Source of the DNA: an uncultured Prevotellaceae bacterium
GTDB lineage: Bacteria; Bacteroidota; Bacteroidia; Bacteroidales; Bacteroidaceae
Assembly (NCBI GenBank): GCA_902780635.1
Contig: CACZGH010000021.1
Span: 1-64,000 of the forward strand
Direction of reading: 5' to 3'
DNA length: 64,000 nucleotides
In this document: positions 1-64,000 of the stretch, one piece after another
How positions within the stretch are numbered: the stretch's first letter is position 1
Layout: each line of letters begins with the position of its first letter
The notes under the pieces: model-generated
The model's input: only the letters and a program-made list of their open reading frames with translations
What the model was told of the DNA's origin: nothing
Database searches by the model: none
Position numbers and translations under genes: made by a program

Positions 1-126
1 GGGGTGCTGATGCAGAAAGGACAGGAAGATCTGCTGCAGGTGGTGAACAATGTGATCCGCAGGATGAAGTCCGATGGGTTCCTTCGCCGGTTGCATGAGA
101 AATATGGATTGGTTTATGCCTATTGA
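1..126 (+). CDS. C-terminal fragment, possibly a family 3 solute-binding protein
   Basis: Only the last 41 codons are in the window, entering in frame 1 and ending at TGA 124-126. The residues VIRRMKSDGFLRRLHEKYG look like the closing helices of family 3 extracellular solute-binding proteins (amino-acid or lytic-transglycosylase-associated types), where a run of this kind places the last amphipathic helix on lobe 1. The assignment rests on this short tail alone. The next gene starts 26 bp downstream on the same strand, so the two may be co-transcribed. Confidence 0.5.
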   Translation, partial: GVLMQKGQEDLLQVVNNVIRRMKSDGFLRRLHEKYGLVYAY

Positions 127-152
127 ACCGATGAACCATCTATCTTGAACAT

Positions 153-590
153 ATGGATATCAGGAAAGCTTTTGATGCGGCATTCATCCGCATGAGAGAG
201 AAAGACTGGGATAAAATATATGTCGCGGTGGATATTCACGACACCATCCTTCGTGCCTGTTATGAGGATGAAGAGACCTATGACTATTTCCCTTTGGCAA
301 AGGAGTCTCTACAGATGATGTCCCATCGTAAGGACATCTGCCTAATCCTATGGAGTTCATGTCACCGCGACAGGTTGGAGGAATATGCCCGCCATTTCCT
401 GGACGATGGCATCAGGTTCGATTATGTCAACGAGAACCCTGAAGTAGAAAACACGCGCTTGCAGAACTTTGAGGAGAAGCTGTACATGAATGTCGGTCTC
501 GACGACAAGTTCGGATTTGACGCAGAGACAGACTGGGAGACCGTCTGCCTTGTGCTCGTAGAGTATCCAGAGAAACTGCCGTTGAAATGA
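153..590 (+). CDS. HAD-like phosphatase, small
   Basis: The 145-residue protein carries the landmarks of a small haloacid dehalogenase fold. Motif I is near residue 27 (VAVDIHDTIL; the two Asp flank I-H where most members have x-D/x). A motif II-like Ser occurs in LILWSSCHRD near residue 67, and an acidic motif IV in VGLDDKFGF near residue 115. Family knowledge says such proteins transfer phosphate through the first Asp. There is no signal peptide, so it should be cytoplasmic. The substrate cannot be read from the sequence. The second motif I Asp is kept, so it is probably active. It follows the preceding gene by 26 bp. Confidence 0.6.
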   Translation: MDIRKAFDAAFIRMREKDWDKIYVAVDIHDTILRACYEDEETYDYFPLAKESLQMMSHRKDICLILWSSCHRDRLEEYARHFLDDGIRFDYVNENPEVENTRLQNFEEKLYMNVGLDDKFGFDAETDWETVCLVLVEYPEKLPLK

Positions 591-1143
591 AGCACGTGAC
601 GAACAACAAAGACATGGGATAGGCTCTGGCAAACAACCGCATGAGCCTAAGTCCTGACCGATACAGCAGATATGACAAAACTGTTCGCAAAGCCACGTAA
701 ACTCATGCGGTCTTCCAGGAGAGATACACGCTGTCACCCGATTTAAACTGGGGAATCCTCTCTTAACAGCGATACTTTTTCATCTTCCGCAAGGCATGTT
801 GACTAACACGGGCAACTGAGCCATATAGATTTTCGCCACCTTACAGTTCATCTGACCAGCAGGCAACAGGGCTTCATTTTTTTTGGAAGTCAGAGGGTAA
901 CCAAAATTGGGGGTCAGCGGATAAACCTGGTTGGAAAGGCTTGCACGGTCAAGAGTAATTTGTTATCTTTGTGGCATGAAATCAGAGAACCTATTGCGTG
1001 CCAACGTACCCACAAAACAAGAATGGCAGCAACACCATATCATAATTGTGCAGCCAATCTTCATTGATCAAAAAAATAGCAAAAAAACATCCTTTTCCTC
1101 ATAATTTTTCTTTTCTGTGAAGATAGGCCGCACACTTATACCT
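591..1143. other. intergenic stretch without a convincing gene
   Basis: No open frame here has a plausible start, ribosome site and codon use together. It contains one good promoter match at 941-971 and a 42-codon frame at 976-1104 that begins too close to that promoter to be read from it. Its last 50 bp share a short stretch with 2450-2482, on the other side of the lipoprotein gene. Confidence 0.6.
941..971 (+). promoter_or_regulatory. promoter match with no clear gene (TTG-N20-TATCTTTG)
   Basis: TTG at 941-943, 20 bp, then TATCTTTG at 964-971 matches the Bacteroidota sigma-ABfr consensus (TTTG near -33, TAnnTTTG near -7). The expected start point is about 977. No gene follows for 200 bp, so it either gives the lipoprotein gene at 1185 a long leader or makes a small RNA. 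Confidence 0.45.
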
Positions 1144-1151
1144 TATTTTTG
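1144..1151 (+). promoter_or_regulatory. -7 box of the lipoprotein gene
   Basis: TATTTTTG matches TAnnTTTG and lies 33 bp before the ATG at 1185. There is no clear TTTG about 20 bp upstream. Confidence 0.5.
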
Positions 1152-1184
1152 TAGCTTTAATGTTTAATCTTTAAAATCTATTTT

Positions 1185-2018
1185 ATGATGACTTCTAAAA
1201 TGAAAAAAATGCTTTTTGGGGCTCTCGTAGCAATGACACTGTTTTCATCATGTAGCCCCAACTTTTATCAGGTGTATGAAGTGAAATCGAATGCCTTGAG
1301 ACAATCTGACAACTCCTTGGTTTATGAGAATGAAGATTTGAAGGTGCTATACAACCTTTGGAGTTCCGGAGGGGTTGTGAACTTTATCGTCCAAAACAAG
1401 ACCGACCGTGACCTATTCCTCGATATGGGTCAGTCTTTCTTCATTTTTAATGGTGAAGCTTTTGATTATTTCCAGAACAGAGAATACACCAACACGGTCT
1501 CACTGACGGCATCGGTAGGCTATGGTGTCAGTATCTTCTCAGCTACAACTGGTTTTTGGCCCAACGTCTATCTTGTACCTAGTACAGAATCTTTGATAGC
1601 TAAGGCCATGAAAGGGAGCAGCAAGGCAGTCACTACCAAAGAAAAGGAAATTATATGTGTCCCCGCCAATTCTTTTAAAACTATCAGCGGACAATCCGTA
1701 TTTCAAAAATATACTGTGACTTGCAACAAGAAGACGGATTATCCCAGCCGAAGTGCTGTTGTCGCCACCTACACAGAATCGTCCTCACCTTCCAAGTTCA
1801 GGAACCGCATTTCCTATTCTTTTGACGAGAAAGGAAGTGATTTGCGCCAGATAGAGAACGATTTCTACCTTTCTGGTATTACCAATTACTCGAAGAAGGC
1901 AGCAACTGAAAAGGTGAAAGAGAAAGTGGGCTGTAGTGAGACTTTTTATAAAAAGACTTACTATTTTAAAATAGGTGGCCCCAACAAATACTATAAATCC
2001 TATAGGAAATCAAATTAA
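1185..2018 (+). CDS. lipoprotein of unknown function
   Basis: The 277-residue product begins with a type II signal peptide: lysines at residues 5-8, a hydrophobic stretch, and the lipobox LFSSC ending at Cys 23, so it should be lipid-anchored in the cell envelope. The body is rich in beta-strand-like segments and Tyr/Ser/Asn (for example SLTASVGYGVSIFSATTGF near residue 107) and ends in a basic tail. I do not recognise a named domain; similar lipoproteins of unknown role are common in Bacteroidales. An in-frame ATG at 1200 would also give a full signal peptide. The promoter is at 1144-1151 and a hairpin at 2049-2074 follows the stop. Confidence 0.7.
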   Translation: MMTSKMKKMLFGALVAMTLFSSCSPNFYQVYEVKSNALRQSDNSLVYENEDLKVLYNLWSSGGVVNFIVQNKTDRDLFLDMGQSFFIFNGEAFDYFQNREYTNTVSLTASVGYGVSIFSATTGFWPNVYLVPSTESLIAKAMKGSSKAVTTKEKEIICVPANSFKTISGQSVFQKYTVTCNKKTDYPSRSAVVATYTESSSPSKFRNRISYSFDEKGSDLRQIENDFYLSGITNYSKKAATEKVKEKVGCSETFYKKTYYFKIGGPNKYYKSYRKSN

Positions 2019-2048
2019 GGGGTTATTTCCGAACACTATCAAATAATG

Positions 2049-2074
2049 GGGGACAGGTCATCAAGGCCTGCCCC
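2049..2074. terminator. hairpin between convergent genes
   Basis: GGGG-A-CAGG pairs with CCTGCCCC across a 9-base loop, with one bulged A, and is followed by a T-rich run at 2075-2088. It lies between the lipoprotein gene and the opposing WYL fragment and could serve both. Confidence 0.5.
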
Positions 2075-2075
2075 T

Positions 2076-2327
2076 CTATTCACTTTTTAATCCTTTTTCC
2101 ATTGCAGTTATTGCAGCGTATAGACATATGCTAGAGCCTGCCTCGCTCTCCATGTACTTGATGTCATCAAAAATCTGGCGGCGGCTCACTCCACCCGTAC
2201 CATTGTAGTTCTGCAAGGCTTCATCGCATTTGGCAATGAGGTCTTCGATATAATAGCGATGAGTGAAGTCTCGAAAGCACTTGTCAAGGGTTTGGTATCG
2301 TATGGATGCGTTTTTATTGGTAGGCAT
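2076..2327 (-). pseudogene. truncated WYL-family transcriptional regulator (N-terminal part only)
   Basis: The first 63 or so residues (starting MPTNKNASIRYQTLDKCFRD, then YYIEDLIAKCDEAL and GGVSRRQIFDDIKYMESEAG) match the winged-helix start of Bacteroidales WYL-domain regulators, which are usually about 300-350 residues. After ESEAG the frame runs into 19 unrelated residues and stops. Neither the linker nor the WYL domain is present, so the DNA-binding part has lost its ligand-binding part. It still has a good promoter (2354-2361) and a normal ATG, so a short DNA-binding protein could still be made. I treat it as a remnant; a functional mini-regulator is the alternative. Confidence 0.6.
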
Positions 2328-2353
2328 AAGGTTTTTGATAGATTTAGTAAATG

Positions 2354-2361
2354 CAAAGGTA
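2354..2361 (-). promoter_or_regulatory. -7 box of the WYL fragment
   Basis: On the minus strand this reads TACCTTTG, a full TAnnTTTG match, 27 bp upstream of the ATG at 2327. Confidence 0.5.
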
Positions 2362-2709
2362 ATAAATATTTTACGAATTCTCCACCTTATTTAAAATAAA
2401 TAGGCTCCCAAACGGTCATTTTGTCGCCTTTTTGATGTTTCATGCAGGTATTTTCCTCATCTGTGAAGATAGACTGCACTCTACGAATAAAAATATTGTC
2501 AAGATGAAGAGAAAACATAGGCATCCTCCTTTTCTGGGAACGCAATTTTCTTGGAGTCCACATCAATTTTCATGACAGGGTCTTTACTTCAAGGGGCACT
2601 TTCGTCCCCTTCTGAGTGGAAACACAGGAGTCTGCTCCCATGATTACTCAAAATGACAACAAGATGTTTTTTTGAGAATGTAATAGGGTGATATTTGAAA
2701 TATTACTCG
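2362..2709. other. intergenic stretch
   Basis: No gene is seen. The piece around 2450-2482 (TTTTCCTCAT, then CTGTGAAGATAG, then GCAC) repeats parts of 1093-1135 on the far side of the lipoprotein gene, which suggests an old duplication. Confidence 0.5.
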
Positions 2710-2717
2710 TAATTTTG
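2710..2717 (+). promoter_or_regulatory. -7 box of the propeller protein gene
   Basis: TAATTTTG followed by C, a full TAnnTTTG match, 85 bp before the ATG at 2802. There is no TTTG at the usual distance upstream. Confidence 0.45.
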
Positions 2718-2801
2718 CAGTATTAATAATTGAAATAACATGCCTTATTTGATTAATTTCAAATAAATGGTAGTTATCTCTAAGATATACTTACTTTTTT
2801 C

Positions 2802-4814
2802 ATGAATAGACGAACTGTTATTACCCTGCTCATTGCATTGACCACTCTCATGATGCATGCCCAGCTGACCGACTGGCAGAACATTTCGAGCAAGAATTTC
2901 GTGACAAAAATCATCCACGACCAGAACTTCTTGTACATCGGTACGAAGGGCGGCGGTATCGTGAAGATGGACAAGCAGAGCGGCGAACAGACGGTGCTCA
3001 AAAGGGCCGACGGCAGCATGACGGGAAACTCTATCACCGACATGGCGCTGCACGATGGCGAACTGTGGGTAGGCACAGAGTACAACGGGGTGGCGAAGGT
3101 GACTGACGACGGCATCGAGAAGTTCGACAGGAGGAACGCTGGATTCAGGAGCAACCAGCATTTTTCCGGCTTCTTTTTCAATACCGACGGGACCATGCTC
3201 GTGGGGGGTATCGCAGCTTTGTACGCTTTCGACGGAAAGAAAAGCACTGCCGTATATGACATCAACCCGCTAAGCCCCTACACCTACGTCCAAAAGATGA
3301 AGGCTGACGTCGACGGACGTATATGGGTGGCGTGCTACGATGCATTAAATATGTACAATCTCTGCATCTTCACATCCAATGATTTGATGCCGTACAACAT
3401 TCCCTATGGGAAAGTAAACAACATCGAAACTGATAAAGACGGAAGCCTGTGGATAGCAACGAACAACGGTCTCGTCAAATTAGATGGCAACGATTTCACG
3501 CACTACACGCCTGAAAATTCGGCTCTGCCTGAGGCGAACATCATCGATTTAACTGCCGACGAGAAGGGTAACCTCTGGATGCTGGGCGAACACTTTATTG
3601 CCAAGTACGACGGCACGAACTTCAAGGCCTACCCCTATCAGCTGAACGTCGCGAACGATTATCTGCTGGCCATTGATGCCGACAACGACAACGTCTATGT
3701 AGGTTCGAGCTTCGAAGGCTTACTAAAGCTCACTGACAATGGATTGCAAGCCATCCCGCTCACAGACAACCAACTCTACGACAGCGGCATTCTCTATTCC
3801 AGTGGCTGCATCGATGGAAAAGGCAACTTTTGCGCTTGCACACAAAACGGCTTCCAGACCTACAACATCGACACCGGCGAATGCCATTTTGAACCTATGG
3901 GGGTGATTGCCCAGACGGAGACCGACCGTAACGGCAACGTCTGGCTACTCTGGCCCTGGTTTGCCACCGACACCTGCCTTGTGGAAATCACAGCTACGGC
4001 TAAGAAGGCATTCATGAGAACCGACTATCCCTTCAGCGAGGCAGACGCCAGCCTTGTCAAGTTTGACCGCAAGAACCGCCTCTGGATAGCCACGAACCAT
4101 GGTCTCTACATGCGTGACGGTGAGACGTGGACAGCCTACAACAAGAGCAATTCCAGCCTTACAGAGACAGTCCAGTGCATGGCCTTCGACAGCAGCAACC
4201 GTCTCTGGTGCGGCACCTTCGGCAGCGGCCTGTTCTGCTTTGACGGCACGAAATGGAGCAACTACACCACCTCCAACACCTCTCTCCCGTCCGATTACGT
4301 GGGCACGGTGACCGTCGATAACAACAACGTCCTTTGGCTGAACTGCCGCGACCCTCGCTATCCCGACAAAATGGGCTCAGAATATGGTCTGGGGTTGACG
4401 CGCTTCGACGGAAACGCATGTACGACCTACAACCGCAACAACTCGCCGCTGCCCAGCGACTGCTTCTGGGATGTGCAGGTGGATGTCGACAACCGGAAAT
4501 GGATAGCCACCGCTGGCGATGTCGGCCTCGTCTGCTATGACGGAACAGAGTGGACGATCTATGACACTGACAACTCTGGCATCGCCCTGAATGAGGTCAC
4601 CAAAATCTCCCTCGACCCCAAACGTGACCTCATCTGGCTTACCCAGTACCCTGGCCTCGGCCTCTCCGTCGCCCGTATGAATTGCAAGACATCGAGCATA
4701 CGCCCTGTCATACACTCCAAGCAGTCGGATGTGTATTACGACTTGCAGGGCAGACTCATCAACCAACCAACTCATGGAATGTATATCACTAATAAAAAGA
4801 AAATTATCAAATAA
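2802..4814 (+). CDS. secreted beta-propeller protein (two-component-regulator propeller repeats)
   Basis: The 670-residue product has a Sec signal peptide (MNRRTVITLLIALTTLMMHAQ, cut after residue 20-21) and then repeated blades of the Reg_prop type, seen as NGLVKLDG, RLWIATNHGLYMRDG, RLWCGTFGSGLFCFDG and RKWIATAGDVGLVCYDG. In Bacteroidota these blades usually form the periplasmic sensor of hybrid two-component regulators. Here there is no Y_Y_Y domain, membrane segment, kinase or DNA-binding part. Instead the protein ends in the tail YYDLQGRL...GMYITNKKKIIK that is also found on four other secreted proteins in the window. It may bind glycans or proteins at the cell surface; its function is not known. 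Confidence 0.75.
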   Translation: MNRRTVITLLIALTTLMMHAQLTDWQNISSKNFVTKIIHDQNFLYIGTKGGGIVKMDKQSGEQTVLKRADGSMTGNSITDMALHDGELWVGTEYNGVAKVTDDGIEKFDRRNAGFRSNQHFSGFFFNTDGTMLVGGIAALYAFDGKKSTAVYDINPLSPYTYVQKMKADVDGRIWVACYDALNMYNLCIFTSNDLMPYNIPYGKVNNIETDKDGSLWIATNNGLVKLDGNDFTHYTPENSALPEANIIDLTADEKGNLWMLGEHFIAKYDGTNFKAYPYQLNVANDYLLAIDADNDNVYVGSSFEGLLKLTDNGLQAIPLTDNQLYDSGILYSSGCIDGKGNFCACTQNGFQTYNIDTGECHFEPMGVIAQTETDRNGNVWLLWPWFATDTCLVEITATAKKAFMRTDYPFSEADASLVKFDRKNRLWIATNHGLYMRDGETWTAYNKSNSSLTETVQCMAFDSSNRLWCGTFGSGLFCFDGTKWSNYTTSNTSLPSDYVGTVTVDNNNVLWLNCRDPRYPDKMGSEYGLGLTRFDGNACTTYNRNNSPLPSDCFWDVQVDVDNRKWIATAGDVGLVCYDGTEWTIYDTDNSGIALNEVTKISLDPKRDLIWLTQYPGLGLSVARMNCKTSSIRPVIHSKQSDVYYDLQGRLINQPTHGMYITNKKKIIK

Positions 4815-4839
4815 AACAAGAATAGTGATACTGTTTTAT

Positions 4840-4873
4840 AAGGAATCAAAGGGATAGGTTTGATCCTTTTCCC
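4840..4873 (+). terminator. probable terminator of the propeller gene
   Basis: AAGG-A-ATCAAA pairs with TTTGATCCTT across an 8-base loop, with one bulged A, and is followed by TTCCCTT and a later T run. It lies 26 bp after the stop. Confidence 0.45.
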
Positions 4874-4904
4874 TTAAAGTTTTTGAGAATAGAAAAAACG
4901 CCCC

Positions 4905-5582
4905 ATGCTAATAACCATAACTAACATACAACGAATTTTTGCCAAATACAATGATCTCTGCTTCGAGGGCAAATTGCCTATGCCGATTATCAAATTGGGC
5001 AATGCCAAGAATTACCTTGGACAACTCAGATGTAAGAAGAAAAAGGATCGTTTTGGTAAGATAACGTTATACGACTTCACTCTCTGTGTAAACACAAGAT
5101 ATGAGATGGATGAACCGAAACTGGAGGATGTGGTCATACATGAAATGATACACTATTATATCAGCTTCAACAACATCAAGGATACTTCCTCTCATGGCAT
5201 CGTGTTCCGCAATATCATGAATGATATCAATCATCGCTTTGGACGCAATATTATGATCTCCTCCAAAGGCAATCAACCGGTTTCCGCTTCTTCACAAGAA
5301 TACAAACAACACCTGGTGGGTGTGGCCACACTGAAGGATGGGACGACCGCTACCATGACCTGTGCGCGTACCCGTTTATTCCAGATTGATGAAGACCTAA
5401 GAAGGCTCTTTCCCATCCAGAATCTCACTTGGTACTTTACCATAGAGCCTTACTTCAACCGTTTTCCCCGATGCACCAAGGCGAAGCTCTACCGGGTCGA
5501 CAAAGAGGAACTGACCGCACACCTTGCTACAGCACTGGAGTTGGAACGTGTCGGCAATGCCTTCCGTCCTAAAAGAAAATGA
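4905..5582 (+). CDS. SprT-like zinc metalloprotease domain protein
   Basis: The 225-residue protein shows the SprT-like order: an N-terminal helix ending YNDLCFEGKLPMPIIKLG, a strand with the YDFTLCVNTRYEM element, the HExxH zinc site in VVIHEMIHYY near residue 80, and a downstream His in SSHGIVFRNIMN that fits a third ligand. SprT-like domains occur in DNA-protein crosslink proteases (Spartan) and in uncharacterised bacterial proteins. No signal peptide is present, so it should be cytoplasmic. The C-terminal 90 residues lack an obvious zinc ribbon. The substrate is not known. The stop codon lies inside a hairpin (5576-5604). Confidence 0.75.
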   Translation: MLITITNIQRIFAKYNDLCFEGKLPMPIIKLGNAKNYLGQLRCKKKKDRFGKITLYDFTLCVNTRYEMDEPKLEDVVIHEMIHYYISFNNIKDTSSHGIVFRNIMNDINHRFGRNIMISSKGNQPVSASSQEYKQHLVGVATLKDGTTATMTCARTRLFQIDEDLRRLFPIQNLTWYFTIEPYFNRFPRCTKAKLYRVDKEELTAHLATALELERVGNAFRPKRK

Positions 5583-5604
5583 CTCTTTTGAGGTGAGCCA
5601 TTTT
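5576..5604 (+). terminator. possible terminator overlapping the sprT-like stop codon
   Basis: AAAATGACTC pairs with GAGCCATTTT (one mismatch) across a short loop and is followed by CTTTGG. The TGA stop is in the left arm. There is no long T run, so termination may be weak. Confidence 0.35.
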
Positions 5605-5646
5605 CTTTGGATGAATAGTTCAGATGAAGAGTAATACAACACTACG

Positions 5647-8073
5647 ATGGAAAAAGGTCGTTTTATCATAGCTTACTTGGTGGCCCTGACAATTTTTGGG
5701 GTGGGGAAGGTGTCAGCACAAGCTGACAACCGTTTGGTTGGACTGTGGAAAAAGCCTACGTCCGACTACCGCATGAAGACATGGTGGTTTTTCGGCTATG
5801 AGCGCACAACGGAAGAGGGCATCGTTGCTGACGTCAACGCACTGCGGGACGCCGGCTTCGGTGGCGTGGTGTATTACGACCAGAACCATGCCAAAGACCC
5901 TGTGGCAAATGGTGCGGAGGATGCTTTCAGTCTGTCATGGTGGCGGCATCTGCATATTGCCGCTGACGAGGCTCATCGGGCAGGCTTGTCGTTTGAGTTG
6001 AACATCTCCAATGGCTATTGTGCAGGAGGACGGTGGATCGATGCCGCACATGCCATGCAGCGTGTGATGAGTGCTGAGGTAAGGGTAGAAGGAGGAACAG
6101 CCCTCAAGATGGCGTTGCCTGCCATCACAGGTGGTGGTACTTACGTCAAGGACATCGCAGTGTTGGCGTTCCCAAACAATGACGATGGGAGGATGCGACA
6201 TATCACAGCCCGGTATGATGCAAAGGGAAAAGGTCGAAATGGTGCCATGCAGGGGCCAATGGAGACGACGGATGGCTTTTCTGGCTATGGATTCACACCA
6301 CTGCCTGATGTGGGCGTGCTGCAAGTGAGCGACGACTCCATCACATGGCGTGACGTGGTGCGCCTCGCACCCATGTATCGCAGTCAGGGCGGTTACTTCG
6401 TGCGCACCAATGCCTTTCCTGCCACGACAGGCAAAGGGTGGCGCGTGAAGCATCCTGACGGCTCCTGCAGCTATGAGGGGCAAAGTGGTGGCGCAGGCAT
6501 CAAGGAATGGCATGTGGGAAGTGCTGCCAAGATAGACCGATGGGAAGAACGCGCTGCCCTGCAAAGTGACTTCGCAGAGGGTGATGATACTCCTCATTAT
6601 GAGGAAAATGAAATCATCAGCCTCCATACTATCATCAACCTGACCGACAGCATCTCTGCCGATACGCTGCGATGCACATTGCCACCCGGTCAGTGGACCA
6701 TTCTCCGGTTGGCCGCCGTGCCCACTGGGGCCAAATCAAAACATGGCAGACCCAACCTTCTGGGTTATGAGTGCGACAAGTTGTCCATGGAAGCCGCCTG
6801 TCTTCACTGGGACAGTTATGTGCAAGTGATACTCGATTCGCTTAACAGCAACGGACAAAAAATGGTAGCGGGTGTCACCATGGACTCTCATGAAGGCGGG
6901 TCGCAAAACTGGACTCCGCTGATGCTCCAAGAGTTTCAGCAGCGGCGCACTTACGACTTGATGCCATGGCTTCCCGTGTTGGTGGGCTATGTGGTGGAGT
7001 CGGTGGAAAGCACCTCACAAGTGCTGTATGACTTTCGTCAGACCATAGCAGAATGTATCCGTGATAACTATTTCGGCACCTTCCAAAAACGGGCCACAGA
7101 GAACGGCCTTACGTTCACTGCCCAGGCCATCGGCAATGCCCTCTGCATCACGGGTGACGCCATCGGGGTGAAGCAGGTGGTGGACAAACCGCAGGGAGAG
7201 TTTTGGACCTATCAGCGACAAGGAGCCTACGACGTGAAAGACTGCAGCAGTGCCGCCCACCTCTACGGCAAACCCATCGCCTCTGCAGAGGCCATGACGG
7301 ACTGTGAGTACAAGGACAATCCCTCTGACCTGCATCGGGTGGCCAATATCGCCTTTTCCATGGGCGCACAGGAGATGGTGGTGTGTGCCACGCCTCATAT
7401 CCCTACGCCAAAGGTGACAGAACCCTATGTGGCGGGCCGCGAATATGCCATCAATCGTTCTAACCCCAAGTGGAGCCAGATGAAGCCGGTGTGGCTGCAA
7501 GCGGCGCGGTCGATGGTGATGTTGCGTCAAGGACGTGCCGCTCCTGATGTCCTTGTTTTTCTGGGAGATGACGTGCCCATCAAGACCATTACCAGTCGTC
7601 TGCCCGACGGACTAGATGGATTGGACTGGGATGTCTGCACCGCAGACGCACTCCTCAATAGACTGAGCGTGGCAGACGGACAACTTCACACCCCCGATGG
7701 GGTCGTTTATAAAGCCCTGTTGATCGCCAAGAAGGCTCATGTCACCCAACAGACACAGCTACTGCTTGACTCACTGCGTGTCGCAGGGGTGCCTGTGCTT
7801 CATTCGGGCGAAAGCATCGTCCGTCCTCTCATAATTGAAAAAGGGAAAGATTTTGTGGTGCATACCCATCGGAGAACAGATAAAATGGATATCTTTTATT
7901 TGGGCAACGTAGAAGAGCAACCTACCGACATCGTATTCCGATTGCAGGGCAATCCTAAGCGCATCACCCTGTGGAATAATGCTACAGGCCGTCGCCGCAC
8001 ATTGAAACCTGCTGCTGATGCCTCTTTCTCCTTAACGATGCAACCTATGGAGTCGGTGTTCGTAACGTTTTGA
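5647..8073 (+). CDS. alpha-L-rhamnosidase, GH106-like
   Basis: The 808-residue enzyme has a signal peptide (ending VGKVSAQA near residue 26) and then the GH106 start: RMKTWWFFGYERTTEEGI followed by a barrel strand AGFGGVVYYD. Further family marks are GVTMDSHEGGSQNWTP, RRTYDLMPWLPVLVGY, DFRQTIAECIRDNYFG and SAEAMTDCEY; acidic residues in the first and last are likely catalytic or calcium-binding, by analogy with characterised GH106 enzymes. The C-terminus (ITLWNNATGRRRTL) is the usual closing beta-domain. At 808 residues it is shorter than the roughly 1,100 of the best known members. It should act in the periplasm, releasing L-rhamnose from pectin (rhamnogalacturonan), which fits the GH2-GH28-CE12 genes at 20-25.7 kb. 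GH106 versus a related unclassified family is not fully settled. Confidence 0.7.
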   Translation: MEKGRFIIAYLVALTIFGVGKVSAQADNRLVGLWKKPTSDYRMKTWWFFGYERTTEEGIVADVNALRDAGFGGVVYYDQNHAKDPVANGAEDAFSLSWWRHLHIAADEAHRAGLSFELNISNGYCAGGRWIDAAHAMQRVMSAEVRVEGGTALKMALPAITGGGTYVKDIAVLAFPNNDDGRMRHITARYDAKGKGRNGAMQGPMETTDGFSGYGFTPLPDVGVLQVSDDSITWRDVVRLAPMYRSQGGYFVRTNAFPATTGKGWRVKHPDGSCSYEGQSGGAGIKEWHVGSAAKIDRWEERAALQSDFAEGDDTPHYEENEIISLHTIINLTDSISADTLRCTLPPGQWTILRLAAVPTGAKSKHGRPNLLGYECDKLSMEAACLHWDSYVQVILDSLNSNGQKMVAGVTMDSHEGGSQNWTPLMLQEFQQRRTYDLMPWLPVLVGYVVESVESTSQVLYDFRQTIAECIRDNYFGTFQKRATENGLTFTAQAIGNALCITGDAIGVKQVVDKPQGEFWTYQRQGAYDVKDCSSAAHLYGKPIASAEAMTDCEYKDNPSDLHRVANIAFSMGAQEMVVCATPHIPTPKVTEPYVAGREYAINRSNPKWSQMKPVWLQAARSMVMLRQGRAAPDVLVFLGDDVPIKTITSRLPDGLDGLDWDVCTADALLNRLSVADGQLHTPDGVVYKALLIAKKAHVTQQTQLLLDSLRVAGVPVLHSGESIVRPLIIEKGKDFVVHTHRRTDKMDIFYLGNVEEQPTDIVFRLQGNPKRITLWNNATGRRRTLKPAADASFSLTMQPMESVFVTF

Positions 8074-8160
8074 GTAACTTGTCAACTCGTCAACTGGATG
8101 TTGCGTTAATTTATGTTGGAAAAGCATGTTTTCTGGCATCTATACCAGATGTTGTCGGGC

Positions 8161-8176
8161 TATTTTTGTAACTTTG
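8161..8176 (+). promoter_or_regulatory. two abutting -7 boxes before the Sel1 gene
   Basis: TATTTTTG (8161-8168) is followed directly by TAACTTTG (8169-8176); both match TAnnTTTG. The ATG is 69 bp downstream. Either may be used. Confidence 0.5.
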
Positions 8177-8245
8177 TGGCCTATTTGACAGACATATACA
8201 TCGCTCTCTATGGAGGGGGCAGAATAAAAGATATCTGTGTAGACG

Positions 8246-8890
8246 ATGCCAAAAGAGAGAAGCAAGGCTGACTCGTATCGTGAGAAAGCGTACGATGGCG
8301 ACACTAAGGCGATGAACAACCTTGGCGTCTGCTATGAGCGTGGCTCCGGCGTGAAGGTCAACCTTGCAGTGGCGTTTGAGTGGTATATGAGAGCAGCAGA
8401 GCTGGGTGATGTCTATGGGTGCTTCAATGTCGGCGAGTGTTACTATCACGGCAAGGGCGTAGAGCAGAGTCCGGAGAAAGCCTTTGAGTGGTATATGAAA
8501 GCCGCCGAAAAGGGCGACATGCAGTCACAAGTCAATGTGGCCAACGCTTACTATCTCGGCAATGGCATTGAGCAAGATCACCGGAAAGCGTTTCTATGGT
8601 ATCGGGAGGCTGCCTTTCAAGGTCATATACAGAGTCAGAAAAATTGTGGCGCGGCCTATTGGAACGGTGACGGCGTGGAGAAAGACCTTGTGGAGTGTGC
8701 GTTCTGGTACGAACTGGCTGCCAATGGTGGTGATGCCCAGGCACAGTTTGCCATCGGCTGGTTTCACATGACGGGCAATGGTGTTGAGGTGGACGAGAAG
8801 AAGGGGCTGAAATGGATACACAAGGCTACCTTTCAGGGTTATCAGCCAGCCATCGACTATTGCAAGGAGCACGGATTGAATTGGTATTAA
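8246..8890 (+). CDS. Sel1-repeat protein
   Basis: The 214-residue protein is built almost wholly of Sel1-like helical repeats with a period of about 36 residues, recognised by A-x-x-x-L-G-x-x-Y...G-x-G-V-x-x-x-x-x-K-A-x-x-W-Y-x-x-A-A-x-x-G; examples are AMNNLGVCYERGSGV, CFNVGECYYHGKGV and SQVNVANAYYLGNGI. About five to six repeats are present. There is no signal peptide, so it should be cytoplasmic. Such solenoids are protein-binding adaptors; the partner is unknown. The next gene follows after 13 bp and is probably in the same operon. Confidence 0.85.
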   Translation: MPKERSKADSYREKAYDGDTKAMNNLGVCYERGSGVKVNLAVAFEWYMRAAELGDVYGCFNVGECYYHGKGVEQSPEKAFEWYMKAAEKGDMQSQVNVANAYYLGNGIEQDHRKAFLWYREAAFQGHIQSQKNCGAAYWNGDGVEKDLVECAFWYELAANGGDAQAQFAIGWFHMTGNGVEVDEKKGLKWIHKATFQGYQPAIDYCKEHGLNWY

Positions 8891-8903
8891 ATCTCAGAAA
8901 AGG

Positions 8904-9332
8904 ATGACAATAGAAGAATATTTGGAGCAGCCCTATTGGGTGATAGACATCTTGCCGAAACAGGTGCCAGTCCATAGCCGTGGACAGTATTTCCGTATAG
9001 AGGGATACTATCGGGCTCATCCTCAGATAGATGCCATCTACAGGAAGTTTGCCAACATCTTGTTGAAGCTCAACTGCTATGAGGACCTCGATGTCAGTAC
9101 AAACGGTGAGGAATGGGTCACCAACCCAGCCCCAGAGGATATGGAGGCGATGGTGTCGAAGACACTTTCTGACAAGACCATGTGCTACATTGTGCTGAAG
9201 TCGGCAGAGGTGATGGTGACACTCAGTGGCGATGACACCTATATGACGGTCTATCATCCATCTGAAGAAATACTTCAACTGATCAGTTCCCTCGTGGTTT
9301 CCGAAAACTTGTATTTGTGGAAACCGTTGTAA
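8904..9332 (+). CDS. conserved protein of unknown function
   Basis: This is a 142-residue soluble protein without signal peptide or membrane segment. It opens with MTIEEYLEQPYWVIDILPKQ, a start I associate with uncharacterised Bacteroidales proteins found next to Sel1 or TPR genes, and has an acidic middle (NPAPEDMEAMVSKTLSDK). No catalytic motif stands out. It begins 13 bp after the Sel1-repeat gene, so the two are probably translated from one mRNA and may work together. The function is unknown. Confidence 0.7.
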   Translation: MTIEEYLEQPYWVIDILPKQVPVHSRGQYFRIEGYYRAHPQIDAIYRKFANILLKLNCYEDLDVSTNGEEWVTNPAPEDMEAMVSKTLSDKTMCYIVLKSAEVMVTLSGDDTYMTVYHPSEEILQLISSLVVSENLYLWKPL

Positions 9333-9373
9333 TCACTCCCGAAACTTATGCTCAGTTTCAAGTTTCACAAATG

Positions 9374-9393
9374 CTCAACTTGCGAAAGTTGAG
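9374..9393. repeat. perfect 8-bp inverted repeat with second hairpin upstream
   Basis: CTCAACTT and AAGTTGAG flank GCGA, giving a perfect stem. Just upstream GAAACTT and AAGTTTC (about 9344-9366) form another. No T run follows, so it looks more like an operator or processing site than an intrinsic terminator. It lies between the unknown gene and the promoter of the glsB-like gene. Confidence 0.4.
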
Positions 9394-9444
9394 TTCAGAT
9401 TTTAATAAATTTGAGCAAATGTACGAAATGTTGATTTTTTTGAG

Positions 9445-9452
9445 TATCTTTG
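9445..9452 (+). promoter_or_regulatory. -7 box of the glsB-like gene
   Basis: TATCTTTG followed by C, 64 bp before the ATG at 9516; a full match to TAnnTTTG. Confidence 0.5.
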
Positions 9453-9515
9453 CCAACAGAATTGAGGGTGCTTTGTCAACAGTATGACAAGCTGGGATCA
9501 AAAAAATGAAGAGTT

Positions 9516-9779
9516 ATGTTTGAACATATAGCAGATTTCACAGCATGGCCGATACTCACTGGTATCTTAATCGGCTATATTGCCAACCGCATCATGAGTG
9601 GCGAGGGCAAAGGATGCTGCATGAACCTGATCGTGGGTATCATCGGCAGTTATGTAGGAACTTTTATTTGCCATTTCTTGAACATAGAGTTGTTAGGCAA
9701 AGGCTATCTTACCAATTTCGTATTCTGTGTTATCGGTTCTATAACGGTATTGTGGATCTGGAAGAAATTGTTTGACTAA
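9516..9779 (+). CDS. GlsB/YeaQ/YmgE-type small membrane protein
   Basis: The 87-residue protein has three hydrophobic segments (about residues 10-25, 37-55 and 66-83) and the glycine-rich pattern of the transglycosylase-associated family: WPILTGILIGYIANRIMSGEG and NLIVGIIGSYVGTF. Family members are stress-induced inner-membrane proteins of uncertain role. An own promoter (9445-9452) separates it from the upstream genes. Two Cys (GCCMN) in the cytoplasmic loop are unusual but not diagnostic. Confidence 0.8.
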   Translation: MFEHIADFTAWPILTGILIGYIANRIMSGEGKGCCMNLIVGIIGSYVGTFICHFLNIELLGKGYLTNFVFCVIGSITVLWIWKKLFD

Positions 9780-9824
9780 CTCCCACTACCGCCATTACTT
9801 ACTGATGTTTCCGAAAAACCACGG

Positions 9825-11285
9825 TCACTTCCTCACGATTTTTTTACCGCGATTGATATAGATGCCTTTGATGGTGGGCTTGCCGCTGAGTTTTCTGCCG
9901 TCAAGCGTGTACCAAGCATCAGAGATGAGGTCTGTGGGATGAGAGGTGAGAGCGATGCCTGTCTCACTGTCATCACCGAAATTCAGCGCAAAAGCATTGA
10001 TGCCGACCGAAGAATTCAGGTCACCGCATACGAGGTCACCCCGGAGCAGGAAGTAGGCTCTAAAGGAGTTGATATCCATCGTGGAAGAAGGATAATAGAC
10101 CCTATTATTACTGCCCAGATAGAGCATCTTGCGATTCTCGCCATCGATGGCGACGGGCGAGAAACAACCCTCAAACATGACCACGTCTGTGGTGATGCTG
10201 CTCAGCGTGTTGCTGACGGTGACATCCATAAATACGGGGTTGGGCAGGTTGCCCGCCATCTGTCTGTCCCATTTCACGATATAGGGTTTGCCGGCCTCGA
10301 TGCCAGACACATCCTCAAAGACGAGGGTCAGTGTTCCGGCACTAAAAGAAGAACTGGCGAGGGTCATCACTCGGGCTCCGGCAATAGGCGAACGACCTTG
10401 CGCGCCGGAAGGGATGTCGAAGGGTAAGCACAGCGTGTTCCAGTCGCCGTCGGTATAGAGCGTACGCTCATGGAGCAACACATTTTTGCTGCTGCCCTGA
10501 TGGCTTTCAAGTGCTGAACTGTTGTCCGAGCCATCAGCGAGGGAGAAGACCGAAGCACCCACTTCTGGGGCATCGGTGCCGGTGCCATTGGCATAGAAGC
10601 ATCCCGCGATGGTTCCTCCGTTATTATTGCCATAGATGGGGTAGGCTGTTTGGGCATCTCCTTTGATGACCAAGGAACGCATGAAACAGTTTTGCACCAC
10701 ACCATGATCATTATTTCCAACGACTCCTCCTATATAGTTGAAACTCTTGGAAGTATAGACTTCCCCCAGATTGTAGCAATGCTGGATTTTGGCACTGGCG
10801 CTGTTCTCACCCACGATACCTCCTATCCGGGCGTTTGCCCATGAGCCACCGCTCACCGTTGCCATGTTTGAGCAACCGATGATGGTTCCGTTGTTGATGC
10901 CGGCGATAGCTCCCAAATAGCATGTTGAACTATGCGTATCGCTGAGATAAATGAGTCCCTCGCTGCCACCTATATGCAGATCTTGTACGATGCCGTTGGT
11001 GCCAACCACTCCGAAGAGGCCAGCCACATTGCCCGTCATCGCACCATCGATTAGCACGTTGAGGTTGGAAAGGGTATGCCCCCCGCCATCGAAAGTGCCA
11101 TTGAATGGGGCTTCAGGTGTGCCAATGGGAGTCCAGGAAACATTTGCGAGGTCGAGGTCTGCTGTGAGTTTGATGACGGTGCCGCTGTAGGTGTTGTTAT
11201 TGTAATAGGCGTCTGCGGCAATCGCTTGCAGACCCTCTATGTTGCTTATTTCTATTTCCTCGGCTTTGACCATCATGTGTAACAT
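9825..11285 (-). CDS. GLUG-motif secreted-type protein, signal peptide start missing
   Basis: The 486-residue frame contains GLUG-type repeats (GNVAGLFGVVGTNG, ARIGGIVGENS, YIGGVVGNND), a beta-rich region with DGDWNTLCLPFDIPSG, GKPYIVKWD and SFRAYFLL, and the shared tail WYTLDGRKLSGKPTIKGIYI. It is a paralogue of the protein at 49844-51445, which has a normal signal peptide. Here the first ATG gives MLHMMVKAEEIEI with no export signal. The frame stays open upstream and encodes a hydrophobic run (FFWILLFLKFLFFC) but has no ATG, GTG or TTG. The start may have been lost by mutation or an unusual codon is used. Expected location if exported: cell surface. Confidence 0.65.
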   Translation of the reverse strand: MLHMMVKAEEIEISNIEGLQAIAADAYYNNNTYSGTVIKLTADLDLANVSWTPIGTPEAPFNGTFDGGGHTLSNLNVLIDGAMTGNVAGLFGVVGTNGIVQDLHIGGSEGLIYLSDTHSSTCYLGAIAGINNGTIIGCSNMATVSGGSWANARIGGIVGENSASAKIQHCYNLGEVYTSKSFNYIGGVVGNNDHGVVQNCFMRSLVIKGDAQTAYPIYGNNNGGTIAGCFYANGTGTDAPEVGASVFSLADGSDNSSALESHQGSSKNVLLHERTLYTDGDWNTLCLPFDIPSGAQGRSPIAGARVMTLASSSFSAGTLTLVFEDVSGIEAGKPYIVKWDRQMAGNLPNPVFMDVTVSNTLSSITTDVVMFEGCFSPVAIDGENRKMLYLGSNNRVYYPSSTMDINSFRAYFLLRGDLVCGDLNSSVGINAFALNFGDDSETGIALTSHPTDLISDAWYTLDGRKLSGKPTIKGIYINRGKKIVRK

Positions 11286-11384
11286 ACGACAAAAAAATAG
11301 GAATTTTAAAAATAGGAGGATCCAAAAAAAATGAGTACTTTTACACCCTCTTAACCAATCACTAAACTATTATATCAAAACTGT

Positions 11385-12902
11385 ATGAAAAAAATCAGTA
11401 TGAAGAGTGTTGCTTTTTGGATCATGGGGATGCTACTTGCCACTTCCCTTGAAGTGAAAGCTGATGTAGATCCCAATTTCCATATCTACATTTGTTTCGG
11501 ACAGTCCAATATGGAAGGTAATGCCCAGTGGGGGGCACAGGATGTGGGAAATGTGGATGAACGTTTCCAGATGTTGGCAACTTGCAACTTCGATAGCCCG
11601 AAGCGTACACTCGGCAACTGGTACAAGGCCGTGTGTCCTATCGTCAGTCCACAGGGAAAACTAGGTCCCACGGATTACTTTGGACGGACCATGGTGGCCC
11701 ATCTGCCCGAGCATAAAATTGGTGTCATCGCAGTGGCGATGGGTGGCAGTCCTATCGAGATGTTCGACAAGGACAAGTATCAGCAGAAGATGAAAGAAAA
11801 CCCCAACGAGTGGTGGGCACAGTTGGCCACATGGTACTATGGTGGCAACCCCTATGGCCGCATCATCGAGATGGGCAAGAAAGCCAAGGAAGTGGGTGTC
11901 ATCAAGGGTATCCTGCTCCATCAGGGGTGCTCCAACTGTGGCGACCCCAAATGGCCCGACATGGTGAAAAAGATATACAACGACATGCTCAAAGACCTTG
12001 ACTTGCAGGCTGCCGATGTGCCCCTGTTCGCGGGCGAGGTAGAGTATCAGAACATGGGTGGTGGCTGCTCCAGCCATAATGTGCAGGTAGACCGCTTGCC
12101 CAGTGTGATTCCTACAGCTCATGTGGTGTCGGCCAAATATCTTCCAGGAAACGGGACAGACCCCTGGCACTTCTCTGCCCAGGGCTATCGCCTCTTTGGT
12201 CAGCGCTATGCTCAGATCGTGTTGAGCGTGAACTATGGCCTTGCCATCGACATCGACCAGCCCTCTATGCCCCAGACACCCAAAGCCATCGACCACCGCT
12301 TCACTGTACTGACAGATATAAAAACCACACCTTTTGCTATCGTCAGTGAGGAAGATCAGCAAGCTTTCTACGGTCGCTTCGAACAGCACTTAGGTTATGG
12401 CGATTTTGAGCAGGCCTTTTCGGAACTCAATGCGGGCTATCTTTTCAAATTGAAGATTGCCACTGGTGGCTTCCGGCTGCGCATGGTCACTCCAGAAGGT
12501 GAAGACTATCAGTGGGCCGGCGATTATGGCTATCTGAACTCACCGGATGTAGATGGTGATTGCTGCTTCATCGCTGGACTGAATGGGCAGAATGGCTATG
12601 ACATCGCCAAGGGTGCTGTCTGGGATATTCAGTATGTCGAGGGTAAGGGCTTCACTTTGAGGAATGTAGGCACTGGCAAGTATCTGAAGAACAGAGATGC
12701 TGCCAAGTATGATGAGCCTTCTTACTTCACTCTCTGCACGTTGCAGGATGCTACGATGGGCGTGGATGAGAAGGAAATGGTGGAGAGTGAGCATCAGTCT
12801 ACTGCCAAAGGGTGGTATACGCTGGATGGTCGCAAACTCTTTGAAAAGCCAGCTCAGCCCGGTCTGTATATCGCCAATGGCAAAAAAGTCTTGGTGAAGT
12901 GA
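11385..12902 (+). CDS. carbohydrate acetylesterase, CE6-like (acetyl xylan esterase)
   Basis: The 505-residue protein has a signal peptide (MKKISMKSVAFWIMGMLLAT, cut near KADVDP). The SGNH-type nucleophile block ICFGQSNMEGN places Ser 41, and DPWHFSAQGYRLFGQRYA supplies the Asp-x-x-His pair near residue 265, as in the CE6/SASA family. After residue 300 comes a beta-rich domain (FTLRNVGTGKYLKNRDA) that resembles a ligand-binding trefoil-like module, then the shared tail WYTLDGRKL...GLYIANGKKVLVK. It should remove acetyl groups from xylan outside the cytoplasm. The GH10 xylanase start is 57 bp after its stop, a natural partnership. A GLUG gene is divergent 99 bp upstream. Confidence 0.8.
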   Translation: MKKISMKSVAFWIMGMLLATSLEVKADVDPNFHIYICFGQSNMEGNAQWGAQDVGNVDERFQMLATCNFDSPKRTLGNWYKAVCPIVSPQGKLGPTDYFGRTMVAHLPEHKIGVIAVAMGGSPIEMFDKDKYQQKMKENPNEWWAQLATWYYGGNPYGRIIEMGKKAKEVGVIKGILLHQGCSNCGDPKWPDMVKKIYNDMLKDLDLQAADVPLFAGEVEYQNMGGGCSSHNVQVDRLPSVIPTAHVVSAKYLPGNGTDPWHFSAQGYRLFGQRYAQIVLSVNYGLAIDIDQPSMPQTPKAIDHRFTVLTDIKTTPFAIVSEEDQQAFYGRFEQHLGYGDFEQAFSELNAGYLFKLKIATGGFRLRMVTPEGEDYQWAGDYGYLNSPDVDGDCCFIAGLNGQNGYDIAKGAVWDIQYVEGKGFTLRNVGTGKYLKNRDAAKYDEPSYFTLCTLQDATMGVDEKEMVESEHQSTAKGWYTLDGRKLFEKPAQPGLYIANGKKVLVK

Positions 12903-12958
12903 GAGAGGTGAATAGATGTCAGCAAATATCAACAAAATTATTTATACCCATTAAAACG

Positions 12959-15064
12959 ATGCAAAGAATCATCAAATCATGTCTTTTGCTGGTGGCATTG
13001 ATGCTGCCGGCAGCCACTTTCGCCCAACTGTCAAGCAACCCTGACAAGTTCTTGGGCAACATCACCACCAGTGGCAATGTGGATGCAGGTGGCGGTGTTC
13101 CGGCTTATTATAAGCTATGGAATCAGATTACTTGTGAGAACGAGTCGAAATGGGGTTCGGTAGAAGGAACCCGAGGAAATTTCAATTGGGGATGCGACAG
13201 GGCGTTCAATTATGCCAATCAACACGGTTTTACCTACAAATTCCATGCTTTGGTGTGGGGTGCCCAGTATCCCAACTGGCTGCCTAACCTGTCACCCAAG
13301 GAGCGTTTTGCCGCTATCACTAACTGGTTTGACAAAGTGAAGGAAAAATACAACACCCTGCCCCTCATCGACGTGGTGAACGAGGCTGTGGGGAATCACC
13401 AGGATGGCAACCCCATGATTAAAGAATCGCTGGGTGGTGGTGGAAAGACCGGTTTCGACTGGCTCATCAAGGCTTTCGATATGGCCCATCAGCGTTGGCC
13501 GGATGCCATTCTGATTTACAACGACTATAACTCCATACGGTGGAATGTCAACGAGTACATTACCCTGGTGCAGACATTGCGTGATGCCGGAGCCCCTATA
13601 GATGCATACGGCAACCAGTCACATGAGCTGAGTGACATCAGTACAACTGAGTTGAGCAATGTGTTGAAACGCCAGCAAGATGCTTTCAAGATGCCTATGT
13701 TCATCACTGAATTGGATATAGACATTGCCAATGACAACCAGCAAAAGACACAACTTGAGAAGATTTTGCCCATTATGTGGGAAGCGCCTTATTGCGCTGG
13801 TGTCACCCTGTGGGGATATGTCTACGGACGCACATGGGTCTCCAACTCAGGCCTTTACAAGAATGGTGCGGAACGCCCCGCAATGACCTGGCTGAAGGAA
13901 TATATGGCCTCTGATGCCGCCAAAAACGCCGTGAGTCCCCTCCCTGGCATGAAGAAAGAGGCTTCTGTTTATATTCGCCCCGCTTCATTGAAAGTGGTCA
14001 AGGGCGACGTGCTGCCTATCAAGGTGAATGCCAGCCTGGCCACCAAGACCATCGAGAAGGTGGAACTTTATGTCGAAGATGACCTGGTAGCCACGATGAC
14101 CGAGGCGCCTTATCTGGCAGAGTATGAGGTGCCTACAAGCATTTCTGGAGGATGGAAGACCACGAAGGCTGTGGTCACCGCTACCGACGGCTCTACCTAC
14201 GAGCGTTATGGCCGTATCAATATAGTGGCCGGCATTACCAAGCACGTGCCTTATGGTGAAGTGCCTGAAATACCTGGCACTTTCAAGATTGATGAATACG
14301 ACAAAGGTGTCTCGGGTGTCGCTTACAACAACGCTACCCGCAATGTCACTACAACGACGAAGACCGACCAGTGGATGGATTACACGGTAGATGTCAAGGA
14401 GGATGGCCTCTATTCGTTTGATGCCACGGTGGCCTCGTCAAAGGCTGACGGCAGGTTCCACCTGGCTGAATATGGCCTCGACAGCCTGTCGTACCTCACC
14501 GAGTTTGTGGAGGTGCCCAAGACGGGTGGCAATAGCCAGTGGAAGACGATGCACGGTCAGTTGGTGACGAAGCTGACGGCTGGTCGCCATGTGCTCACCT
14601 TGCTCGTCGACCAGGGTGGTTTCTGCATCAAGGATATCACGCTCACCCGTTTTGAGGAAGGCGATGGTTCTTGTATGGTGAAGTCTTTCAACGGCGTCTA
14701 TGGTGTCGGTGACAATGTCCCCATCTCCGCCGTAGCCACATCGAAGACCAGCACCGTCAGCGAGGTGAGGTTCTATGCCGACAACTTGCTGATAGGCACT
14801 GCCACCGAGTCGCCCTACGAGTGCGTGTTCACACCCTCTGAAAAGCGTACTTACTCCATCACTGCTATAGCCGTCAATGCAGAGGGTAAGCAGAAAATAT
14901 CTAAACCGCGCAATCTGGTGATCAGCAGCGATACGCCTCTCGACATTCAGACCGTGGTCAGCGATGAGACTCATACACCATCCTACAACCTCATGGGTAT
15001 GCCTGTCGATGATAGCTACCATGGAATCGTCATCAAGAACGGGAAGAAGTATATCAGAAAGTGA
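12959..15064 (+). CDS. endo-1,4-beta-xylanase, GH10, multidomain
   Basis: The start at 12959 is chosen because MQRIIKSCLLLVALMLPAAT begins a clean signal peptide; the frame open from 12899 would overlap the preceding gene. The 701-residue enzyme has a GH10 barrel at about 25-330 with acid/base Glu 142 (DVVNEAVGN) and nucleophile Glu 251 (FITELDID), and the CEN and HALVW signatures. It is followed by an Ig-like domain (about 345-425), a CBM6-like beta-sandwich (about 430-560, with DEYDKGVSGVAYNN), a second Ig-like domain, and the tail YNLMGMPV...GIVIKNGKKYIRK. It cuts the xylan backbone at the cell surface or outside. A strong terminator follows at 15099. Confidence 0.9.
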   Translation: MQRIIKSCLLLVALMLPAATFAQLSSNPDKFLGNITTSGNVDAGGGVPAYYKLWNQITCENESKWGSVEGTRGNFNWGCDRAFNYANQHGFTYKFHALVWGAQYPNWLPNLSPKERFAAITNWFDKVKEKYNTLPLIDVVNEAVGNHQDGNPMIKESLGGGGKTGFDWLIKAFDMAHQRWPDAILIYNDYNSIRWNVNEYITLVQTLRDAGAPIDAYGNQSHELSDISTTELSNVLKRQQDAFKMPMFITELDIDIANDNQQKTQLEKILPIMWEAPYCAGVTLWGYVYGRTWVSNSGLYKNGAERPAMTWLKEYMASDAAKNAVSPLPGMKKEASVYIRPASLKVVKGDVLPIKVNASLATKTIEKVELYVEDDLVATMTEAPYLAEYEVPTSISGGWKTTKAVVTATDGSTYERYGRINIVAGITKHVPYGEVPEIPGTFKIDEYDKGVSGVAYNNATRNVTTTTKTDQWMDYTVDVKEDGLYSFDATVASSKADGRFHLAEYGLDSLSYLTEFVEVPKTGGNSQWKTMHGQLVTKLTAGRHVLTLLVDQGGFCIKDITLTRFEEGDGSCMVKSFNGVYGVGDNVPISAVATSKTSTVSEVRFYADNLLIGTATESPYECVFTPSEKRTYSITAIAVNAEGKQKISKPRNLVISSDTPLDIQTVVSDETHTPSYNLMGMPVDDSYHGIVIKNGKKYIRK

Positions 15065-15098
15065 TAGATACTGCCTCAGAGAGAGGTGGCATCAACAA

Positions 15099-15138
15099 CT
15101 GAGAGGAGAAGTTCAGATTTCTCCTCTCAGTTTTTTTT
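15099..15138 (+). terminator. strong intrinsic terminator after the xylanase
   Basis: A perfect 12-bp stem (CTGAGAGGAGAA with TTCTCCTCTCAG, 8-base loop) is followed by eight T. It ends the CE6-GH10 transcript and faces the SDR gene on the other strand. Confidence 0.9.
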
Positions 15139-15165
15139 GTGGGGTGGGGTAGTGGCCTGAGCATG

Positions 15166-15870
15166 TCAATCCTCCTTGACGATGGGATAGAGTTCAATGA
15201 ATTCTCCTTGATGGCGTTTGCCGTCGTTGATGAGTTCGGCGGTTTTCAATCCGACAGTTTCAATGTCATGGAAACCGGGAAGAGCCATGTTGCCATTTAA
15301 GTCTGTCGTAGTAGGTCCCGGGTGCACGGAGAAAATCTCCAACGGTGTGTCAGGCTGCTGAAACTCCATGGCGAGCACGCCCATCATGGCATTCTGAGCC
15401 GCCTTACTTGCCACGTAAGCCAGGGGGTGCCAGTAAGGACTGATTTCCGAAGGTACCGTGATGTTGACAATTCTTCCGTTGTTTTTCTCCAGTAGGGGCA
15501 TCAACAATTGGGTGAGTGTGAAGGTGCCGATGAAATTCACGTCGATGGTCTCCTTGATGTCACGGATCTCCGTATGAAGACCATCCACGCTCATGTCACC
15601 CGGAATGCCGGCATTATTCACGAGCAATGACAACTCAGGGTATTTCTCTTTGATCTCGGCGGCAGCCTGTTCAATGCTTTCGATATCGGCTAATTCGATG
15701 TTTACCCAGCCCAGCACCTCTATTCCCAGTGATTTCAGTTCCTTGATGGCTTTCTCCGCCCGTTTGGGGTCGCGTGCGCCGAGAATGACTCTCCATCCAC
15801 TGAGTCCGAGGTGTTTGATAATGCCGTATCCGATGCCTTTATTGGCTCCTGTCACTAATGCTGTTTTCAT
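15166..15870 (-). CDS. SDR-family NAD(P)-dependent oxidoreductase
   Basis: The 234-residue protein shows the classical short-chain dehydrogenase order: nucleotide-binding TGANKGIG at residues 7-14, an Arg-rich GARDPKRAEK after the second strand that favours NADP, LLVNNAGIPGD near residue 85, and the active site YVASK near residue 150. PGPTTTDLNGNMAL follows. The overall look is that of carbonyl-reductase-like SDRs. The substrate is not readable. It is a single gene with its own promoter at 15944-15951 and no partner on its strand within 270 bp. Confidence 0.85.
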   Translation of the reverse strand: MKTALVTGANKGIGYGIIKHLGLSGWRVILGARDPKRAEKAIKELKSLGIEVLGWVNIELADIESIEQAAAEIKEKYPELSLLVNNAGIPGDMSVDGLHTEIRDIKETIDVNFIGTFTLTQLLMPLLEKNNGRIVNITVPSEISPYWHPLAYVASKAAQNAMMGVLAMEFQQPDTPLEIFSVHPGPTTTDLNGNMALPGFHDIETVGLKTAELINDGKRHQGEFIELYPIVKED

Positions 15871-15943
15871 TTTTCTTGGTTTTTGTTGTTCCTATTTATG
15901 ATAAGTAAAGGCTTTTTTTATTACAACTTCTCAATAGATGGTG

Positions 15944-15951
15944 CAAAGGTA
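15944..15951 (-). promoter_or_regulatory. -7 box of the SDR gene
   Basis: Reads TACCTTTG followed by C on the minus strand, 74 bp upstream of the ATG at 15870. Confidence 0.5.
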
Positions 15952-16147
15952 GGCATTTTGGCGCTTCCTTCCAAAAATAACATGAAAATCGGTAAAAAAA
16001 CCTCATTTCTTGCCAATTGAAGGAATAAAACTCCAAATGGCTGCCGTCAAACACTTTATGGCAGAATAATATTCTTCAGGTCAACTGAAAGTTTTTTGAC
16101 CTGAATGATTCTAAATGTCCCAAAATGTAATTCAATGATCTTTCTAC

Positions 16148-17215
16148 TCAAAAATATTTGGTGATGTGGGCATTGTCAAAGTTGTTCATTTCATTGACCA
16201 TCCTGACGGCGCTTTCTATGATAGGATAGGCGCAAAGTGCTCCGGTGCCTTCACCCAGGCGCAGTCCTAAATGAAGCAACGGCTCAGCATGCATCAGTTG
16301 AAGCATCCGTTGATGTCCACCCTCGTCGCCACAATGACCGAAGATGGCGTAGTCGAGAACGGCGGGATAGAGCCTTGAGGCGGCCAACATACAGGCGGTC
16401 ATGATAAAACCGTCCACCATCACCAGCATCCCCCGTTCGGCGGCACGCAACATGGCACCGATGGCTCCCACCATCTCAAATCCTCCAAAATAGCGGATGG
16501 CCAGTTGGTCTTTTTCTCTTTCGTCATGTAAGGGCTGCTGCTTCAACCATTCCTGATAGCGGAGCACAGACTGCTGAAGGATGAGATATTTATGGCGGAT
16601 GCCCTCATCGTTGAGACCGGCTCCTGCACCCACACATTCGTCGAGGGGAATATGGCCGTAGAGGCTCATCCAGATGCTGGAAGGTGAGGTGTTGGCGATG
16701 CCCATCTCACCGATACAGATGATGTTGCACCCTTCAGTAGCACATTCATCCACCAGCGTGGCGCCTGTGTTGATGGCCTGCTCATATTGTTGCTCGGTCA
16801 TCGCCGGACCCTGCAAGAAATTGGCTGTACCCCAAGCCACCTTGTGGTGCTCGATGCCCTCAACGTTGCTGAGGTCATAGTCCACCCCCATGTCTATCAA
16901 ACGAAGATGGAAACCGTGCTGCCGACAGAAGAGATTGACGCCACCACCGCCATGGGTGAAGTTCACCATCTGCTGCCATGTCACCTCCCTTGGGGAGACA
17001 CTCACCCCTTCACGTTCTATGCCATGGTCGCCCCCCATCAACAGGTGGCAGGGGTGGGAGAGTGTAGGGCAGAGTGTTTGCTGCACCAGACAGATTTGCT
17101 TGGCAAGCGACTCCAGGCGCCCCAATGCACCTTTGGGCTTGTTGAGATGGTCTATCTTCTGCTGAATGCTTTCAGCCAGACGCAGGTCTACTGGTAGGAT
17201 ATTAAATTGTTTCAT
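16148..17215 (-). CDS. cobT: nicotinate-nucleotide--dimethylbenzimidazole phosphoribosyltransferase
   Basis: The 355-residue protein matches CobT over its full length: LNKPKGALGRLESLA near residue 28, MGGDHGIEREGVSVSP, the GEMGIANTS element, and LRLGEGTGALCAYP, whose Glu 322 corresponds to the catalytic base. It makes alpha-ribazole phosphate, the lower-ligand nucleotide of cobalamin, from NaMN and a benzimidazole base. No other cobalamin gene or cobalamin riboswitch is visible nearby. Its ATG overlaps the stop of the upstream acetyltransferase (ATGA), so translation is likely coupled. It acts in the cytoplasm. Confidence 0.93.
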   Translation of the reverse strand: MKQFNILPVDLRLAESIQQKIDHLNKPKGALGRLESLAKQICLVQQTLCPTLSHPCHLLMGGDHGIEREGVSVSPREVTWQQMVNFTHGGGGVNLFCRQHGFHLRLIDMGVDYDLSNVEGIEHHKVAWGTANFLQGPAMTEQQYEQAINTGATLVDECATEGCNIICIGEMGIANTSPSSIWMSLYGHIPLDECVGAGAGLNDEGIRHKYLILQQSVLRYQEWLKQQPLHDEREKDQLAIRYFGGFEMVGAIGAMLRAAERGMLVMVDGFIMTACMLAASRLYPAVLDYAIFGHCGDEGGHQRMLQLMHAEPLLHLGLRLGEGTGALCAYPIIESAVRMVNEMNNFDNAHITKYF

Positions 17216-17736
17216 GTGTCGAGTTTTTGTGTCAAGATTTTTTGATATGCTAATCGTTCGTCACCAGATGCCAAGTAGATGATTCCACAGTAGGTGAAAC
17301 CGTGCTTGGCTATTTGGTGTTGCATGATGCGGTTGTCGCGATGGGTGTCAATGCGAATATTGGGGTCATGAGAGAAACAAAACGCCATGATGTCGCTGAA
17401 GATGCCATGAACGTCGGGATAACTGGCTATCCGGTGGATGACATGATAGGATAGGCTGTCGTCAAGCCACGCTCCGTCGTAGATCGCGTCGTAGGTAGGT
17501 TCCGGTGAAGGTAGAAAAGCAAAGTAACCGACCACCTGCCCTTCCTCCTCTATGACAAAGCCACCCCCTCTTGCCATGTCGGTGGTGATGACGTCCTCTG
17601 AAGGGTATCCCTCTCCCCATTGATGTGTGTTGCCCGACTGCCGCATGATGCCCTTTGCGGCCTCCATGACTTTCATGATTGCTGCCAAGTCTGTCGCTTG
17701 GGCTGCTCTGATGATCCTTTTTGGTGTCTCACCCAT
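17212..17736 (-). CDS. GNAT-family N-acetyltransferase
   Basis: Starting at ATG 17736 gives 174 residues. The longer frame to 17802 would run into the carbonic anhydrase gene and is not favoured. The pattern is GNAT-like: IIRAAQATDLAAIMKVMEAA at the start, GGGFVIEEEGQVVGYFAF as the central strands, and IRIDTHRDNRIMQHQIAKHGF, where N-R-I-M-Q is the usual acetyl-CoA-proximal helix, then GFTYCGIIYL. The acceptor is unknown. It lies between carbonic anhydrase (22 bp gap) and cobT (4-bp overlap), so one transcript probably carries all three. Confidence 0.8.
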   Translation of the reverse strand: MGETPKRIIRAAQATDLAAIMKVMEAAKGIMRQSGNTHQWGEGYPSEDVITTDMARGGGFVIEEEGQVVGYFAFLPSPEPTYDAIYDGAWLDDSLSYHVIHRIASYPDVHGIFSDIMAFCFSHDPNIRIDTHRDNRIMQHQIAKHGFTYCGIIYLASGDERLAYQKILTQKLDT

Positions 17737-17758
17737 GGGTTTCTTTACAAATAGCTCC

Positions 17759-18307
17759 TTATGCCGTGACGACCTCACACAGTTCACCTGTCTCAGAATC
17801 AATGATGAATCCCCTCACAACCACGTCCTTGGGCACAAGCGAATGAGTCGAGATGGTCTCCACCGTCTTCTTGACGGAGGTCGGCGTGTCTTTGAATCCC
17901 TCCAGCCATGTGTCCAGGTCGATGCCACATTTGCGGATGGTGTCGAGCGTCTCGTTGGTCACGCCACGGGCGATCATCTCATGATGGAAATGCTCAAAAC
18001 TCATGTGGCACGCACCGCAATGCGAGTGTGCCACGACCATGATTTCCTCTACGCCCAGTTCATAGATGGCGACGATCAGACTACGCATGGCGGAATCAAA
18101 GGGAGAAATCACCAGACCCCCAGCGTTTTTGATGATTTTGGCGTCGCCGTTTTTCAATCCGAGGGCAGCGGGCAGTAGTTCGGTCAGCCTGGTGTCCATA
18201 CACGAAAGCACTGCCAACTTCTTGTCGGGGTACTTGTCGGTGAGATACTTCTCATAGCCTTTCTGGGCCACGAACGTTTTGTTGTATTCAATAATCTGGT
18301 CTATCAT
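17759..18307 (-). CDS. beta-class carbonic anhydrase
   Basis: The 182-residue protein has the zinc ligands of the beta class: Cys 36 in LSCMDTR, with the Asp 38-Arg 40 dyad, and His 94 and Cys 97 in AHSHCGAC. KIIKNAGGLV near residue 57 is the usual next block. It interconverts CO2 and bicarbonate in the cytoplasm, which matters for succinate- and propionate-producing anaerobes that fix CO2. The C-terminus (VVRGFIIDSETGELCEV) fits the YvdA-like branch. The upstream antiporter gene is 132 bp away; no TAnnTTTG box was found before this gene, so read-through from nhaC is possible. Confidence 0.92.
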   Translation of the reverse strand: MIDQIIEYNKTFVAQKGYEKYLTDKYPDKKLAVLSCMDTRLTELLPAALGLKNGDAKIIKNAGGLVISPFDSAMRSLIVAIYELGVEEIMVVAHSHCGACHMSFEHFHHEMIARGVTNETLDTIRKCGIDLDTWLEGFKDTPTSVKKTVETISTHSLVPKDVVVRGFIIDSETGELCEVVTA

Positions 18308-18402
18308 ATATGCTATTTCTTTATTGATGTTTCGAATTCGTTCAACTCAGACTTTACATTCACCAATCATCATTGAACCCAAAGCGATGATTTGCGGACT
18401 AT

Positions 18403-18440
18403 TGTCTGAACTCCTCAACTCCTGAACTCCTCAACTCCTT
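18403..18440. repeat. short-period repeat, copy 1 (8-bp units SAACTCCT)
   Basis: Four units of GAACTCCT/CAACTCCT follow TGTCT. The 38-bp segment matches 25853-25890 at 36 positions. It touches the stop codon of the antiporter gene, as the other copy lies just after the maeB stop, both in the same orientation relative to the gene. Confidence 0.75.
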
Positions 18441-19858
18441 CAACTTAAATTTTTCATCTTCCTGATTTTCCATCCAAAGGCAGCCACCGTGATACTGACG
18501 ATGGGCGAGAGCAGATTGAAGAAACAGTAGGGCAGGTAGGTCAGTGTGGCCACACCAAGTACAGTGCTCTGAGTGAGACCACAGGTGTTCCATGGCACCA
18601 ACACGGAGGTGACGGTGCCACCATCCTCGCATGAGCGGCTCAGCAGCCGTGGCTCATAACCCATTTTGGCGTAGAGTTCCTTGAACATCGAACTGGTGAG
18701 GATGATGGACAGGAACTGGTCGGCAGAGGTGATGTTGAGGAAGATGGCGCTGCCCACAGTGGAAGCCACCAGGGAAACCGTACCACGAACCAGGCGCTGG
18801 AAGTATTTCATGATGTCGGCCAACTGCCCAGTGGCAGTCAGGGCCCCGGCGAAGACCTGGGCACAGATGATCAGCCAGATGGTGGGCATCATGCCACTCA
18901 TACCACGTGTGGTGACCAGTTGGTCGAGTTCACTGACACCTGTGGAGATGGATGTCTTGTCATAACAGGCGCGGATGATTCCTTCGTACAGTCCTAAGAA
19001 ACCAGGGTCGCTATGGCTTCCGGCGATCTCCCTGATGCGGTCGGGCTGCACGCCAAGTGCCACAAGGGCTGCAATGAAAGTGGCGAGAAAGAGCACCACC
19101 AGTGATGGCCATCGGCGGGCTATCATTATGCCCATCACCAGAGGCACCAGCAAGAGCCATGGAGAGATGACAAAGGTCTGTGACAGACCGTCCATGAACT
19201 GTGCGACATCACCTTCTCCCGACACATCCATGACAAGACCCGATATCAGGAAGATGACGATGGCCACCGTAAAGGTGGGTACCGTCGTCTGCATCATATA
19301 TTTAATATGTGTGAAAAGCGGTGTGCCCACCACACTCGAGGCCAGCACCGTCGTGTCGGAGAGCGGAGAGAGTTTGTCGCCGAAATAGGCCCCGCTGATG
19401 ATGGCACCGGCTATCCAACCGTCAGAGAATCCCAGTGCTTTTCCGATTCCAAGCAGTGCCACACCTACGGTGGCGATGGTGGTCCATGAGGAGCCGATCA
19501 GCAGGCTGACGATCGCGCAGATGATGCAACTGCTCACCAGAAACCATTGTGGTGACAGGATCTGAAGACCATAGTAAATCATGGTGGGCACAATGCCCGA
19601 CACCATCCACGTACCTCCGATAGCACCTATCAACAGCAGGATGATGATGGAAGGAGTGCAACTGGCTACCTTTTGGGTGATTTCCTTGTCAAGGTTGTCC
19701 CAAGTGAGGCGTTTGACGCTCCAACCGATGAGCACACTGACACCTGTGGCTATGATCAGCGCCACCTGGCTGGCTCCGTCGAGTGTGGCATTGCCAAAGA
19801 CGGAAATACAGCATACCAGGAGTGCGATGAGGACGATGAAAGGGATAAATGCTAGCAT
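18440..19858 (-). CDS. nhaC: NhaC-family Na+/H+ antiporter
   Basis: Starting at ATG 19858 gives 472 residues; the frame to 19909 is rejected because the -7 box at 19876-19883 lies inside it. About eleven hydrophobic segments are seen, beginning MLAFIPFIVLIALLVCCISV. Family marks are IGAIGGTWMVSGIVPT, SLLIGSSWTTIATVGVALLGIG and GAIISGAYFGDKLSPLSDTT. It should exchange Na+ for H+ (or malate-linked, as in some NhaC relatives) across the inner membrane. The stop is overlapped by the 8-bp repeat array. Carbonic anhydrase, a pH-related partner, lies downstream. Confidence 0.88.
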   Translation of the reverse strand: MLAFIPFIVLIALLVCCISVFGNATLDGASQVALIIATGVSVLIGWSVKRLTWDNLDKEITQKVASCTPSIIILLLIGAIGGTWMVSGIVPTMIYYGLQILSPQWFLVSSCIICAIVSLLIGSSWTTIATVGVALLGIGKALGFSDGWIAGAIISGAYFGDKLSPLSDTTVLASSVVGTPLFTHIKYMMQTTVPTFTVAIVIFLISGLVMDVSGEGDVAQFMDGLSQTFVISPWLLLVPLVMGIMIARRWPSLVVLFLATFIAALVALGVQPDRIREIAGSHSDPGFLGLYEGIIRACYDKTSISTGVSELDQLVTTRGMSGMMPTIWLIICAQVFAGALTATGQLADIMKYFQRLVRGTVSLVASTVGSAIFLNITSADQFLSIILTSSMFKELYAKMGYEPRLLSRSCEDGGTVTSVLVPWNTCGLTQSTVLGVATLTYLPYCFFNLLSPIVSITVAAFGWKIRKMKNLS

Positions 19859-19875
19859 GGAATGATATTTGGTGG

Positions 19876-19883
19876 CAAAATTA
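19876..19883 (-). promoter_or_regulatory. -7 box of nhaC
   Basis: TAATTTTG followed by C on the minus strand, 18 bp before the ATG at 19858. It decides the start of nhaC. Confidence 0.55.
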
Positions 19884-19928
19884 GCAAATATTGTTGTAAT
19901 TTGACACAATTGTGGGGGAAAAACTCAC

Positions 19929-19959
19929 TTGCATAAACCAAAATAAAATGTTATCTTTG
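19929..19959 (+). promoter_or_regulatory. promoter of the GH2-GH28-CE12 cluster
   Basis: TTG at 19929-19931, 20 bp, then TATCTTTG at 19952-19959, a good match to both Bacteroidota elements, 53 bp before the ATG at 20013. It is divergent from the nhaC promoter, with 68 bp between the two -7 boxes. Confidence 0.65.
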
Positions 19960-20012
19960 CATCCGAAAGTGTGTTTGTCATTCACACAAAAAACTGATCA
20001 ACTAAAACATCT

Positions 20013-23000
20013 ATGAGACACCGATTGACCACATTCCTGTGCTTGCTGTTCTGCACCGTCGTTCTCACGCCGGTCAGCGGTAGACAGAAACTCAATTTCA
20101 ATGCAGACTGGCTGTTGTGGGTGGGCGACCATCCTGACATGTCGCAGACCGATTACGACGAACACGGGTGGCAGCACGTCACCCTGCCACATGCTTTTAA
20201 TGAGGATGAGGCGTTCGCTCGTGACATCGTCGACCTCACCGACACCATTGTATGGTACCGCAAGCATTTCACCCTCACTGAGCAAGACCTGAAGGGCAAG
20301 GTGTTTGTGGAACTGGAGGGTGCCCGTCAGGGTGCTGATGTGTGGCTCAACGGTCAGGAGGTGGGATTCTCCGACAATGGCGTCATGGCCTTTGGCTTCG
20401 ACCTGACACCCTACGTCCATGCGGGCGAGAATGTCATCGCTGTGCGCTGTGACAACAGTTGGACCTATCGTGACAGGACCCTTGACAGCCGTTACCAGTG
20501 GAACGACCGCAACTTCAACGCCAACTACGGCGGTCTGCCCAAAAACATCTATCTGCACCTGACAGGAAAACTCTATCAGACCTTGCCCCTCTACAGCAAT
20601 CTAGGCACCACGGGCACCTATGTCTATGCCACAGACTACGACATCGCCCAGCGTAAAGCCGTGGTACACGTCGAGTCGCAGGTGCGCAATGAGGATGACC
20701 ACGACCGTACGTTCCGGCTTTTCGCCCGTGTGCTCAATGCCGACAATCAGTTGGCGGCCATCATCTCAGGGCAGCCCGTCACCCTGAAACCTGGTGAGAC
20801 ACGCACGGTGACCATTCAGAGAGAGATGGAAGGACTGCACTTCTGGTCATGGGGCTACGGATATCTCTACACCGTGAAGACCTTCCTGGCAGAGGGCGAT
20901 GCCGACAAAGCCCCATTGTCCCTTGACGCGGCATCCGACGAGGTCATCATCCGCACGGGCTTCCGTAAGACTCGTTTCGGTGAGGGAAAGATATGGCTCA
21001 ACGACCGCGTCATCATGATACATGGCTACGCTCAGCGTACCAGCAACGAGTGGCCTGCCGTGGGCATCAGTGTGCCTGCATGGATGAGCGACTACAGCAA
21101 CAGCCTCATGGTCGAGTCGGGCGGCAATCTCGTGCGGTGGATGCATGTCACACCCTGGAAACAGGACATTGAGTCGTGCGACCGTGTGGGGCTCATACAG
21201 GCCATGCCCGCTGGCGACGCCGAGAAAGATGTGGAGGGCGCGCGGTGGACGCAGCGCACCGCACTCATGCGCGATGCCATCATCTACAACCGCAACAACC
21301 CCAGCATCCTCTTCTATGAGAGTGGCAACGAGAGCATCAGCCGCGAACACATGTTGGAGATGAAACAGTTGCGTGACACCTACGACCCCCATGGCGGACG
21401 GGCAGTCGGCTCAAGGGAAATGCTGGATATCAACGAGGCCGAGTATGGTGGTGAGATGCTCTATATCAACAAGAGCGGCAAGCACCCAATGTGGGCCATG
21501 GAGTATTGCCGGGATGAAGGCCTCCGCAAGTATTGGAATGCCCTTAGTTACCCATATCATCAGGAAGGTGACGGGCCGCTCTATCGGGGCAATCCCGCTC
21601 GAGAGTACAATCACAATATGGACGAGATGGCCATAGAGATGGTGCGCCGCTGGTATGACTACTGGCTCGAACGCCCAGGCACCGGCCGTCGCGTCAGCAG
21701 CGGTGGAGTGAAAATCGTGTTTTCCGACACCAACACCCACCACCGGGGAGAGTCCAACTACCGCACCAGTGGTGTCACCGACGCCATGCGCATTCCTAAG
21801 GATGCATTCTTCGCCCATCAGGTGATGTGGACAGGATGGGTGGACGACGAACAACCTCGTACCCACATCATAGGCCACTGGAACTACCCCGAAGGAACCC
21901 ATCCACCGGTGTATGTGGTAAGCAATGGTGAGGATGTGGAACTCTTCCTCAATGGTGTGTCGTTAGGACATGGAGAGCGCTCCTATCACTACCTCTTCTC
22001 CTTCGCCGACGTGGCGTTCGCCCCTGGTCGTCTTGAGGCTGTGGCATATGATGCCAATGGCGTCGAACAGAGTCGCAGTGTGCTGGAGACCGCAGGAGAA
22101 CCCCACCACCTCAGCCTGACCACCATCGAAAACCCTGAAGGATTCAAGGCCGATGGTGCAGATATGGCCATCGTGCAAGTAGAGGTGGTCGACCAGCAAG
22201 GACGGCGCTGTCCGCTCGACGACCGCATGATACATTTCACCCTCGCCGGCGAGGGACAATGGCGTGGAGGCATCGCCACACGCAATAACAAAGACTTCCA
22301 GGTCGCTGACACCAATCGTGACAAGTCGTTGCTCGACGCCGCCAACGTGAAGAATATGTCCGACAACTATGTGTTATCTACAAGCCTCCCTGTAGAGTGT
22401 GGCGTCAATCGTGTGTTGGTGCGTAGCACGGTCAATCCCGGCGACATCGTCGTCTATGCCAGCGCAGAGGGATTGGGAAGACCCGTGAGCGTGAAGCTGC
22501 AAACACAGCCTGTGACGACTGAGGCCAACCTTCCCGCATTGACCCTCAAAGGTCATCTTGACAGGGGAGAGACCCCTCTCACCCCTTCCTATCACGACCA
22601 GGCCACGACGGTGCCCATCCGCTCTGCTGTGGCAGGCTGTGACGCAGACAACGCCGTCAACAGCTTCGATGACAACGAACTGTCGGAGTGGAAAAACGAC
22701 GGCCGTCTCTCCACGGCATGGATTACTTACCAGCTCGACCACAAAGCTGTCATTGATGATATCTGTCTGAAACTTACTGGATGGCGCCTGAGAAGTTATC
22801 CACTTGAGATCTATGCCGGCAAACGCCTCATCTGGAGCGGAGAGACCAACCGCAGCCTCGGATACATCCATCTGACACCCACCGTACAGGTCAAGACCGA
22901 CCAAGTGACGATACGCCTGAAGGGTGCCGGAAAAGACAAGGACGCCTTTGGCGGTATCGTAGAGGTGGCTGAGCCGGCCGCTGGCGAACTCGACCTCTTC

Positions 23001-23075
23001 AAGGCGAAGAATGGGGGAGAGACCCGTCATGAGTTGCGCATCGTCGAGGTCGACTTCCTCACGCACACGAAATAA
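20013..23075 (+). CDS. GH2-family glycoside hydrolase (beta-galactosidase-like), multidomain
   Basis: The 1,020-residue enzyme has a signal peptide (ending TPVSGRQ near residue 25), the GH2 sugar-binding domain (DIVDLTDTIVWYRKHF, LEGARQGADVWLNGQEVG), an Ig-like domain, and a barrel with RHS-type IHGYAQR (replacing the usual G-x-N-x-H), acid/base Glu 440 (FYESGNES) and probable nucleophile Glu 497 (WAMEYCRD). C-terminal parts include a DUF4982-like segment (VELFLNGVSLGHGER), an invasin-type Ig domain and a discoidin-like module (about 870-1000). It is expected in the periplasm. With GH28 and CE12 downstream, the likely target is a galactose- or glucuronate-bearing side chain of rhamnogalacturonan. 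Confidence 0.85.
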   Translation: MRHRLTTFLCLLFCTVVLTPVSGRQKLNFNADWLLWVGDHPDMSQTDYDEHGWQHVTLPHAFNEDEAFARDIVDLTDTIVWYRKHFTLTEQDLKGKVFVELEGARQGADVWLNGQEVGFSDNGVMAFGFDLTPYVHAGENVIAVRCDNSWTYRDRTLDSRYQWNDRNFNANYGGLPKNIYLHLTGKLYQTLPLYSNLGTTGTYVYATDYDIAQRKAVVHVESQVRNEDDHDRTFRLFARVLNADNQLAAIISGQPVTLKPGETRTVTIQREMEGLHFWSWGYGYLYTVKTFLAEGDADKAPLSLDAASDEVIIRTGFRKTRFGEGKIWLNDRVIMIHGYAQRTSNEWPAVGISVPAWMSDYSNSLMVESGGNLVRWMHVTPWKQDIESCDRVGLIQAMPAGDAEKDVEGARWTQRTALMRDAIIYNRNNPSILFYESGNESISREHMLEMKQLRDTYDPHGGRAVGSREMLDINEAEYGGEMLYINKSGKHPMWAMEYCRDEGLRKYWNALSYPYHQEGDGPLYRGNPAREYNHNMDEMAIEMVRRWYDYWLERPGTGRRVSSGGVKIVFSDTNTHHRGESNYRTSGVTDAMRIPKDAFFAHQVMWTGWVDDEQPRTHIIGHWNYPEGTHPPVYVVSNGEDVELFLNGVSLGHGERSYHYLFSFADVAFAPGRLEAVAYDANGVEQSRSVLETAGEPHHLSLTTIENPEGFKADGADMAIVQVEVVDQQGRRCPLDDRMIHFTLAGEGQWRGGIATRNNKDFQVADTNRDKSLLDAANVKNMSDNYVLSTSLPVECGVNRVLVRSTVNPGDIVVYASAEGLGRPVSVKLQTQPVTTEANLPALTLKGHLDRGETPLTPSYHDQATTVPIRSAVAGCDADNAVNSFDDNELSEWKNDGRLSTAWITYQLDHKAVIDDICLKLTGWRLRSYPLEIYAGKRLIWSGETNRSLGYIHLTPTVQVKTDQVTIRLKGAGKDKDAFGGIVEVAEPAAGELDLFKAKNGGETRHELRIVEVDFLTHTK

Positions 23076-23114
23076 CCAGCATCAATTATTGAAACTCACC
23101 CAAACTACGAGATA

Positions 23115-24512
23115 ATGAAAAAACAACGTGTATTATGGATCGTCATATGCCTGGCCTTCACGATGGGCATGCAGGCCAGTGGCGTGTACAATGTGTGTGA
23201 CTATGGCGCCAAAGGCGACGGAAAAACCCTCGACCATGGGGCCATCAACCGGGCTATAGACGCCTGCGTGGCGGGTGGCGGCGGACAGGTGCTGGTGCCT
23301 GCTGGTACTTATCTCTGCGGTAGCATCCACCTCAAGAGCCATGTCGACCTGCATCTGATGACTGGTGCCACCATCCTCGCTGCTCCCGGCGAGATGAAAG
23401 TATATGATGAGAGTGAGGTGTTTGGCGCACCGGAATACCAGGATGGCGGTCATACCTATTTCCACAATAGTCTGATTTGGGCAGAGGGTCAGGAACATAT
23501 CTCCATCACAGGCTTTGGCAGGATCGACGGCGAGGGCTTGACCAAGAGAGACACTGAGACGGCTGGCAATGTGCAGGGTGGCAGCATCGGTACCGGCGAC
23601 AAAGCCATCGCACTCAAACAGTGTCGCCATGTCACCATTCGCGACATCACCATCTTTCGCGGCGGACATTTCGCCATCATCGTCACGGGATGCGACATCG
23701 GTACCATCGACAATGTGCTCATCGACACCAACCGTGACGGCATCGATATCGACTGCTGCAAATATTTCACCGTCAGCAACACCAAGGTCAACACCCCCAA
23801 CGACGATGCCATTGTGCTCAAAAGTTCTTATGCCCTGAAAAAACCTGTGCTCACCGAGCACATCCTTATCACCAATTGTATGGTGACAGGTTACAAACTA
23901 GGCACCTTCCTCGACGGCACTTATGTGCCTGAAAAAGTCAACTGGGTATGTGGGCGTATCAAACTCGGCACGGAGAGCAATGGCGGCTACCGCAACATCA
24001 CCATCTCCAACTGCTCATGTATGTGGAGCAGCGGACTGGCTTTTGAGGAAGTGGACCAGGGACGCATGGAGAATATCGTGGTGTCGAATATCTCGTTGAG
24101 CCATGTGCATCACTATCCCATTTATATCACCACCGGTTGCCGCAACCGTGGACCCAAGGAGCGCACCGACGTGTCGTCAGCACGCGATATCTATATCGAC
24201 AATGTGATAGCCGACGACTGCGACTCGCTAGCAGGCATCATCATCACCGGCATGGAGGGACATCCCATCCGCAATGTGTCGCTGAGCAACATACGCATCC
24301 AGTATCGTGGCGGTGGCAAAAAGACCGACCAACCCTACCGGGAGCAGAGCACCCACTATCCGGAGCCACGCTGGGCAGGACCAACCCCCTCCTATGGCCT
24401 CTATGCGCGCCATGTAGACGGACTGCGGTTGCACAATGTGAAATTTGATTTGCTGAAAGAGGATGAGCGTCCCGCTATCCTCATGGAAGATGTGAAGAAT
24501 GTGGAACAATAA
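23115..24512 (+). CDS. GH28 polygalacturonase / rhamnogalacturonan hydrolase-like
   Basis: The 465-residue protein has a signal peptide (ending MGMQASG) and the right-handed beta-helix of GH28. Catalytic acids are visible as Asp 208 (NRDGID, in place of the common NTD) and Asp 230-Asp 231 (PNDDAIVLKSS). RIK is present in GRIKLGTE. The GHG loop of classical polygalacturonases is not seen; GYKLGT stands near its place, which suggests a different specificity, such as rhamnogalacturonan or an exo-acting mode. It starts 39 bp after the GH2 gene and 30 bp before the CE12 start. Confidence 0.85.
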   Translation: MKKQRVLWIVICLAFTMGMQASGVYNVCDYGAKGDGKTLDHGAINRAIDACVAGGGGQVLVPAGTYLCGSIHLKSHVDLHLMTGATILAAPGEMKVYDESEVFGAPEYQDGGHTYFHNSLIWAEGQEHISITGFGRIDGEGLTKRDTETAGNVQGGSIGTGDKAIALKQCRHVTIRDITIFRGGHFAIIVTGCDIGTIDNVLIDTNRDGIDIDCCKYFTVSNTKVNTPNDDAIVLKSSYALKKPVLTEHILITNCMVTGYKLGTFLDGTYVPEKVNWVCGRIKLGTESNGGYRNITISNCSCMWSSGLAFEEVDQGRMENIVVSNISLSHVHHYPIYITTGCRNRGPKERTDVSSARDIYIDNVIADDCDSLAGIIITGMEGHPIRNVSLSNIRIQYRGGGKKTDQPYREQSTHYPEPRWAGPTPSYGLYARHVDGLRLHNVKFDLLKEDERPAILMEDVKNVEQ

Positions 24513-24542
24513 AACATGTCATCAAATAAAAATACAACAGAT

Positions 24543-25718
24543 ATGAAAAGAGTGACGACCATCCTGTTTTTATGCCTTTTTGCCACCCTGCCTTCGCTGG
24601 CCCAGACGGTGGAACTCAACAAAGTAAGTGACCGGCCTTTTTTCTATTCCGTGGCTGTGCCTGACGGCAATTACAAGGTGACGGTGACATTAGGTTCTAA
24701 AAAGCGCGCTGCCAAGACTGTGGTGCGCGCCGAGAGCCGTCGCCTCTTCGTCGAGGAAGTGCCTACTAAGAAAGGAAAGTTTGCCACCTATAGTTTTGTG
24801 GTCAATAAGCGTTCTCCGCGCATCGACAGCCAGAATGTGGTGAAAATCAAAGAGCGGGAGAAAGACTATCTCAACTGGGACGACTCGCTCACACTGGAGT
24901 TCAATGGCGCTGCACCTGCCGTGAAGTCTATCAGCATCGAGCCGGACACGACGGCCCTGACGGTGTTTCTCTGTGGCAACTCCACCGTGGTGGACCAGAA
25001 TAGTGAGCCGTGGGCCAGCTGGGGGCAGATGATTCCACGGTGGTTTGACGAGCAGGTGGCCATCTCCAACCATGCCGAGAGCGGTCTCACCGCCCGTACT
25101 TTCTTAGGCAGCAACCGCCTGGACAAGATCCTGTCGATGATGAGGCCTGGCGACTATGTGCTGTGTGAGTTTGGACACAATGACGAGAAAGAGAAACGTC
25201 CTGGCGATGGTGCCTGGTATCATTATGTCTACAATCTGAAAATCTTTATAGACCGTGTGAGAGAGAAAGGCGGACACGTCGTGTTTCTGACACCCACAGC
25301 GCGCCGGCGTTTTGATGACGCTCAGCAGAAAATGGTCGACACCCATGGTGAGTTCCCCGCTGCCATGCGTGCCGTCGCAGCACGTGAGCAAGTGCCCCTC
25401 ATCGAACTCAACGGGATGACCACTGACTTTTTCGAGACCCTGGGTTTCGAAGGCAGCAAACGGGCATTGGTACACTATCCCGCCAATACGTTTGAGGGAC
25501 AGGACAAGGCGCTGGCCGACAACACCCACTTCAATCCTTATGGTGCCTACGAGGTGGCCAAGATGGTGGTGATGGGCATGAAACAACACCAGTTGCCCAT
25601 GCTGAAAGGATTGCGGAGTGACTGGGTCGACTTCGATCCCCGTCACCCCGACGATTTCAACACCTGGTATTGGTATCCCGCTCCTGCTGTGGAGACCAAG
25701 AAACCTGATGGGAATTAA
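24543..25718 (+). CDS. rhamnogalacturonan acetylesterase, CE12-like
   Basis: Start 24543 is preferred to 24516 because MKRVTTILFLCLFATLPSLA is a clean signal peptide. The 391-residue product has an N-terminal beta-sandwich (about 22-135) and then an SGNH hydrolase with Ser 147 (LCGNSTVV), Asn 213 (FGHNDE) and the Asp 326-His 329 pair (DNTHFNPYGA), as in CE12. It should remove acetyl groups from galacturonic acid in rhamnogalacturonan so that GH28-type enzymes can work. It is the last gene of the cluster; a long inverted repeat follows. Confidence 0.87.
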   Translation: MKRVTTILFLCLFATLPSLAQTVELNKVSDRPFFYSVAVPDGNYKVTVTLGSKKRAAKTVVRAESRRLFVEEVPTKKGKFATYSFVVNKRSPRIDSQNVVKIKEREKDYLNWDDSLTLEFNGAAPAVKSISIEPDTTALTVFLCGNSTVVDQNSEPWASWGQMIPRWFDEQVAISNHAESGLTARTFLGSNRLDKILSMMRPGDYVLCEFGHNDEKEKRPGDGAWYHYVYNLKIFIDRVREKGGHVVFLTPTARRRFDDAQQKMVDTHGEFPAAMRAVAAREQVPLIELNGMTTDFFETLGFEGSKRALVHYPANTFEGQDKALADNTHFNPYGAYEVAKMVVMGMKQHQLPMLKGLRSDWVDFDPRHPDDFNTWYWYPAPAVETKKPDGN

Positions 25719-25732
25719 TTGGTTCTCTATTT

Positions 25733-25890
25733 AGGAGTTTAGGAGTTGAGGAGTGCAGGAGTTAAGGAGTTGAGGAGTTGAGGAGTTCAGACAATACCCC
25801 ATATACCCATAACGTGAGAATGTGGAGTAATGTTTGAAAGAATATGGAGTAATGTCTGAACTCCTGAACTCCTGCACTCCTCAACTCCTT
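25733..25890. repeat. long inverted repeat made of 8-bp units between convergent genes
   Basis: The left arm (25733-25793) is a degenerate array of AGGAGTTS units; the right arm (25853-25890) is its complement. A 22-bp stretch at 25742-25763 pairs perfectly with 25867-25888, and 25782-25793 pairs perfectly with 25853-25864. The right arm is nearly identical to 18403-18440. It could form a long hairpin in transcripts from either side and act as a two-way terminator. Confidence 0.75.
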
Positions 25891-25922
25891 TTCTTATAAT
25901 TTTCTGACTTCCGCTTTAGTCC

Positions 25923-28214
25923 CTACAAATAACTTTTTTTGATCTTCTCGACATAGGCGTCGATGACGGCGACAGCGGTGATGCTGACCACGTCTCTGAC
26001 GCTGCTGCCATAGTCGGTGAAGTGGATGGGTTTGTTGAGGCCCATCTGTATGGGGCCGATGATCTCGATGTCGGGCTCCAATGCCTGTATCATCTTGTAG
26101 GATGACCGCGCACTGGTGAGGTTGGGGAAGATGAGCGTGTTGATCTCTTGTCCTTTCAAGTGGTTGAAGGGATACAGTTCATCACGCATCTCACGGTTGA
26201 GGGCGATACTCAGTTGCATCTCACCGTCGACAGGCAAGTCCGGACACTGCTCGTGGAGTTTGGCTACGGCGTTGCGCACCTTACGGCTCCCCTCCGATGT
26301 GTCGGAACCGAAATTGGAGTGGCTGATCAGGGCAATCTTAGGTTTCTCGTTGAAGAATCTGACCGCCGTGGCCGACAGTTTGGCGATGTCGACCAAGTCT
26401 TCTGCAGTGGGGTCATTGTTGATAAGGGTGTCGCCCACAAAGATGGTGCCGCGGTTGGAGTTGATGATGTGCATCGTGCCGAAATTGCGGTATTCCGGCC
26501 GTACACCGATGATTTCTTTCGCCACTTTCACCGTGTTGGAATATTTGGTGTAGAGACCCGTGATAAAGGCATCGGCGTCGCCGGTCTCCACCATCATCAT
26601 GCCGAAGTAGTTGCGCTCAAACATCTTGTCGTTGGCTTCCTCGAAGGTATAGCCGTCGCGCTGGCGCTTCTGCGTCAGGATACGCGCGTAACGTTCACGG
26701 CGCTCTGCCTCGCGGTCATGGCGCAGGTTGACAATCTCGATGCCGTCTAGACTCAATTCCAACTGGTTGGCCAACTTCTCTATACGCTCTTCATTGCCTA
26801 AGAGGATAGGGTAGCAGATTCCCTCTGCCTTGGCCTGTACGGCCGCTTTGAGCATTGTGGGATGCACTCCCTCGGCGAAGACCACCCGCTGTGGATGGGC
26901 ACGCGCCGTGTCGTAGAGTTTGCGTGTCACCTTGGTCTGCAGACCGAGCATCTGCCGCAAGTGGTTTTTGTAGTCGTCCCAGTCGGTGATGGTCTTGCGT
27001 GCCACCCCACTGTCTATCGCAGCCTTGGCCACGGCGGCAGAGACCTCAGTGATCAGTCGTGGGTCGACGGGTTTGGGGATGAAATAAGAGGGACCGAAGG
27101 TGAGGTTGTTGACTTTATACACATCATTGACCACATCGGGCACGGGCTGTTTGGCCAGGTCGGCGATGGCCAGTACGGCTGCCATCTTCATTTCTTCGTT
27201 GATGGCGCGGGCGTGCACGTCGAGAGCCCCTCTGAAGATATAGGGGAAGCCGATCACATTGTTGATCTGGTTAGGATAGTCGGAGCGACCTGTGGCCATC
27301 AGCACGTCGGGGCGGGAGTCCATGGCGTCCTCGTAGGAGATCTCAGGCTCAGGATTGGCCAGCGCAAACACGATGGGTGATGGAGCCATGGAGCGCACCA
27401 TGTCTTTGGACAGGATATTGCCTTTGGACAATCCCACAAAGACATCGGCGTCCTTGATGGCTTCCGCCAGGGTGTGCACGTCGCGGCGATCTGTGGCAAA
27501 GAATCGTTTCTGTTCGTTGAGATGTTCGCGGTCGCTGGTGATGACGCCTTTGGAGTCAAGCATCAGGATGTTTTCCTTGCGGGCACCTAAAGCCATATAC
27601 AGTTTGGTGCAGGAGATGGCGGCAGCACCGGCGCCGTTGACCACGATTTTCACCTGGCTGATGTCTTTCCCGTTGACCTCCAGCGCGTTTTTCAGTCCGG
27701 CGGCAGAGATGATGGCGGTGCCATGTTGGTCATCGTGCATCACAGGGATGTCGAGGCTCTTTTTCAGACGGTCCTCGATGTAGAAGCACTCCGGTGCCTT
27801 GATGTCCTCCAGATTGATGCCGCCGAAGGTGGGCGCGATTCGCTCCACGGCTTCGCAAAATTTCTCCGGGTCTTTCTCTGCCACTTCGATGTCAAAGACA
27901 TCGATACCACCATAAATCTTAAAGAGCAAGCCTTTGCCCTCCATCACCGGTTTGCCACTCAGGGCACCGATGTCGCCTAAGCCTAAGACGGCGGTGCCGT
28001 TGCTGATGACCGCCACTAGATTGCCTTTGTCCGTGTATTGGTACGCATCGTCTGCGTTTTGCTGGATCTCAAGGCAGGGGAATGCCACTCCAGGGGAATA
28101 GGCCAGACTCAAGTCTGTCTGTGTGCGGTAGGGCTTGGTGGGTTTCACCTCTATCTTACCGGGTCTGCCACTTTTATGATAGGCAAGGGCGGCCTCTTTT
28201 GAAATTTTCACCAT
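25923..28214 (-). CDS. maeB: NADP-dependent malic enzyme with phosphotransacetylase-like domain (MaeB type)
   Basis: ATG 28214 is preceded by GAGAGAA and is preferred to a TTG at 28229. The 763-residue protein has a malic enzyme N-terminal domain ([25 protein letters not shown]-like [23 protein letters not shown]), an NAD(P)-binding domain ([12 protein letters not shown]), and from about residue 430 a phosphate acetyltransferase-like domain ([24 protein letters not shown]) that is regulatory in known MaeB enzymes. It decarboxylates malate to pyruvate in the cytoplasm with NADPH formation. The rel gene lies 19 bp upstream on the same strand, so they may share a transcript. Confidence 0.92.
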
Positions 28215-28233
28215 AATGTATTCTCTCAATTAT

Positions 28234-30441
28234 TCATAACCGTTCTACTTGTTTCACGCCTCTCACCGTGCGCAGCTTCTTGATGAGCTGGTCCAGTTTG
28301 GAGGTGTCTTCCAACATCACTTCGAGGATGCCGCCAAACAGGCCATCGTGGCTGTCGATGTTGATGGAGCGCATGATGATTTTCTCCTCTTTGGAAATGA
28401 TGCTGGTGATGTTGTTGACGATACCGATATCGTCATTGCCCACCACACGCAGGGTAATGGAATACTGCGAACTGCCTTTGCCGCTCCATTTCGCCTTGAC
28501 GATACGGTAGCCGAAACGTTGGCGCAAGGCGGGGGCGTTGGGGCAGTCGGTGCGGTGTATCTTGATGCCGCCATTCACTGTCACAAAGCCGAAGATGGGG
28601 TCGCCATAGATAGGATGGCAGCATTTGGCCAACTGATAGTCGATGCCTTTGAGGTTGCGGTCGATCACCAGCACATCCTCGTTTTTGCGCAGCATCTCCT
28701 CTTCGGGATTTTCGTAGCTGAACTCCTCGGCGCTGCGGGTGGGAGCCACCGGCGCATTGCCATGTTCGAAATTGTATACCTCGATATATTTCTCTACGAT
28801 CTCGTTGAAGTCGAGCTTGTCCTCTGCCAGTTGTTTATAGAAGTCGCGCGTCTCCTTAAAACCCATTTTCTTGATGAGATGAGCCATGGTCGACTCTTCC
28901 ATCTCCATCTTCCTGTTCTTAAAGCGTCGCTCCAGCATCTCTTTGGCGTAAAGGCCTTCCTTCACCTGCGTCTCTTTCAGTGCCAGACGGATCTTTGACT
29001 TCGCACGCGAGGTCTTTACGATGTGAAGCCAGTCTTGCTTGGGACGCTGGTTGTTGGAGGTGAGGATCTCCACCTGGTCGCCGCTGTGCAGTTCTTCTCT
29101 CACCGGCACCATCTTGCCGTTGATGCGGCCGCCCACGCAGCGGTTGCCCACATTGGAGTGGATATGGTAAGCAAAGTCGAGGATGGTAGCACCTTTGGGA
29201 AATTTGAGCAGGTCTCCTTTGGGGGTGAAGACAAAGACCTCGTCTTCGTAAAGGTCCATCTTAAACTGGTCCATCATCTGCAGGTCGTCATTGCTCTCGA
29301 GGGCAGCACGGATGTTGTTGAGCCACTCGTCGATGCCCGACTCGCCCTTGATACCCTTGTAACGCCAGTGGGCTGCCACTCCTCGTTCTGCGATCTCGTC
29401 CATGCGCTCTGTCCTGATCTGCACTTCCACCCATTTGTTCTCAGGTCCGAGCACGGTGATATGCAGACTCTCATAGCCGTTGGATTTGGGCACCGACAGC
29501 CAGTCGCGCATACGTTTGGGGTTGGGCTGATACATGTCGGTGATGATGGAGTAGGTCTGCCAGCACTGCATTTTCTCTTTCTCCAAGGGGGAGCCGAGGA
29601 TAATGCGGATGGCGAAAAGGTCGTAGATGCCCTCGAAGCCACACTTCTGCTTCTTCATCTTCTGCCAGATGCTGTGGATGCTCTTGGTGCGGCCTTTCAT
29701 ATGAAATTTCAGGCCCGCAGCTTGCAACTTCTCCTCGATGGGGCCGATAAACCGCTCGATGTAGGCGTCGCGGGAGCGTTTGGTGGCATTCAGCTTGTCT
29801 TTGATCATGTAATAGGCGTCGTGCTCCAGATACTTCAGACTGAGGTCCTCCAACTCGCTCTTCAGTTTGTATAAGCCCAACTTATGGGCGAGTGGTGCAT
29901 AGAGATACGACGCTTCTTCCGACACCCTGCGCTGCGCTTCAAGTTGGTCGGTGTCACGTATCTGACGCATCAGGTTCACCCTGTCGGCTATCATGATGAG
30001 GATCACGCGCATGTCTTCGGCAAAGGAGATGAGAAGATTGCGGAAATTCTCACTCTCCACGACGGGATTCTTTCTGTAGAGTTCCTGTATGCGTGTTAAG
30101 CCTCTGATGATATGTGCCACTCCCTCGCCATATTCCTTGGCGATTTGCTCCAGCGAGAGGGTATGGTGCGCCTGACAGGAATAGAGGATGATGGCCATCA
30201 CTCCATCTCGTCCAAGCCCTGTCTCCTCGATGGTGATTTGCGCCGTCTGAAGTCCGAAAAGGATGGGGTCGAGACCGAAAATGTTGGGTTGGAGCTGCGC
30301 TTCATCCAGCGTCTGGGTGATCAGCGTCTGGATGCGAGTCAAATCATCAGGTCGCAGCAAATCGCCACTGATATGATTCAAATGGTCGATCTTTTCAAAA
30401 ATCACCATTCTCTCTGTATCTGTATGATTGTTTTGATCCAT
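28234..30441 (-). CDS. RelA/SpoT-family (p)ppGpp synthetase, hydrolase site degenerate
   Basis: The 735-residue protein has the long RelA/SpoT layout: N-terminal HD-like domain (to about 190), synthetase domain (about 230-370; GRTKSIHSIWQKM, YDLFAIRIIL, SNGYESLHITV, VEVQIRTERMDEIAE), TGS domain (VFVFTPKGDLLKFPKG), helical region with a conserved Cys-Cys-His-Pro (AKCCHPIYGDP), and a C-terminal ACT domain. In the HD domain the metal-binding His-Asp pair of hydrolases (LLHD) is replaced by ILYS, and the first His by Asp (GLDPILFG). The synthetase residues are intact. It should therefore make but not degrade (p)ppGpp. Ribosome association is expected from the TGS and ACT parts. Confidence 0.88.
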   Translation of the reverse strand: MDQNNHTDTERMVIFEKIDHLNHISGDLLRPDDLTRIQTLITQTLDEAQLQPNIFGLDPILFGLQTAQITIEETGLGRDGVMAIILYSCQAHHTLSLEQIAKEYGEGVAHIIRGLTRIQELYRKNPVVESENFRNLLISFAEDMRVILIMIADRVNLMRQIRDTDQLEAQRRVSEEASYLYAPLAHKLGLYKLKSELEDLSLKYLEHDAYYMIKDKLNATKRSRDAYIERFIGPIEEKLQAAGLKFHMKGRTKSIHSIWQKMKKQKCGFEGIYDLFAIRIILGSPLEKEKMQCWQTYSIITDMYQPNPKRMRDWLSVPKSNGYESLHITVLGPENKWVEVQIRTERMDEIAERGVAAHWRYKGIKGESGIDEWLNNIRAALESNDDLQMMDQFKMDLYEDEVFVFTPKGDLLKFPKGATILDFAYHIHSNVGNRCVGGRINGKMVPVREELHSGDQVEILTSNNQRPKQDWLHIVKTSRAKSKIRLALKETQVKEGLYAKEMLERRFKNRKMEMEESTMAHLIKKMGFKETRDFYKQLAEDKLDFNEIVEKYIEVYNFEHGNAPVAPTRSAEEFSYENPEEEMLRKNEDVLVIDRNLKGIDYQLAKCCHPIYGDPIFGFVTVNGGIKIHRTDCPNAPALRQRFGYRIVKAKWSGKGSSQYSITLRVVGNDDIGIVNNITSIISKEEKIIMRSINIDSHDGLFGGILEVMLEDTSKLDQLIKKLRTVRGVKQVERL

Positions 30442-30493
30442 ATAAATGAGGCTCTTATCCTATATTATGATACGACATTTCCAATAATCTAGG

Positions 30494-30501
30494 CAAAGTT
30501 A
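30494..30501 (-). promoter_or_regulatory. -7 box of the rel gene
   Basis: TAACTTTG followed by C on the minus strand, 53 bp before the ATG at 30441. Confidence 0.5.
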
Positions 30502-30523
30502 CATTTTTTTTCCCATATCATTC

Positions 30524-30552
30524 TTGTATTTAAGAAAAAAACACTAAATTTG
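30524..30552 (+). promoter_or_regulatory. promoter of the DUF4301 gene
   Basis: TTG at 30524-30526, 18 bp, then TAAATTTG at 30545-30552. The ATG at 30640 is 88 bp downstream, leaving a leader of about 80 nt. Confidence 0.5.
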
Positions 30553-30639
30553 CCTAAATTATCACATTGTATTAAATCTAACATTATAAAAATCATCAAC
30601 TATCGCCTTAAAAACTCATTAACTTAAAAGCTTATATTT

Positions 30640-32157
30640 ATGTTATCACAACAAGACCTACAACAAATTGCCTCGAAAGGTATCACCGAGGAAAAAATCG
30701 CTATGCAACTGGATGAATTCAAGACTGGATTCCCATTCCTGAAACTGGAAGCTGCCGCTGCCATCGGAAAAGGCATTGTCGCTCCCGACGCTGATGAGCG
30801 CAAGGCTTATATCGATGCGTGGAATGCTTATAAGGCAGAGGGCAAGCAGATCGTGAAATTCGTGCCTGCCTCTGGCGCTGCAAGCCGCATGTTCAAAGAC
30901 ATGTTCGCATTTGTCTCAGCAGACTATGATGTGCCTACCACCGACTTTGAGAAGAAGTATTTCGACAACATCAAGAAGTTCGCTTTTTATGAGGCTCTTA
31001 ACGAGCAGTGCATCAAAAACGAGGGCAAGAATATCGACCAACTGATAGCCGATGGCAATTATAAAGCAGTGGCTGCCAATATGCTGCAGGCCAAAGGCTT
31101 GAACTATGGCCAACTGCCAAAGGGACTTTTGCTCTTCCACAATTATGAGGATGGACCACGCACACCGATGGAGGAACATCTGGTGGAGGGCGCCTTGTAT
31201 GCTGCCAGCAATGGTGAGGCTAATGTTCATTTCACCGTCAGCCATGAGCACATGCAGCTGTTTGAGGCCAAGGTGGAGGAGAAAATGGACAAGTATGCCC
31301 AGTGCTATGGCATCAAATACAACATCTCTTTCTCAGAGCAGAAACCCAGCACTGACACCATCGCCGCTAACCCCGACAACACACCATTCCGCACCGAGGA
31401 TGGCCAGCTCCTGTTCCGTCCGGGTGGCCATGGCGCACTGATTGAGAACTTGAATGAGATCAGTGCCGATGTCATCTTCATCAAGAACATCGACAATGTG
31501 GTTCCTGACAGACTGAAGGGCGACACAGTAGACTACAAGCAAGTGATCGCAGGTGTGCTGGTGACACTGCAGAAGAAAGCCTTTGACTATCTGAAAGTGC
31601 TTGACAGCGGCAACTACGACCATGAGAAACTGGAGGAAATCATTCGCTTCGTGCAGCGTGACTTGTGCTGTCGCAAGGCAGACATCAAGGAACTGGAGGA
31701 TGCTGACCTCGTGATCTATCTCCGCAAGAAGCTCAACCGACCCATGCGCGTCTGTGGTGTGGTGAAGAATGTGGGCGAGCCTGGTGGTGGCCCATTCCTC
31801 ACTTACAATCAGGATGGCACAGTGAGCCTGCAGATCCTGGAGAGCAGCCAGATAGACAAGTCGAATGCCGAATATCAGAAGATGTTCACTGAGGGTACAC
31901 ACTTCAACCCCGTCGATTTGGTTTGCGCTGTGAAAGACTATCAGGGCAACGCCTTCAATCTGCCAGAATATGTTGACAAGACCACCGGCTTTATCAGCAG
32001 CAAGAGCAAAAACGGCAAAGAGCTGAAAGCCCTCGAACTCCCTGGCCTCTGGAATGGCGCCATGAGCGACTGGAACACCATCTTCGTAGAGGTACCCCTC
32101 TCCACTTTCAATCCAGTCAAGACCGTCAACGACCTGCTGCGTGAGCAACATCAGTAG
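30640..32157 (+). CDS. DUF4301 protein, nucleotidyltransferase-like
   Basis: The 505-residue cytoplasmic protein belongs to DUF4301, a Bacteroidota family without assigned function. Two blocks recall UDP-sugar pyrophosphorylases: FVPASGAASRMFKDMF near residue 70, where glycine- and Arg-Met-containing loops bind the nucleotide, and LLFRPGGHGALIENLNEI followed by ADVIFIKNIDNVVPD near residue 265, which parallels the PPGHG and SNIDN elements of UGPase enzymes. I infer a nucleotidyl transfer or sugar-nucleotide role from this. RPMRVCGVVKNVGEPGGGPF is a further conserved-looking segment. It is a single gene with its own promoter. Confidence 0.8.
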   Translation: MLSQQDLQQIASKGITEEKIAMQLDEFKTGFPFLKLEAAAAIGKGIVAPDADERKAYIDAWNAYKAEGKQIVKFVPASGAASRMFKDMFAFVSADYDVPTTDFEKKYFDNIKKFAFYEALNEQCIKNEGKNIDQLIADGNYKAVAANMLQAKGLNYGQLPKGLLLFHNYEDGPRTPMEEHLVEGALYAASNGEANVHFTVSHEHMQLFEAKVEEKMDKYAQCYGIKYNISFSEQKPSTDTIAANPDNTPFRTEDGQLLFRPGGHGALIENLNEISADVIFIKNIDNVVPDRLKGDTVDYKQVIAGVLVTLQKKAFDYLKVLDSGNYDHEKLEEIIRFVQRDLCCRKADIKELEDADLVIYLRKKLNRPMRVCGVVKNVGEPGGGPFLTYNQDGTVSLQILESSQIDKSNAEYQKMFTEGTHFNPVDLVCAVKDYQGNAFNLPEYVDKTTGFISSKSKNGKELKALELPGLWNGAMSDWNTIFVEVPLSTFNPVKTVNDLLREQHQ

Positions 32158-32163
32158 ACCTTT

Positions 32164-32232
32164 GGCAGTTGACAATTGACAGTTGACAGTTGACAGTTGA
32201 CAGTTGGCAGTTGACAATTGACAATTCACAAT
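32164..32232. repeat. 7-bp tandem repeat (AGTTGAC)n
   Basis: About ten degenerate 7-bp units (AGTTGAC, AATTGAC, GGCAGTT variants) follow directly on the DUF4301 stop codon. Four consecutive units are identical, so the array could change length by slippage. Confidence 0.75.
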
Positions 32233-32330
32233 TACAATGCGAGCCCCCCTCCGTTTGGAAGAGGGCTCGTCATTTGATAGCATATCCTCAAAGACCTACG
32301 AGGCCTTTAGTTTGTCCCCTGGATGTTCCG

Positions 32331-32432
32331 TATGCTGCTATATCATAGCAGCCACTCAAGCATGTCCTCTATGCAGCCATATCATAGCAGCTACTCAAGC
32401 ATGTCCCTATGCTGCCATATTATAGCAGCCTC
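32331..32432. repeat. three tandem 38-39-bp repeats, each with a hairpin
   Basis: Units begin near 32331, 32370 and 32408. Each holds GCTGCTAT-ATC-ATAGCAGC or a variant, then ACTCAAGCATGTCC in the first two. The last unit runs into the stop codon of the ACT gene. It lies between convergent genes and may end transcription on both strands. Confidence 0.75.
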
Positions 32433-32830
32433 TAGAGGATCACACACCCGGTGTCAGAGAGCACCTGCTCACATTTTTCTATGTCAGAGGGCTTAATGAC
32501 AAACTGGGCCAGGTCGCCTTCAGAGAAGGCATACATGTAGTTGATGTCGATGTTGGCGGCGGCAAGACTCTCCAGTACAATGGAGAGTGAACCGGGGCGG
32601 TCGGGACTTTGTATACACACCACATCGGTGAGAGAGACGGCGAAGTTGGCTTCGTTGAGCACCACCACAGCTCGCTCCAGGTCTGAGACAACGATGCGCA
32701 TGATGCCAAAGTCGGGGGTCTCTGTCATGGAGAACGCCTTCATGTTGATGCCTTTGTCACCTAATGTCTTGGCTACTTTTGCAATACGTCCTGGCCTGTT
32801 CTCTAAGAACAATGAAATCTGTTTGGTCAT
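32432..32830 (-). CDS. double ACT-domain protein
   Basis: The 132-residue protein holds two ACT domains: residues 3-65 (QISLFLENRPGRIAKVAKTL, GINMKAFSMTET) and 70-130 (VCIQSPDRPGSLSIVLESLA, NIDINYMYAF). ACT pairs bind amino acids and control enzyme activity. It follows the phenylacetate-CoA ligase gene after 22 bp, an arrangement I know from other Bacteroidales and anaerobes, so it probably senses an aromatic or branched amino acid for this pathway. It is cytoplasmic. The stop codon is covered by the 38-bp repeat array. Confidence 0.85.
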   Translation of the reverse strand: MTKQISLFLENRPGRIAKVAKTLGDKGINMKAFSMTETPDFGIMRIVVSDLERAVVVLNEANFAVSLTDVVCIQSPDRPGSLSIVLESLAAANIDINYMYAFSEGDLAQFVIKPSDIEKCEQVLSDTGCVIL

Positions 32831-32852
32831 AGTTGAAGGGTATTTGAGGTGA

Positions 32853-34154
32853 TTATTTAAGGATTCGGTTGTCGATCACATGCTTTGACTTGCCTTGGCT
32901 GCGGGCGATGCTTCCTGGCTCCATCAGTTTCACGTCGGCCTTGATGGAGATGACGCTCTTCAACTTGTCGGCCAGTGACTTGCGGAGTTCAAACATACGT
33001 CCGATATCATCGGAGAAGTAGTCTTTGCGCACCTCGACCTGCACTTGCATGGTGTCGAGGTTGCCTTTGCGGTCCACCACGATCATATACTGTGGCTCAA
33101 ACTGCTTCAGCGACAGGATGACACTTTCTACCTGCGACGGGAACACATTGATACCGCGGATGATGAGCATGTCGTCTGAACGGCCCATCACAGGACCCAT
33201 CCGCACGGAGGTGCGGCCACAGTCGCAGACACCGTCCATCAGATAGCACAGGTCGCGGGTGCGGTAGCGCAACAGCGGCATACCTTCTTTGGTCAGAGTG
33301 GTGAACACCAGTTCGCCCGTCTCACCCTTTGGCAGTGGCTCAAGCGTGTCAGGATTGATGATCTCTGGATAGAAGTGGTCTTCGCAGATATGAGAGCCGT
33401 GCTGGGCCTCACACTCGTATGACACGCCAGGACCGCAGATCTCGCTCAGACCATAGAGGTTGTAGCCCTTCAGGTTGAGGCGCTCCTGTATCTGTTCTCT
33501 CATCTTGTCGGTCCAGGGCTCAGCGCCGAAAGCGCCGATACGCAGGTTGAGGTCTTCCTTGCGCATGCCTATCTTCTCCATGGTCTCTGCCAGGTGCAAG
33601 GCGTAGGAGGGGGTACAGGCGATGCCGGCCACGCCTAAGTCCTTGATGAGTTTCAGGTGTTTCTCGGTGTTGCCAGTGGAGGCGGGTACGACAGCGGCAC
33701 CGATGCGCTCCACACCATAGTGGGCACCCAGACCGCCAGTGAACAGACCATAACCATAGGAAACAGAGAAGGTGTCGCCACGGCGCACACCGTAGGCTGT
33801 CAGTGCCCGCGCCATACCCTCGGCCCAGATCTCCAGGTCACGGCGTGTATAGCCCACGATGGTGGGATTGCCGGTGGTGCCTGATGAGGCGTGTACCCTG
33901 ACAATCTCTGACTGTGCGGCCGCCTGCAGACCGCATGGGTAATTATCGCGCAGGTCTTGCTTGGTGGTGAAAGGCAACTTGACGATGTCGTCGATGCTCT
34001 CAATGTCGCCTGGGTCGACGTCCATCGCCTGCATCTTCTCTCTGTAGAAAGGCACGTTGCGATACACCAGTGCCACTAACTTTTGCAGCCGCTTGCTTTG
34101 GAGATGATGCATCTCGTCGCGGCTCATACATTCCTTGTTTTTGTTCCAGATCAT
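32853..34154 (-). CDS. paaK: phenylacetate--CoA ligase (aryl-acid activating)
   Basis: The 433-residue adenylate-forming enzyme carries HASSGTTGNPTIVGYT near residue 93 (the phosphate loop), SYGYGLFTGGLGAHYG, IGAFGAEPWTDKMR, NLYGLSEICGPGVSYECE and the hinge GRSDDMLIIRGINVFPSQVE, with the C-terminal MQVQVEVRKDYF. This is the PaaK branch. It makes arylacetyl-CoA from the acid, CoA and ATP, or runs in reverse to make ATP from arylacetyl-CoA formed by indolepyruvate:ferredoxin oxidoreductase. The latter is common in anaerobes. It is grouped with a PaaI-like thioesterase upstream (42 bp) and an ACT protein downstream. Confidence 0.92.
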   Translation of the reverse strand: MIWNKNKECMSRDEMHHLQSKRLQKLVALVYRNVPFYREKMQAMDVDPGDIESIDDIVKLPFTTKQDLRDNYPCGLQAAAQSEIVRVHASSGTTGNPTIVGYTRRDLEIWAEGMARALTAYGVRRGDTFSVSYGYGLFTGGLGAHYGVERIGAAVVPASTGNTEKHLKLIKDLGVAGIACTPSYALHLAETMEKIGMRKEDLNLRIGAFGAEPWTDKMREQIQERLNLKGYNLYGLSEICGPGVSYECEAQHGSHICEDHFYPEIINPDTLEPLPKGETGELVFTTLTKEGMPLLRYRTRDLCYLMDGVCDCGRTSVRMGPVMGRSDDMLIIRGINVFPSQVESVILSLKQFEPQYMIVVDRKGNLDTMQVQVEVRKDYFSDDIGRMFELRKSLADKLKSVISIKADVKLMEPGSIARSQGKSKHVIDNRILK

Positions 34155-34196
34155 GTTCTCCTTTTTAAAGGGTTATTATTGGTTTCATTTTGTTGT

Positions 34197-34598
34197 TTAT
34201 ACCAATGCCGGGGCGTTGCGTTTCCTGTAGCCGCTGGCTGTCAGAACGGCAAGCAGCATGCCGTCACCATCAGTGACCCTCACTTCCGCAAAGGGGAGGG
34301 CCTTGTGGTCGAATATCTCATGGGCCTCGGCCCGCAGTCTCATCCCCTTGGTGGCGGCGCGCAGAATAGTGATATTGGCGGTGACGGTCACTGTCGGGAT
34401 GCCGTGTGAGTTGGTGGCACAGGCGAAAGCCAGGTCGGCCAACGTGAAAAACACGCCACCTTGACAAAACTGGGCACCATTGAGATGCCGGTCGTCAACG
34501 GTCATTTCCACGATGGCGTGCCCCTCTTCGAGCAAGGTGATTTCCATCCCGGCGTTCGAGGCGAAGTGGTCTCCCGCAAAATATTCTTTTAGCGTCAT
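34197..34598 (-). CDS. PaaI-type hotdog thioesterase
   Basis: The 133-residue protein is a single hotdog fold: DDRHLNGAQFCQGGVFFTLADLAFACATNSHG has the PaaI pattern in which H/N, G-G and the Asp on the following helix line the active site, and TVTANITILRAATKGMRL forms the second half. PaaI enzymes hydrolyse stalled aryl-CoA thioesters. As first gene of PaaI-PaaK-ACT it may relieve CoA sequestration. There is no signal peptide. The promoter is at 34633-34640. Confidence 0.87.
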   Translation of the reverse strand: MTLKEYFAGDHFASNAGMEITLLEEGHAIVEMTVDDRHLNGAQFCQGGVFFTLADLAFACATNSHGIPTVTVTANITILRAATKGMRLRAEAHEIFDHKALPFAEVRVTDGDGMLLAVLTASGYRKRNAPALV

Positions 34599-34632
34599 GG
34601 GTAAAAATGAGTACTTTATTGATAAAACGCGG

Positions 34633-34640
34633 CAAAATTA
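34633..34640 (-). promoter_or_regulatory. -7 box of the PaaI-PaaK-ACT operon
   Basis: TAATTTTG followed by C on the minus strand, 35 bp before the ATG at 34598. Confidence 0.55.
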
Positions 34641-34779
34641 CACATTTTCATTGACATATTATCATAAAATCAATAAAATTTGTGACAAATTTTTATTTTG
34701 CGACAGTCTTCTATGCAAAAAGATGACCTCCAGTCTCTTCTTTTCACAATAAAATGAAGGGTGATACGTTATTATAGTA

Positions 34780-36231
34780 ATGAAAAAGTTTTTTCAGTTT
34801 TTTGTGTTTCTTACAGCGATGGTATGGTCGCTGTATGCTTGTACTGATGACGATAGTTTCTCCGACTCGCCATCACACTTCCTCACGTTCTCTGAGGACA
34901 GTGTAAGGCTCGACACTGTTTTCTCCCGTGTTCCCACTGCCACCAAGACTTTTTGGGCATACAACAGGTCGGGAGACGGCATACGTTGTCAGAGTATCAG
35001 GCTGGAGAAGGGCAACCAGACAGGCTACCGCGTCAATGTTGACGGCTCCTACTTAGGGTCGTCGGCAGGCTATCAGGTGAGTGATATTGAGATCAGAAAC
35101 AAGGATAGTATACGGGTTTTTGTCGAACTGACCTCTCCTGCCAACAACAAGGAGGTGCCCACGCTGCTTGAGGATAACCTCATCTTCCAGCTTGAAAGCG
35201 GCAATATACAGAAAGTGAACCTGAGTGCCTATACGTGGGATGCCGATATGCGTGAAAATGTGGTGATAGAGCAAAACACGACTTGGAAGCAAACAAAGCC
35301 CATCGTCATCTACGGTGGCATCACCATAAAGGAGGGGGCCACACTGACCATCGGCGAGGGTACCACAATTTATTTCCATGAGAATGCCGGAATGGAGGTG
35401 TATGGTCGGCTGGTCATACAGGGCACCGTCGACAACAATGTGGTGTTGCGGGGCGACCGCATCGACCATATGTTCGACTATCTGCCCTACGACAGGGTCA
35501 GCGGTCAGTGGCAAGGGATACATTTTTACAGTTCGTCCTACGACAATGACATCTTTTATGCCGACATACACAGCACTTACAATGCCATCGTCTGCGACTC
35601 CTCTGACGTTACTCGGTTGAAGCTCAACCTCTACAATAGTGTGATACACAACTGCCAGGGGTTTGGCCTCAAAGCATATCATTCCGTCATCGACGTGGTC
35701 AACAGCCAGATCACCAACACGCTCAACGACTGCGTCGCTTTTTATGGTGGGGTGACACGCGTCCTGCAATGTACCATCGCACAGTTTTATCCCTTTGATG
35801 CCAACAGAGGGGCAGCCTTGCGGTTTGCCAATTACCAAGAAGACAAGATTTATCCCCTCTACAGCTTCTCTTGTGTCAACTCCATCGTGACAGGGTATGC
35901 CGACGATGTGATCATGGGTGAGTGTGACACTACGGCAGTCTACAAATACTACTTTGACCACTGCCTGCTCCGCACACCTCAGATAGAAGACACGGTCAAT
36001 GTGAGAGACGTCATCTGGGAGAACGTGGAAGACACCACTGCAGTGACTGCAGCCAAAAATTTTGTAAGAATCGATATCGACAGCCTGATCTATGACTTCC
36101 GTCTCGACTCCATCTCTCCCGCCATCGGGAAGGCGATGCCTATCGAGGGCTTACCCCATGACAGGGTAGGGGTTTTGCGTGACGAGGAGCCTGATCTGGG
36201 GTGCTATGAATATGCAAGAAAGGAAGAATGA
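34780..36231 (+). CDS. lipoprotein with parallel beta-helix
   Basis: The 483-residue protein starts with a type II signal peptide (MKKFFQFFVFLTAMVWSLYAC, Cys 21 the lipid site, followed by TDDD). Residues 30-150 are a beta-domain; from about 155 to 400 it reads as a right-handed beta-helix (GGITIKEGATLTIGEGTTIY, GRLVIQGTVDNNVVLRGD, NAIVCDSSDVTRL, GFGLKAYHSVIDVVNSQITN). The end (SISPAIGKAMP, DLGCYEY) is the usual closing piece of such helices. There are no catalytic residues that I can name. It should sit in the envelope. The cytidine deaminase gene follows at once. Confidence 0.8.
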   Translation: MKKFFQFFVFLTAMVWSLYACTDDDSFSDSPSHFLTFSEDSVRLDTVFSRVPTATKTFWAYNRSGDGIRCQSIRLEKGNQTGYRVNVDGSYLGSSAGYQVSDIEIRNKDSIRVFVELTSPANNKEVPTLLEDNLIFQLESGNIQKVNLSAYTWDADMRENVVIEQNTTWKQTKPIVIYGGITIKEGATLTIGEGTTIYFHENAGMEVYGRLVIQGTVDNNVVLRGDRIDHMFDYLPYDRVSGQWQGIHFYSSSYDNDIFYADIHSTYNAIVCDSSDVTRLKLNLYNSVIHNCQGFGLKAYHSVIDVVNSQITNTLNDCVAFYGGVTRVLQCTIAQFYPFDANRGAALRFANYQEDKIYPLYSFSCVNSIVTGYADDVIMGECDTTAVYKYYFDHCLLRTPQIEDTVNVRDVIWENVEDTTAVTAAKNFVRIDIDSLIYDFRLDSISPAIGKAMPIEGLPHDRVGVLRDEEPDLGCYEYARKEE

Positions 36232-36233
36232 CT

Positions 36234-36713
36234 ATGAAAAATATCGAAATTAAGACCAACATCCGGTTCTGTCAGCTCGACGAGCTGCCACAGGATGAGC
36301 AAGACCTGGTACAAACCGCCATCAAGGCCACCGACAACTCCTACGCCAAATACTCCAACTTCCATGTGGGTGCGGCGCTGCTGTTGTGTGACGGGTCGGT
36401 TGTGATAGGCGCTAACCAGGAAAACGCCGTGTTCCCCTTGGGACTGTGTGCGGAGCGTACCGCCATCTTCGCTGCGCAGGCTCAGTTTCCAGAGAAGTCA
36501 ATGCTCAAGATGGCCATCGCCGCGCGCAATCATGCCGGACTGATGGACAATCCCGTTTCACCTTGTGGGTCATGCCGGCAGGTGATTCTGGAGATGGAGG
36601 ACCGTTACCAACAGTCCATCCGTATCCTCTTGTATGGAAAAAAGGGGGTGTATGTCATCGACTCTGTCAAAGACTTGCTCCCACTCAGTTTTGTGGACGA
36701 AAGCATGAGATAG
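36234..36713 (+). CDS. cdd: cytidine deaminase
   Basis: ATG 36234 is chosen because AGGAAG at 36221-36226 is at the right distance; the ATG at 36228 is only one base from it. The 159-residue enzyme has Cys 72-x-Glu 74 (LCAERTAIF) and Cys 111-x-x-Cys 114 (PCGSCRQ), the zinc and proton-shuttle residues of cytidine deaminases, and YSNFHVGAALL near residue 40. It converts cytidine and deoxycytidine to uridine forms in the cytoplasm. It begins 2 bp after the beta-helix lipoprotein stop; the functional link is unclear. Confidence 0.92.
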   Translation: MKNIEIKTNIRFCQLDELPQDEQDLVQTAIKATDNSYAKYSNFHVGAALLLCDGSVVIGANQENAVFPLGLCAERTAIFAAQAQFPEKSMLKMAIAARNHAGLMDNPVSPCGSCRQVILEMEDRYQQSIRILLYGKKGVYVIDSVKDLLPLSFVDESMR

Positions 36714-36716
36714 CCA

Positions 36717-37520
36717 TCATTCTTTGATCTCTATCTTCTGCTGATAAATCTCATCGATGTTGACAGCCTCAGGCACTTTGTTTCTGAGGGTGTCTCTGAT
36801 GACATGGTTCCTGACCAAGGTGTCTTTGATACTGTTTCCTTTGGCAATGAGGTCTTTGGTGTCATTGCCTTTTATCATGGTGTCTGTCACCATGATATCT
36901 TTTATAAGGGTGTCTTTGGCTATGGTGTCTTTGGCGATGAGGTCTTTGAGATGCTCCTCGCATCCTTTCATCATATGGGCGGTCTGAGTGATGCGCGCAT
37001 TCATGTCCTCGCTGTTGCGGTATTGCAGATAGTTGTCCAATGCGGCCTTGAAGCATGAATGGGCTTTCTCCCAGTCCTCAGCGAATAGATAGCAGAACCC
37101 CAGTCGGTAGTAGATTTCTCCTTTCTCATTCTCATAACACACGGTCAGCGCTTTCTCATAATAGGGAATGGCCTCGGCGTATTGTTGCAACTGAAAATGG
37201 CTCTCTCCATCGGCGAAGTAATAGACGGAGCGCTCATGGGGCGCAAATGCCTCCAACTGAGGTATGGCTTCGTCTAAGTACTTGCAGGCTTCCTCATAGA
37301 GCCACTCATAATAATAGCACACGCCCATATAGGCATGAAAGCGTGGGTTGAGACGATATTGGCGGTCCAGTTTTTCGAAGATGAGCAGGGCCTCATGGTA
37401 TTTGGCACTCCTGAAATACTCTAAGGCCATCCCAAGGCGGTCGCTGTCGCGCGGCTCCTGGGGGATGGCCTGAAAGATACAGGTCAGTGACACGATCAAG
37501 ATGAGCCCTACTTTCTTCAT
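36717..37520 (-). CDS. exported TPR protein with KDT-repeat tail
   Basis: ATG 37520 starts a signal peptide (MKKVGLILIVSLTCIFQAIPQ). The 267-residue protein then has four or so tetratricopeptide repeats (about 28-175; ALEYFRSAKYHEALLIFEKL, YYRLGFCYLFAEDWEKAHSC). From about 190 to 245 comes a striking low-complexity stretch of K-D-T and I-K-x-x units at spacing 5-7 (DLIAKDTIAKDTLIKDIM, TDTMIKGNDTKDLIAKGN). TPR parts bind proteins; the tail has no known role. The ATG shares its A with the TGA of the M64 peptidase gene, so it is translated with it. Confidence 0.75.
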   Translation of the reverse strand: MKKVGLILIVSLTCIFQAIPQEPRDSDRLGMALEYFRSAKYHEALLIFEKLDRQYRLNPRFHAYMGVCYYYEWLYEEACKYLDEAIPQLEAFAPHERSVYYFADGESHFQLQQYAEAIPYYEKALTVCYENEKGEIYYRLGFCYLFAEDWEKAHSCFKAALDNYLQYRNSEDMNARITQTAHMMKGCEEHLKDLIAKDTIAKDTLIKDIMVTDTMIKGNDTKDLIAKGNSIKDTLVRNHVIRDTLRNKVPEAVNIDEIYQQKIEIKE

Positions 37521-38773
37521 CACCACTGTGTATAGAAGTTGATCAGACGGCGGATCGCACGGTCGCAGACCGGGCAGAAAGAAGGATTCTCATTGGTGCG
37601 CATACGACAGTCCTCGCAGGCACGGTAGACACCTTTCTGGGCATATCCCGCTCCTTCATAGAGACCGATCTTCCCCTCTTCCATCATGTCCTGCCACTTG
37701 CTCTTGAAGTCGGTGAGGGTGGTGAGGTTGGGCTCCCAAGGTTCTACGTCGGGGGGATACATGGGTATCTGCTCGCTCTCGTAGGCGTATTCGTCGCCCA
37801 GACCAGCGAAACTGTGGCCGAACTCATGCACCACGACGGGTTTGAACTTGGGATGGTGGGCCATGGCGAGATTGTAGGAGTTGAGAATGCCTCCGCCACC
37901 ATATTCACTGGTATTGACCAGCACGATGATGTGTTCGTAGGGGGTGCCCGCAAGCCAGTTGTGCAAATCTTTCAGTTGCAGGGTGGTCAGATAACGGTCG
38001 CTGTAGAACGTGTCGAAATGAGAGTGGAGGGCGGTGTCCTTCCAGACGCCCTTTCTCGGAATGCTCGTGCCACTGTCGACGGAAGGTGACTTGACAGCGA
38101 TGATATGAAAACGGTCACGCAGCGACTTGAAGGGCTCGTGGGCGAACATCGCCTCCATCGCTATGCGGGCATCTTCGAGAAAGGTTTCCATCTCCTGCTC
38201 CTGATACCCTTCGGCCAGATAGGCGATGTGGATGCAGCGTGCAGGGTCCTGGGCCTGCTGGAGGGTGACGTAGGGCGTGATGTCCTGAAAACCGCGGCGG
38301 TGGATCAGGATGTCGCTGGTTGTCACCCGGTGGGTCATGGTCGCCATCACCTCACGCCGGTTGTCATACAGTTCGATGCTCACGTCCACGGTGTCGCGAG
38401 GCATGGGTATCAGAAAAACATTCTGAAACGACTTGCTCGTGGTCTGGGCTTCGTCATACGACAGCCATTCCTGAAACAAGGTGGAGAACGAGTTGCGGTA
38501 GACCACCTGTCCTGTGGCGCACGCTTTGACGATGATTTGTCCATTGCCCGCTATGGGCACCTCTGCCAGCCGGTGTCTCTTCCCATACCATCTCGGCAAC
38601 AGGTTCAACTCATCGACGTAGATACCCTGCTCTTTTGCATTGCCAGCAAAGACGTAGTCGATGCGTAATGTGGAGTCACAGAAATAAGTGTCGAAATCCT
38701 GTGCGGTGGCAGGGAGGGTGAGGATGAAGAGGAGCAGCGCTAAGAGTGCCATTTGTGTCTTCGTTTTATTCAT
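37520..38773 (-). CDS. M64-family zinc metallopeptidase (IgA peptidase-like)
   Basis: The 417-residue protein has a signal peptide (ending LPATAQ near residue 25), an N-terminal beta-domain, and from about residue 165 the M64 peptidase: IHIAYLAEGYQEQEME, SGTSIPRKGVWKDTALHSHF, and the zinc site His 316-Glu 317-His 320 in VVHEFGHSFAGLGDEY, where the later Asp-Glu-Tyr is typical. The end has a CxxC pair (CEDCRMRTNENPSFCPVC) that looks like a metal- or disulfide-binding element. Named after a Clostridium ramosum IgA protease, most members have unknown targets. It overlaps folK upstream by 8 bp and the TPR gene downstream by 1 bp. Confidence 0.85.
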   Translation of the reverse strand: MNKTKTQMALLALLLFILTLPATAQDFDTYFCDSTLRIDYVFAGNAKEQGIYVDELNLLPRWYGKRHRLAEVPIAGNGQIIVKACATGQVVYRNSFSTLFQEWLSYDEAQTTSKSFQNVFLIPMPRDTVDVSIELYDNRREVMATMTHRVTTSDILIHRRGFQDITPYVTLQQAQDPARCIHIAYLAEGYQEQEMETFLEDARIAMEAMFAHEPFKSLRDRFHIIAVKSPSVDSGTSIPRKGVWKDTALHSHFDTFYSDRYLTTLQLKDLHNWLAGTPYEHIIVLVNTSEYGGGGILNSYNLAMAHHPKFKPVVVHEFGHSFAGLGDEYAYESEQIPMYPPDVEPWEPNLTTLTDFKSKWQDMMEEGKIGLYEGAGYAQKGVYRACEDCRMRTNENPSFCPVCDRAIRRLINFYTQW

Positions 38774-39137
38774 GACATTTGTTTGTTAATACTTGGATAT
38801 ATTCCCGTTCCCAGTCTTCGGAATGGTATTTTTGGCCGTCATATAGGAGGATGTCTATGTCGAGCTTGATGATGCCTTTTGCCCTTAGGTACTTGCGGTC
38901 GCCGACATTGCGCTCCATCTTTTTAGTGAATTGCCGTAGTTCGTCATACTCCATCTCAGTCTCACCCCAGCCTACGCAGTTGAGAAAGGGGGGCGAGTCG
39001 ATGCCAACAGGGTCGGTCCACATCGTTTCTGAAAACCGAAAGTCAGGCAAATGCTTTTGTAGCAGTTGCTGAGCTTTCTGGATATGGATTTCCGCATCTT
39101 TATTAGCGCCGAGGCAAAGCATCACTTGATGTCTCAT
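38766..39137 (-). CDS. folK: HPPK-like protein (FolK), short
   Basis: ATG 39137 is chosen because homology begins there (MRHQVMLCLGANKDAEIHI) and a longer frame would overlap the GH36 gene. At 123 residues it is shorter than the usual 150-170 of 6-hydroxymethyl-dihydropterin pyrophosphokinase. Family marks are LCLGANK, the substrate strand FRFSETMWTDPVGI, PPFLNCVGWGET, and DRKYLRAKGIIKLDIDILLYD, where the Asp-x-Asp pair binds magnesium. The C-terminal block with the second basic loop is absent. It may still transfer pyrophosphate in folate synthesis or may have changed role. It is translationally coupled to the M64 gene. Confidence 0.7.
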   Translation of the reverse strand: MRHQVMLCLGANKDAEIHIQKAQQLLQKHLPDFRFSETMWTDPVGIDSPPFLNCVGWGETEMEYDELRQFTKKMERNVGDRKYLRAKGIIKLDIDILLYDGQKYHSEDWEREYIQVLTNKCHE

Positions 39138-39183
39138 GAGCAATGGTGACTTTCTTTTTTTTGCTGTTGGGGGGCTCCCTCCC

Positions 39184-41373
39184 TTACTCAAGCAACAGCA
39201 CGCGGCTGCTCCAGTCGTTCTTTTTGTTCCAATCCACATCGTTGCGGTAGGGCATCTCCAGACCATGACTCATCAGGTAGGCGCCGCTGTAGCTCTTGCC
39301 CTCACAGTCTAACGGATGGAGGTCGATGCGGTTGAGCTCACGCACGGTGTACATGCGGCCAGGGTCCAGACCGGCCATCTTCACGCGTGGAAGGTGTTCA
39401 TTCTGGAACGACTCGGTCTTCCACCAGTAGAAGACGGCTTTCTCTTTGTTTTCCGACACATACATCATCGAAGCCAGGCCTTTGTGGTCGTAGGGGGAGA
39501 CGAGACGATAGATGTCGCCAAACTGCACGATGGGGCGTATCTGCTTATACTCCTTGATGGCGTTGCGGCAGAGGGCTTTCTCCTCGTCGGTCATATTCTT
39601 GGGTTGTATCTCCATACCCAGGCGTCCGCTCATGGCCACGTCGATGCGGTATTTCAGGGCGGTGGTGCGGAAGACGGTGTGGTTGGGCACGGCGCTGATA
39701 TGGCTGGCCATGGCAATGGCGGGGAAGAAGTAGCTGGTGCCCCACTGCATATAGATGCGCTGGAGGGCGTCGGTGTTGTCGCTCACCCAGAACTCGTCAA
39801 AATAGGGCAGGATGCCCCAGTTGGCGCGTCCGCCACCACTGGCGCAGGCCTGGATGGTGACATCGGGATATTTGTCGCGGAGTCGCTGGCACACTTTCTC
39901 GAAACCACGATGATATTCGATGTAGAGATGACTTTGGTCTTCCGCTTTCAGATACTGGCTGCCATGGTTGAGGATGGGCATGTTGGCATCCCATTTGATA
40001 TAGTCAATCTCGGGATATTTCGTGAGCAGGTTGTCGGCTACTTGGAACACGAAGTCCTGCACTTTGGGGTTGGCCAGGTCGAGAATCACCTGTGTGCCTC
40101 CTCTGCCAAGTACGGCGTCACGTTTGGGTGCCTTGATGATCCAGTCGGGATGTTTCTCATACAGTTCGCTGACGGTGTTGCTCATCTCTGGCTCTATCCA
40201 TATGCCGAACTTCACCTCGTTCTTGCGGGCGTCTCTCAACAATCCCTCGATGCCGTCGGGCAGTTTGTTCTTGTCCACCACCCAGTCGCCTAACGAACTG
40301 TTGTCGGTCTTGCGGGGATATTTGTCGCCAAACCATCCGTCGTCCATCACGAACAGTTCACCACCCATACTGGCGATGTCGGCCATCATCTGGTCCATGC
40401 CCTGCTGGTTGATGTCGAAATAGACCCCTTCCCAACTGTTGAGCAATATCTTACGCTCCTTGTCGCCGTGCATCAGACGGTATTTACGACCCCATTTGTG
40501 GAAGTTGCGTGAGGCTCCGCTCAGTCCTTCCTCACTGTAGGTGAGGGCAAGCGCTGGGGTGGTGAAGGTCTCACCTTTTTTGAGATGATACTCTGAGTTG
40601 TCTTCGTTGATGCCGGCGAAGAAGTAGTGATACTCGGTGTCGTCGGTGTCTATCTTCAATCGGTAATTGCCCGAGTAACAAAGGGCGGCGCCTATCACGC
40701 GTCCGGTGTTCTCTTGCGCCTTGCCATCGAGTGACAGCATCACCTCGGCGTGGTCAGTGTGCGAGTTGCGTGAACCGTCTTTGTTCTTGATCACCATCTG
40801 TCCTGCGTTGAGGGGCTCCTCTGCCACCTGGCCCTCATTGGCCCATGAACCATAGAGGTGTGAGACCCACACGTCGCCACGACGGATGGGAAGCAGGGCG
40901 GAGGCGAAGGTGGTGAGCGTCACGGTCGATTTCTCGTTGTTGGTGATTTCTGTCCAGGCCTCGATCATGTCTACATCTTGATAGGCTTTATAATGGAGGG
41001 TCACGGTCACGGGGTAGACAGGGTCTTGCAGACGGATGGAGGTGATGATAGCGTTGCCCTCGGTCTTGGAAGTGACGCTGCTGGCGTTGAGCACCGTCGA
41101 CATATTGCCGTCGGCATGGCGCATGGCGATGGCAGCCTCGGCAGGACAGTTCATGCCATAGGCGGGGTAGACGTCCATCCTGCCCCCTGTGGGCCATTGT
41201 AGGTGTCCGAGGTCACGGTCACTGAGTCTTGCGCCAAAATACACATATTGTGGCGCCCGTCCGTTTTCCACATTCAGGATGAGTGACATGTTGCGTGTGT
41301 GGATGTTCACCTGCTCAGCGTATGCAAAGACACTGAGACCCATCAGTACAACAAACAAAAAGATTTTTTTCAT
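39184..41373 (-). CDS. alpha-galactosidase, GH36
   Basis: ATG 41373 is preferred to a TTG two codons upstream. The 729-residue enzyme has a signal peptide (MKKIFLFVVLMGLSVFAYA), an N-terminal beta-supersandwich, and a barrel with NSWEGVYFDI, VMDDGWFG, GIWIEPEMS, nucleophile Asp 462 (YIKWDAN), CASGGGRANWG and acid/base Asp 532 (WVSDNTDA). It should release terminal alpha-galactose from raffinose-type sugars or galactomannan in the periplasm. It is the first gene of a minus-strand run (GH36, folK, M64, TPR) with its own promoter at 41417-41424. Confidence 0.92.
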   Translation of the reverse strand: MKKIFLFVVLMGLSVFAYAEQVNIHTRNMSLILNVENGRAPQYVYFGARLSDRDLGHLQWPTGGRMDVYPAYGMNCPAEAAIAMRHADGNMSTVLNASSVTSKTEGNAIITSIRLQDPVYPVTVTLHYKAYQDVDMIEAWTEITNNEKSTVTLTTFASALLPIRRGDVWVSHLYGSWANEGQVAEEPLNAGQMVIKNKDGSRNSHTDHAEVMLSLDGKAQENTGRVIGAALCYSGNYRLKIDTDDTEYHYFFAGINEDNSEYHLKKGETFTTPALALTYSEEGLSGASRNFHKWGRKYRLMHGDKERKILLNSWEGVYFDINQQGMDQMMADIASMGGELFVMDDGWFGDKYPRKTDNSSLGDWVVDKNKLPDGIEGLLRDARKNEVKFGIWIEPEMSNTVSELYEKHPDWIIKAPKRDAVLGRGGTQVILDLANPKVQDFVFQVADNLLTKYPEIDYIKWDANMPILNHGSQYLKAEDQSHLYIEYHRGFEKVCQRLRDKYPDVTIQACASGGGRANWGILPYFDEFWVSDNTDALQRIYMQWGTSYFFPAIAMASHISAVPNHTVFRTTALKYRIDVAMSGRLGMEIQPKNMTDEEKALCRNAIKEYKQIRPIVQFGDIYRLVSPYDHKGLASMMYVSENKEKAVFYWWKTESFQNEHLPRVKMAGLDPGRMYTVRELNRIDLHPLDCEGKSYSGAYLMSHGLEMPYRNDVDWNKKNDWSSRVLLLE

Positions 41374-41416
41374 ATTCAATCGGTTTTAGGATAGAGTGGA
41401 TGAATAGTTTTCCTTG

Positions 41417-41424
41417 CAAATGTA
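41417..41424 (-). promoter_or_regulatory. -7 box of the GH36 gene
   Basis: TACATTTG followed by C on the minus strand, 44 bp before the ATG at 41373. Confidence 0.5.
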
Positions 41425-41534
41425 ATCATTATTGACCAAAACACCATATTTCTTGCCCAAACAATTTGCTTTCTTGCAGAATAGTATCTGAATTGGGTTT
41501 TTAAAGCGTAGGAGGGCATAAGTGGCTCCGTCTC

Positions 41535-43373
41535 TCATCTACTGCTGATGTCATCATACAGTTTTTGCAGGTAAGCTTTCCCCTTCTGGAGGTTGGCTGA
41601 GCGTCGTGCCCCTCGGTCAACCACCGTCTTTCCTGATTTGTTGTCATAAATCAGTTGGTTGTCTTCTGTGATCATCCCAAAAGCGTCGGGCACGGTGAAG
41701 AAAGCGAAATGGGGGGAGTGGGAGTCCATCAGGTCTTTGCTGAAGGTGAACACTTGATGGTCAAGCCCCAGTTGTGCCAACAGCGTGGCGGCGATATCTT
41801 GCTGACTGCCGATGACATCAATATGGCGGGGACCGGTGATGGCTCCACCTGTCATGATGAGGGGTATCTCGTAACGTTCTGTCACCAGGTTGCTGATGTC
41901 ACGGGGATAGGCTCCCAGATGGTCAGGCACTAAGATGACCAAGGCGTTCTCCCATAAGGGGGAGGCTTTCAGATGGCTGACAAACTGTCCCACACAACTG
42001 TCGGTATAGGCGAAGGCGTTCAGACGTTCGTCGGCGAGCCGATGGAAAGGCACCTCAAACGGCTCATGCGAACTGGAGGTCTGCAGCACCCGGAAACGTG
42101 GACGTGTACAGGTGTCGGCACGCAGGTCAGACCAGAGGCGTTGCAGCACATGCTCATCGTGCACACCCCATTTGCTGAGCCGCTCGCTGAGGGGGAAGTC
42201 GACATCGGCCACGATATGTTCAAAACCCTGACTGATGAGGTAGGAACGCATGTTGGTGAAGTCGGCGTCACCGCCATAGTAGTATTTGAGGTCATAACCG
42301 GCCTTTTTCAGACTGCCTGCGATGGAGGGCAGGTGGGCGGTCTTGCGCGGATATTTCATCAGACTCATGGTGGGCTGGGCAGGGTAGCCACTGAGGATGG
42401 CCACCAGTCCACGGTCGGTGCGGAAACTGTTGGCGTAGAAATGGGTGAACAGGATGCCGTCTTGGGCGATGCTGTCCAGATGGATGGCCACATGGGGCTC
42501 GCCGCCGAGGGAGGTCATCAGCCGTGAGGAGAAACTCTCTAAGATGATGAGATAGATGTCGGGACGACGGGTGTTGAGCAGCATCTCGGTCGAGTCGCTG
42601 CGGGTGTAGGTGAGTTGTGCGAACAGTCGGTCGGCCTGCGCGGCGTCCATCATCCGGTATTGCGAGGCAAAGTCGGACTCATGTGCAAGTGACTCCATGA
42701 TGCTGAACGCAGGGTTGACAGCGGCATGGTTGAGGGTCTCATGACTGCTGAAATACACCTTGCCGGTGTTCATCGACGACACGGTCACTCCGCCGCGGAT
42801 GGCGAGAAACAGCAGTCCCATGACAGGCAGAAGCAAGACCGAGTTGACCACTCGTTTCCGGATGGGGCAAGGGGAAGCGACGCTTTTCTTGGAGTCTCTA
42901 AGACACCTGGCAGCACCCCAGGCGATCAGACCTGTGAGGAGTGCCACCGCCACGGCACAGCACACGGCGTAACCCACGCTCACACTGGCAAACGCGTCTT
43001 TGGGAGAGCTGAAGAAATAGAACAGGGGTGTGGAGTCGAGCGGAAATCCCCAGTAATAGTAAAGGATGATGTTGCTGACACCTGTCAGTGCGACAAGCAA
43101 CGATGAGATGAGGATGACCAGCCCCATCAACATTCTCACGATCCGATGTCTCACCCAGATGTGTGTCAGAATCAGCAGGGCTGGAAGGGCGCAGAGATAG
43201 CCGGCCATTGAGAGGTCAAGGGGCAGTCCATGGATCATCGTCTGAATCCAGTCGGATAGCCCATACCCAGAGTATTTGGCCCAGTGACACAGCATGAAAA
43301 TCGGCTTCTCGAGGATAAAAATGAGCAGCCAGTATACAAACAGGCATGGAATTGCCATACGTTGGTATCTCAT
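41535..43373 (-). CDS. LTA-synthase-like membrane sulfatase/phosphotransferase
   Basis: ATG 43373 is chosen because a -7 box at 43394-43401 lies inside the longer frame to 43457. The 612-residue protein has five N-terminal membrane segments (about 5-25, 48-68, 75-95, 105-125, 145-165) and an extracytoplasmic alkaline-phosphatase-fold domain: IYLIILESFSSR (metal Glu), NSFRTDRGLVAILSGYPAQ (probable nucleophile Thr), YYYGGDADFTNM, SSSHEPFEVP and LVPDHLGAYP (metal Asp-His). In Gram-negatives such proteins transfer phosphoglycerol or phosphoethanolamine to glycans, or are of unknown role. It is divergent from the oxidoreductase operon. Confidence 0.85.
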   Translation of the reverse strand: MRYQRMAIPCLFVYWLLIFILEKPIFMLCHWAKYSGYGLSDWIQTMIHGLPLDLSMAGYLCALPALLILTHIWVRHRIVRMLMGLVILISSLLVALTGVSNIILYYYWGFPLDSTPLFYFFSSPKDAFASVSVGYAVCCAVAVALLTGLIAWGAARCLRDSKKSVASPCPIRKRVVNSVLLLPVMGLLFLAIRGGVTVSSMNTGKVYFSSHETLNHAAVNPAFSIMESLAHESDFASQYRMMDAAQADRLFAQLTYTRSDSTEMLLNTRRPDIYLIILESFSSRLMTSLGGEPHVAIHLDSIAQDGILFTHFYANSFRTDRGLVAILSGYPAQPTMSLMKYPRKTAHLPSIAGSLKKAGYDLKYYYGGDADFTNMRSYLISQGFEHIVADVDFPLSERLSKWGVHDEHVLQRLWSDLRADTCTRPRFRVLQTSSSHEPFEVPFHRLADERLNAFAYTDSCVGQFVSHLKASPLWENALVILVPDHLGAYPRDISNLVTERYEIPLIMTGGAITGPRHIDVIGSQQDIAATLLAQLGLDHQVFTFSKDLMDSHSPHFAFFTVPDAFGMITEDNQLIYDNKSGKTVVDRGARRSANLQKGKAYLQKLYDDISSR

Positions 43374-43393
43374 CTTATTGCGTTTTTGTGGTG

Positions 43394-43401
43394 CAAAAAT
43401 A
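43394..43401 (-). promoter_or_regulatory. -7 box of the LTA-synthase-like gene
   Basis: TATTTTTG followed by C on the minus strand, 21 bp before the ATG at 43373; it decides the start. Confidence 0.55.
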
Positions 43402-43441
43402 CGCATTTCATGTGATAAATCACACTTTTTAATAGTTTTGA

Positions 43442-43473
43442 TTTGGCTTTGTCGCACAAAAACTCTATTTTTG
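43442..43473 (+). promoter_or_regulatory. promoter of the oxidoreductase-DUF4421-DUF1460 operon
   Basis: TTTG at 43442-43445, 20 bp, then TATTTTTG at 43466-43473, a full match to both elements. The expected start point is about 43480, only 10 nt before the ATG at 43490, so the leader is very short. Confidence 0.6.
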
Positions 43474-43489
43474 CACCATATAATAGAAT

Positions 43490-44473
43490 ATGAAATACAT
43501 CAAATGGGGTTTTATCGGCTGCGGTGAAGTGGCCGAGATCAAAAGCGGTCCCGCCTTCAGTGAAGTGGAGGGATCGAGTGTGGTCGCTGTGATGAGTAGA
43601 ACGGAGCAGCGGGCGCGTTCCTATGCGGAGCGCCATCAGGTGAGCCGATGGTACACCGACGCACAGCAACTCATTGACGATCCTGATGTCAATGCGGTGT
43701 ATGTGGCCACACCGCCGTCGAGCCATGCCACCTATGCCATCATGGCGATGAAGGCGGGCAAACCGGTGTATGTGGAGAAACCACTGGCCTCCAACTACAT
43801 CGACTGTGCCCGTATCAACCGCGTCAGCGAGCAGACCGGCAGGCCGTGTTTTGTGGCTTACTATCGACGCTATCTGCCCTATTTTCAGCGGGTCAAGGAA
43901 ATCATTCAGAATGGGGTCATCGGCCGTATCATCAATGTGCAGGTGAGATACGCCTGTCCACCCCGCAACATAGACTATAGCAAGGCTGAGCAACTGCCCT
44001 GGAGACTGAAAACAGAGATTTCGGGCGGAGGATATTTCTATGACCTCGCACCGCATCAGTTTGACCTCCTTCAGGATATCTTCGGGGTCATTGTCGACGC
44101 CAAGGGCATCTGTGACAATCGTGCCGGACTCTATTCTGCAGAGGACACACTGAGCGCTTGTTTCCAGTTTGAGAGCGGACTGCCAGGGAGCGGGTCATGG
44201 TGCTTCGTAGGCCATGAGGCCGCAAAAGAAGACCGGATAGAGGTCATCGGCGACAAAGGCATCCTGAGTTTCTCAGTGTTTAGTTATGAACCCATCCAAC
44301 TGGTCACCAGTGAGGGCTCCAACAGTATAAGTGTACCCAATCCACCGTATGTGCAACTGCCTATTATCAAGGCGGTCATCGAAGACCTTCAGGGACTCAA
44401 TATCTGCACTGCCACCAGTGTCTCTGCCACGCCGGTCAATTGGGTGCTCGACCGTATCTTAGGCAAGTATTGA
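43490..44473 (+). CDS. Gfo/Idh/MocA-family oxidoreductase
   Basis: The 327-residue protein has the Rossmann start WGFIGCGEVAEIK, AVYVATPPSSHATYA near residue 80 and the family signature GKPVYVEKPLA near residue 93, whose Lys is the usual catalytic residue. The second domain has GGGYFYDLAPHQFDLLQDIFG, where the Asp-x-x-x-His is typical. It oxidises or reduces a sugar or sugar-like substrate with NAD(P) in the cytoplasm; which one cannot be told. Its stop TGA shares an A with the ATG of the next gene, so the three genes to 46484 form one translational unit. Confidence 0.9.
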   Translation: MKYIKWGFIGCGEVAEIKSGPAFSEVEGSSVVAVMSRTEQRARSYAERHQVSRWYTDAQQLIDDPDVNAVYVATPPSSHATYAIMAMKAGKPVYVEKPLASNYIDCARINRVSEQTGRPCFVAYYRRYLPYFQRVKEIIQNGVIGRIINVQVRYACPPRNIDYSKAEQLPWRLKTEISGGGYFYDLAPHQFDLLQDIFGVIVDAKGICDNRAGLYSAEDTLSACFQFESGLPGSGSWCFVGHEAAKEDRIEVIGDKGILSFSVFSYEPIQLVTSEGSNSISVPNPPYVQLPIIKAVIEDLQGLNICTATSVSATPVNWVLDRILGKY

Positions 44474-45555
44474 TGCGAAAGACGTTATTGTTGATATTAC
44501 TTTCAATGACCACTTTGCTGGCCTTGGCGCAAAACGACAGCCTCCCTGAAAAAAGAAATATTTTCAAGAAGGCTTATCAGGGTGTTGCTGCTTTTGTGAA
44601 AGAATTCAACAATGTGGACACGTCGTATATCGAACCGCAAAAATACAAATTCACCACCACTCTGATGTCCACATATACTTATGAGATGTACCGCATCAAA
44701 GGTAAGTCGGGACAGACGGTGGTCTTCTCGCCAGAGGCGAAAGTGAAGATGGGACCGTATATCGGATGGAGCCTGCTGTTCTTGGGATATACCATCGATT
44801 TGGCTTATATCAGTGCCAACAAGAAAAAGGAGCTTGACTTCAGCATCTACAGTTCCATGTTGGGCGTCGACTTCTTCCGGCGTAGCTCGGGGCATGACTA
44901 CCGCATCCGTTCCTGGAGCCTGGGCGAAGAGGAGCGTCTGGACACGCTGGGTGGCATCCCCTTCAATGGGTTGAATGTGGCCATCACCGGACTCAATGGA
45001 TATTATATCCTCAACCATCGGCAGTTCTCCTATCCCGCCGCATTCAGTCAGAGCACATGCCAGCGCAGGAGCGCCGGGTCGCTCATCGTGGGAGCGGGCT
45101 ATACACGGCATTCGCTCGACTTGGACTATGAGGGACTGCAGAACGTCCTTAACCAGAATATTCCAGATGTGACAGAGCGGCTCGACAGCAGTTTGCTCTT
45201 CAGCAAGATACGCTATACCGACATCTCTGCCTCGGTAGGCTACGGCTACAACTGGGTGTTCTCCCGCAACTGGTTGCTTTCTGTCTGCCTGTCTGCTTCC
45301 GTAGGATATAAACACTCTACGGGTGAGAACGACTTCTCCTTGTCGTGGATACCTGAGTTCTCTTTTAGCAATTTTGATATCGATGGTGTCGGACGACTGG
45401 GTGTGATCTGGAACGATTCGAAATGGTATTTTGGGGCTTATGGGGTGATTCATTCATACAATTACCGAAAACCTCAGTTTCAGACCAACAACTACTTTGG
45501 CAACGTAAATGTGTATGTAGGCTTTAATTTCGGACGCAAAAAAAATAAGAAATAA
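44473..45555 (+). CDS. DUF4421 outer-membrane-like protein
   Basis: ATG 44473 overlaps the preceding stop and starts a signal peptide (MRKTLLLILLSMTTLLALAQ), giving 360 residues. I recognise DUF4421 from VDTSYIEPQKYKFTTTLMST and GPYIGWSLLFLGYTIDL. The alternating hydrophobic and aromatic strands (ISASVGYGYNWVFSRNWLLS, WYFGAYGVIHSYNY, VNVYVGFNFGRKKNKK) suggest an outer-membrane beta-barrel. The function is unknown. The stop TAA shares an A with the next ATG. Confidence 0.8.
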   Translation: MRKTLLLILLSMTTLLALAQNDSLPEKRNIFKKAYQGVAAFVKEFNNVDTSYIEPQKYKFTTTLMSTYTYEMYRIKGKSGQTVVFSPEAKVKMGPYIGWSLLFLGYTIDLAYISANKKKELDFSIYSSMLGVDFFRRSSGHDYRIRSWSLGEEERLDTLGGIPFNGLNVAITGLNGYYILNHRQFSYPAAFSQSTCQRRSAGSLIVGAGYTRHSLDLDYEGLQNVLNQNIPDVTERLDSSLLFSKIRYTDISASVGYGYNWVFSRNWLLSVCLSASVGYKHSTGENDFSLSWIPEFSFSNFDIDGVGRLGVIWNDSKWYFGAYGVIHSYNYRKPQFQTNNYFGNVNVYVGFNFGRKKNKK

Positions 45556-46484
45556 TGAGAAAATGTATATTGCTTTTGCTTTTGATAGGATGCTCGCTGA
45601 CGTCTTGCAGTCAGCATCCCATGCAAAAGGATCATGTGACGGCTCACCAAGAGGAGCCAGACTCTGTGGTGCCTGAGGCACAGTATGTGATCAGCATTAC
45701 GCATCCAGGTGACAGTGACAGGGTGGTGTCGCTGCTGAAGGAAGCGCAGACACTTGCCGACAGTGAGAATGTCATCATCCATTATGCGCAGAAGTTCCTG
45801 GGACTTCCTTATGTGGCTCACACCCTCGACCAGAACGGCGAGGAGTGTCTAGTGATCAACACCAAGGGGCTGGACTGCACCACCTACGTGGAGAACGTGT
45901 CAGCCCTGGCCATCTGTGCCAGTAGGAAAATCACCGACTTCAAAGGTTTTTGCGAGGTGCTACGACAAGTGAGGTATATTCATGGTGAGGTGGCCTACAC
46001 CTCGAGACAGCACTATTTCACCACTTGGATGACGGACAACGTGGCCGACCAACTGGTGTCGTGGGTGCCACTTCCCAAGAGTCCTTTGTCGGAGCGACGC
46101 CGTCCTCATGTCGATTTTATGTCTTCTCACGTGTCGGCATACCGCATGCTCAACGCTCATCAAGAATGGCTGCCGGCCATCACTGCCATGGAGGGCGATG
46201 TCAACAAGACGGAGTTCGCCTACATCCCTAAGGCACAGCTGTCAAACTCCAACCAATACCGTGATGTCATCCGTGATGGCGACATCATCGGCATCGTCAC
46301 CAACAAGGCTGGTCTGGACATCTCGCATGTGGGGTTTGCCAGGTGGCACAAAGACGGCTTGCATATGATGCACGCCTCGTCACTGCAAAAAAAAGTGATC
46401 GACGATCCCACCTCTCTCTACGGCTATCTTCAAAGACAGAAGTCGGCCGTCGGTATTGTCCTGACTCGGGTCAATCACCTATAA
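45555..46484 (+). CDS. DUF1460 lipoprotein, NlpC/P60-like amidase
   Basis: The 309-residue protein has a type II signal peptide (MRKCILLLLLIGCSLTSC, Cys 18). The DUF1460 fold is a papain-like cell-wall amidase: probable nucleophile Cys in INTKGLDCTTYVENVSAL near residue 112, and His in LDISHVGFARW near residue 257, with IRDGDIIGIVTN before it. Structural work on this family showed N-acetylmuramoyl-L-alanine amidase-like active sites. It should act on peptidoglycan or muropeptides from the inner face of the outer membrane. It is the last gene of the operon; the link with a sugar oxidoreductase hints at recycling of a wall sugar. Confidence 0.83.
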   Translation: MRKCILLLLLIGCSLTSCSQHPMQKDHVTAHQEEPDSVVPEAQYVISITHPGDSDRVVSLLKEAQTLADSENVIIHYAQKFLGLPYVAHTLDQNGEECLVINTKGLDCTTYVENVSALAICASRKITDFKGFCEVLRQVRYIHGEVAYTSRQHYFTTWMTDNVADQLVSWVPLPKSPLSERRRPHVDFMSSHVSAYRMLNAHQEWLPAITAMEGDVNKTEFAYIPKAQLSNSNQYRDVIRDGDIIGIVTNKAGLDISHVGFARWHKDGLHMMHASSLQKKVIDDPTSLYGYLQRQKSAVGIVLTRVNHL

Positions 46485-46562
46485 AAATGACTGGTAACAT
46501 AGATTTTGCATAAAAAAACTCGTTTTTTTGAGATTTTATTTCGTATTTAGCGAAAAATCAAT

Positions 46563-46570
46563 TATTTTTG
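46563..46570 (+). promoter_or_regulatory. -7 box of kdgK-eda
   Basis: TATTTTTG, a full TAnnTTTG match, 60 bp before the ATG at 46630. Confidence 0.5.
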
Positions 46571-46629
46571 TGGTGCTTTTACTTGAGACAACAATTAACA
46601 ATTAATCTATCATTCAAATTAAAAAACAA

Positions 46630-47655
46630 ATGGCAAAAGTTGTAACTTTAGGCGAAATCATGCTTCGCTTGTCTTCACCAGGACAGAAGAGATTTATTCA
46701 GAGTGAGTTTTTCGATGTCGTTTACGGTGGCGGTGAGGCCAATGTGGCTGTCAGTGCAGCCAATTACGGACACGAGGCATACTTTGTGACAAAATTGCCT
46801 AAACATGAGATCGGACAGTGCGCTGTCAACGCACTGCGCCGCTATGGAGTCAACACCGACTTCATCGCACGCGGCGGAAATCGTGTGGGCATCTATTTCC
46901 TTGAGACAGGAGCCTCCATGCGCCCCTCCAAAGTCATCTACGACCGCGCAGGCAGCTCCATCGCTGAGGCTGACCCTGAAGATTTCGACTTCGACAAGAT
47001 AATGGAAGGCGCACAGTGGTTCCACTGGAGCGGCATCACACCGGCTATCAGCGACAAGGCCGCCGAACTCACCCGTCTGGCTTGTGAGGCTGCCAAGCGT
47101 CATGGCGTGACCGTCAGTTGCGACCTCAACTTCCGCAAGAAACTGTGGACCTCAGAGAAGGCACAGAGCATCATGAAGCCTCTTATGAAATATGTGGATG
47201 TCTGCATCGGAAACGAGGAGGATGCACAGCTCTGCCTCGGTTTCAAACCAGAGGCCGACGTTGAGGGTGGAAAGACAGATGCTGAGGGCTACTATGGCAT
47301 CTTCAAAGGCATGATGGAGACCTTCGGTTTCAAATATGTGGTCAGCACGCTGCGTGAGTCGTTCTCGGCCTCACACAATGGCTGGAAAGCACTCATCTAT
47401 GACGGCAAGGAGTTCTATCAGAGCAAGCGTTATGACATCATGCCAATCATCGATCGTGTAGGCGGTGGCGACTCTTTCTCTGGTGGTCTGATCCATGGTC
47501 TGCTCACTTATCCCGACAACCAGGGCAAGGCTCTCGAGTTTGCTGTGGCAGCTTCCGCTTTGAAGCACACCATCCCCGGCGACTTCAACCTCGTGTCTAA
47601 AGAAGAAGTGGAAAATCTGGCTGGTGGCGACGCCTCAGGACGTGTTCAAAGATAA
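46630..47655 (+). CDS. kdgK: 2-dehydro-3-deoxygluconokinase (PfkB family)
   Basis: The 341-residue kinase shows PfkB features: VTLGEIMLRLSSPGQKRF at the start, VYGGGEANVAVSAANYG (substrate-binding), CDLNFRKKLW, a GNEEDAQLCLG segment, and the ATP/catalytic site RVGGGDSFSGGLIHGLL with the base Asp near residue 282. It phosphorylates KDG to KDPG in the cytoplasm. The gene is 15 bp before eda, the enzyme that uses its product. Together they complete galacturonate or glucuronate breakdown, consistent with the pectin enzymes in this window. Confidence 0.92.
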   Translation: MAKVVTLGEIMLRLSSPGQKRFIQSEFFDVVYGGGEANVAVSAANYGHEAYFVTKLPKHEIGQCAVNALRRYGVNTDFIARGGNRVGIYFLETGASMRPSKVIYDRAGSSIAEADPEDFDFDKIMEGAQWFHWSGITPAISDKAAELTRLACEAAKRHGVTVSCDLNFRKKLWTSEKAQSIMKPLMKYVDVCIGNEEDAQLCLGFKPEADVEGGKTDAEGYYGIFKGMMETFGFKYVVSTLRESFSASHNGWKALIYDGKEFYQSKRYDIMPIIDRVGGGDSFSGGLIHGLLTYPDNQGKALEFAVAASALKHTIPGDFNLVSKEEVENLAGGDASGRVQR

Positions 47656-47670
47656 AAAACGAATCATATA

Positions 47671-48342
47671 ATGGCAAGATTTAACAAAGTACAGGTCATC
47701 ACCGCAATGCGTGAGACAGGCATGGTGCCAGTGTTTTATCACAAAGACGCTGACGTGGTGAAAAACGTAGTGAAGGCATGCTACGACGGTGGCGTGCGAG
47801 TGTTTGAGTTCACCAACCGTGGCGACTTCGCACATGAGGTGTTCAACGAAGTCAACAAATGGGTGATTGAAAATTGCCCAGAGATGATCATGGGCGTGGG
47901 TACAGTGATTGACCCGGCCACTGCCGCTCTCTACCTGCAGCTGGGCGCCAATTTCATCGTAGGCCCCAACTTCAACCCTGCTATCTGCGAGGTTTGCAAC
48001 CGCCGCCTGGTGCCCTATAGCCCGGGATGTGGCTCTGTGAGCGAGATCAACAATGCGCAGGCCATGGGTTGCGACGTCACCAAGGTGTTCCCCGCTGGCA
48101 ATGTGGGTGGACCGTCGTTCGTCAAGAATGTGATGGCACCGCTCCGCTGGTCAAATATCATGGTGACAGGTGGTGTGGCTCCCGACGAGGAGAATCTCAC
48201 CAACTGGATCAAGGCTGGTGTGCTCTGCGTGGGCATGGGCTCTCTGCTCTTCCCCAAAGAGACGGTGAAAGCACAAAACTGGCAAGCCATTACCGACAAA
48301 TGTATCGAAGCCCTCGGCTATATCGCCAAGGCCAGAGGATAA
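47671..48342 (+). CDS. eda: KDPG/KHG aldolase
   Basis: The 223-residue protein is a class I aldolase barrel: [18 protein letters not shown], Glu 46 in [52 protein letters not shown] and the Schiff-base Lys 138 in [13 protein letters not shown]. It cleaves KDPG to pyruvate and glyceraldehyde 3-phosphate. FEFTNRGD instead of EVTLRT marks the Bacteroidota type. It ends the kdgK-eda operon; a structured terminator follows. Confidence 0.92.
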
Positions 48343-48386
48343 TGCACTGAAGTTTCAGACTTCTGAAACCTTAGTATATATCTTTT

Positions 48387-48471
48387 CTGCCCCTTCTGCT
48401 GATGCGTCATGCGCTTCTCCTGTCATACGGGAGAGTGTCATAGCTCCAAGCAGAAGGGGCAGATTGTTTTT
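48387..48471 (+). terminator. large structured terminator after eda
   Basis: CTGCCCCTTCTGCT (48387-48400) pairs perfectly with 48449-48462 and is followed by ATTGTTTTT. The 48-base loop holds a smaller stem (CTCC with GGAG). The size is unusual for a simple terminator. Confidence 0.65.
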
Positions 48472-48496
48472 GCCCATTAAAACGTAGTGTCAGAGT

Positions 48497-48522
48497 TAGG
48501 AGGTCGGGCCTCCGAGCCCGAC
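48497..48522 (+). repeat. REP-like palindrome, copy A
   Basis: TAGGAG is followed by the stem GTCGGGC / GCCCGAC around the loop CTCCGA. It is in the opposite orientation to copy B 40 bp away. Confidence 0.7.
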
Positions 48523-48562
48523 AAATGTTTGGATAGATGACTGAAAGAGATCTCTATGGGCA

Positions 48563-48594
48563 CTTTTGCGGGCTCGGAGGCCCGCACTCCTATA
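48563..48594 (-). repeat. REP-like palindrome, copy B
   Basis: On the minus strand TAGGAG, then the stem TGCGGGC / GCCCGCA around CTCCGA. It is almost identical to copy C. Compared with copy A two stem base pairs differ by compensating changes. The rest of the gap to 48686 is T- and C-rich (CCTTTTTCCTCC units near 48640-48675) and holds no gene. Confidence 0.7.
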
Positions 48595-48686
48595 GTTAGT
48601 CTACCTGTTTTTCTACTTTTTGAGGGTGCCTTGGCATCTTTTTCTGCCTTTTTCCTCCTTTTTCCTCCTTTTTGATCTTTCTGTTC

Positions 48687-49442
48687 CTATTGTCGAAAAA
48701 GACCGAATGCTTTTGTCATTTTTGGTGGCAGCTCTTTATTTTTCCGCACAATCACAAATAGGCGCTGGCAGGATTCGATGGGGATATTCCACATCTTGTC
48801 GAATGCAGCAATTTCCACCGACCTGTTGAAGTGATCACAGTCGTCCACATTCCTGTATTCGTCTACGGAATCCTGGATATAAAAGTGATCTTTGTCGTAG
48901 CCCACCACAGGGACATAATGCAGGGTTTTCCCGTTGAAAAGCAACACGATGATGGGAATTCCCTTGCTGACGGCGTTCTTTAAGTCGTCAGTGGAGCCTG
49001 TGTAATACTCCGTCGTGAAGTGGCCGTATTGCTCCTCAAAAAGCACTTTGAAGCATTTGGGATAGGCGCCCTCACTGTGTTTGCAGGGATAAGACGGTTG
49101 GTTGAACAATTCCACTCCGTTGACACTCTCGCCGTAGAAACGCAGCAGGTAAGCGCTGGCGCATCCCGAACATTCGTAGGTCTTCTGGGTGTCAGGGACA
49201 GGGTTGGGAGAGATGATGTATGACGATGGGTGGTCGTGTCGGTTGATATACGTCTCGGGTGCTACCAGCCAGTTGGCACGTGCATACGCTTTCTGCTCAT
49301 CAGTCATCTTGTCGAGCATGATCAACAGTTTGCTTAATGAGTTGCCCTGGTTGCCAGGCAGTCCTTCTTGATCCTGTGCGGAAATTGCTGTCACCCATGA
49401 GAGCGTCACCATGACCAACATGGTCTTAACCACTGATTTCAT
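48687..49442 (-). CDS. exported C39-like cysteine peptidase
   Basis: The 251-residue protein has a signal peptide (MKSVVKTMLVMVTLSWVTAISA). The papain-like fold of the peptidase C39-like family is seen as ECSGCASAYLLRFYGESVNG near residue 92, with a Cys in place for catalysis, and LHYVPVVGYDKDHFYIQDSV near residue 178, which supplies His and Asp. The second Cys of the first block is the better aligned nucleophile. It should act in the periplasm. No ABC transporter or double-glycine peptide gene is nearby, so a role in bacteriocin export is not supported. REP-like palindromes lie on both sides. Confidence 0.75.
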   Translation of the reverse strand: MKSVVKTMLVMVTLSWVTAISAQDQEGLPGNQGNSLSKLLIMLDKMTDEQKAYARANWLVAPETYINRHDHPSSYIISPNPVPDTQKTYECSGCASAYLLRFYGESVNGVELFNQPSYPCKHSEGAYPKCFKVLFEEQYGHFTTEYYTGSTDDLKNAVSKGIPIIVLLFNGKTLHYVPVVGYDKDHFYIQDSVDEYRNVDDCDHFNRSVEIAAFDKMWNIPIESCQRLFVIVRKNKELPPKMTKAFGLFRQ

Positions 49443-49472
49443 ATTTATTTATTCTAAAAATTGATACCGGTG

Positions 49473-49480
49473 CAAAAATA
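49473..49480 (-). promoter_or_regulatory. -7 box of the C39-like peptidase gene
   Basis: TATTTTTG followed by C on the minus strand, 31 bp before the ATG at 49442. Confidence 0.5.
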
Positions 49481-49539
49481 AAAAGAATCAGGGACATCAG
49501 CAAAAAAATAGCCATTATTTCATTTGAAGCGTATGATAG

Positions 49540-49573
49540 CATAGGAGTGCGGGCCTCCGAGCCCGCAAAAGCA
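49540..49573 (+). repeat. REP-like palindrome, copy C
   Basis: It matches copy B as an inverted copy over about 31 bp; the stem is 49548-49567. Copies B and C face each other across the peptidase gene and its promoter. Confidence 0.7.
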
Positions 49574-49843
49574 CCTTTCCACCCCCTTCAGCATCGCAAT
49601 GATAGTTTATTTGCGCTACAACGAACCTGTTTTTTGTAGCATTTCACCTTATTTTTTTTCAAAAAAATGAAAAAAAATCTGATAATTCAACAAAAATTAT
49701 TATTGTTGCAGCTGTTATTGTTCGGATTACACAAAATATGATTTGACAGGCGCATATCCCTTCGAGATAAGATGAATATGTGGCTGCATTTTGACATTCC
49801 TTTGAGACCAAACACCTCGATAATCAAAAAATAAAATATAAAA
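49574..49843 (+). other. A/T-rich leader region of the GLUG gene
   Basis: No gene is seen. TATTGTTG followed by C near 49698 is one base off the -7 consensus and could be the promoter of the GLUG gene, leaving a leader of about 135 nt. Confidence 0.4.
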
Positions 49844-51445
49844 ATGATGAAAAGGATAATTATTATCGCAATCGCAGCCCTGTTCTCCTTCGGACAGGGG
49901 GCATGGGCACAGGAAGAGATAGAAGGGCTGACATATAAAAAAGATGAAGGCTACTATGAGATTTCTAGTGCAGAAAATCTCAACGCGCTTGCCAAGTACG
50001 TTAATGATGGTAATATAACTGAGGGCAAAACTTTCAAAATGACAGATAACATCACCTTTGGGGATGAAGATACATTCACGCCGATTGGGTATGGTGATGA
50101 GGAAAACGGTGGCTGTTTTTTTAGAGGCACTTTTGATGGTGGTCAAGACTTAACCATCAGCGGCATCAAATACAGGGATGAGGAAGGTGTGGGTGTCGGG
50201 CTTTTCGGCTCCATCTGGAATCCTGCTGTCATCAAGAATATGAATTTGAAGAACTGTTCCTTTATCGGCAATTGGAAGGTAGGTGCCATCGTTGGAGCAA
50301 GTGGAGGTTCTGATAAAAAGGAAGGATGGGGAATCTTTAACTGTACAGTTTATGAGAATGTTTCTGTGGAAGGTGCCGCTATGGAAGAAATTCCTAGCAG
50401 TTATGTCGGCGGCATCATTGGTTACTGTAAAAGCCTTACAGTGAATAATTGTTATAATTATGCTAACGTTGAGGGTGACGAATATGTTGGAGCTATAGCA
50501 GGATATTTTATTGGAGACGCTAGCCAAGAAAGCATTATCGATGATTGCTATTTCACAAGCAATGTCGATAAAGCGGTCGGCGGTCGCGGAACTGAGGACG
50601 GAATGGTTACAGATGCAACCGATGGAATCTTTAAAATCACCCTGCTTGATGACGACAGCGAGCCTATCAAGAATGAAAAGCGCATCGAAAACTACAACGG
50701 TCAGACAGTGCAAGTCACCCTCAAAGACCGTACACTCTTCAAGGATGGAGCATGGAACACAATTTGTCTGCCGTTTGACATCAAAACCTCCGGGGAAACT
50801 CCCTTCGAGGGAACTCCCTTCGAGGGTGCCACAGTGAAGAAGTTTAGTGGAAGCAGTCTTGTTGAGAATTCCAATGGTGAGCAGACCGGCGGTGAGGAGA
50901 CCGGAGATGAGAATGCTAAAACTTTGAAACTCAACTTCGAAGAGAACAATGCCACGTCCATCGAGGCTGGTGTTCCCTACATGGTAAAATGGGAGAAAAG
51001 CACCAATGTCAGCGATCCCGTATTCGAGAATGTTGAAATTAAAAAGGCAGAGGAAACTGAAAGCGCTACTACCCAGGAATCCAGCGTCGATTTCGTAGGC
51101 AGTTTCTCCCCTGTTACTTTAACAGCTAACGACCACAGCGTGCTCTATATGGGAGCTGATAATAAGCTCTACTACCCCAGCACTGATGTGACTATCGGGT
51201 CTTTCCGTGCCTACTTTAAACTAAACGGCATTACCGTGGAACCAAAGACAGACCCAGCTCCAGAAAATAGTATTAACAACTTCGTTTTGAACTTCGGTGA
51301 TGACATGACGGGCATATCTCTTATTAACCATCGTTCATCCGTCACCTCTGATTCCTGGTTCACCCTTGACGGCAGGAAACTTTCAGGTCAACCCACGGCC
51401 AAAGGCATCTATATCAACCACGGCCATAAGGTGATCATCAAATAG
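49844..51445 (+). CDS. GLUG-motif secreted protein
   Basis: The 533-residue protein has a signal peptide (MMKRIIIIAIAALFSFGQGAWA), GLUG-like repeats (GVGVGLFGSIWNP, WKVGAIVGASGG, YVGGIIGYCK, YVGAIAGYFIG), a beta-rich part (DGAWNTICLPFDIKTSG, GVPYMVKWEK, GSFSPVTL, SFRAYFKL) and the tail WFTLDGRKLSGQPTAKGIYI. It is a paralogue of 9825-11285 over nearly the whole length. A 15-bp direct repeat near 50800-50826 gives the duplicated TPFEG. It is expected at the cell surface; GLUG proteins are often called adhesin-like, without proof. Confidence 0.8.
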   Translation: MMKRIIIIAIAALFSFGQGAWAQEEIEGLTYKKDEGYYEISSAENLNALAKYVNDGNITEGKTFKMTDNITFGDEDTFTPIGYGDEENGGCFFRGTFDGGQDLTISGIKYRDEEGVGVGLFGSIWNPAVIKNMNLKNCSFIGNWKVGAIVGASGGSDKKEGWGIFNCTVYENVSVEGAAMEEIPSSYVGGIIGYCKSLTVNNCYNYANVEGDEYVGAIAGYFIGDASQESIIDDCYFTSNVDKAVGGRGTEDGMVTDATDGIFKITLLDDDSEPIKNEKRIENYNGQTVQVTLKDRTLFKDGAWNTICLPFDIKTSGETPFEGTPFEGATVKKFSGSSLVENSNGEQTGGEETGDENAKTLKLNFEENNATSIEAGVPYMVKWEKSTNVSDPVFENVEIKKAEETESATTQESSVDFVGSFSPVTLTANDHSVLYMGADNKLYYPSTDVTIGSFRAYFKLNGITVEPKTDPAPENSINNFVLNFGDDMTGISLINHRSSVTSDSWFTLDGRKLSGQPTAKGIYINHGHKVIIK

Positions 51446-51454
51446 CAACCTCTA

Positions 51455-51494
51455 TACAGCCTCCATGCACACCACATGGAGGCTGTACTTTTTT
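51455..51494 (+). terminator. intrinsic terminator after the GLUG gene
   Basis: A perfect 13-bp stem (TACAGCCTCCATG with CATGGAGGCTGTA) with a 7-base loop, then C and six T. Confidence 0.9.
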
Positions 51495-51580
51495 CAGATA
51501 CAACCACTGTTTTTCTGCTGCAATGCCGACTTTCAGTAGAAAAAGTCATTGTTTTTTACTCTTGATTGGAAATTATTGAT

Positions 51581-51588
51581 TATCTTTG
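51581..51588 (+). promoter_or_regulatory. -7 box of the sensor kinase operon
   Basis: TATCTTTG, 24 bp before the ATG at 51613, with a TTG at 51562-51564. Its place rules out an in-frame start at 51586. Confidence 0.55.
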
Positions 51589-51612
51589 TGCGATAATGTT
51601 AGGACCCAATCA

Positions 51613-54600
51613 ATGAAAACGATCCCTACTCAGACGCGTCACCTCCTCGGCTGTTGCCTCCTCTGCTTGGCAACATTCTTGTTGACGGCCTGCAACCAGG
51701 CCGGCAAAGCGCGGACAGACCAGCTGAACGAGTTGTCGTATATCTTTCATTATCGCAATCTTGACTCCACATTGTACTATGCCGAGCAGTCTATCATCGC
51801 GGCTCAAAAATGCAGGTATGATGGTGGCTATGCCGAGGCTCTTAACAACAAGGCATTTGTCAGCATCGCACGGATGCAATATGACCAGGCGTTCAGACAA
51901 CTCGACTCCGTGGCTGCATCGACAGACGATCAGATAGAGTTGCTGGTCTCCGACATACAGTATATGCGCCTCTGCCAGCGTATGTCGAAAAACAAAGACT
52001 TCTACAATTATAGAGAGAATGCCCTTCAAAGACTCAAGAGGATAGAGGAAGAGGAGCACACCCTCGACCAGCACCAGAGAATGAGAATGACATACGCCAG
52101 GTCAGAGCTCAACATCGTCACGTCTACCTACTATTATTATATAGGTCTGGAGGAACCCTCCATCCAGGCTATCCTCAATATCAATCCCGATGGCGAGATC
52201 AAGGCCGACACGGCACAGTGGCTCAACTATCTTTATAATGTGGGAGCAGGTGGTATCGTCACACAAGGCTCACAGGAGGAGATCAACCAGATAGAGATGG
52301 ACCACCTCTTCCAGTGTTATTCCATGTCTGTGCAGTATGGCTATATCTTCTGGACTGCCAACTCGCTACAGGCCATCAGCGAACATCTGCAAACACCCAA
52401 ATACCGCGACCGCCTCATCGCCGACAACTGGTCGTCGTTCACAATCCTTGATGTGGACAATGTGCCTGACAGCCTCTTGGCCGGAAGTCTGGCTCAACGC
52501 TCTCTCGACATGTTTTCTGAGTACGGAGATGTCTACCAGACAGCAGGAGCTTTCCGCACCTTGGCGCAGTGTTATTGGACCATCAATGACTACAATGCAT
52601 CGCTCGAATACCTCAATGAGGCACTCTCCAACGACAGCGCGATTTTTCAGGCGCCCGACCTCGTCGCGTCGATTCGTGAACAGCTCAGCGTGGTCTACGC
52701 CGCCATCGACGACCATGCTGCCAGCGACTATAATCGCAAACTCTATCTTGAGAAACAAGACCAGACCCGCCAAGACCGCTATTTCGAGTCGAGAGCAGAG
52801 CAACTAAGGCATTCTGTCAACCAGCTCAACGGTATGATCGGCGCCATCATCGTTCTCATGATTGTGGGACTCTTGCTCCTCTTCTTTTTCAGTTACTGGA
52901 GAAAGAGAGACTCCAAGAAAAACGAACTCGATCAACTCCTCCTGCCACTGGAGAAGTGGAAGCACGACAACGAACAGTATGCCGAGCAGCTCAATGACCA
53001 GTATGAGGAGGCGGAAGAGAAGAAAAACGTGGCCTATATACGACTGCAAAAAAACAAACGCTTCAACCTGGAGCAAAGGGCCAAAATATCCATCGTCAAT
53101 GGCGTCACGCCTTTCATAGACCGTATCCTCCATGAGATCAGCCGACTGAGAAACCTTCATGAGTCTGAAGAGGTGAGACAAGAGCGGTATCAATACATCG
53201 CGGAACTTTCTGACAGAATCAACGACCACAATGTGATGCTCACTCAGTGGATACAGCTACGGCAGGGAGAGCTGAGCCTTCATATTGAGAGTTTCCCCCT
53301 CCAGCCCCTCTTCGACATCGTCTCACATGCCAGAATGGGGTTTGTCATGAAAAACATCCATCTGACCATCAAACCCACCGACCTCTGGGTGAAGGCCGAC
53401 CGGACGCTGACCCTCTTCATGATCAACACCATCGCGGACAACGCCCGTAAATTCACACCCGAAAACGGAACCGTCACTATCGAGGCTCTGGAGGCCGACA
53501 AGTATGTCGAGATCGCTATCAGCGACAACGGCATGGGCATGACACAGGAGCAGATAGAAAAGGCGTTCAGCGTGGAGAAAAAGGCGGTGGCCGACGAGGC
53601 TCTCCAGAAAAACACGGGTGCGGTGACAGAGCGCAGTCATGGATTCGGACTGGTCAACTGCAAGGGCATTATCGAGAAATATAAAAAGGTCAGTTCGCTC
53701 TTCAATGTCTGCGACATCTCCGTGCAAAGCAAAGTGGGGGAGGGCAGCAGGTTCGCATTCCGTCTGCCCAGAGGCATTGCCAGGGCGTTGATGCTGCTCG
53801 TGGCAGTATGTGGCTCGTTGACCGTTAGCGCGGCACCGGTGGAGGATGAGTCGGAGGCATTGCTCAGACAAGCGGAGTTGTATGCCGACAGCACCGTTGT
53901 CAGCAACCGCAGAAACGACTATCACGCCACCTTGCAATATGCCGACTCTGCCATCAGATATCTCAACAAGAACTATCGGCTTAACCGGCCTAATGCAAAG
54001 GATACACTGGTGTCGGTCAGTGGAAAATCAGTGCTCCTGCCCGAGGTCAACTGGTATCATGACAAAATAGACATGGACTATCAGGTCATCCTCACCGTGC
54101 GAAATGGGTCGGCTGTCGCTGCTTTGGCATTGCATCAGTGGGACATCTACAGATACAACAACAAAGTCTATACGCAGCTGTTCAAGGAGATGTCGGCCGA
54201 TAACACCCTGGAAGACTACTGCCGTGTCATGCAGGAGTCGCAGAGCAACAAAATGGTGGCCATCATCATCCTGGTCATTCTTGCCATCCTCATCTTGCTG
54301 GCCTACTTCTTGCTCTACTACAGGCATCATGTCTACTATCGGTTCTGTATCGAAAAAGTCAGAGACGTCAACCAGATCCTGCTCTCCGAACAGACAGATG
54401 AGCGTAAACTGCAGCAGATAGAGCGAATCGCACAGCTCGACAGCCGCTCAGGCGGCGCAAAGAAAAAGCCGGTAGGCTATGACGACGAACGGCTGCCCGT
54501 GCCGCTGCAGTCTATCGTAGACCAAATCCTGCAAACACTGAGAAAGAACATGGCTTTCAACCAACAGCAGAAGTCGAAAATCAGTCTGGTGGAGGATGAG

Positions 54601-55245
54601 GTGAGAAAGGTGCATTTCGAGGACAGTCGTCTGCATGTCTGCAACAGTGTGCTCGACAATTGTCTCAGCACCCTCAAGCATGAGACGATGTACTATCCTT
54701 CCCGAATCAGAATGCTGGTCAACGGGGGTGATGACAACCTGGAAATCACCAGTGAGACCGCGTCGTATTATAAAGAACTCTATACCGTGCTGAGCGCACA
54801 AGCCATGAGGCAGGTGCGAAGCGTGGAGCCAGAGTGCAAGCCTGTCAGGCTCGGCAGCCTGGACCTCTCCCTGCGGAGTCAGGATGACAAGGACATCTAT
54901 GTGCTGGGCGATCCCGTCATGATCGATTATCTTTTTGAAATCCTTAAAAAGCAGGCTGGCGTCAGAAAACTCGAGGTGGAGAACGTGAAAAAACACGACG
55001 GCTACGTCAGTATCTGCATCGCGCTCCCCCATATCTCTCTGACAGAACAGGAATGCCTGGACCTCTTCAATCCCACCATGGACAACCTGCCTTATCTGCT
55101 GTGCCGGCAGATTATCAGAGACGCAGGAGAGGTGAGCAACTCAAGAGGATGCGGCATGATAGCTGAAAAAGCGGATAAGGGCATCCGCATCAGGGTGACC
55201 ATGGCCCAGGCCAGAAAGTCAGAGCCCCGCACCGCCAACCCCTAA
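51613..55245 (+). CDS. double-module membrane sensor histidine kinase-like protein
   Basis: The 1,210-residue protein starts with a lipoprotein-like signal (CLLCLATFLLTAC, Cys near 27). Module 1: periplasmic TPR-like helices (about 35-400), membrane segment 408-430, coiled coil, a His 507 box (RILHEISRLRN) and a good ATPase domain (N-box NTIADNARKFT at 605, DNGMGM at 638, GFGLVN at 677). Module 2: a second membrane segment (about 725-742, cut-site-like VSAAPVE), a short outside part, a third membrane segment 881-903, and a second cytoplasmic kinase-like part with His 1023 (LKHETMYYPSRI) but a decayed ATPase. I believe these are the Pfam DUF5112/DUF5113 regions. A response regulator follows 44 bp later. 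The signal is unknown. Confidence 0.75.
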   Translation: MKTIPTQTRHLLGCCLLCLATFLLTACNQAGKARTDQLNELSYIFHYRNLDSTLYYAEQSIIAAQKCRYDGGYAEALNNKAFVSIARMQYDQAFRQLDSVAASTDDQIELLVSDIQYMRLCQRMSKNKDFYNYRENALQRLKRIEEEEHTLDQHQRMRMTYARSELNIVTSTYYYYIGLEEPSIQAILNINPDGEIKADTAQWLNYLYNVGAGGIVTQGSQEEINQIEMDHLFQCYSMSVQYGYIFWTANSLQAISEHLQTPKYRDRLIADNWSSFTILDVDNVPDSLLAGSLAQRSLDMFSEYGDVYQTAGAFRTLAQCYWTINDYNASLEYLNEALSNDSAIFQAPDLVASIREQLSVVYAAIDDHAASDYNRKLYLEKQDQTRQDRYFESRAEQLRHSVNQLNGMIGAIIVLMIVGLLLLFFFSYWRKRDSKKNELDQLLLPLEKWKHDNEQYAEQLNDQYEEAEEKKNVAYIRLQKNKRFNLEQRAKISIVNGVTPFIDRILHEISRLRNLHESEEVRQERYQYIAELSDRINDHNVMLTQWIQLRQGELSLHIESFPLQPLFDIVSHARMGFVMKNIHLTIKPTDLWVKADRTLTLFMINTIADNARKFTPENGTVTIEALEADKYVEIAISDNGMGMTQEQIEKAFSVEKKAVADEALQKNTGAVTERSHGFGLVNCKGIIEKYKKVSSLFNVCDISVQSKVGEGSRFAFRLPRGIARALMLLVAVCGSLTVSAAPVEDESEALLRQAELYADSTVVSNRRNDYHATLQYADSAIRYLNKNYRLNRPNAKDTLVSVSGKSVLLPEVNWYHDKIDMDYQVILTVRNGSAVAALALHQWDIYRYNNKVYTQLFKEMSADNTLEDYCRVMQESQSNKMVAIIILVILAILILLAYFLLYYRHHVYYRFCIEKVRDVNQILLSEQTDERKLQQIERIAQLDSRSGGAKKKPVGYDDERLPVPLQSIVDQILQTLRKNMAFNQQQKSKISLVEDEVRKVHFEDSRLHVCNSVLDNCLSTLKHETMYYPSRIRMLVNGGDDNLEITSETASYYKELYTVLSAQAMRQVRSVEPECKPVRLGSLDLSLRSQDDKDIYVLGDPVMIDYLFEILKKQAGVRKLEVENVKKHDGYVSICIALPHISLTEQECLDLFNPTMDNLPYLLCRQIIRDAGEVSNSRGCGMIAEKADKGIRIRVTMAQARKSEPRTANP

Positions 55246-55289
55246 ACACGAGCGAATAGCAAACACCGAATAGCAAATAGCGAATATAT

Positions 55290-56015
55290 ATGGAACAGTT
55301 TAAAGTCATTATTGTAGAAGACGTCGCACTGGAACTGAAAGGTACTGAGGGTATCATCAGAAACGACATCCCAGAGGCCAACGTCATAGGCACCGCCAAT
55401 AGCGAGGCTTCATACTGGAAATTGCTGAAACAGCAGTTGCCCGACCTGGTACTGCTCGACTTGGGTCTGGGAGGCTCCACCACCGTGGGGGTGGAAATCT
55501 GCCGACAGACCAAGGAGATGTATCCCAAAATCAAAGTGCTCATCTTCACCGGTGAGATACTCAACGAGAAACTATGGGTCGACGTGCTCGACGCCGGAGC
55601 CGACGGTATCATCCTGAAAACCGGTGAACTGCTCACACGGGGCGATGTGTTCAGCGTCATGAGTGGCAAGAGGCTTGTCTTCAACCAGCCCATTCTAGAG
55701 AAGATCGTCGAGCGTTTCAAATACAGTGTGGGTAGCCAACTGATGCGGCAGGAAGCCCTCGTCGATTATGAGATCGACGAATATGACGAGCGCTTCTTAC
55801 GCCACTTGGCATTGGGATATACCAAAGAGCAGATCACCAATCTTAGGGGGATGCCCTTCGGCGTGAAAAGTCTTGAAAAGCGACAGAACGAACTGATACA
55901 GAAGCTCTTCCCCAATGGCAACCGAGGAATGGGCATCAATGCTACCAGACTGGTGGTCAGGGCTTTGGAACTCAGAATCATCGATGTGGACAACCTGCAT
56001 GCCGACGATGAATAA
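55290..56015 (+). CDS. response regulator with atypical output domain
   Basis: The 241-residue protein has a receiver domain (residues 4-125): acidic pair Glu 10-Asp 11, phospho-acceptor Asp 57 (LVLLDLGLGG), Thr in LIFTGE and Lys in IILKTGE. Residues 150-235 are helical with FLRHLALGYTKEQITN and GVKSLEKRQNELIQKLF, which recalls the LuxR/NarL helix-turn-helix (KEIAxxL...VKxHxxxIxxKL), but the recognition helix is changed. I take it to be a DNA-binding domain, possibly one with its own DUF. It is the natural partner of the upstream kinase and overlaps the next gene by 8 bp. Confidence 0.8.
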   Translation: MEQFKVIIVEDVALELKGTEGIIRNDIPEANVIGTANSEASYWKLLKQQLPDLVLLDLGLGGSTTVGVEICRQTKEMYPKIKVLIFTGEILNEKLWVDVLDAGADGIILKTGELLTRGDVFSVMSGKRLVFNQPILEKIVERFKYSVGSQLMRQEALVDYEIDEYDERFLRHLALGYTKEQITNLRGMPFGVKSLEKRQNELIQKLFPNGNRGMGINATRLVVRALELRIIDVDNLHADDE

Positions 56016-56622
56016 AGAGAAGATCACCACATGGCTCGCACTCCTCACGGTAGGCTTGCTCGCTGCACAGGCACTGCTGTTTTTGGTGTCATGGCTCGTC
56101 ACGGCCATGAGGCCCGACACAGCCATGCACTCTCTCCTGAGCAGTGAGGGTATCAGGTGGTTTTTCGGCTCTTTCGTCGGCAATGTGGCTTCACCGTTAT
56201 TGGTATGGATCTTGGTCCTCGCCATGGCGTTCAGTGTCATGGCAGACACCCGGCTTCTCCAAGACATCAGACATCTCGCCGCATTGCCTTACCGCCCCCG
56301 GTTTGCACTCCAGTTTGTGGCTTTCGAACTTTTCCTTTTCATCGTCGTCGTCGTCATCTCGGCACTCGTGCCTCATGCACCCTTGCTCAGTGTCACAGGA
56401 CAGCTCTTCCCAAGCAGTTTCAGCAGAAGCCTGATACCTATGATTGCCTTCTGCGTCATCCTGATGTCTGTCACCTATGGCCTTCTGTCGGGCAAGATGA
56501 AGTCATGGGATGAAGCGTTTCTGTCCATCACCCGGGGGGTGAGTCGAGTGGCTCCTCTGATATTGGTGTATATCGTCGCTGCCGAATTGTTCTGTTCCCT
56601 GATGTACGTCTTCGGAACATAA
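56008..56622 (+). CDS. small membrane protein resembling part of an AbgT transporter
   Basis: ATG 56008 overlaps the response regulator stop; a longer frame from 55915 would lie inside that gene. The 204-residue protein has five membrane segments (about 7-30, 50-75, 97-120, 132-152, 180-200). The stretch SLLSSEGIRWFFGSFVGN, followed by a hydrophobic segment, resembles the early part of AbgT-family transporters, which are about 500 residues and have a LLxPEGIRW element. The rest of such a carrier is absent. It may be a membrane partner of the kinase. The function is unknown. Confidence 0.65.
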   Translation: MNKEKITTWLALLTVGLLAAQALLFLVSWLVTAMRPDTAMHSLLSSEGIRWFFGSFVGNVASPLLVWILVLAMAFSVMADTRLLQDIRHLAALPYRPRFALQFVAFELFLFIVVVVISALVPHAPLLSVTGQLFPSSFSRSLIPMIAFCVILMSVTYGLLSGKMKSWDEAFLSITRGVSRVAPLILVYIVAAELFCSLMYVFGT

Positions 56623-56699
56623 GTTCACTTCATCTTCTCATCACCTAATAACCTTATTATTTTACCATCTATAACCCAACAACCCAAAAACCTCTAGAA

Positions 56700-58262
56700 A
56701 TGAAAAAGATATTCGTTTTATTATCCGTGTTGGTTCTCTTAAGCTCCTGCTCCATCCATCAGTCGATCTTCAAAAGCAAGAAAAATAAGAAAAGCATCGT
56801 CATCCTTTATGAGAACGACGTGCACTGTGGCATCGACGGGTATACCAAACTGGCCGGACTGCGTGACGCCATCGCCAAGAGCGACACGGCCTACGCCGTG
56901 GCTGTGAGTTGTGGCGACTATCTGCAGGGAGGCACCAGTGGCGCCATATCAAAAGGACAATACATTGCCGATATTATGCGCAACGTAGGCTATGCTGCCG
57001 TTACCCTTGGCAACCATGAGTTTGACTACGGCACACCTCGCATGAAAGAGTTGATGCCACAGATCAAAGCACCCGTTGTCTGCGCCAATTTCTACAATAT
57101 CGGTGACGACCATTCTTATTATCCTCCTTACATCATCAAGAAGTATGGAAGGAAGAAAGTGGCGTTCGTAGGTGCCACCACGCCGGAAACGATGTTTGCC
57201 GAGAGCTATTCATTTTATGACAGTGAAGGCAGACAACTCTATGACATGAAATTAGATGATTTTTACAACATCGTACAGAAAGCCGTCGATGACGCACGGG
57301 CAGAAGGGGCTGACTATGTGGTGCTGCTATCCCATGTCGGAGAGACGAACAACGACTCCGGTATCGACTCTCATCATATGGTGTCGGTGACAAGAGGCAT
57401 CGACGTGGTGCTTGACGGCCATTCCCATTCCACGATACCTGGTGAAATGGTGAAGAATATGGATGGCAAGAATGTCTGCGTCACACAGACAGGCACACAG
57501 TTGGCTCATATCGGCAAACTGGTCATCTCACGCAAGGGTGCATTCTCCACCACGCTGATACCCGTAGGTGAGATACCTTACACCAACGCACAGGTGACCC
57601 ATACTACCGACAGTGTTAAGGCACTCTTGGAGCAAGTGACCACCCGCCAGGTGGCAAAGTGCGACTATGCGCTCGAGATCAATGACGCTCAGGGGGTAAG
57701 AATCATCAGAAATGCGGAAACCAATTTGGCTGACCTGGTGACAGATGCATTCCGCCACAATATGAATGCTGATATCGGCTTGTGCAACGGTGGCGGTATA
57801 CGCAATACTATCAAGTCAGGTGTCATCACTTATGGAGATGTCACCAATGTGCTGCCTTTCGACAACCACATGTGCAAAATAGAGGCTAAAGGAAGTGAGA
57901 TTGTCGCCATGCTGGAAAGGTGCATCGCATTGGTGCCAGAGGAAGACGGCAGTTTCCCACAGGTTTCAGGCATGAAATACGTCATTCATAGCGCAAGTCA
58001 CAAGGTCTCTGATGTCATGGTGCTGAATGCAGACACAGGAGAATATGTGCCCATCGACCTTGACGCCACCTATTCCATCGGCACGACCGACTATTACCAT
58101 GGTGGCGGATTCTATGGAATCTTGAATGACTGTAAGGTGCTGAATATGACAACCGTGCTCGCAAGGGATGCCTTCTCCGACTATCTGGAGCGTACGTTGC
58201 AAGGTAACGTAGGCGATGCTTTCCGACAGTCACAGGGACGTGTCACAATCATCAACGACTAA
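56700..58262 (+). CDS. 5'-nucleotidase-family lipoprotein
   Basis: The 520-residue protein has a type II signal peptide (MKKIFVLLSVLVLLSSC, Cys 17). The metallophosphatase domain shows ILYENDVHCG (metal Asp and His), SCGDYLQGG, TLGNHEFDYG and VLDGHSHSTI; the C-terminal nucleotidase domain (about 310-510) shows AETNLADLVTDAFRH, LCNGGGIRNTI, VLPFDNHMCKIEAKG and TTDYYHGGGFYG. It should hydrolyse nucleotides or cyclic nucleotides in the periplasm (UshA/CpdB relatives). It begins 78 bp after the small membrane protein; its own promoter is not obvious. Confidence 0.9.
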   Translation: MKKIFVLLSVLVLLSSCSIHQSIFKSKKNKKSIVILYENDVHCGIDGYTKLAGLRDAIAKSDTAYAVAVSCGDYLQGGTSGAISKGQYIADIMRNVGYAAVTLGNHEFDYGTPRMKELMPQIKAPVVCANFYNIGDDHSYYPPYIIKKYGRKKVAFVGATTPETMFAESYSFYDSEGRQLYDMKLDDFYNIVQKAVDDARAEGADYVVLLSHVGETNNDSGIDSHHMVSVTRGIDVVLDGHSHSTIPGEMVKNMDGKNVCVTQTGTQLAHIGKLVISRKGAFSTTLIPVGEIPYTNAQVTHTTDSVKALLEQVTTRQVAKCDYALEINDAQGVRIIRNAETNLADLVTDAFRHNMNADIGLCNGGGIRNTIKSGVITYGDVTNVLPFDNHMCKIEAKGSEIVAMLERCIALVPEEDGSFPQVSGMKYVIHSASHKVSDVMVLNADTGEYVPIDLDATYSIGTTDYYHGGGFYGILNDCKVLNMTTVLARDAFSDYLERTLQGNVGDAFRQSQGRVTIIND

Positions 58263-58286
58263 AAAACTGATGGTGGTCGACGGCCT

Positions 58287-58673
58287 CTATTCTTGGTCAT
58301 CAAGAATGGGGGCGTCGGGCTGGCCGTCTATCTGGATGGGGTGCTCGCGCCAGTAGGCCTCTTCGTCAAACTGCACGTCGGGCTCTTCATAGGTCTCATA
58401 GTCCTGGCGGAAATAGATATCCGGTTCTGGGGCAGACATCTCCTCAAATTCAGTGGCTATATAGTAGTGGTAGCGGTTGAAATCCTCTTCCACTCGACTA
58501 CGTTTCAGGCCGGGGCTGTATCCCTCATACTCGTGATACACCTCCGGCTTCTCTTTCTTTTCCGACCCCAGATAGTTGATGACCTTACGAAGCGTAGGGC
58601 GGTCGCACCCCATGAGGCTGAAGCTCAAGAGTGTGATGAGAAGTGGGGTTATGACGCTTCGGGATGGTATCAT
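58287..58673 (-). CDS. small acidic lipoprotein
   Basis: The 128-residue protein has a type II signal peptide (SVITPLLITLLSFSLMGC, Cys 23), a short basic part (RPTLRKVINYLGSEKK) and a very acidic, Tyr-rich C-terminal half (DIYFRQDYETYEEPDVQFDE). I know no family for it. The acidic half is probably unstructured. It has its own promoter at 58712-58719 and converges on the 5'-nucleotidase gene 24 bp away. Confidence 0.65.
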   Translation of the reverse strand: MIPSRSVITPLLITLLSFSLMGCDRPTLRKVINYLGSEKKEKPEVYHEYEGYSPGLKRSRVEEDFNRYHYYIATEFEEMSAPEPDIYFRQDYETYEEPDVQFDEEAYWREHPIQIDGQPDAPILDDQE

Positions 58674-58711
58674 GGGTTGTCTTCAATTCGTATCAACAAT
58701 GAGGATGGCTG

Positions 58712-58719
58712 CAAAAGTA
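58712..58719 (-). promoter_or_regulatory. -7 box of the acidic lipoprotein gene
   Basis: TACTTTTG followed by C on the minus strand, 39 bp before the ATG at 58673. Confidence 0.5.
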
Positions 58720-58856
58720 GATAAAAAACTTAATATTTCAAATGAACCTGATTCATTTTTTTTGCACAATGTCTTCTTTGACTTCGCTAAAGTGAAACGT
58801 TCTGTAGGATGAAGCGTCAAAGTTGGGGGAGAAATGCCATTTTTAATAAAAATCTA

Positions 58857-58887
58857 TTTGTCGTTGTCTGAGTTTTTCGTACCTTTG
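58857..58887 (+). promoter_or_regulatory. promoter of ilvE-trmB
   Basis: TTTG at 58857-58860, 19 bp, then TACCTTTG at 58880-58887: full matches to both elements. The ATG is 57 bp downstream. Confidence 0.65.
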
Positions 58888-58943
58888 CCATCAGAAACGA
58901 AAATTTGACACATCAGTAATATTATCAACCAAAAAATAGCAAT

Positions 58944-59966
58944 ATGAAGAATTTGGATTGGGCAAACTTATCCTTTGGTTATCTGCCGACAGACTACAAC
59001 GTCAGATGTTATTATCGTGATGGAAAATGGGGTGAGATAGAGATTTGCTCCGATGAGTATCTAAAACTACACATGGCTGCCACCAGTTTGCATTATGGAC
59101 AGGAGGCTTTTGAGGGACTGAAAGCTTACAGATGTCCCGATGGTAAGGTGAGGGTGTTCAGAATGGACGAAAACGCAGCACGTCTGCAGAGCACATGCCG
59201 TGGCATCATGATGCCTGAGGTGCCCACAGCGTTGTTTGAGGAGATGGTCACCAAGGTAGTGCGCCTCAACCAGGAGTATATACCTACTTATGAGAGTGGT
59301 GCCACGCTTTACATCCGTCCGCTGCTCATCGGTACCAGCGCACAGGTGGGCGTGCATCCTGCCAAGGAATACCTGTTCTTGATTTTCGTCACTCCCGTAG
59401 GACCGTATTTCAAAGGTGGTTTCTCCACCAATCCTTATGTCATCATACGTGACTATGACCGCTCGGCTCCTCTTGGAACGGGTAAGTATAAAGTGGGTGG
59501 CAACTACGCTGCCTCTCTCTTCGCCAACAACTTGGCACATGAAAAAGGGTATGCCTGTGAGTTCTATCTCGATGCCAAAGAGAAAAAGTATATGGATGAG
59601 TGCGGCGCTGCCAATTTCTTCGCCATCAAGGACAACACATACGTCACACCTAAGTCTACATCTATCCTGCCCAGTATCACCAACAAGAGCCTGATGCAGT
59701 TGGCAGAGGACTTTGGCATGAAAGTGGAGAGACGTGCCATCCCTGAGGAGGAACTCTCCACCTTCGAGGAAGCAGGAGCCTGCGGCACAGCAGCCGTCAT
59801 CAGTCCTATCTCCTATATCGATGACCTCGACACCGGCGAGCGCTTCACCTTCAGCAAGGATGGAAAACCCGGTCCCATCTCCAAGAAACTGTATGATACA
59901 CTCCGTGGTATACAGTATGGCACCATCGAGGACAAACATGGATGGACTAAAGTGGTGATTGAATGA
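58944..59966 (+). CDS. ilvE: branched-chain amino acid aminotransferase
   Basis: The 340-residue enzyme is a class IV PLP transaminase: [16 protein letters not shown] near residue 48, [21 protein letters not shown], the PLP Lys 183 in [23 protein letters not shown] and [14 protein letters not shown]. This is the large-type (eukaryote-like, roughly 340-residue) BCAT found in Bacteroidota. It makes valine, leucine and isoleucine from their keto acids in the cytoplasm. Its stop overlaps the start of trmB (ATGA). Confidence 0.93.
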
Positions 59967-60733
59967 GCAAAGGAAAATTGGCGAAATTCGCTGATATGGA
60001 AAAATATGAGAACGTGTTCCAGTACCCCTATTCGGTGGTGGAACACGTTCCTTTTGAGATGCAGGGCCATTGGAGAGAGCGCTATTTCCACAACGACCAT
60101 CCCATCGTGCTTGAACTCGGATGTGGCAAGGGTGAATATGCGGTGAGCCTCGCCCGTCTGTTCCCGGATGTGAATTTCATCGGAGTGGACATCAAAGGGG
60201 CAAGGATGTGGACCGGTGCCACACAAGCCCTTCAGGAGGGGCTGCGCAATGTGGCATTTCTGCGTACCAACATCGAAATCATCGATCGCTTCTTCGCTAA
60301 GGACGAGGTGCAGGAGATATGGCTCACCTTCAGCGACCCGCAGATGAAAAATCCACGCAAGCGCCTCTCTAGCACCTACTTTTTAGAGCGGTACCGCCGT
60401 TTCCTCGTCGATGGTGGCATCATCCATCTCAAGACCGACTCTCATTTTCTCTTCACCTATACGACATTGATGGTGGAGAAAAACCATCTGCCCTTGCTCT
60501 TCCGTACGGAAGACTTGTATCACACCGAGGGACTGGACGCTCAGACCAGCCATATTCTCGGCATCCAGACTTATTATGAGCGCATGTGGATAGAGCGCGG
60601 TCTCAACATCAAGTATATGAAATTTCAACTTCCTCAGGAGGGCGTCTTAGAAGAGAGTGAGGAAGAAATCCCTCTTGATGACTACCGCAGTTATCGCCGT
60701 GACAAACGCAGCCCGAAAGAGAAGGCCATTTAA
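59963..60733 (+). CDS. trmB: tRNA (guanine-N7-)-methyltransferase
   Basis: The 256-residue protein has the SAM-binding [20 protein letters not shown] near residue 50, [13 protein letters not shown], and [17 protein letters not shown], the TrmB signature (FPDPWxKxRHxKRR in most bacteria; here F-S-D-P-Q). DSHFLFTYT matches the later DxxxY block. It makes m7G46 in tRNA. The C-terminal extension ([20 protein letters not shown]) is charged. It is translationally coupled to ilvE by a 4-bp overlap; the pairing looks incidental. Confidence 0.92.
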
Positions 60734-60737
60734 TCCG

Positions 60738-60766
60738 GCCCATCGAGATGACCAATCCCGATGGGC
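60738..60766. terminator. hairpin between convergent trmB and CE7 genes
   Basis: A perfect 8-bp stem (GCCCATCG with CGATGGGC) with a 13-base loop. The following bases are only moderately T-rich, so it may work in both directions but weakly. Confidence 0.5.
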
Positions 60767-60776
60767 ATCCTTCTTA

Positions 60777-62078
60777 TCATTTAAAATTCTTTTTTATCCA
60801 CTCCATTTGCTGCCGGTTGGTGGCTTCGGAAGTCCAGTGCTCATTGATGGGAGTGATCAGACTCTCCTTTTCGCACTTCAGCACGTTCCATACAGCATAT
60901 GAGGTGGTGGGCGGACAGGTGTTGTCGTTGAATCCCCAGGTCATGAAGGTAGGACATTTCACATAGCGGGCGAAGTTCACAACGTCATAATATGCCATGG
61001 TGCGGATGTTGGCGTCGGTGTACAGACCGCGCTCGGCTTTGAAGTGGGGGTAACCGCTGGTGAGTCCTGCGCTGCCGGCAGCCATGTCGCTCAAGGCAGG
61101 GTGGTTGGCCACACAAAGGTCGATACGTGAGTCGAGGGCGGCGGCGATGATGGAGAGGGCGCCCCCTTGGCTACCGCCCATCACTGCCACATGTTGGCCA
61201 TCCCATTCGGGCAAAGAGGTGAGGTAGTCGATACACCGCACCAGTGCCACGTAGACATGTTTCATGTAATAATTGTCAGGGTTGTCAAGACCCATCTCTA
61301 AATATTCGCTGAAGGCGGAACGGATGTCGTTGAAGTCGTTTTCGTCCATTGTCGGACGCATACCGTGTATCTCTGTCACAAAGCGTATCATGTTGTTTTC
61401 CTGGTAATAATTGCGCGAAGTCACTTCTTTGATGGTCTTCACACCGGCTCCCGGAGGGGTCAGCACAACGGGACAACTGCCTGCCTGGGCATTTTTCGGA
61501 TAGAGCAAATAACCGTAGAGATGGTGGCGGCGGTCGGTCTGCAGTCTTACTAAATAAACATCCACTTTGTCGTCCGACAAGTCTTTCTGATATTCACGGT
61601 CACATTTCAATGGGGTGGCGCGTGCCTCTTTGACGGCCTTCTCCCAGAATGCACGGAAGTCTTTGGGCTCTTTGGTGAAAGGCTGTATCTTCTCAGGAGA
61701 GAAACCTACCTTCACATGGTGGGTGTAACTCACGCCGTCGATGGTGGTCTTCAGACGTAGGTCGCGGAAGCCTGGTGTGCGGCTGGTGCCCATGTTGATG
61801 GTGGCGCGGCCGTTCTTCATCTTCACCGTGCCTTTCATGTCGCTGTCCAGGAGGTCTGTGCCCACGGCGTATTCTATCTCACCATCGCGTGGAATGCCGT
61901 ACTTGTAGAATTGCACGTCGATGCGTGCGTTCTCGCCTGTCTTGTAAAGCCAGTCGGCATGGTCGGGCACGGTGACCCACAGGTAGTCACTGCGATAAGG
62001 GTAATTCTCCGCTGCGCAGGGGATCAGACATGCCATCCAGTAAACCAGTAATAATAGGCTCTCTTTTTTCATAATCAT
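60777..62078 (-). CDS. acetyl xylan esterase, CE7-like
   Basis: The 433-residue protein has a signal peptide (KKESLLLLVYWMACLIPCAA), an N-terminal beta-domain (about 25-130) and an alpha/beta hydrolase of the AXE1/CE7 type: VVLTPPGAGVKTIKEV, VALVRCIDYLTSLPEWDG, the nucleophile elbow VMGGSQGGALS near residue 300, the acid Asp in WGFNDNTCPPTTSY and a His in NEHWTSE. It removes acetyl groups from xylo-oligosaccharides or other acetylated sugars. It complements the CE6-GH10 pair at 11-15 kb. An ATG two codons in is an alternative start. The promoter is at 62137-62144. Confidence 0.87.
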   Translation of the reverse strand: MIMKKESLLLLVYWMACLIPCAAENYPYRSDYLWVTVPDHADWLYKTGENARIDVQFYKYGIPRDGEIEYAVGTDLLDSDMKGTVKMKNGRATINMGTSRTPGFRDLRLKTTIDGVSYTHHVKVGFSPEKIQPFTKEPKDFRAFWEKAVKEARATPLKCDREYQKDLSDDKVDVYLVRLQTDRRHHLYGYLLYPKNAQAGSCPVVLTPPGAGVKTIKEVTSRNYYQENNMIRFVTEIHGMRPTMDENDFNDIRSAFSEYLEMGLDNPDNYYMKHVYVALVRCIDYLTSLPEWDGQHVAVMGGSQGGALSIIAAALDSRIDLCVANHPALSDMAAGSAGLTSGYPHFKAERGLYTDANIRTMAYYDVVNFARYVKCPTFMTWGFNDNTCPPTTSYAVWNVLKCEKESLITPINEHWTSEATNRQQMEWIKKNFK

Positions 62079-62136
62079 TTTGTTTTAGTAGATGAATAGC
62101 AGATGCTATGAAAAAGTAATAGTTTGTTTTTTCATG

Positions 62137-62144
62137 CAAAAATA
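62137..62144 (-). promoter_or_regulatory. -7 box of the CE7 gene
   Basis: TATTTTTG followed by C on the minus strand, 59 bp before the ATG at 62078. Confidence 0.5.
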
Positions 62145-62188
62145 CTAACTTTTTTTGAGAAAAAATGATTTACTTGCGCTTTTATTCG

Positions 62189-62196
62189 TAATTTTG
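62189..62196 (+). promoter_or_regulatory. -7 box upstream of the HMA-mrp genes
   Basis: TAATTTTG followed by C. The next clear gene starts at 62359, so the leader would be about 155 nt; it holds a 24-codon frame at 62201-62275 with no evident ribosome site. Confidence 0.45.
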
Positions 62197-62358
62197 CAGA
62201 ATGGACAGAATCATTTGTGCATTTTTGGAAAATCAAAAGATGTTAGAAATATGGTATAATGGAAATCAAACATGATGGTCAAATGATGGCCTGAGTGTCT
62301 CTATTCTAGACCTTTTGAGCTCCAAAAAGTTGAGTGAATGTATATTTTAAATTTTTAT

Positions 62359-62706
62359 ATGATGAGAAACCTATTTGTGACATTGATGCTGTTGATGGTG
62401 TCTACCATGGCAATGGCAAAAATCAAGACTGTGGTGCTGACCACCAATCCGCAGATGCACTGCGTGAACTGTGAGAACCGAGTGAAGAACAATCTTAAGG
62501 ATGTGCCGGGCATCAAGTCGGTGGAGACGAGCGTGGCCGACCAGACCGTCACCATCAAGTACAACACGAAGAAAACCTCTGAAGAGGAGCTGATCAAGGC
62601 TTTCGAAGGCTTTGGCATGAAAGCTCGCCTTCTTGCTCAGGGTGAGAAAATCGTCAAGGAGGCCCATGAGTGCAAAGAGGGTAACGAAGGAGGTTGTGGC
62701 GAATGA
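62359..62706 (+). CDS. exported heavy-metal-associated (HMA) domain protein
   Basis: ATG 62359 (or 62362) begins a signal peptide (MMRNLFVTLMLLMVSTMAMA), which the longer frame from 62338 would spoil. The 115-residue product is a single HMA domain (about 21-90) with metal-binding Cys 35-x-x-Cys 38 in NPQMHCVNCENRV, and KDVPGIKSVETSVADQTVTI as the second half. The tail is Cys-containing (HECKEGNEGGCGE) and may add a binding site. It resembles MerP/CopZ-type carriers for copper, mercury or similar ions but is exported. The ATPase gene follows with a 4-bp overlap. Confidence 0.82.
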   Translation: MMRNLFVTLMLLMVSTMAMAKIKTVVLTTNPQMHCVNCENRVKNNLKDVPGIKSVETSVADQTVTIKYNTKKTSEEELIKAFEGFGMKARLLAQGEKIVKEAHECKEGNEGGCGE

Positions 62707-63803
62707 CACTCTATCCCAAACTGATCAATGACGCACTGGCCACCGTCATCTATCCAGGTACGAAAAAAAACCTGATAGAGAGTGAGATGGTGGCCGACAA
62801 TATGCGAATCGACGGCATGAGTGTCTCTTTCTCCATCATTTTCCCAAGAGACACCGACCCCTTTCTCAAATCTACACTGAAAGCGGCCGAAGCGGCCATC
62901 CACTACCATGTCGGTCAGGATGTGCAGGTGACGGTCACACCAGAGTATAAGTCGGCCCCGAGGCCGGAGGTGGGCAAACTCTTGCCACAGGTGAAGAACA
63001 TCATTGCCGTCAGCTCTGGAAAGGGTGGGGTAGGAAAGAGCACCGTTGCCGCCAACCTAGCCATCGCACTGGCACGCCTTGGCTATAAGGTGGGACTGCT
63101 CGATACTGATATCTTTGGACCCTCCATCCCCAAAATGTTTGGCGTGGAGGATGCACGGCCCTATGCCGTGCATGTCGACGGGCGTGACCTGATTGAGCCG
63201 ATTGAGCAATATGGTGTCAGACTGCTCAGCATCGGATTCTTCGTCAGTCCGCAGACAGCCACACTGTGGAGGGGAGGCATGGCTTCTAATGCCCTTAAAC
63301 AGCTCATCGCTGATGCCGACTGGGGCGAGCTTGACTATTTCATTCTCGACACGCCTCCAGGTACCAGCGACATCCACCTCACCTTGTTGCAGACGCTCGC
63401 CATCACTGGAGCCGTCATCGTCAGCACTCCGCAAAATGTGGCATTGGCCGACGCACGGAAGGGCATCGACATGTATCGCAATGAGAAAGTCAACGTGCCT
63501 ATCCTTGGACTGATAGAAAACATGGCATGGTTTACGCCTGCTGAGATGCCTCAGAATAAGTATTACATTTTCGGCAAAGACGGATGCAAAAACTTGGCCG
63601 CAGAGATGAACATACCGCTGTTGGCACAGATTCCTATCGTACAGAGCATCTGTGAGAATGGCGATGCAGGCACACCGGCAGCCACCCAAGTAGATACCAT
63701 GACAGGACAGGCGTTTATCAACCTGGCTCAGGCGGTGGTGACGGTGACCAATAAGCGTAACCGTGAGATGAAACCCACAAAAATCGTCGGACTGAAAAAA
63801 TAG
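62703..63803 (+). CDS. mrp: Mrp/ApbC-family iron-sulfur carrier ATPase
   Basis: ATG 62703 (ATGA overlap) is preferred to a TTG at 62694. The 366-residue protein has an N-terminal MIP18-like domain (about 1-80), the deviant Walker A SSGKGGVGKST at 104-114, LLDTDIFGPSIPKMFG, the FILDTPPGTSDIHLTL Walker B region and VSTPQNVALADARKGI. The CPxC pair of many Mrp proteins is not seen near IFGKDGCKNLAAEMN, as in other Bacteroidota members that I recall. It should deliver Fe-S clusters in the cytoplasm. Coupling to an exported metal-binding protein is unexpected. Confidence 0.9.
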   Translation: MTLYPKLINDALATVIYPGTKKNLIESEMVADNMRIDGMSVSFSIIFPRDTDPFLKSTLKAAEAAIHYHVGQDVQVTVTPEYKSAPRPEVGKLLPQVKNIIAVSSGKGGVGKSTVAANLAIALARLGYKVGLLDTDIFGPSIPKMFGVEDARPYAVHVDGRDLIEPIEQYGVRLLSIGFFVSPQTATLWRGGMASNALKQLIADADWGELDYFILDTPPGTSDIHLTLLQTLAITGAVIVSTPQNVALADARKGIDMYRNEKVNVPILGLIENMAWFTPAEMPQNKYYIFGKDGCKNLAAEMNIPLLAQIPIVQSICENGDAGTPAATQVDTMTGQAFINLAQAVVTVTNKRNREMKPTKIVGLKK

Positions 63804-63854
63804 TTCATTGGTAAAACATAAAAGGAATATAGTAAATTACTAATTTTATATGAT

Positions 63855-64000
63855 ATGAAAAAATTTTTACTTCTTTCGGCAACTTTGTTGCTTACATTGG
63901 GTATCAATGCCCAATCTTCCCTTTTTGAAAAGGCAAATGTGAAGCTCGAGAGGGCTGCCACGGCGTTGAAGTCTATAGCAAAGGCGCCCGCAAAAATCTC
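63855..64000 (+). CDS. start of an exported protein, cut by the window end
   Basis: The first 48 codons are present: a Sec signal peptide (MKKFLLLSATLLLTLGINAQ) and then SSLFEKANVKLERAATALK, an amphipathic helix. The remainder lies outside the window, so no family can be named. It starts 51 bp after mrp, and TAATTTTA at 63841-63848, one base off the -7 consensus, is close by. Confidence 0.65.
   Translation, partial: MKKFLLLSATLLLTLGINAQSSLFEKANVKLERAATALKSIAKAPAKI

Follow-up and report, generated by a model that had tools for sequence, protein, structure and literature searches.

A tandem-duplicated sensor kinase of Bacteroidaceae with a probable division of labour between its two modules

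Layout of the locus and spread of the chain

The window analysed here is a stretch of 64,000 nt from an uncultured Prevotellaceae bacterium, and positions 51613-55245 of its plus strand form a single open frame that translates into 1210 amino acids. The original prediction described this frame as one chain with two membrane modules, and we found both modules in the intact frame. The features of the chain and of the gene that follows it are listed below, with coordinates on the window.

51613..51690, + strand: N-terminal lipoprotein signal, residues 1-26, with lipobox LLTA-C27 (read by eye in the translation)
51718..52515, + strand: DUF5112, periplasmic sensor part, residues 36-301 (Pfam, E 2.5e-106)
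52639..52902, + strand: partial DUF5113 of module 1, residues 343-430 (homologous to the DUF5113 of module 2)
52846..52914, + strand: TM1, outside-to-inside helix with approximate ends near residues 412 and 434 (hydrophobic core median 20 in both the 121-row and the 199-row set)
53053..53256, + strand: DHp1, spanning the model's helices at about residues 481-548, without a conserved His; the His507 codon is at 53131-53133
53419..53772, + strand: CA1, intact ATPase with N610, D638-x-G640-x-G642 and G677-F-G679 (Pfam HATPase_c, E 4.8e-14)
53770..53835, + strand: internal signal-peptide-like stretch, residues 720-741, by sequence comparison, with a candidate cut after Ala740 (our choice among the possible sites)
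53854..54324, + strand: DUF5113 of module 2, taken as periplasmic, residues 748-904 (Pfam, E 1.1e-55)
54253..54318, + strand: TM3, outside-to-inside helix with approximate ends near residues 881 and 902 and with basic residues next on the inner side
54610..54822, + strand: DHp2, with the invariant His1023 (KHETMYYP); the His codon is at 54679-54681
54838..55212, + strand: CA2, taken as a pseudo-ATPase, with broken ATP motifs and retained fold
55290..56015, + strand: response regulator, with a receiver (D57, T87, K110) and DUF5932, LuxR-like by eye

The assignment of the sensor regions to DUF5112 and DUF5113 was borne out by Pfam scores of 355.4 and 188.5 bits, respectively, both above the curated cut-offs, and the HATPase_c match spans residues 603-720. 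His507, His1023 and the hydrophobic stretch at about 725-742 lie where they had been placed. The cleavable-signal-like nature of this stretch and the response regulator directly downstream of the kinase gene had been overlooked. The N-terminal lipobox pattern recurs in 104 of the 119 rows that cover the region, the window counted. When the N-terminal sensor was compared by sequence with solved structures, one match was obtained, an engineered TPR protein at E 0.11.

The two modules are homologous, as their DUF5113 parts match each other with an E value of 9.3e-18. The second half thus contains DUF5113 within a module homologous to the first. As judged from these sequence matches, the chain is a tandem duplication of a [TPR/DUF5113–TM–DHp–CA] unit with complementary losses in the two copies. 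We read the junction between the halves in 198 homologues. Eighty are Prevotellaceae loci, the best-scoring among at least 575 confirmed matches. Of the 119 further family genomes that gave a match, 117 supplied the remaining 118 loci, the first 40 of which span 25 genera, the window's own among them. The two halves form one open frame in 198/198, including nine loci that end at a contig edge yet span the junction. The possibility that a frameshift or assembly artefact had joined two separate genes was ruled out, because the same fused frame is common to all of these homologues.

DUF5113 is present in 120 of the 151 family genomes sampled, so the chain is not an oddity of the present genome. 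Outside the family, among 198 genomes of the order sampled, one 695-aa frame exceeded the DUF5113 cut-off, DUF5112 was found in four genomes with the first quarter of the domain matched, and DUF5932 gave one marginal match over its cut-off (28.2 bits).

Conservation of the ATPase, the acceptor and the downstream regulator

We compared the catalytic positions of the two modules across 199 aligned rows. N610, D638, G640, G642, G677 and G679 of CA1 were each found in 199/199, and module 1 has the intact N, G1 and G2 boxes of an orthodox sensor kinase. The second half had been described as a decayed kinase-like part, in keeping with the retained CA fold of CA2 and the state of the six aligned positions, of which none is kept in 94 rows, one in 42, two in 56, three in seven and more than three in 0/199. 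In those second-half rows that we inspected, the N box has Glu or some other residue in place of its catalytic Asn, and the glycines of the G1 box have disappeared. CA2 is taken as a pseudo-ATPase, albeit not beyond doubt, given that seven of ten second halves, picked for a retained G1 Asp, passed the HATPase_c cut-off.

K1022, H1023, E1024, Y1028 and P1029 of module 2 were each present in all 199 rows, and H1023 is the sole invariant His within residues 435-722 and 906-1200. The conserved acceptor His expected beside the intact CA of an orthodox kinase is instead located in module 2. By residue conservation, ATPase and acceptor lie in different units and each is lost in the other, as in a split kinase. 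The acceptor is located within a helical hairpin, after which comes a CA fold, and is not of the CheA/Hpt type; no Hpt was present among the Pfam matches of the chain. No Response_reg was present among its Pfam matches up to E 1, and a hybrid histidine kinase was ruled out since the chain is without a receiver.

The regulator gene (55290-56015) encodes a receiver and DUF5932 according to Pfam, with the receiver Asp, Thr and Lys in place and the C-terminal domain over its cut-off. Among 115 homologues of the regulator, D57 was kept in 113/114 rows, T87 and K110 in 115/115, and E10 and D11 in all 114 rows covered; conservation is also strong in the C-terminal part, which looks LuxR-like by eye. 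The gene lies next to the kinase gene, on the same strand and on its 3' side, in 114 of 116 loci, the count taking in those among the first 120 that have 900 or more bases of sequence downstream; at loci L142 and L143 (genus g30) the regulator is present on another contig. Of the 151 family genomes, 121 carry the regulator: all 120 in which DUF5113 was found, and G100, in which DUF5113 was not found, a second search included. There is one regulator copy per genome in 120 of these 121; the other, G085, has two copies each of the kinase and regulator genes. Because of the gene order and the co-occurrence across family genomes, the kinase and the DUF5932 regulator have the pattern of a dedicated pair.

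We also looked for signs of contact between the two DHp hairpins by coupling analysis. The signal was noisy, with an Neff of 139, and some of the most strongly coupled pairs of the whole chain, around G709, D534 and K1113, are implausible. The top DHp1-DHp2 pairs, I505-T1049 and I509-A1050, lie at similar hairpin heights, as for an alpha1-alpha2' contact, which gives a weak hint of such an arrangement. One of four between-module helix pairs was significant; its uncorrected p was 0.005 when the top 20 couplings were taken and 0.053 with the top 10. Within modules, the helix pairs gave p ~0.04 with the top 20 and no signal with the top 10. The residues of DHp1 opposite His1023 were 506-507 by extrapolated module comparison, about 493-497 by extrapolated structure ranges and P500 by HMM alignment. 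DHp1 can be set against known kinases in more than one register, and we therefore make no claim on the residue that replaces the acceptor.

Taken with the conservation data, the locus likely encodes a tandem-duplicated TPR-sensor kinase with divided labour, in which phosphate would pass from CA1 to His1023 and on to the DUF5932 regulator. The signal, the membrane helices and the Pfam matches suggest that both modules would sense via periplasmic TPR-like domains, the second of which would be exported by the internal signal-peptide-like stretch. Module 1 would keep the working ATPase, CA1, and would need an acceptor no longer, and module 2 would keep the acceptor His1023 in DHp2 together with its own CA2 with broken ATP motifs. 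DHp1 and DHp2 would pair as the halves of a single dimer, and the complementary conservation points to CA1 as the domain that would phosphorylate His1023. Gene order and co-occurrence suggest that His1023 would then donate the phosphate to Asp57 of the regulator, which in its phosphorylated form would alter transcription. The stretch between the modules is probably cut, yielding two subunits in a fixed 1:1 ratio; we hold this step with less confidence than the divided labour.

The original prediction had proposed an internal pair in which the intact ATPase phosphorylates either His507 or His1023. Action of the intact ATPase on the second half is supported as possible, but His507 did not hold up as an alternative acceptor, since the position is His in 79 and Asn in 90 of the 199 rows and changed state 28 times on a 178-row tree. 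The same figures bear on the idea that module 1 is an ordinary kinase acting on its own DHp1 through His507, with module 2 as a regulatory relic. The window does have His507, and E508 is kept in 186/199 rows, which the divided-labour reading does not fully explain; however, position 507 is not His in 120/199 rows and His1023 is never lost, making such a kinase very improbable. Phosphorylation of module 2 in trans by another kinase, with CA1 serving a different partner, has a precedent in CheA3/CheA4, a split kinase acting in trans (PMC3591291). We give it little credence for the present chain, in which both modules lie in one gene in 198/198 homologues and the regulator is nearly always single copy (120/121 genomes).

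The internal signal-peptide-like stretch

The stretch at 725-742 joins CA1 to the second DUF5113. It starts past the LP that ends CA1; basic residues follow, then a short hydrophobic core, and the last residues are mostly SPase I-like. We compared it with the membrane helices of the same chains. The median core length in 121 rows was 12, versus 20 for TM1 and 16 for TM3 (12, 20 and 18, respectively, in 199 rows), and the best-19 hydropathy in the 121 rows was 1.70, versus 3.09 and 2.78. SusC-like proteins, a family exported via signal peptides, served as a reference from the same genome; their 20 N-termini had a core of 15.5 and a hydropathy of 1.75, with starts picked automatically at the Met that precedes the strongest core, a choice that biases towards signal-like pieces. 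The N-terminal lipoprotein signals of the kinase family (n=113) had a core of 15. With 12 against 15.5 and 15, the cores of the stretch are thus, if anything, shorter than those of true signal peptides.

The short core is followed by a small-x-small or lipobox site. A [AVSTG]xA motif near the core end was found in 68/121 stretches, compared to 1/121 for TM1, 5/121 for TM3 and 11/20 for the SusC-like proteins. A strict pattern-or-lipobox test was passed by 100/121 rows, against 70.6 with shuffled c-regions, and a loose pattern test by 115/121, against 99.2. Cleavage-motif patterns alone are permissive and constitute weak evidence; the weight rests on core length, hydropathy, lipobox recurrence and the comparison with membrane helices. 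Lipoboxes occurred at the stretch in 21/121 rows, versus 7.6 in shuffles, and by our own reading in 34/179 rows, then in 35/199 after the last rows had joined. Rows with a lipobox often have a Ser/Asp/Asn-rich stretch behind it that resembles a lipoprotein tether. On a FastTree tree, the hand-read set of 34 lipobox rows requires at least 10 type switches, and a smaller tree gave six; these trees contain many weak forks. A regular-expression set, also of 34 rows but of different membership, gave 18 changes versus a mean of 31.4 with shuffled labels, so that the cut-site types cluster on the tree. Repeated switching between two different signal peptidases at one spot is hard to explain unless cutting matters.

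These comparisons place 725-742 nearer to a cleavable signal peptide, which it resembles, than to a membrane helix, and therefore the gene may encode a polyprotein. We regard it as an even question whether SPase I or II cuts the internal signal peptide to give an obligate two-subunit kinase, with one subunit for ATP and one bearing the acceptor His. Evolution would then have kept the cut while its type switched between lipobox and AxA, and cutting could be a checkpoint of assembly or signalling.

The stretch could instead be an uncleaved signal anchor, leaving a divided kinase as one polypeptide with three membrane passes, and we hold this to be a real possibility that falls somewhat short of probable. 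It is in keeping with the one open frame found without exception in the 198 homologues, with the permissiveness of the pattern tests and with a Pro close behind the candidate cut site in the window. The Q-rule, Gln following the cut in Bacteroidetes SPase I substrates, also speaks for an anchor; the study that describes it notes that inner-membrane proteins were not examined for pyroglutamate (PMC5837995). Gln directly follows the cut in 42 of 164 non-lipobox rows, the window itself failing, as compared to 17/20 SusC-like proteins, 2/199 for TM1 and 0/199 for TM3, and by this rule the stretch is not a typical substrate of the Bacteroidetes signal peptidase I. Against an anchor stand the core length and hydropathy, nearer to signal peptides than to TM1 and, in hydropathy, than to TM3, and the recurrence of lipoboxes at one place with repeated switches of type. 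Module 2 might also be made separately from an internal start, so that the fused chain and a free module 2 coexist. Module 2 does open with a signal-peptide-like stretch, as a separate gene would, but the frame is continuous in every homologue read and no more than 41/121 rows have a Met at the core or immediately in front of it (ATG starts scored); a second product of this kind is highly unlikely. A conserved internal ATG restart was not supported by the same count.

Relation to known systems

Split kinases are already known. CheA3/CheA4 of Rhodobacter sphaeroides is one in which neither protein autophosphorylates alone (PMC3591291), and Hik36/Hik43 of Synechocystis is a split kinase of the CheA type (PMC7656254). 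Both resemble the present chain in having the ATP-using part and the phosphoacceptor in different units, and both are CheA-type systems encoded by separate genes. The present chain differs from them in comprising two DHp-type membrane kinases in one gene, arisen by apparent tandem duplication, with an internal signal-peptide-like junction. Chains named HK1-RR-HK2 and HK1-RR1-HK2-RR2 in a survey of domain layouts (PMC4558063) likewise have two kinase regions each; they carry receivers, whereas the present chain has none and has a second signal/membrane module in between.

Pfam assigns no function to DUF5112, DUF5113 or DUF5932, and a full-text search for these names, in literature without most subscription journals, found no paper. 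Among the best-ranked matches in the same literature, neither a DHp-type kinase divided within one gene nor a kinase polyprotein was described; two papers matched on two kinase domains in one chain, both devoted to other subjects by their titles, and the best-ranked matches for internal signal peptides with bacterial polyproteins or kinases held nothing apt.

With its presence in 120 of the 151 family genomes sampled, this would be a two-component system spread across a whole family of bacteria from gut, rumen and mouth. It would represent a natural case of subfunctionalisation after duplication inside one gene, resulting in a kinase dimer with built-in asymmetry. An asymmetric dimer of this kind would help to distinguish phosphorylation in cis from that in trans, and control of kinase activity from control of phosphatase activity. 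Should the internal signal peptide be cut, the locus would also show how a sensor kinase of two subunits can be made by way of a polyprotein. The FbcH cytochrome b-c1 polyprotein of Bradyrhizobium is one gene for two membrane proteins, with an internal signal cut by signal peptidase. It is like the polyprotein reading of the kinase in having an internal signal between two products, but FbcH is respiratory with unrelated halves, whereas the kinase chain is a signalling protein with homologous halves.

We compared the models structurally using VIA-align, and DivL (4q20) was the top row for module 1. DivL is a histidine-kinase relative without the usual acceptor His, a separate protein that modulates another kinase. 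Module 1 likewise has no conserved acceptor His, but its putative pseudo-DHp is joined to a CA whose motifs are intact, and a second module belongs to the same chain.

A small membrane protein gene 3' of the regulator gene

55915-56622 (+): small membrane protein gene, weakly matching AbgT (25.0 bits, below the cut-off of 27)

In the window, this frame overlaps the 3' end of the gene for the receiver-DUF5932 response regulator, and the true start of the small membrane protein is perhaps near 55996. Because of this overlap and the presence of the gene downstream in 94 of the 118 loci searched, we suggest that it may be the third member of the operon, beside the kinase and the regulator.

The second ATPase-like domain and the shortest kinase frames

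Residues 1164-1182 of the kinase P0001, within its second ATPase-like domain (CA2), carry a pattern of their own (CRQI/CKQI and RGC) that is strongly conserved despite the broken ATP motifs. Given this conservation, CA2 probably has a binding role.

The shortest among the frames read were two homologues of 988 aa from genus g10, L249 (genome G038) and L250 (genome G124). Both retain the two modules and His1023, and the CA2 stretch is visibly shortened in L249.

Lineages lacking the kinase and the regulator

Both genes were absent from the listed genomes of genera g7, g11, g12, g15 and g26 of the same family, and likewise from G050 and G088 of genus g24, which points to joint loss of the kinase and the regulator in these lineages. 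To learn what the system controls, these lineages provide a natural comparison.

A propeller protein and polysaccharide enzymes

2802-4814 (+): 670-aa protein with two-component regulator propeller repeats (Pfam)
5647-25715: several plant-polysaccharide enzymes (GH106, GH2, GH28, GDSL lipase)

A kinase part was not among the Pfam matches of the 670-aa protein, which is perhaps a cut or reduced relative of the hybrid sensors. Its gene lies close to a GH106 rhamnosidase gene in the window, and the enzyme set is as in a utilisation region.
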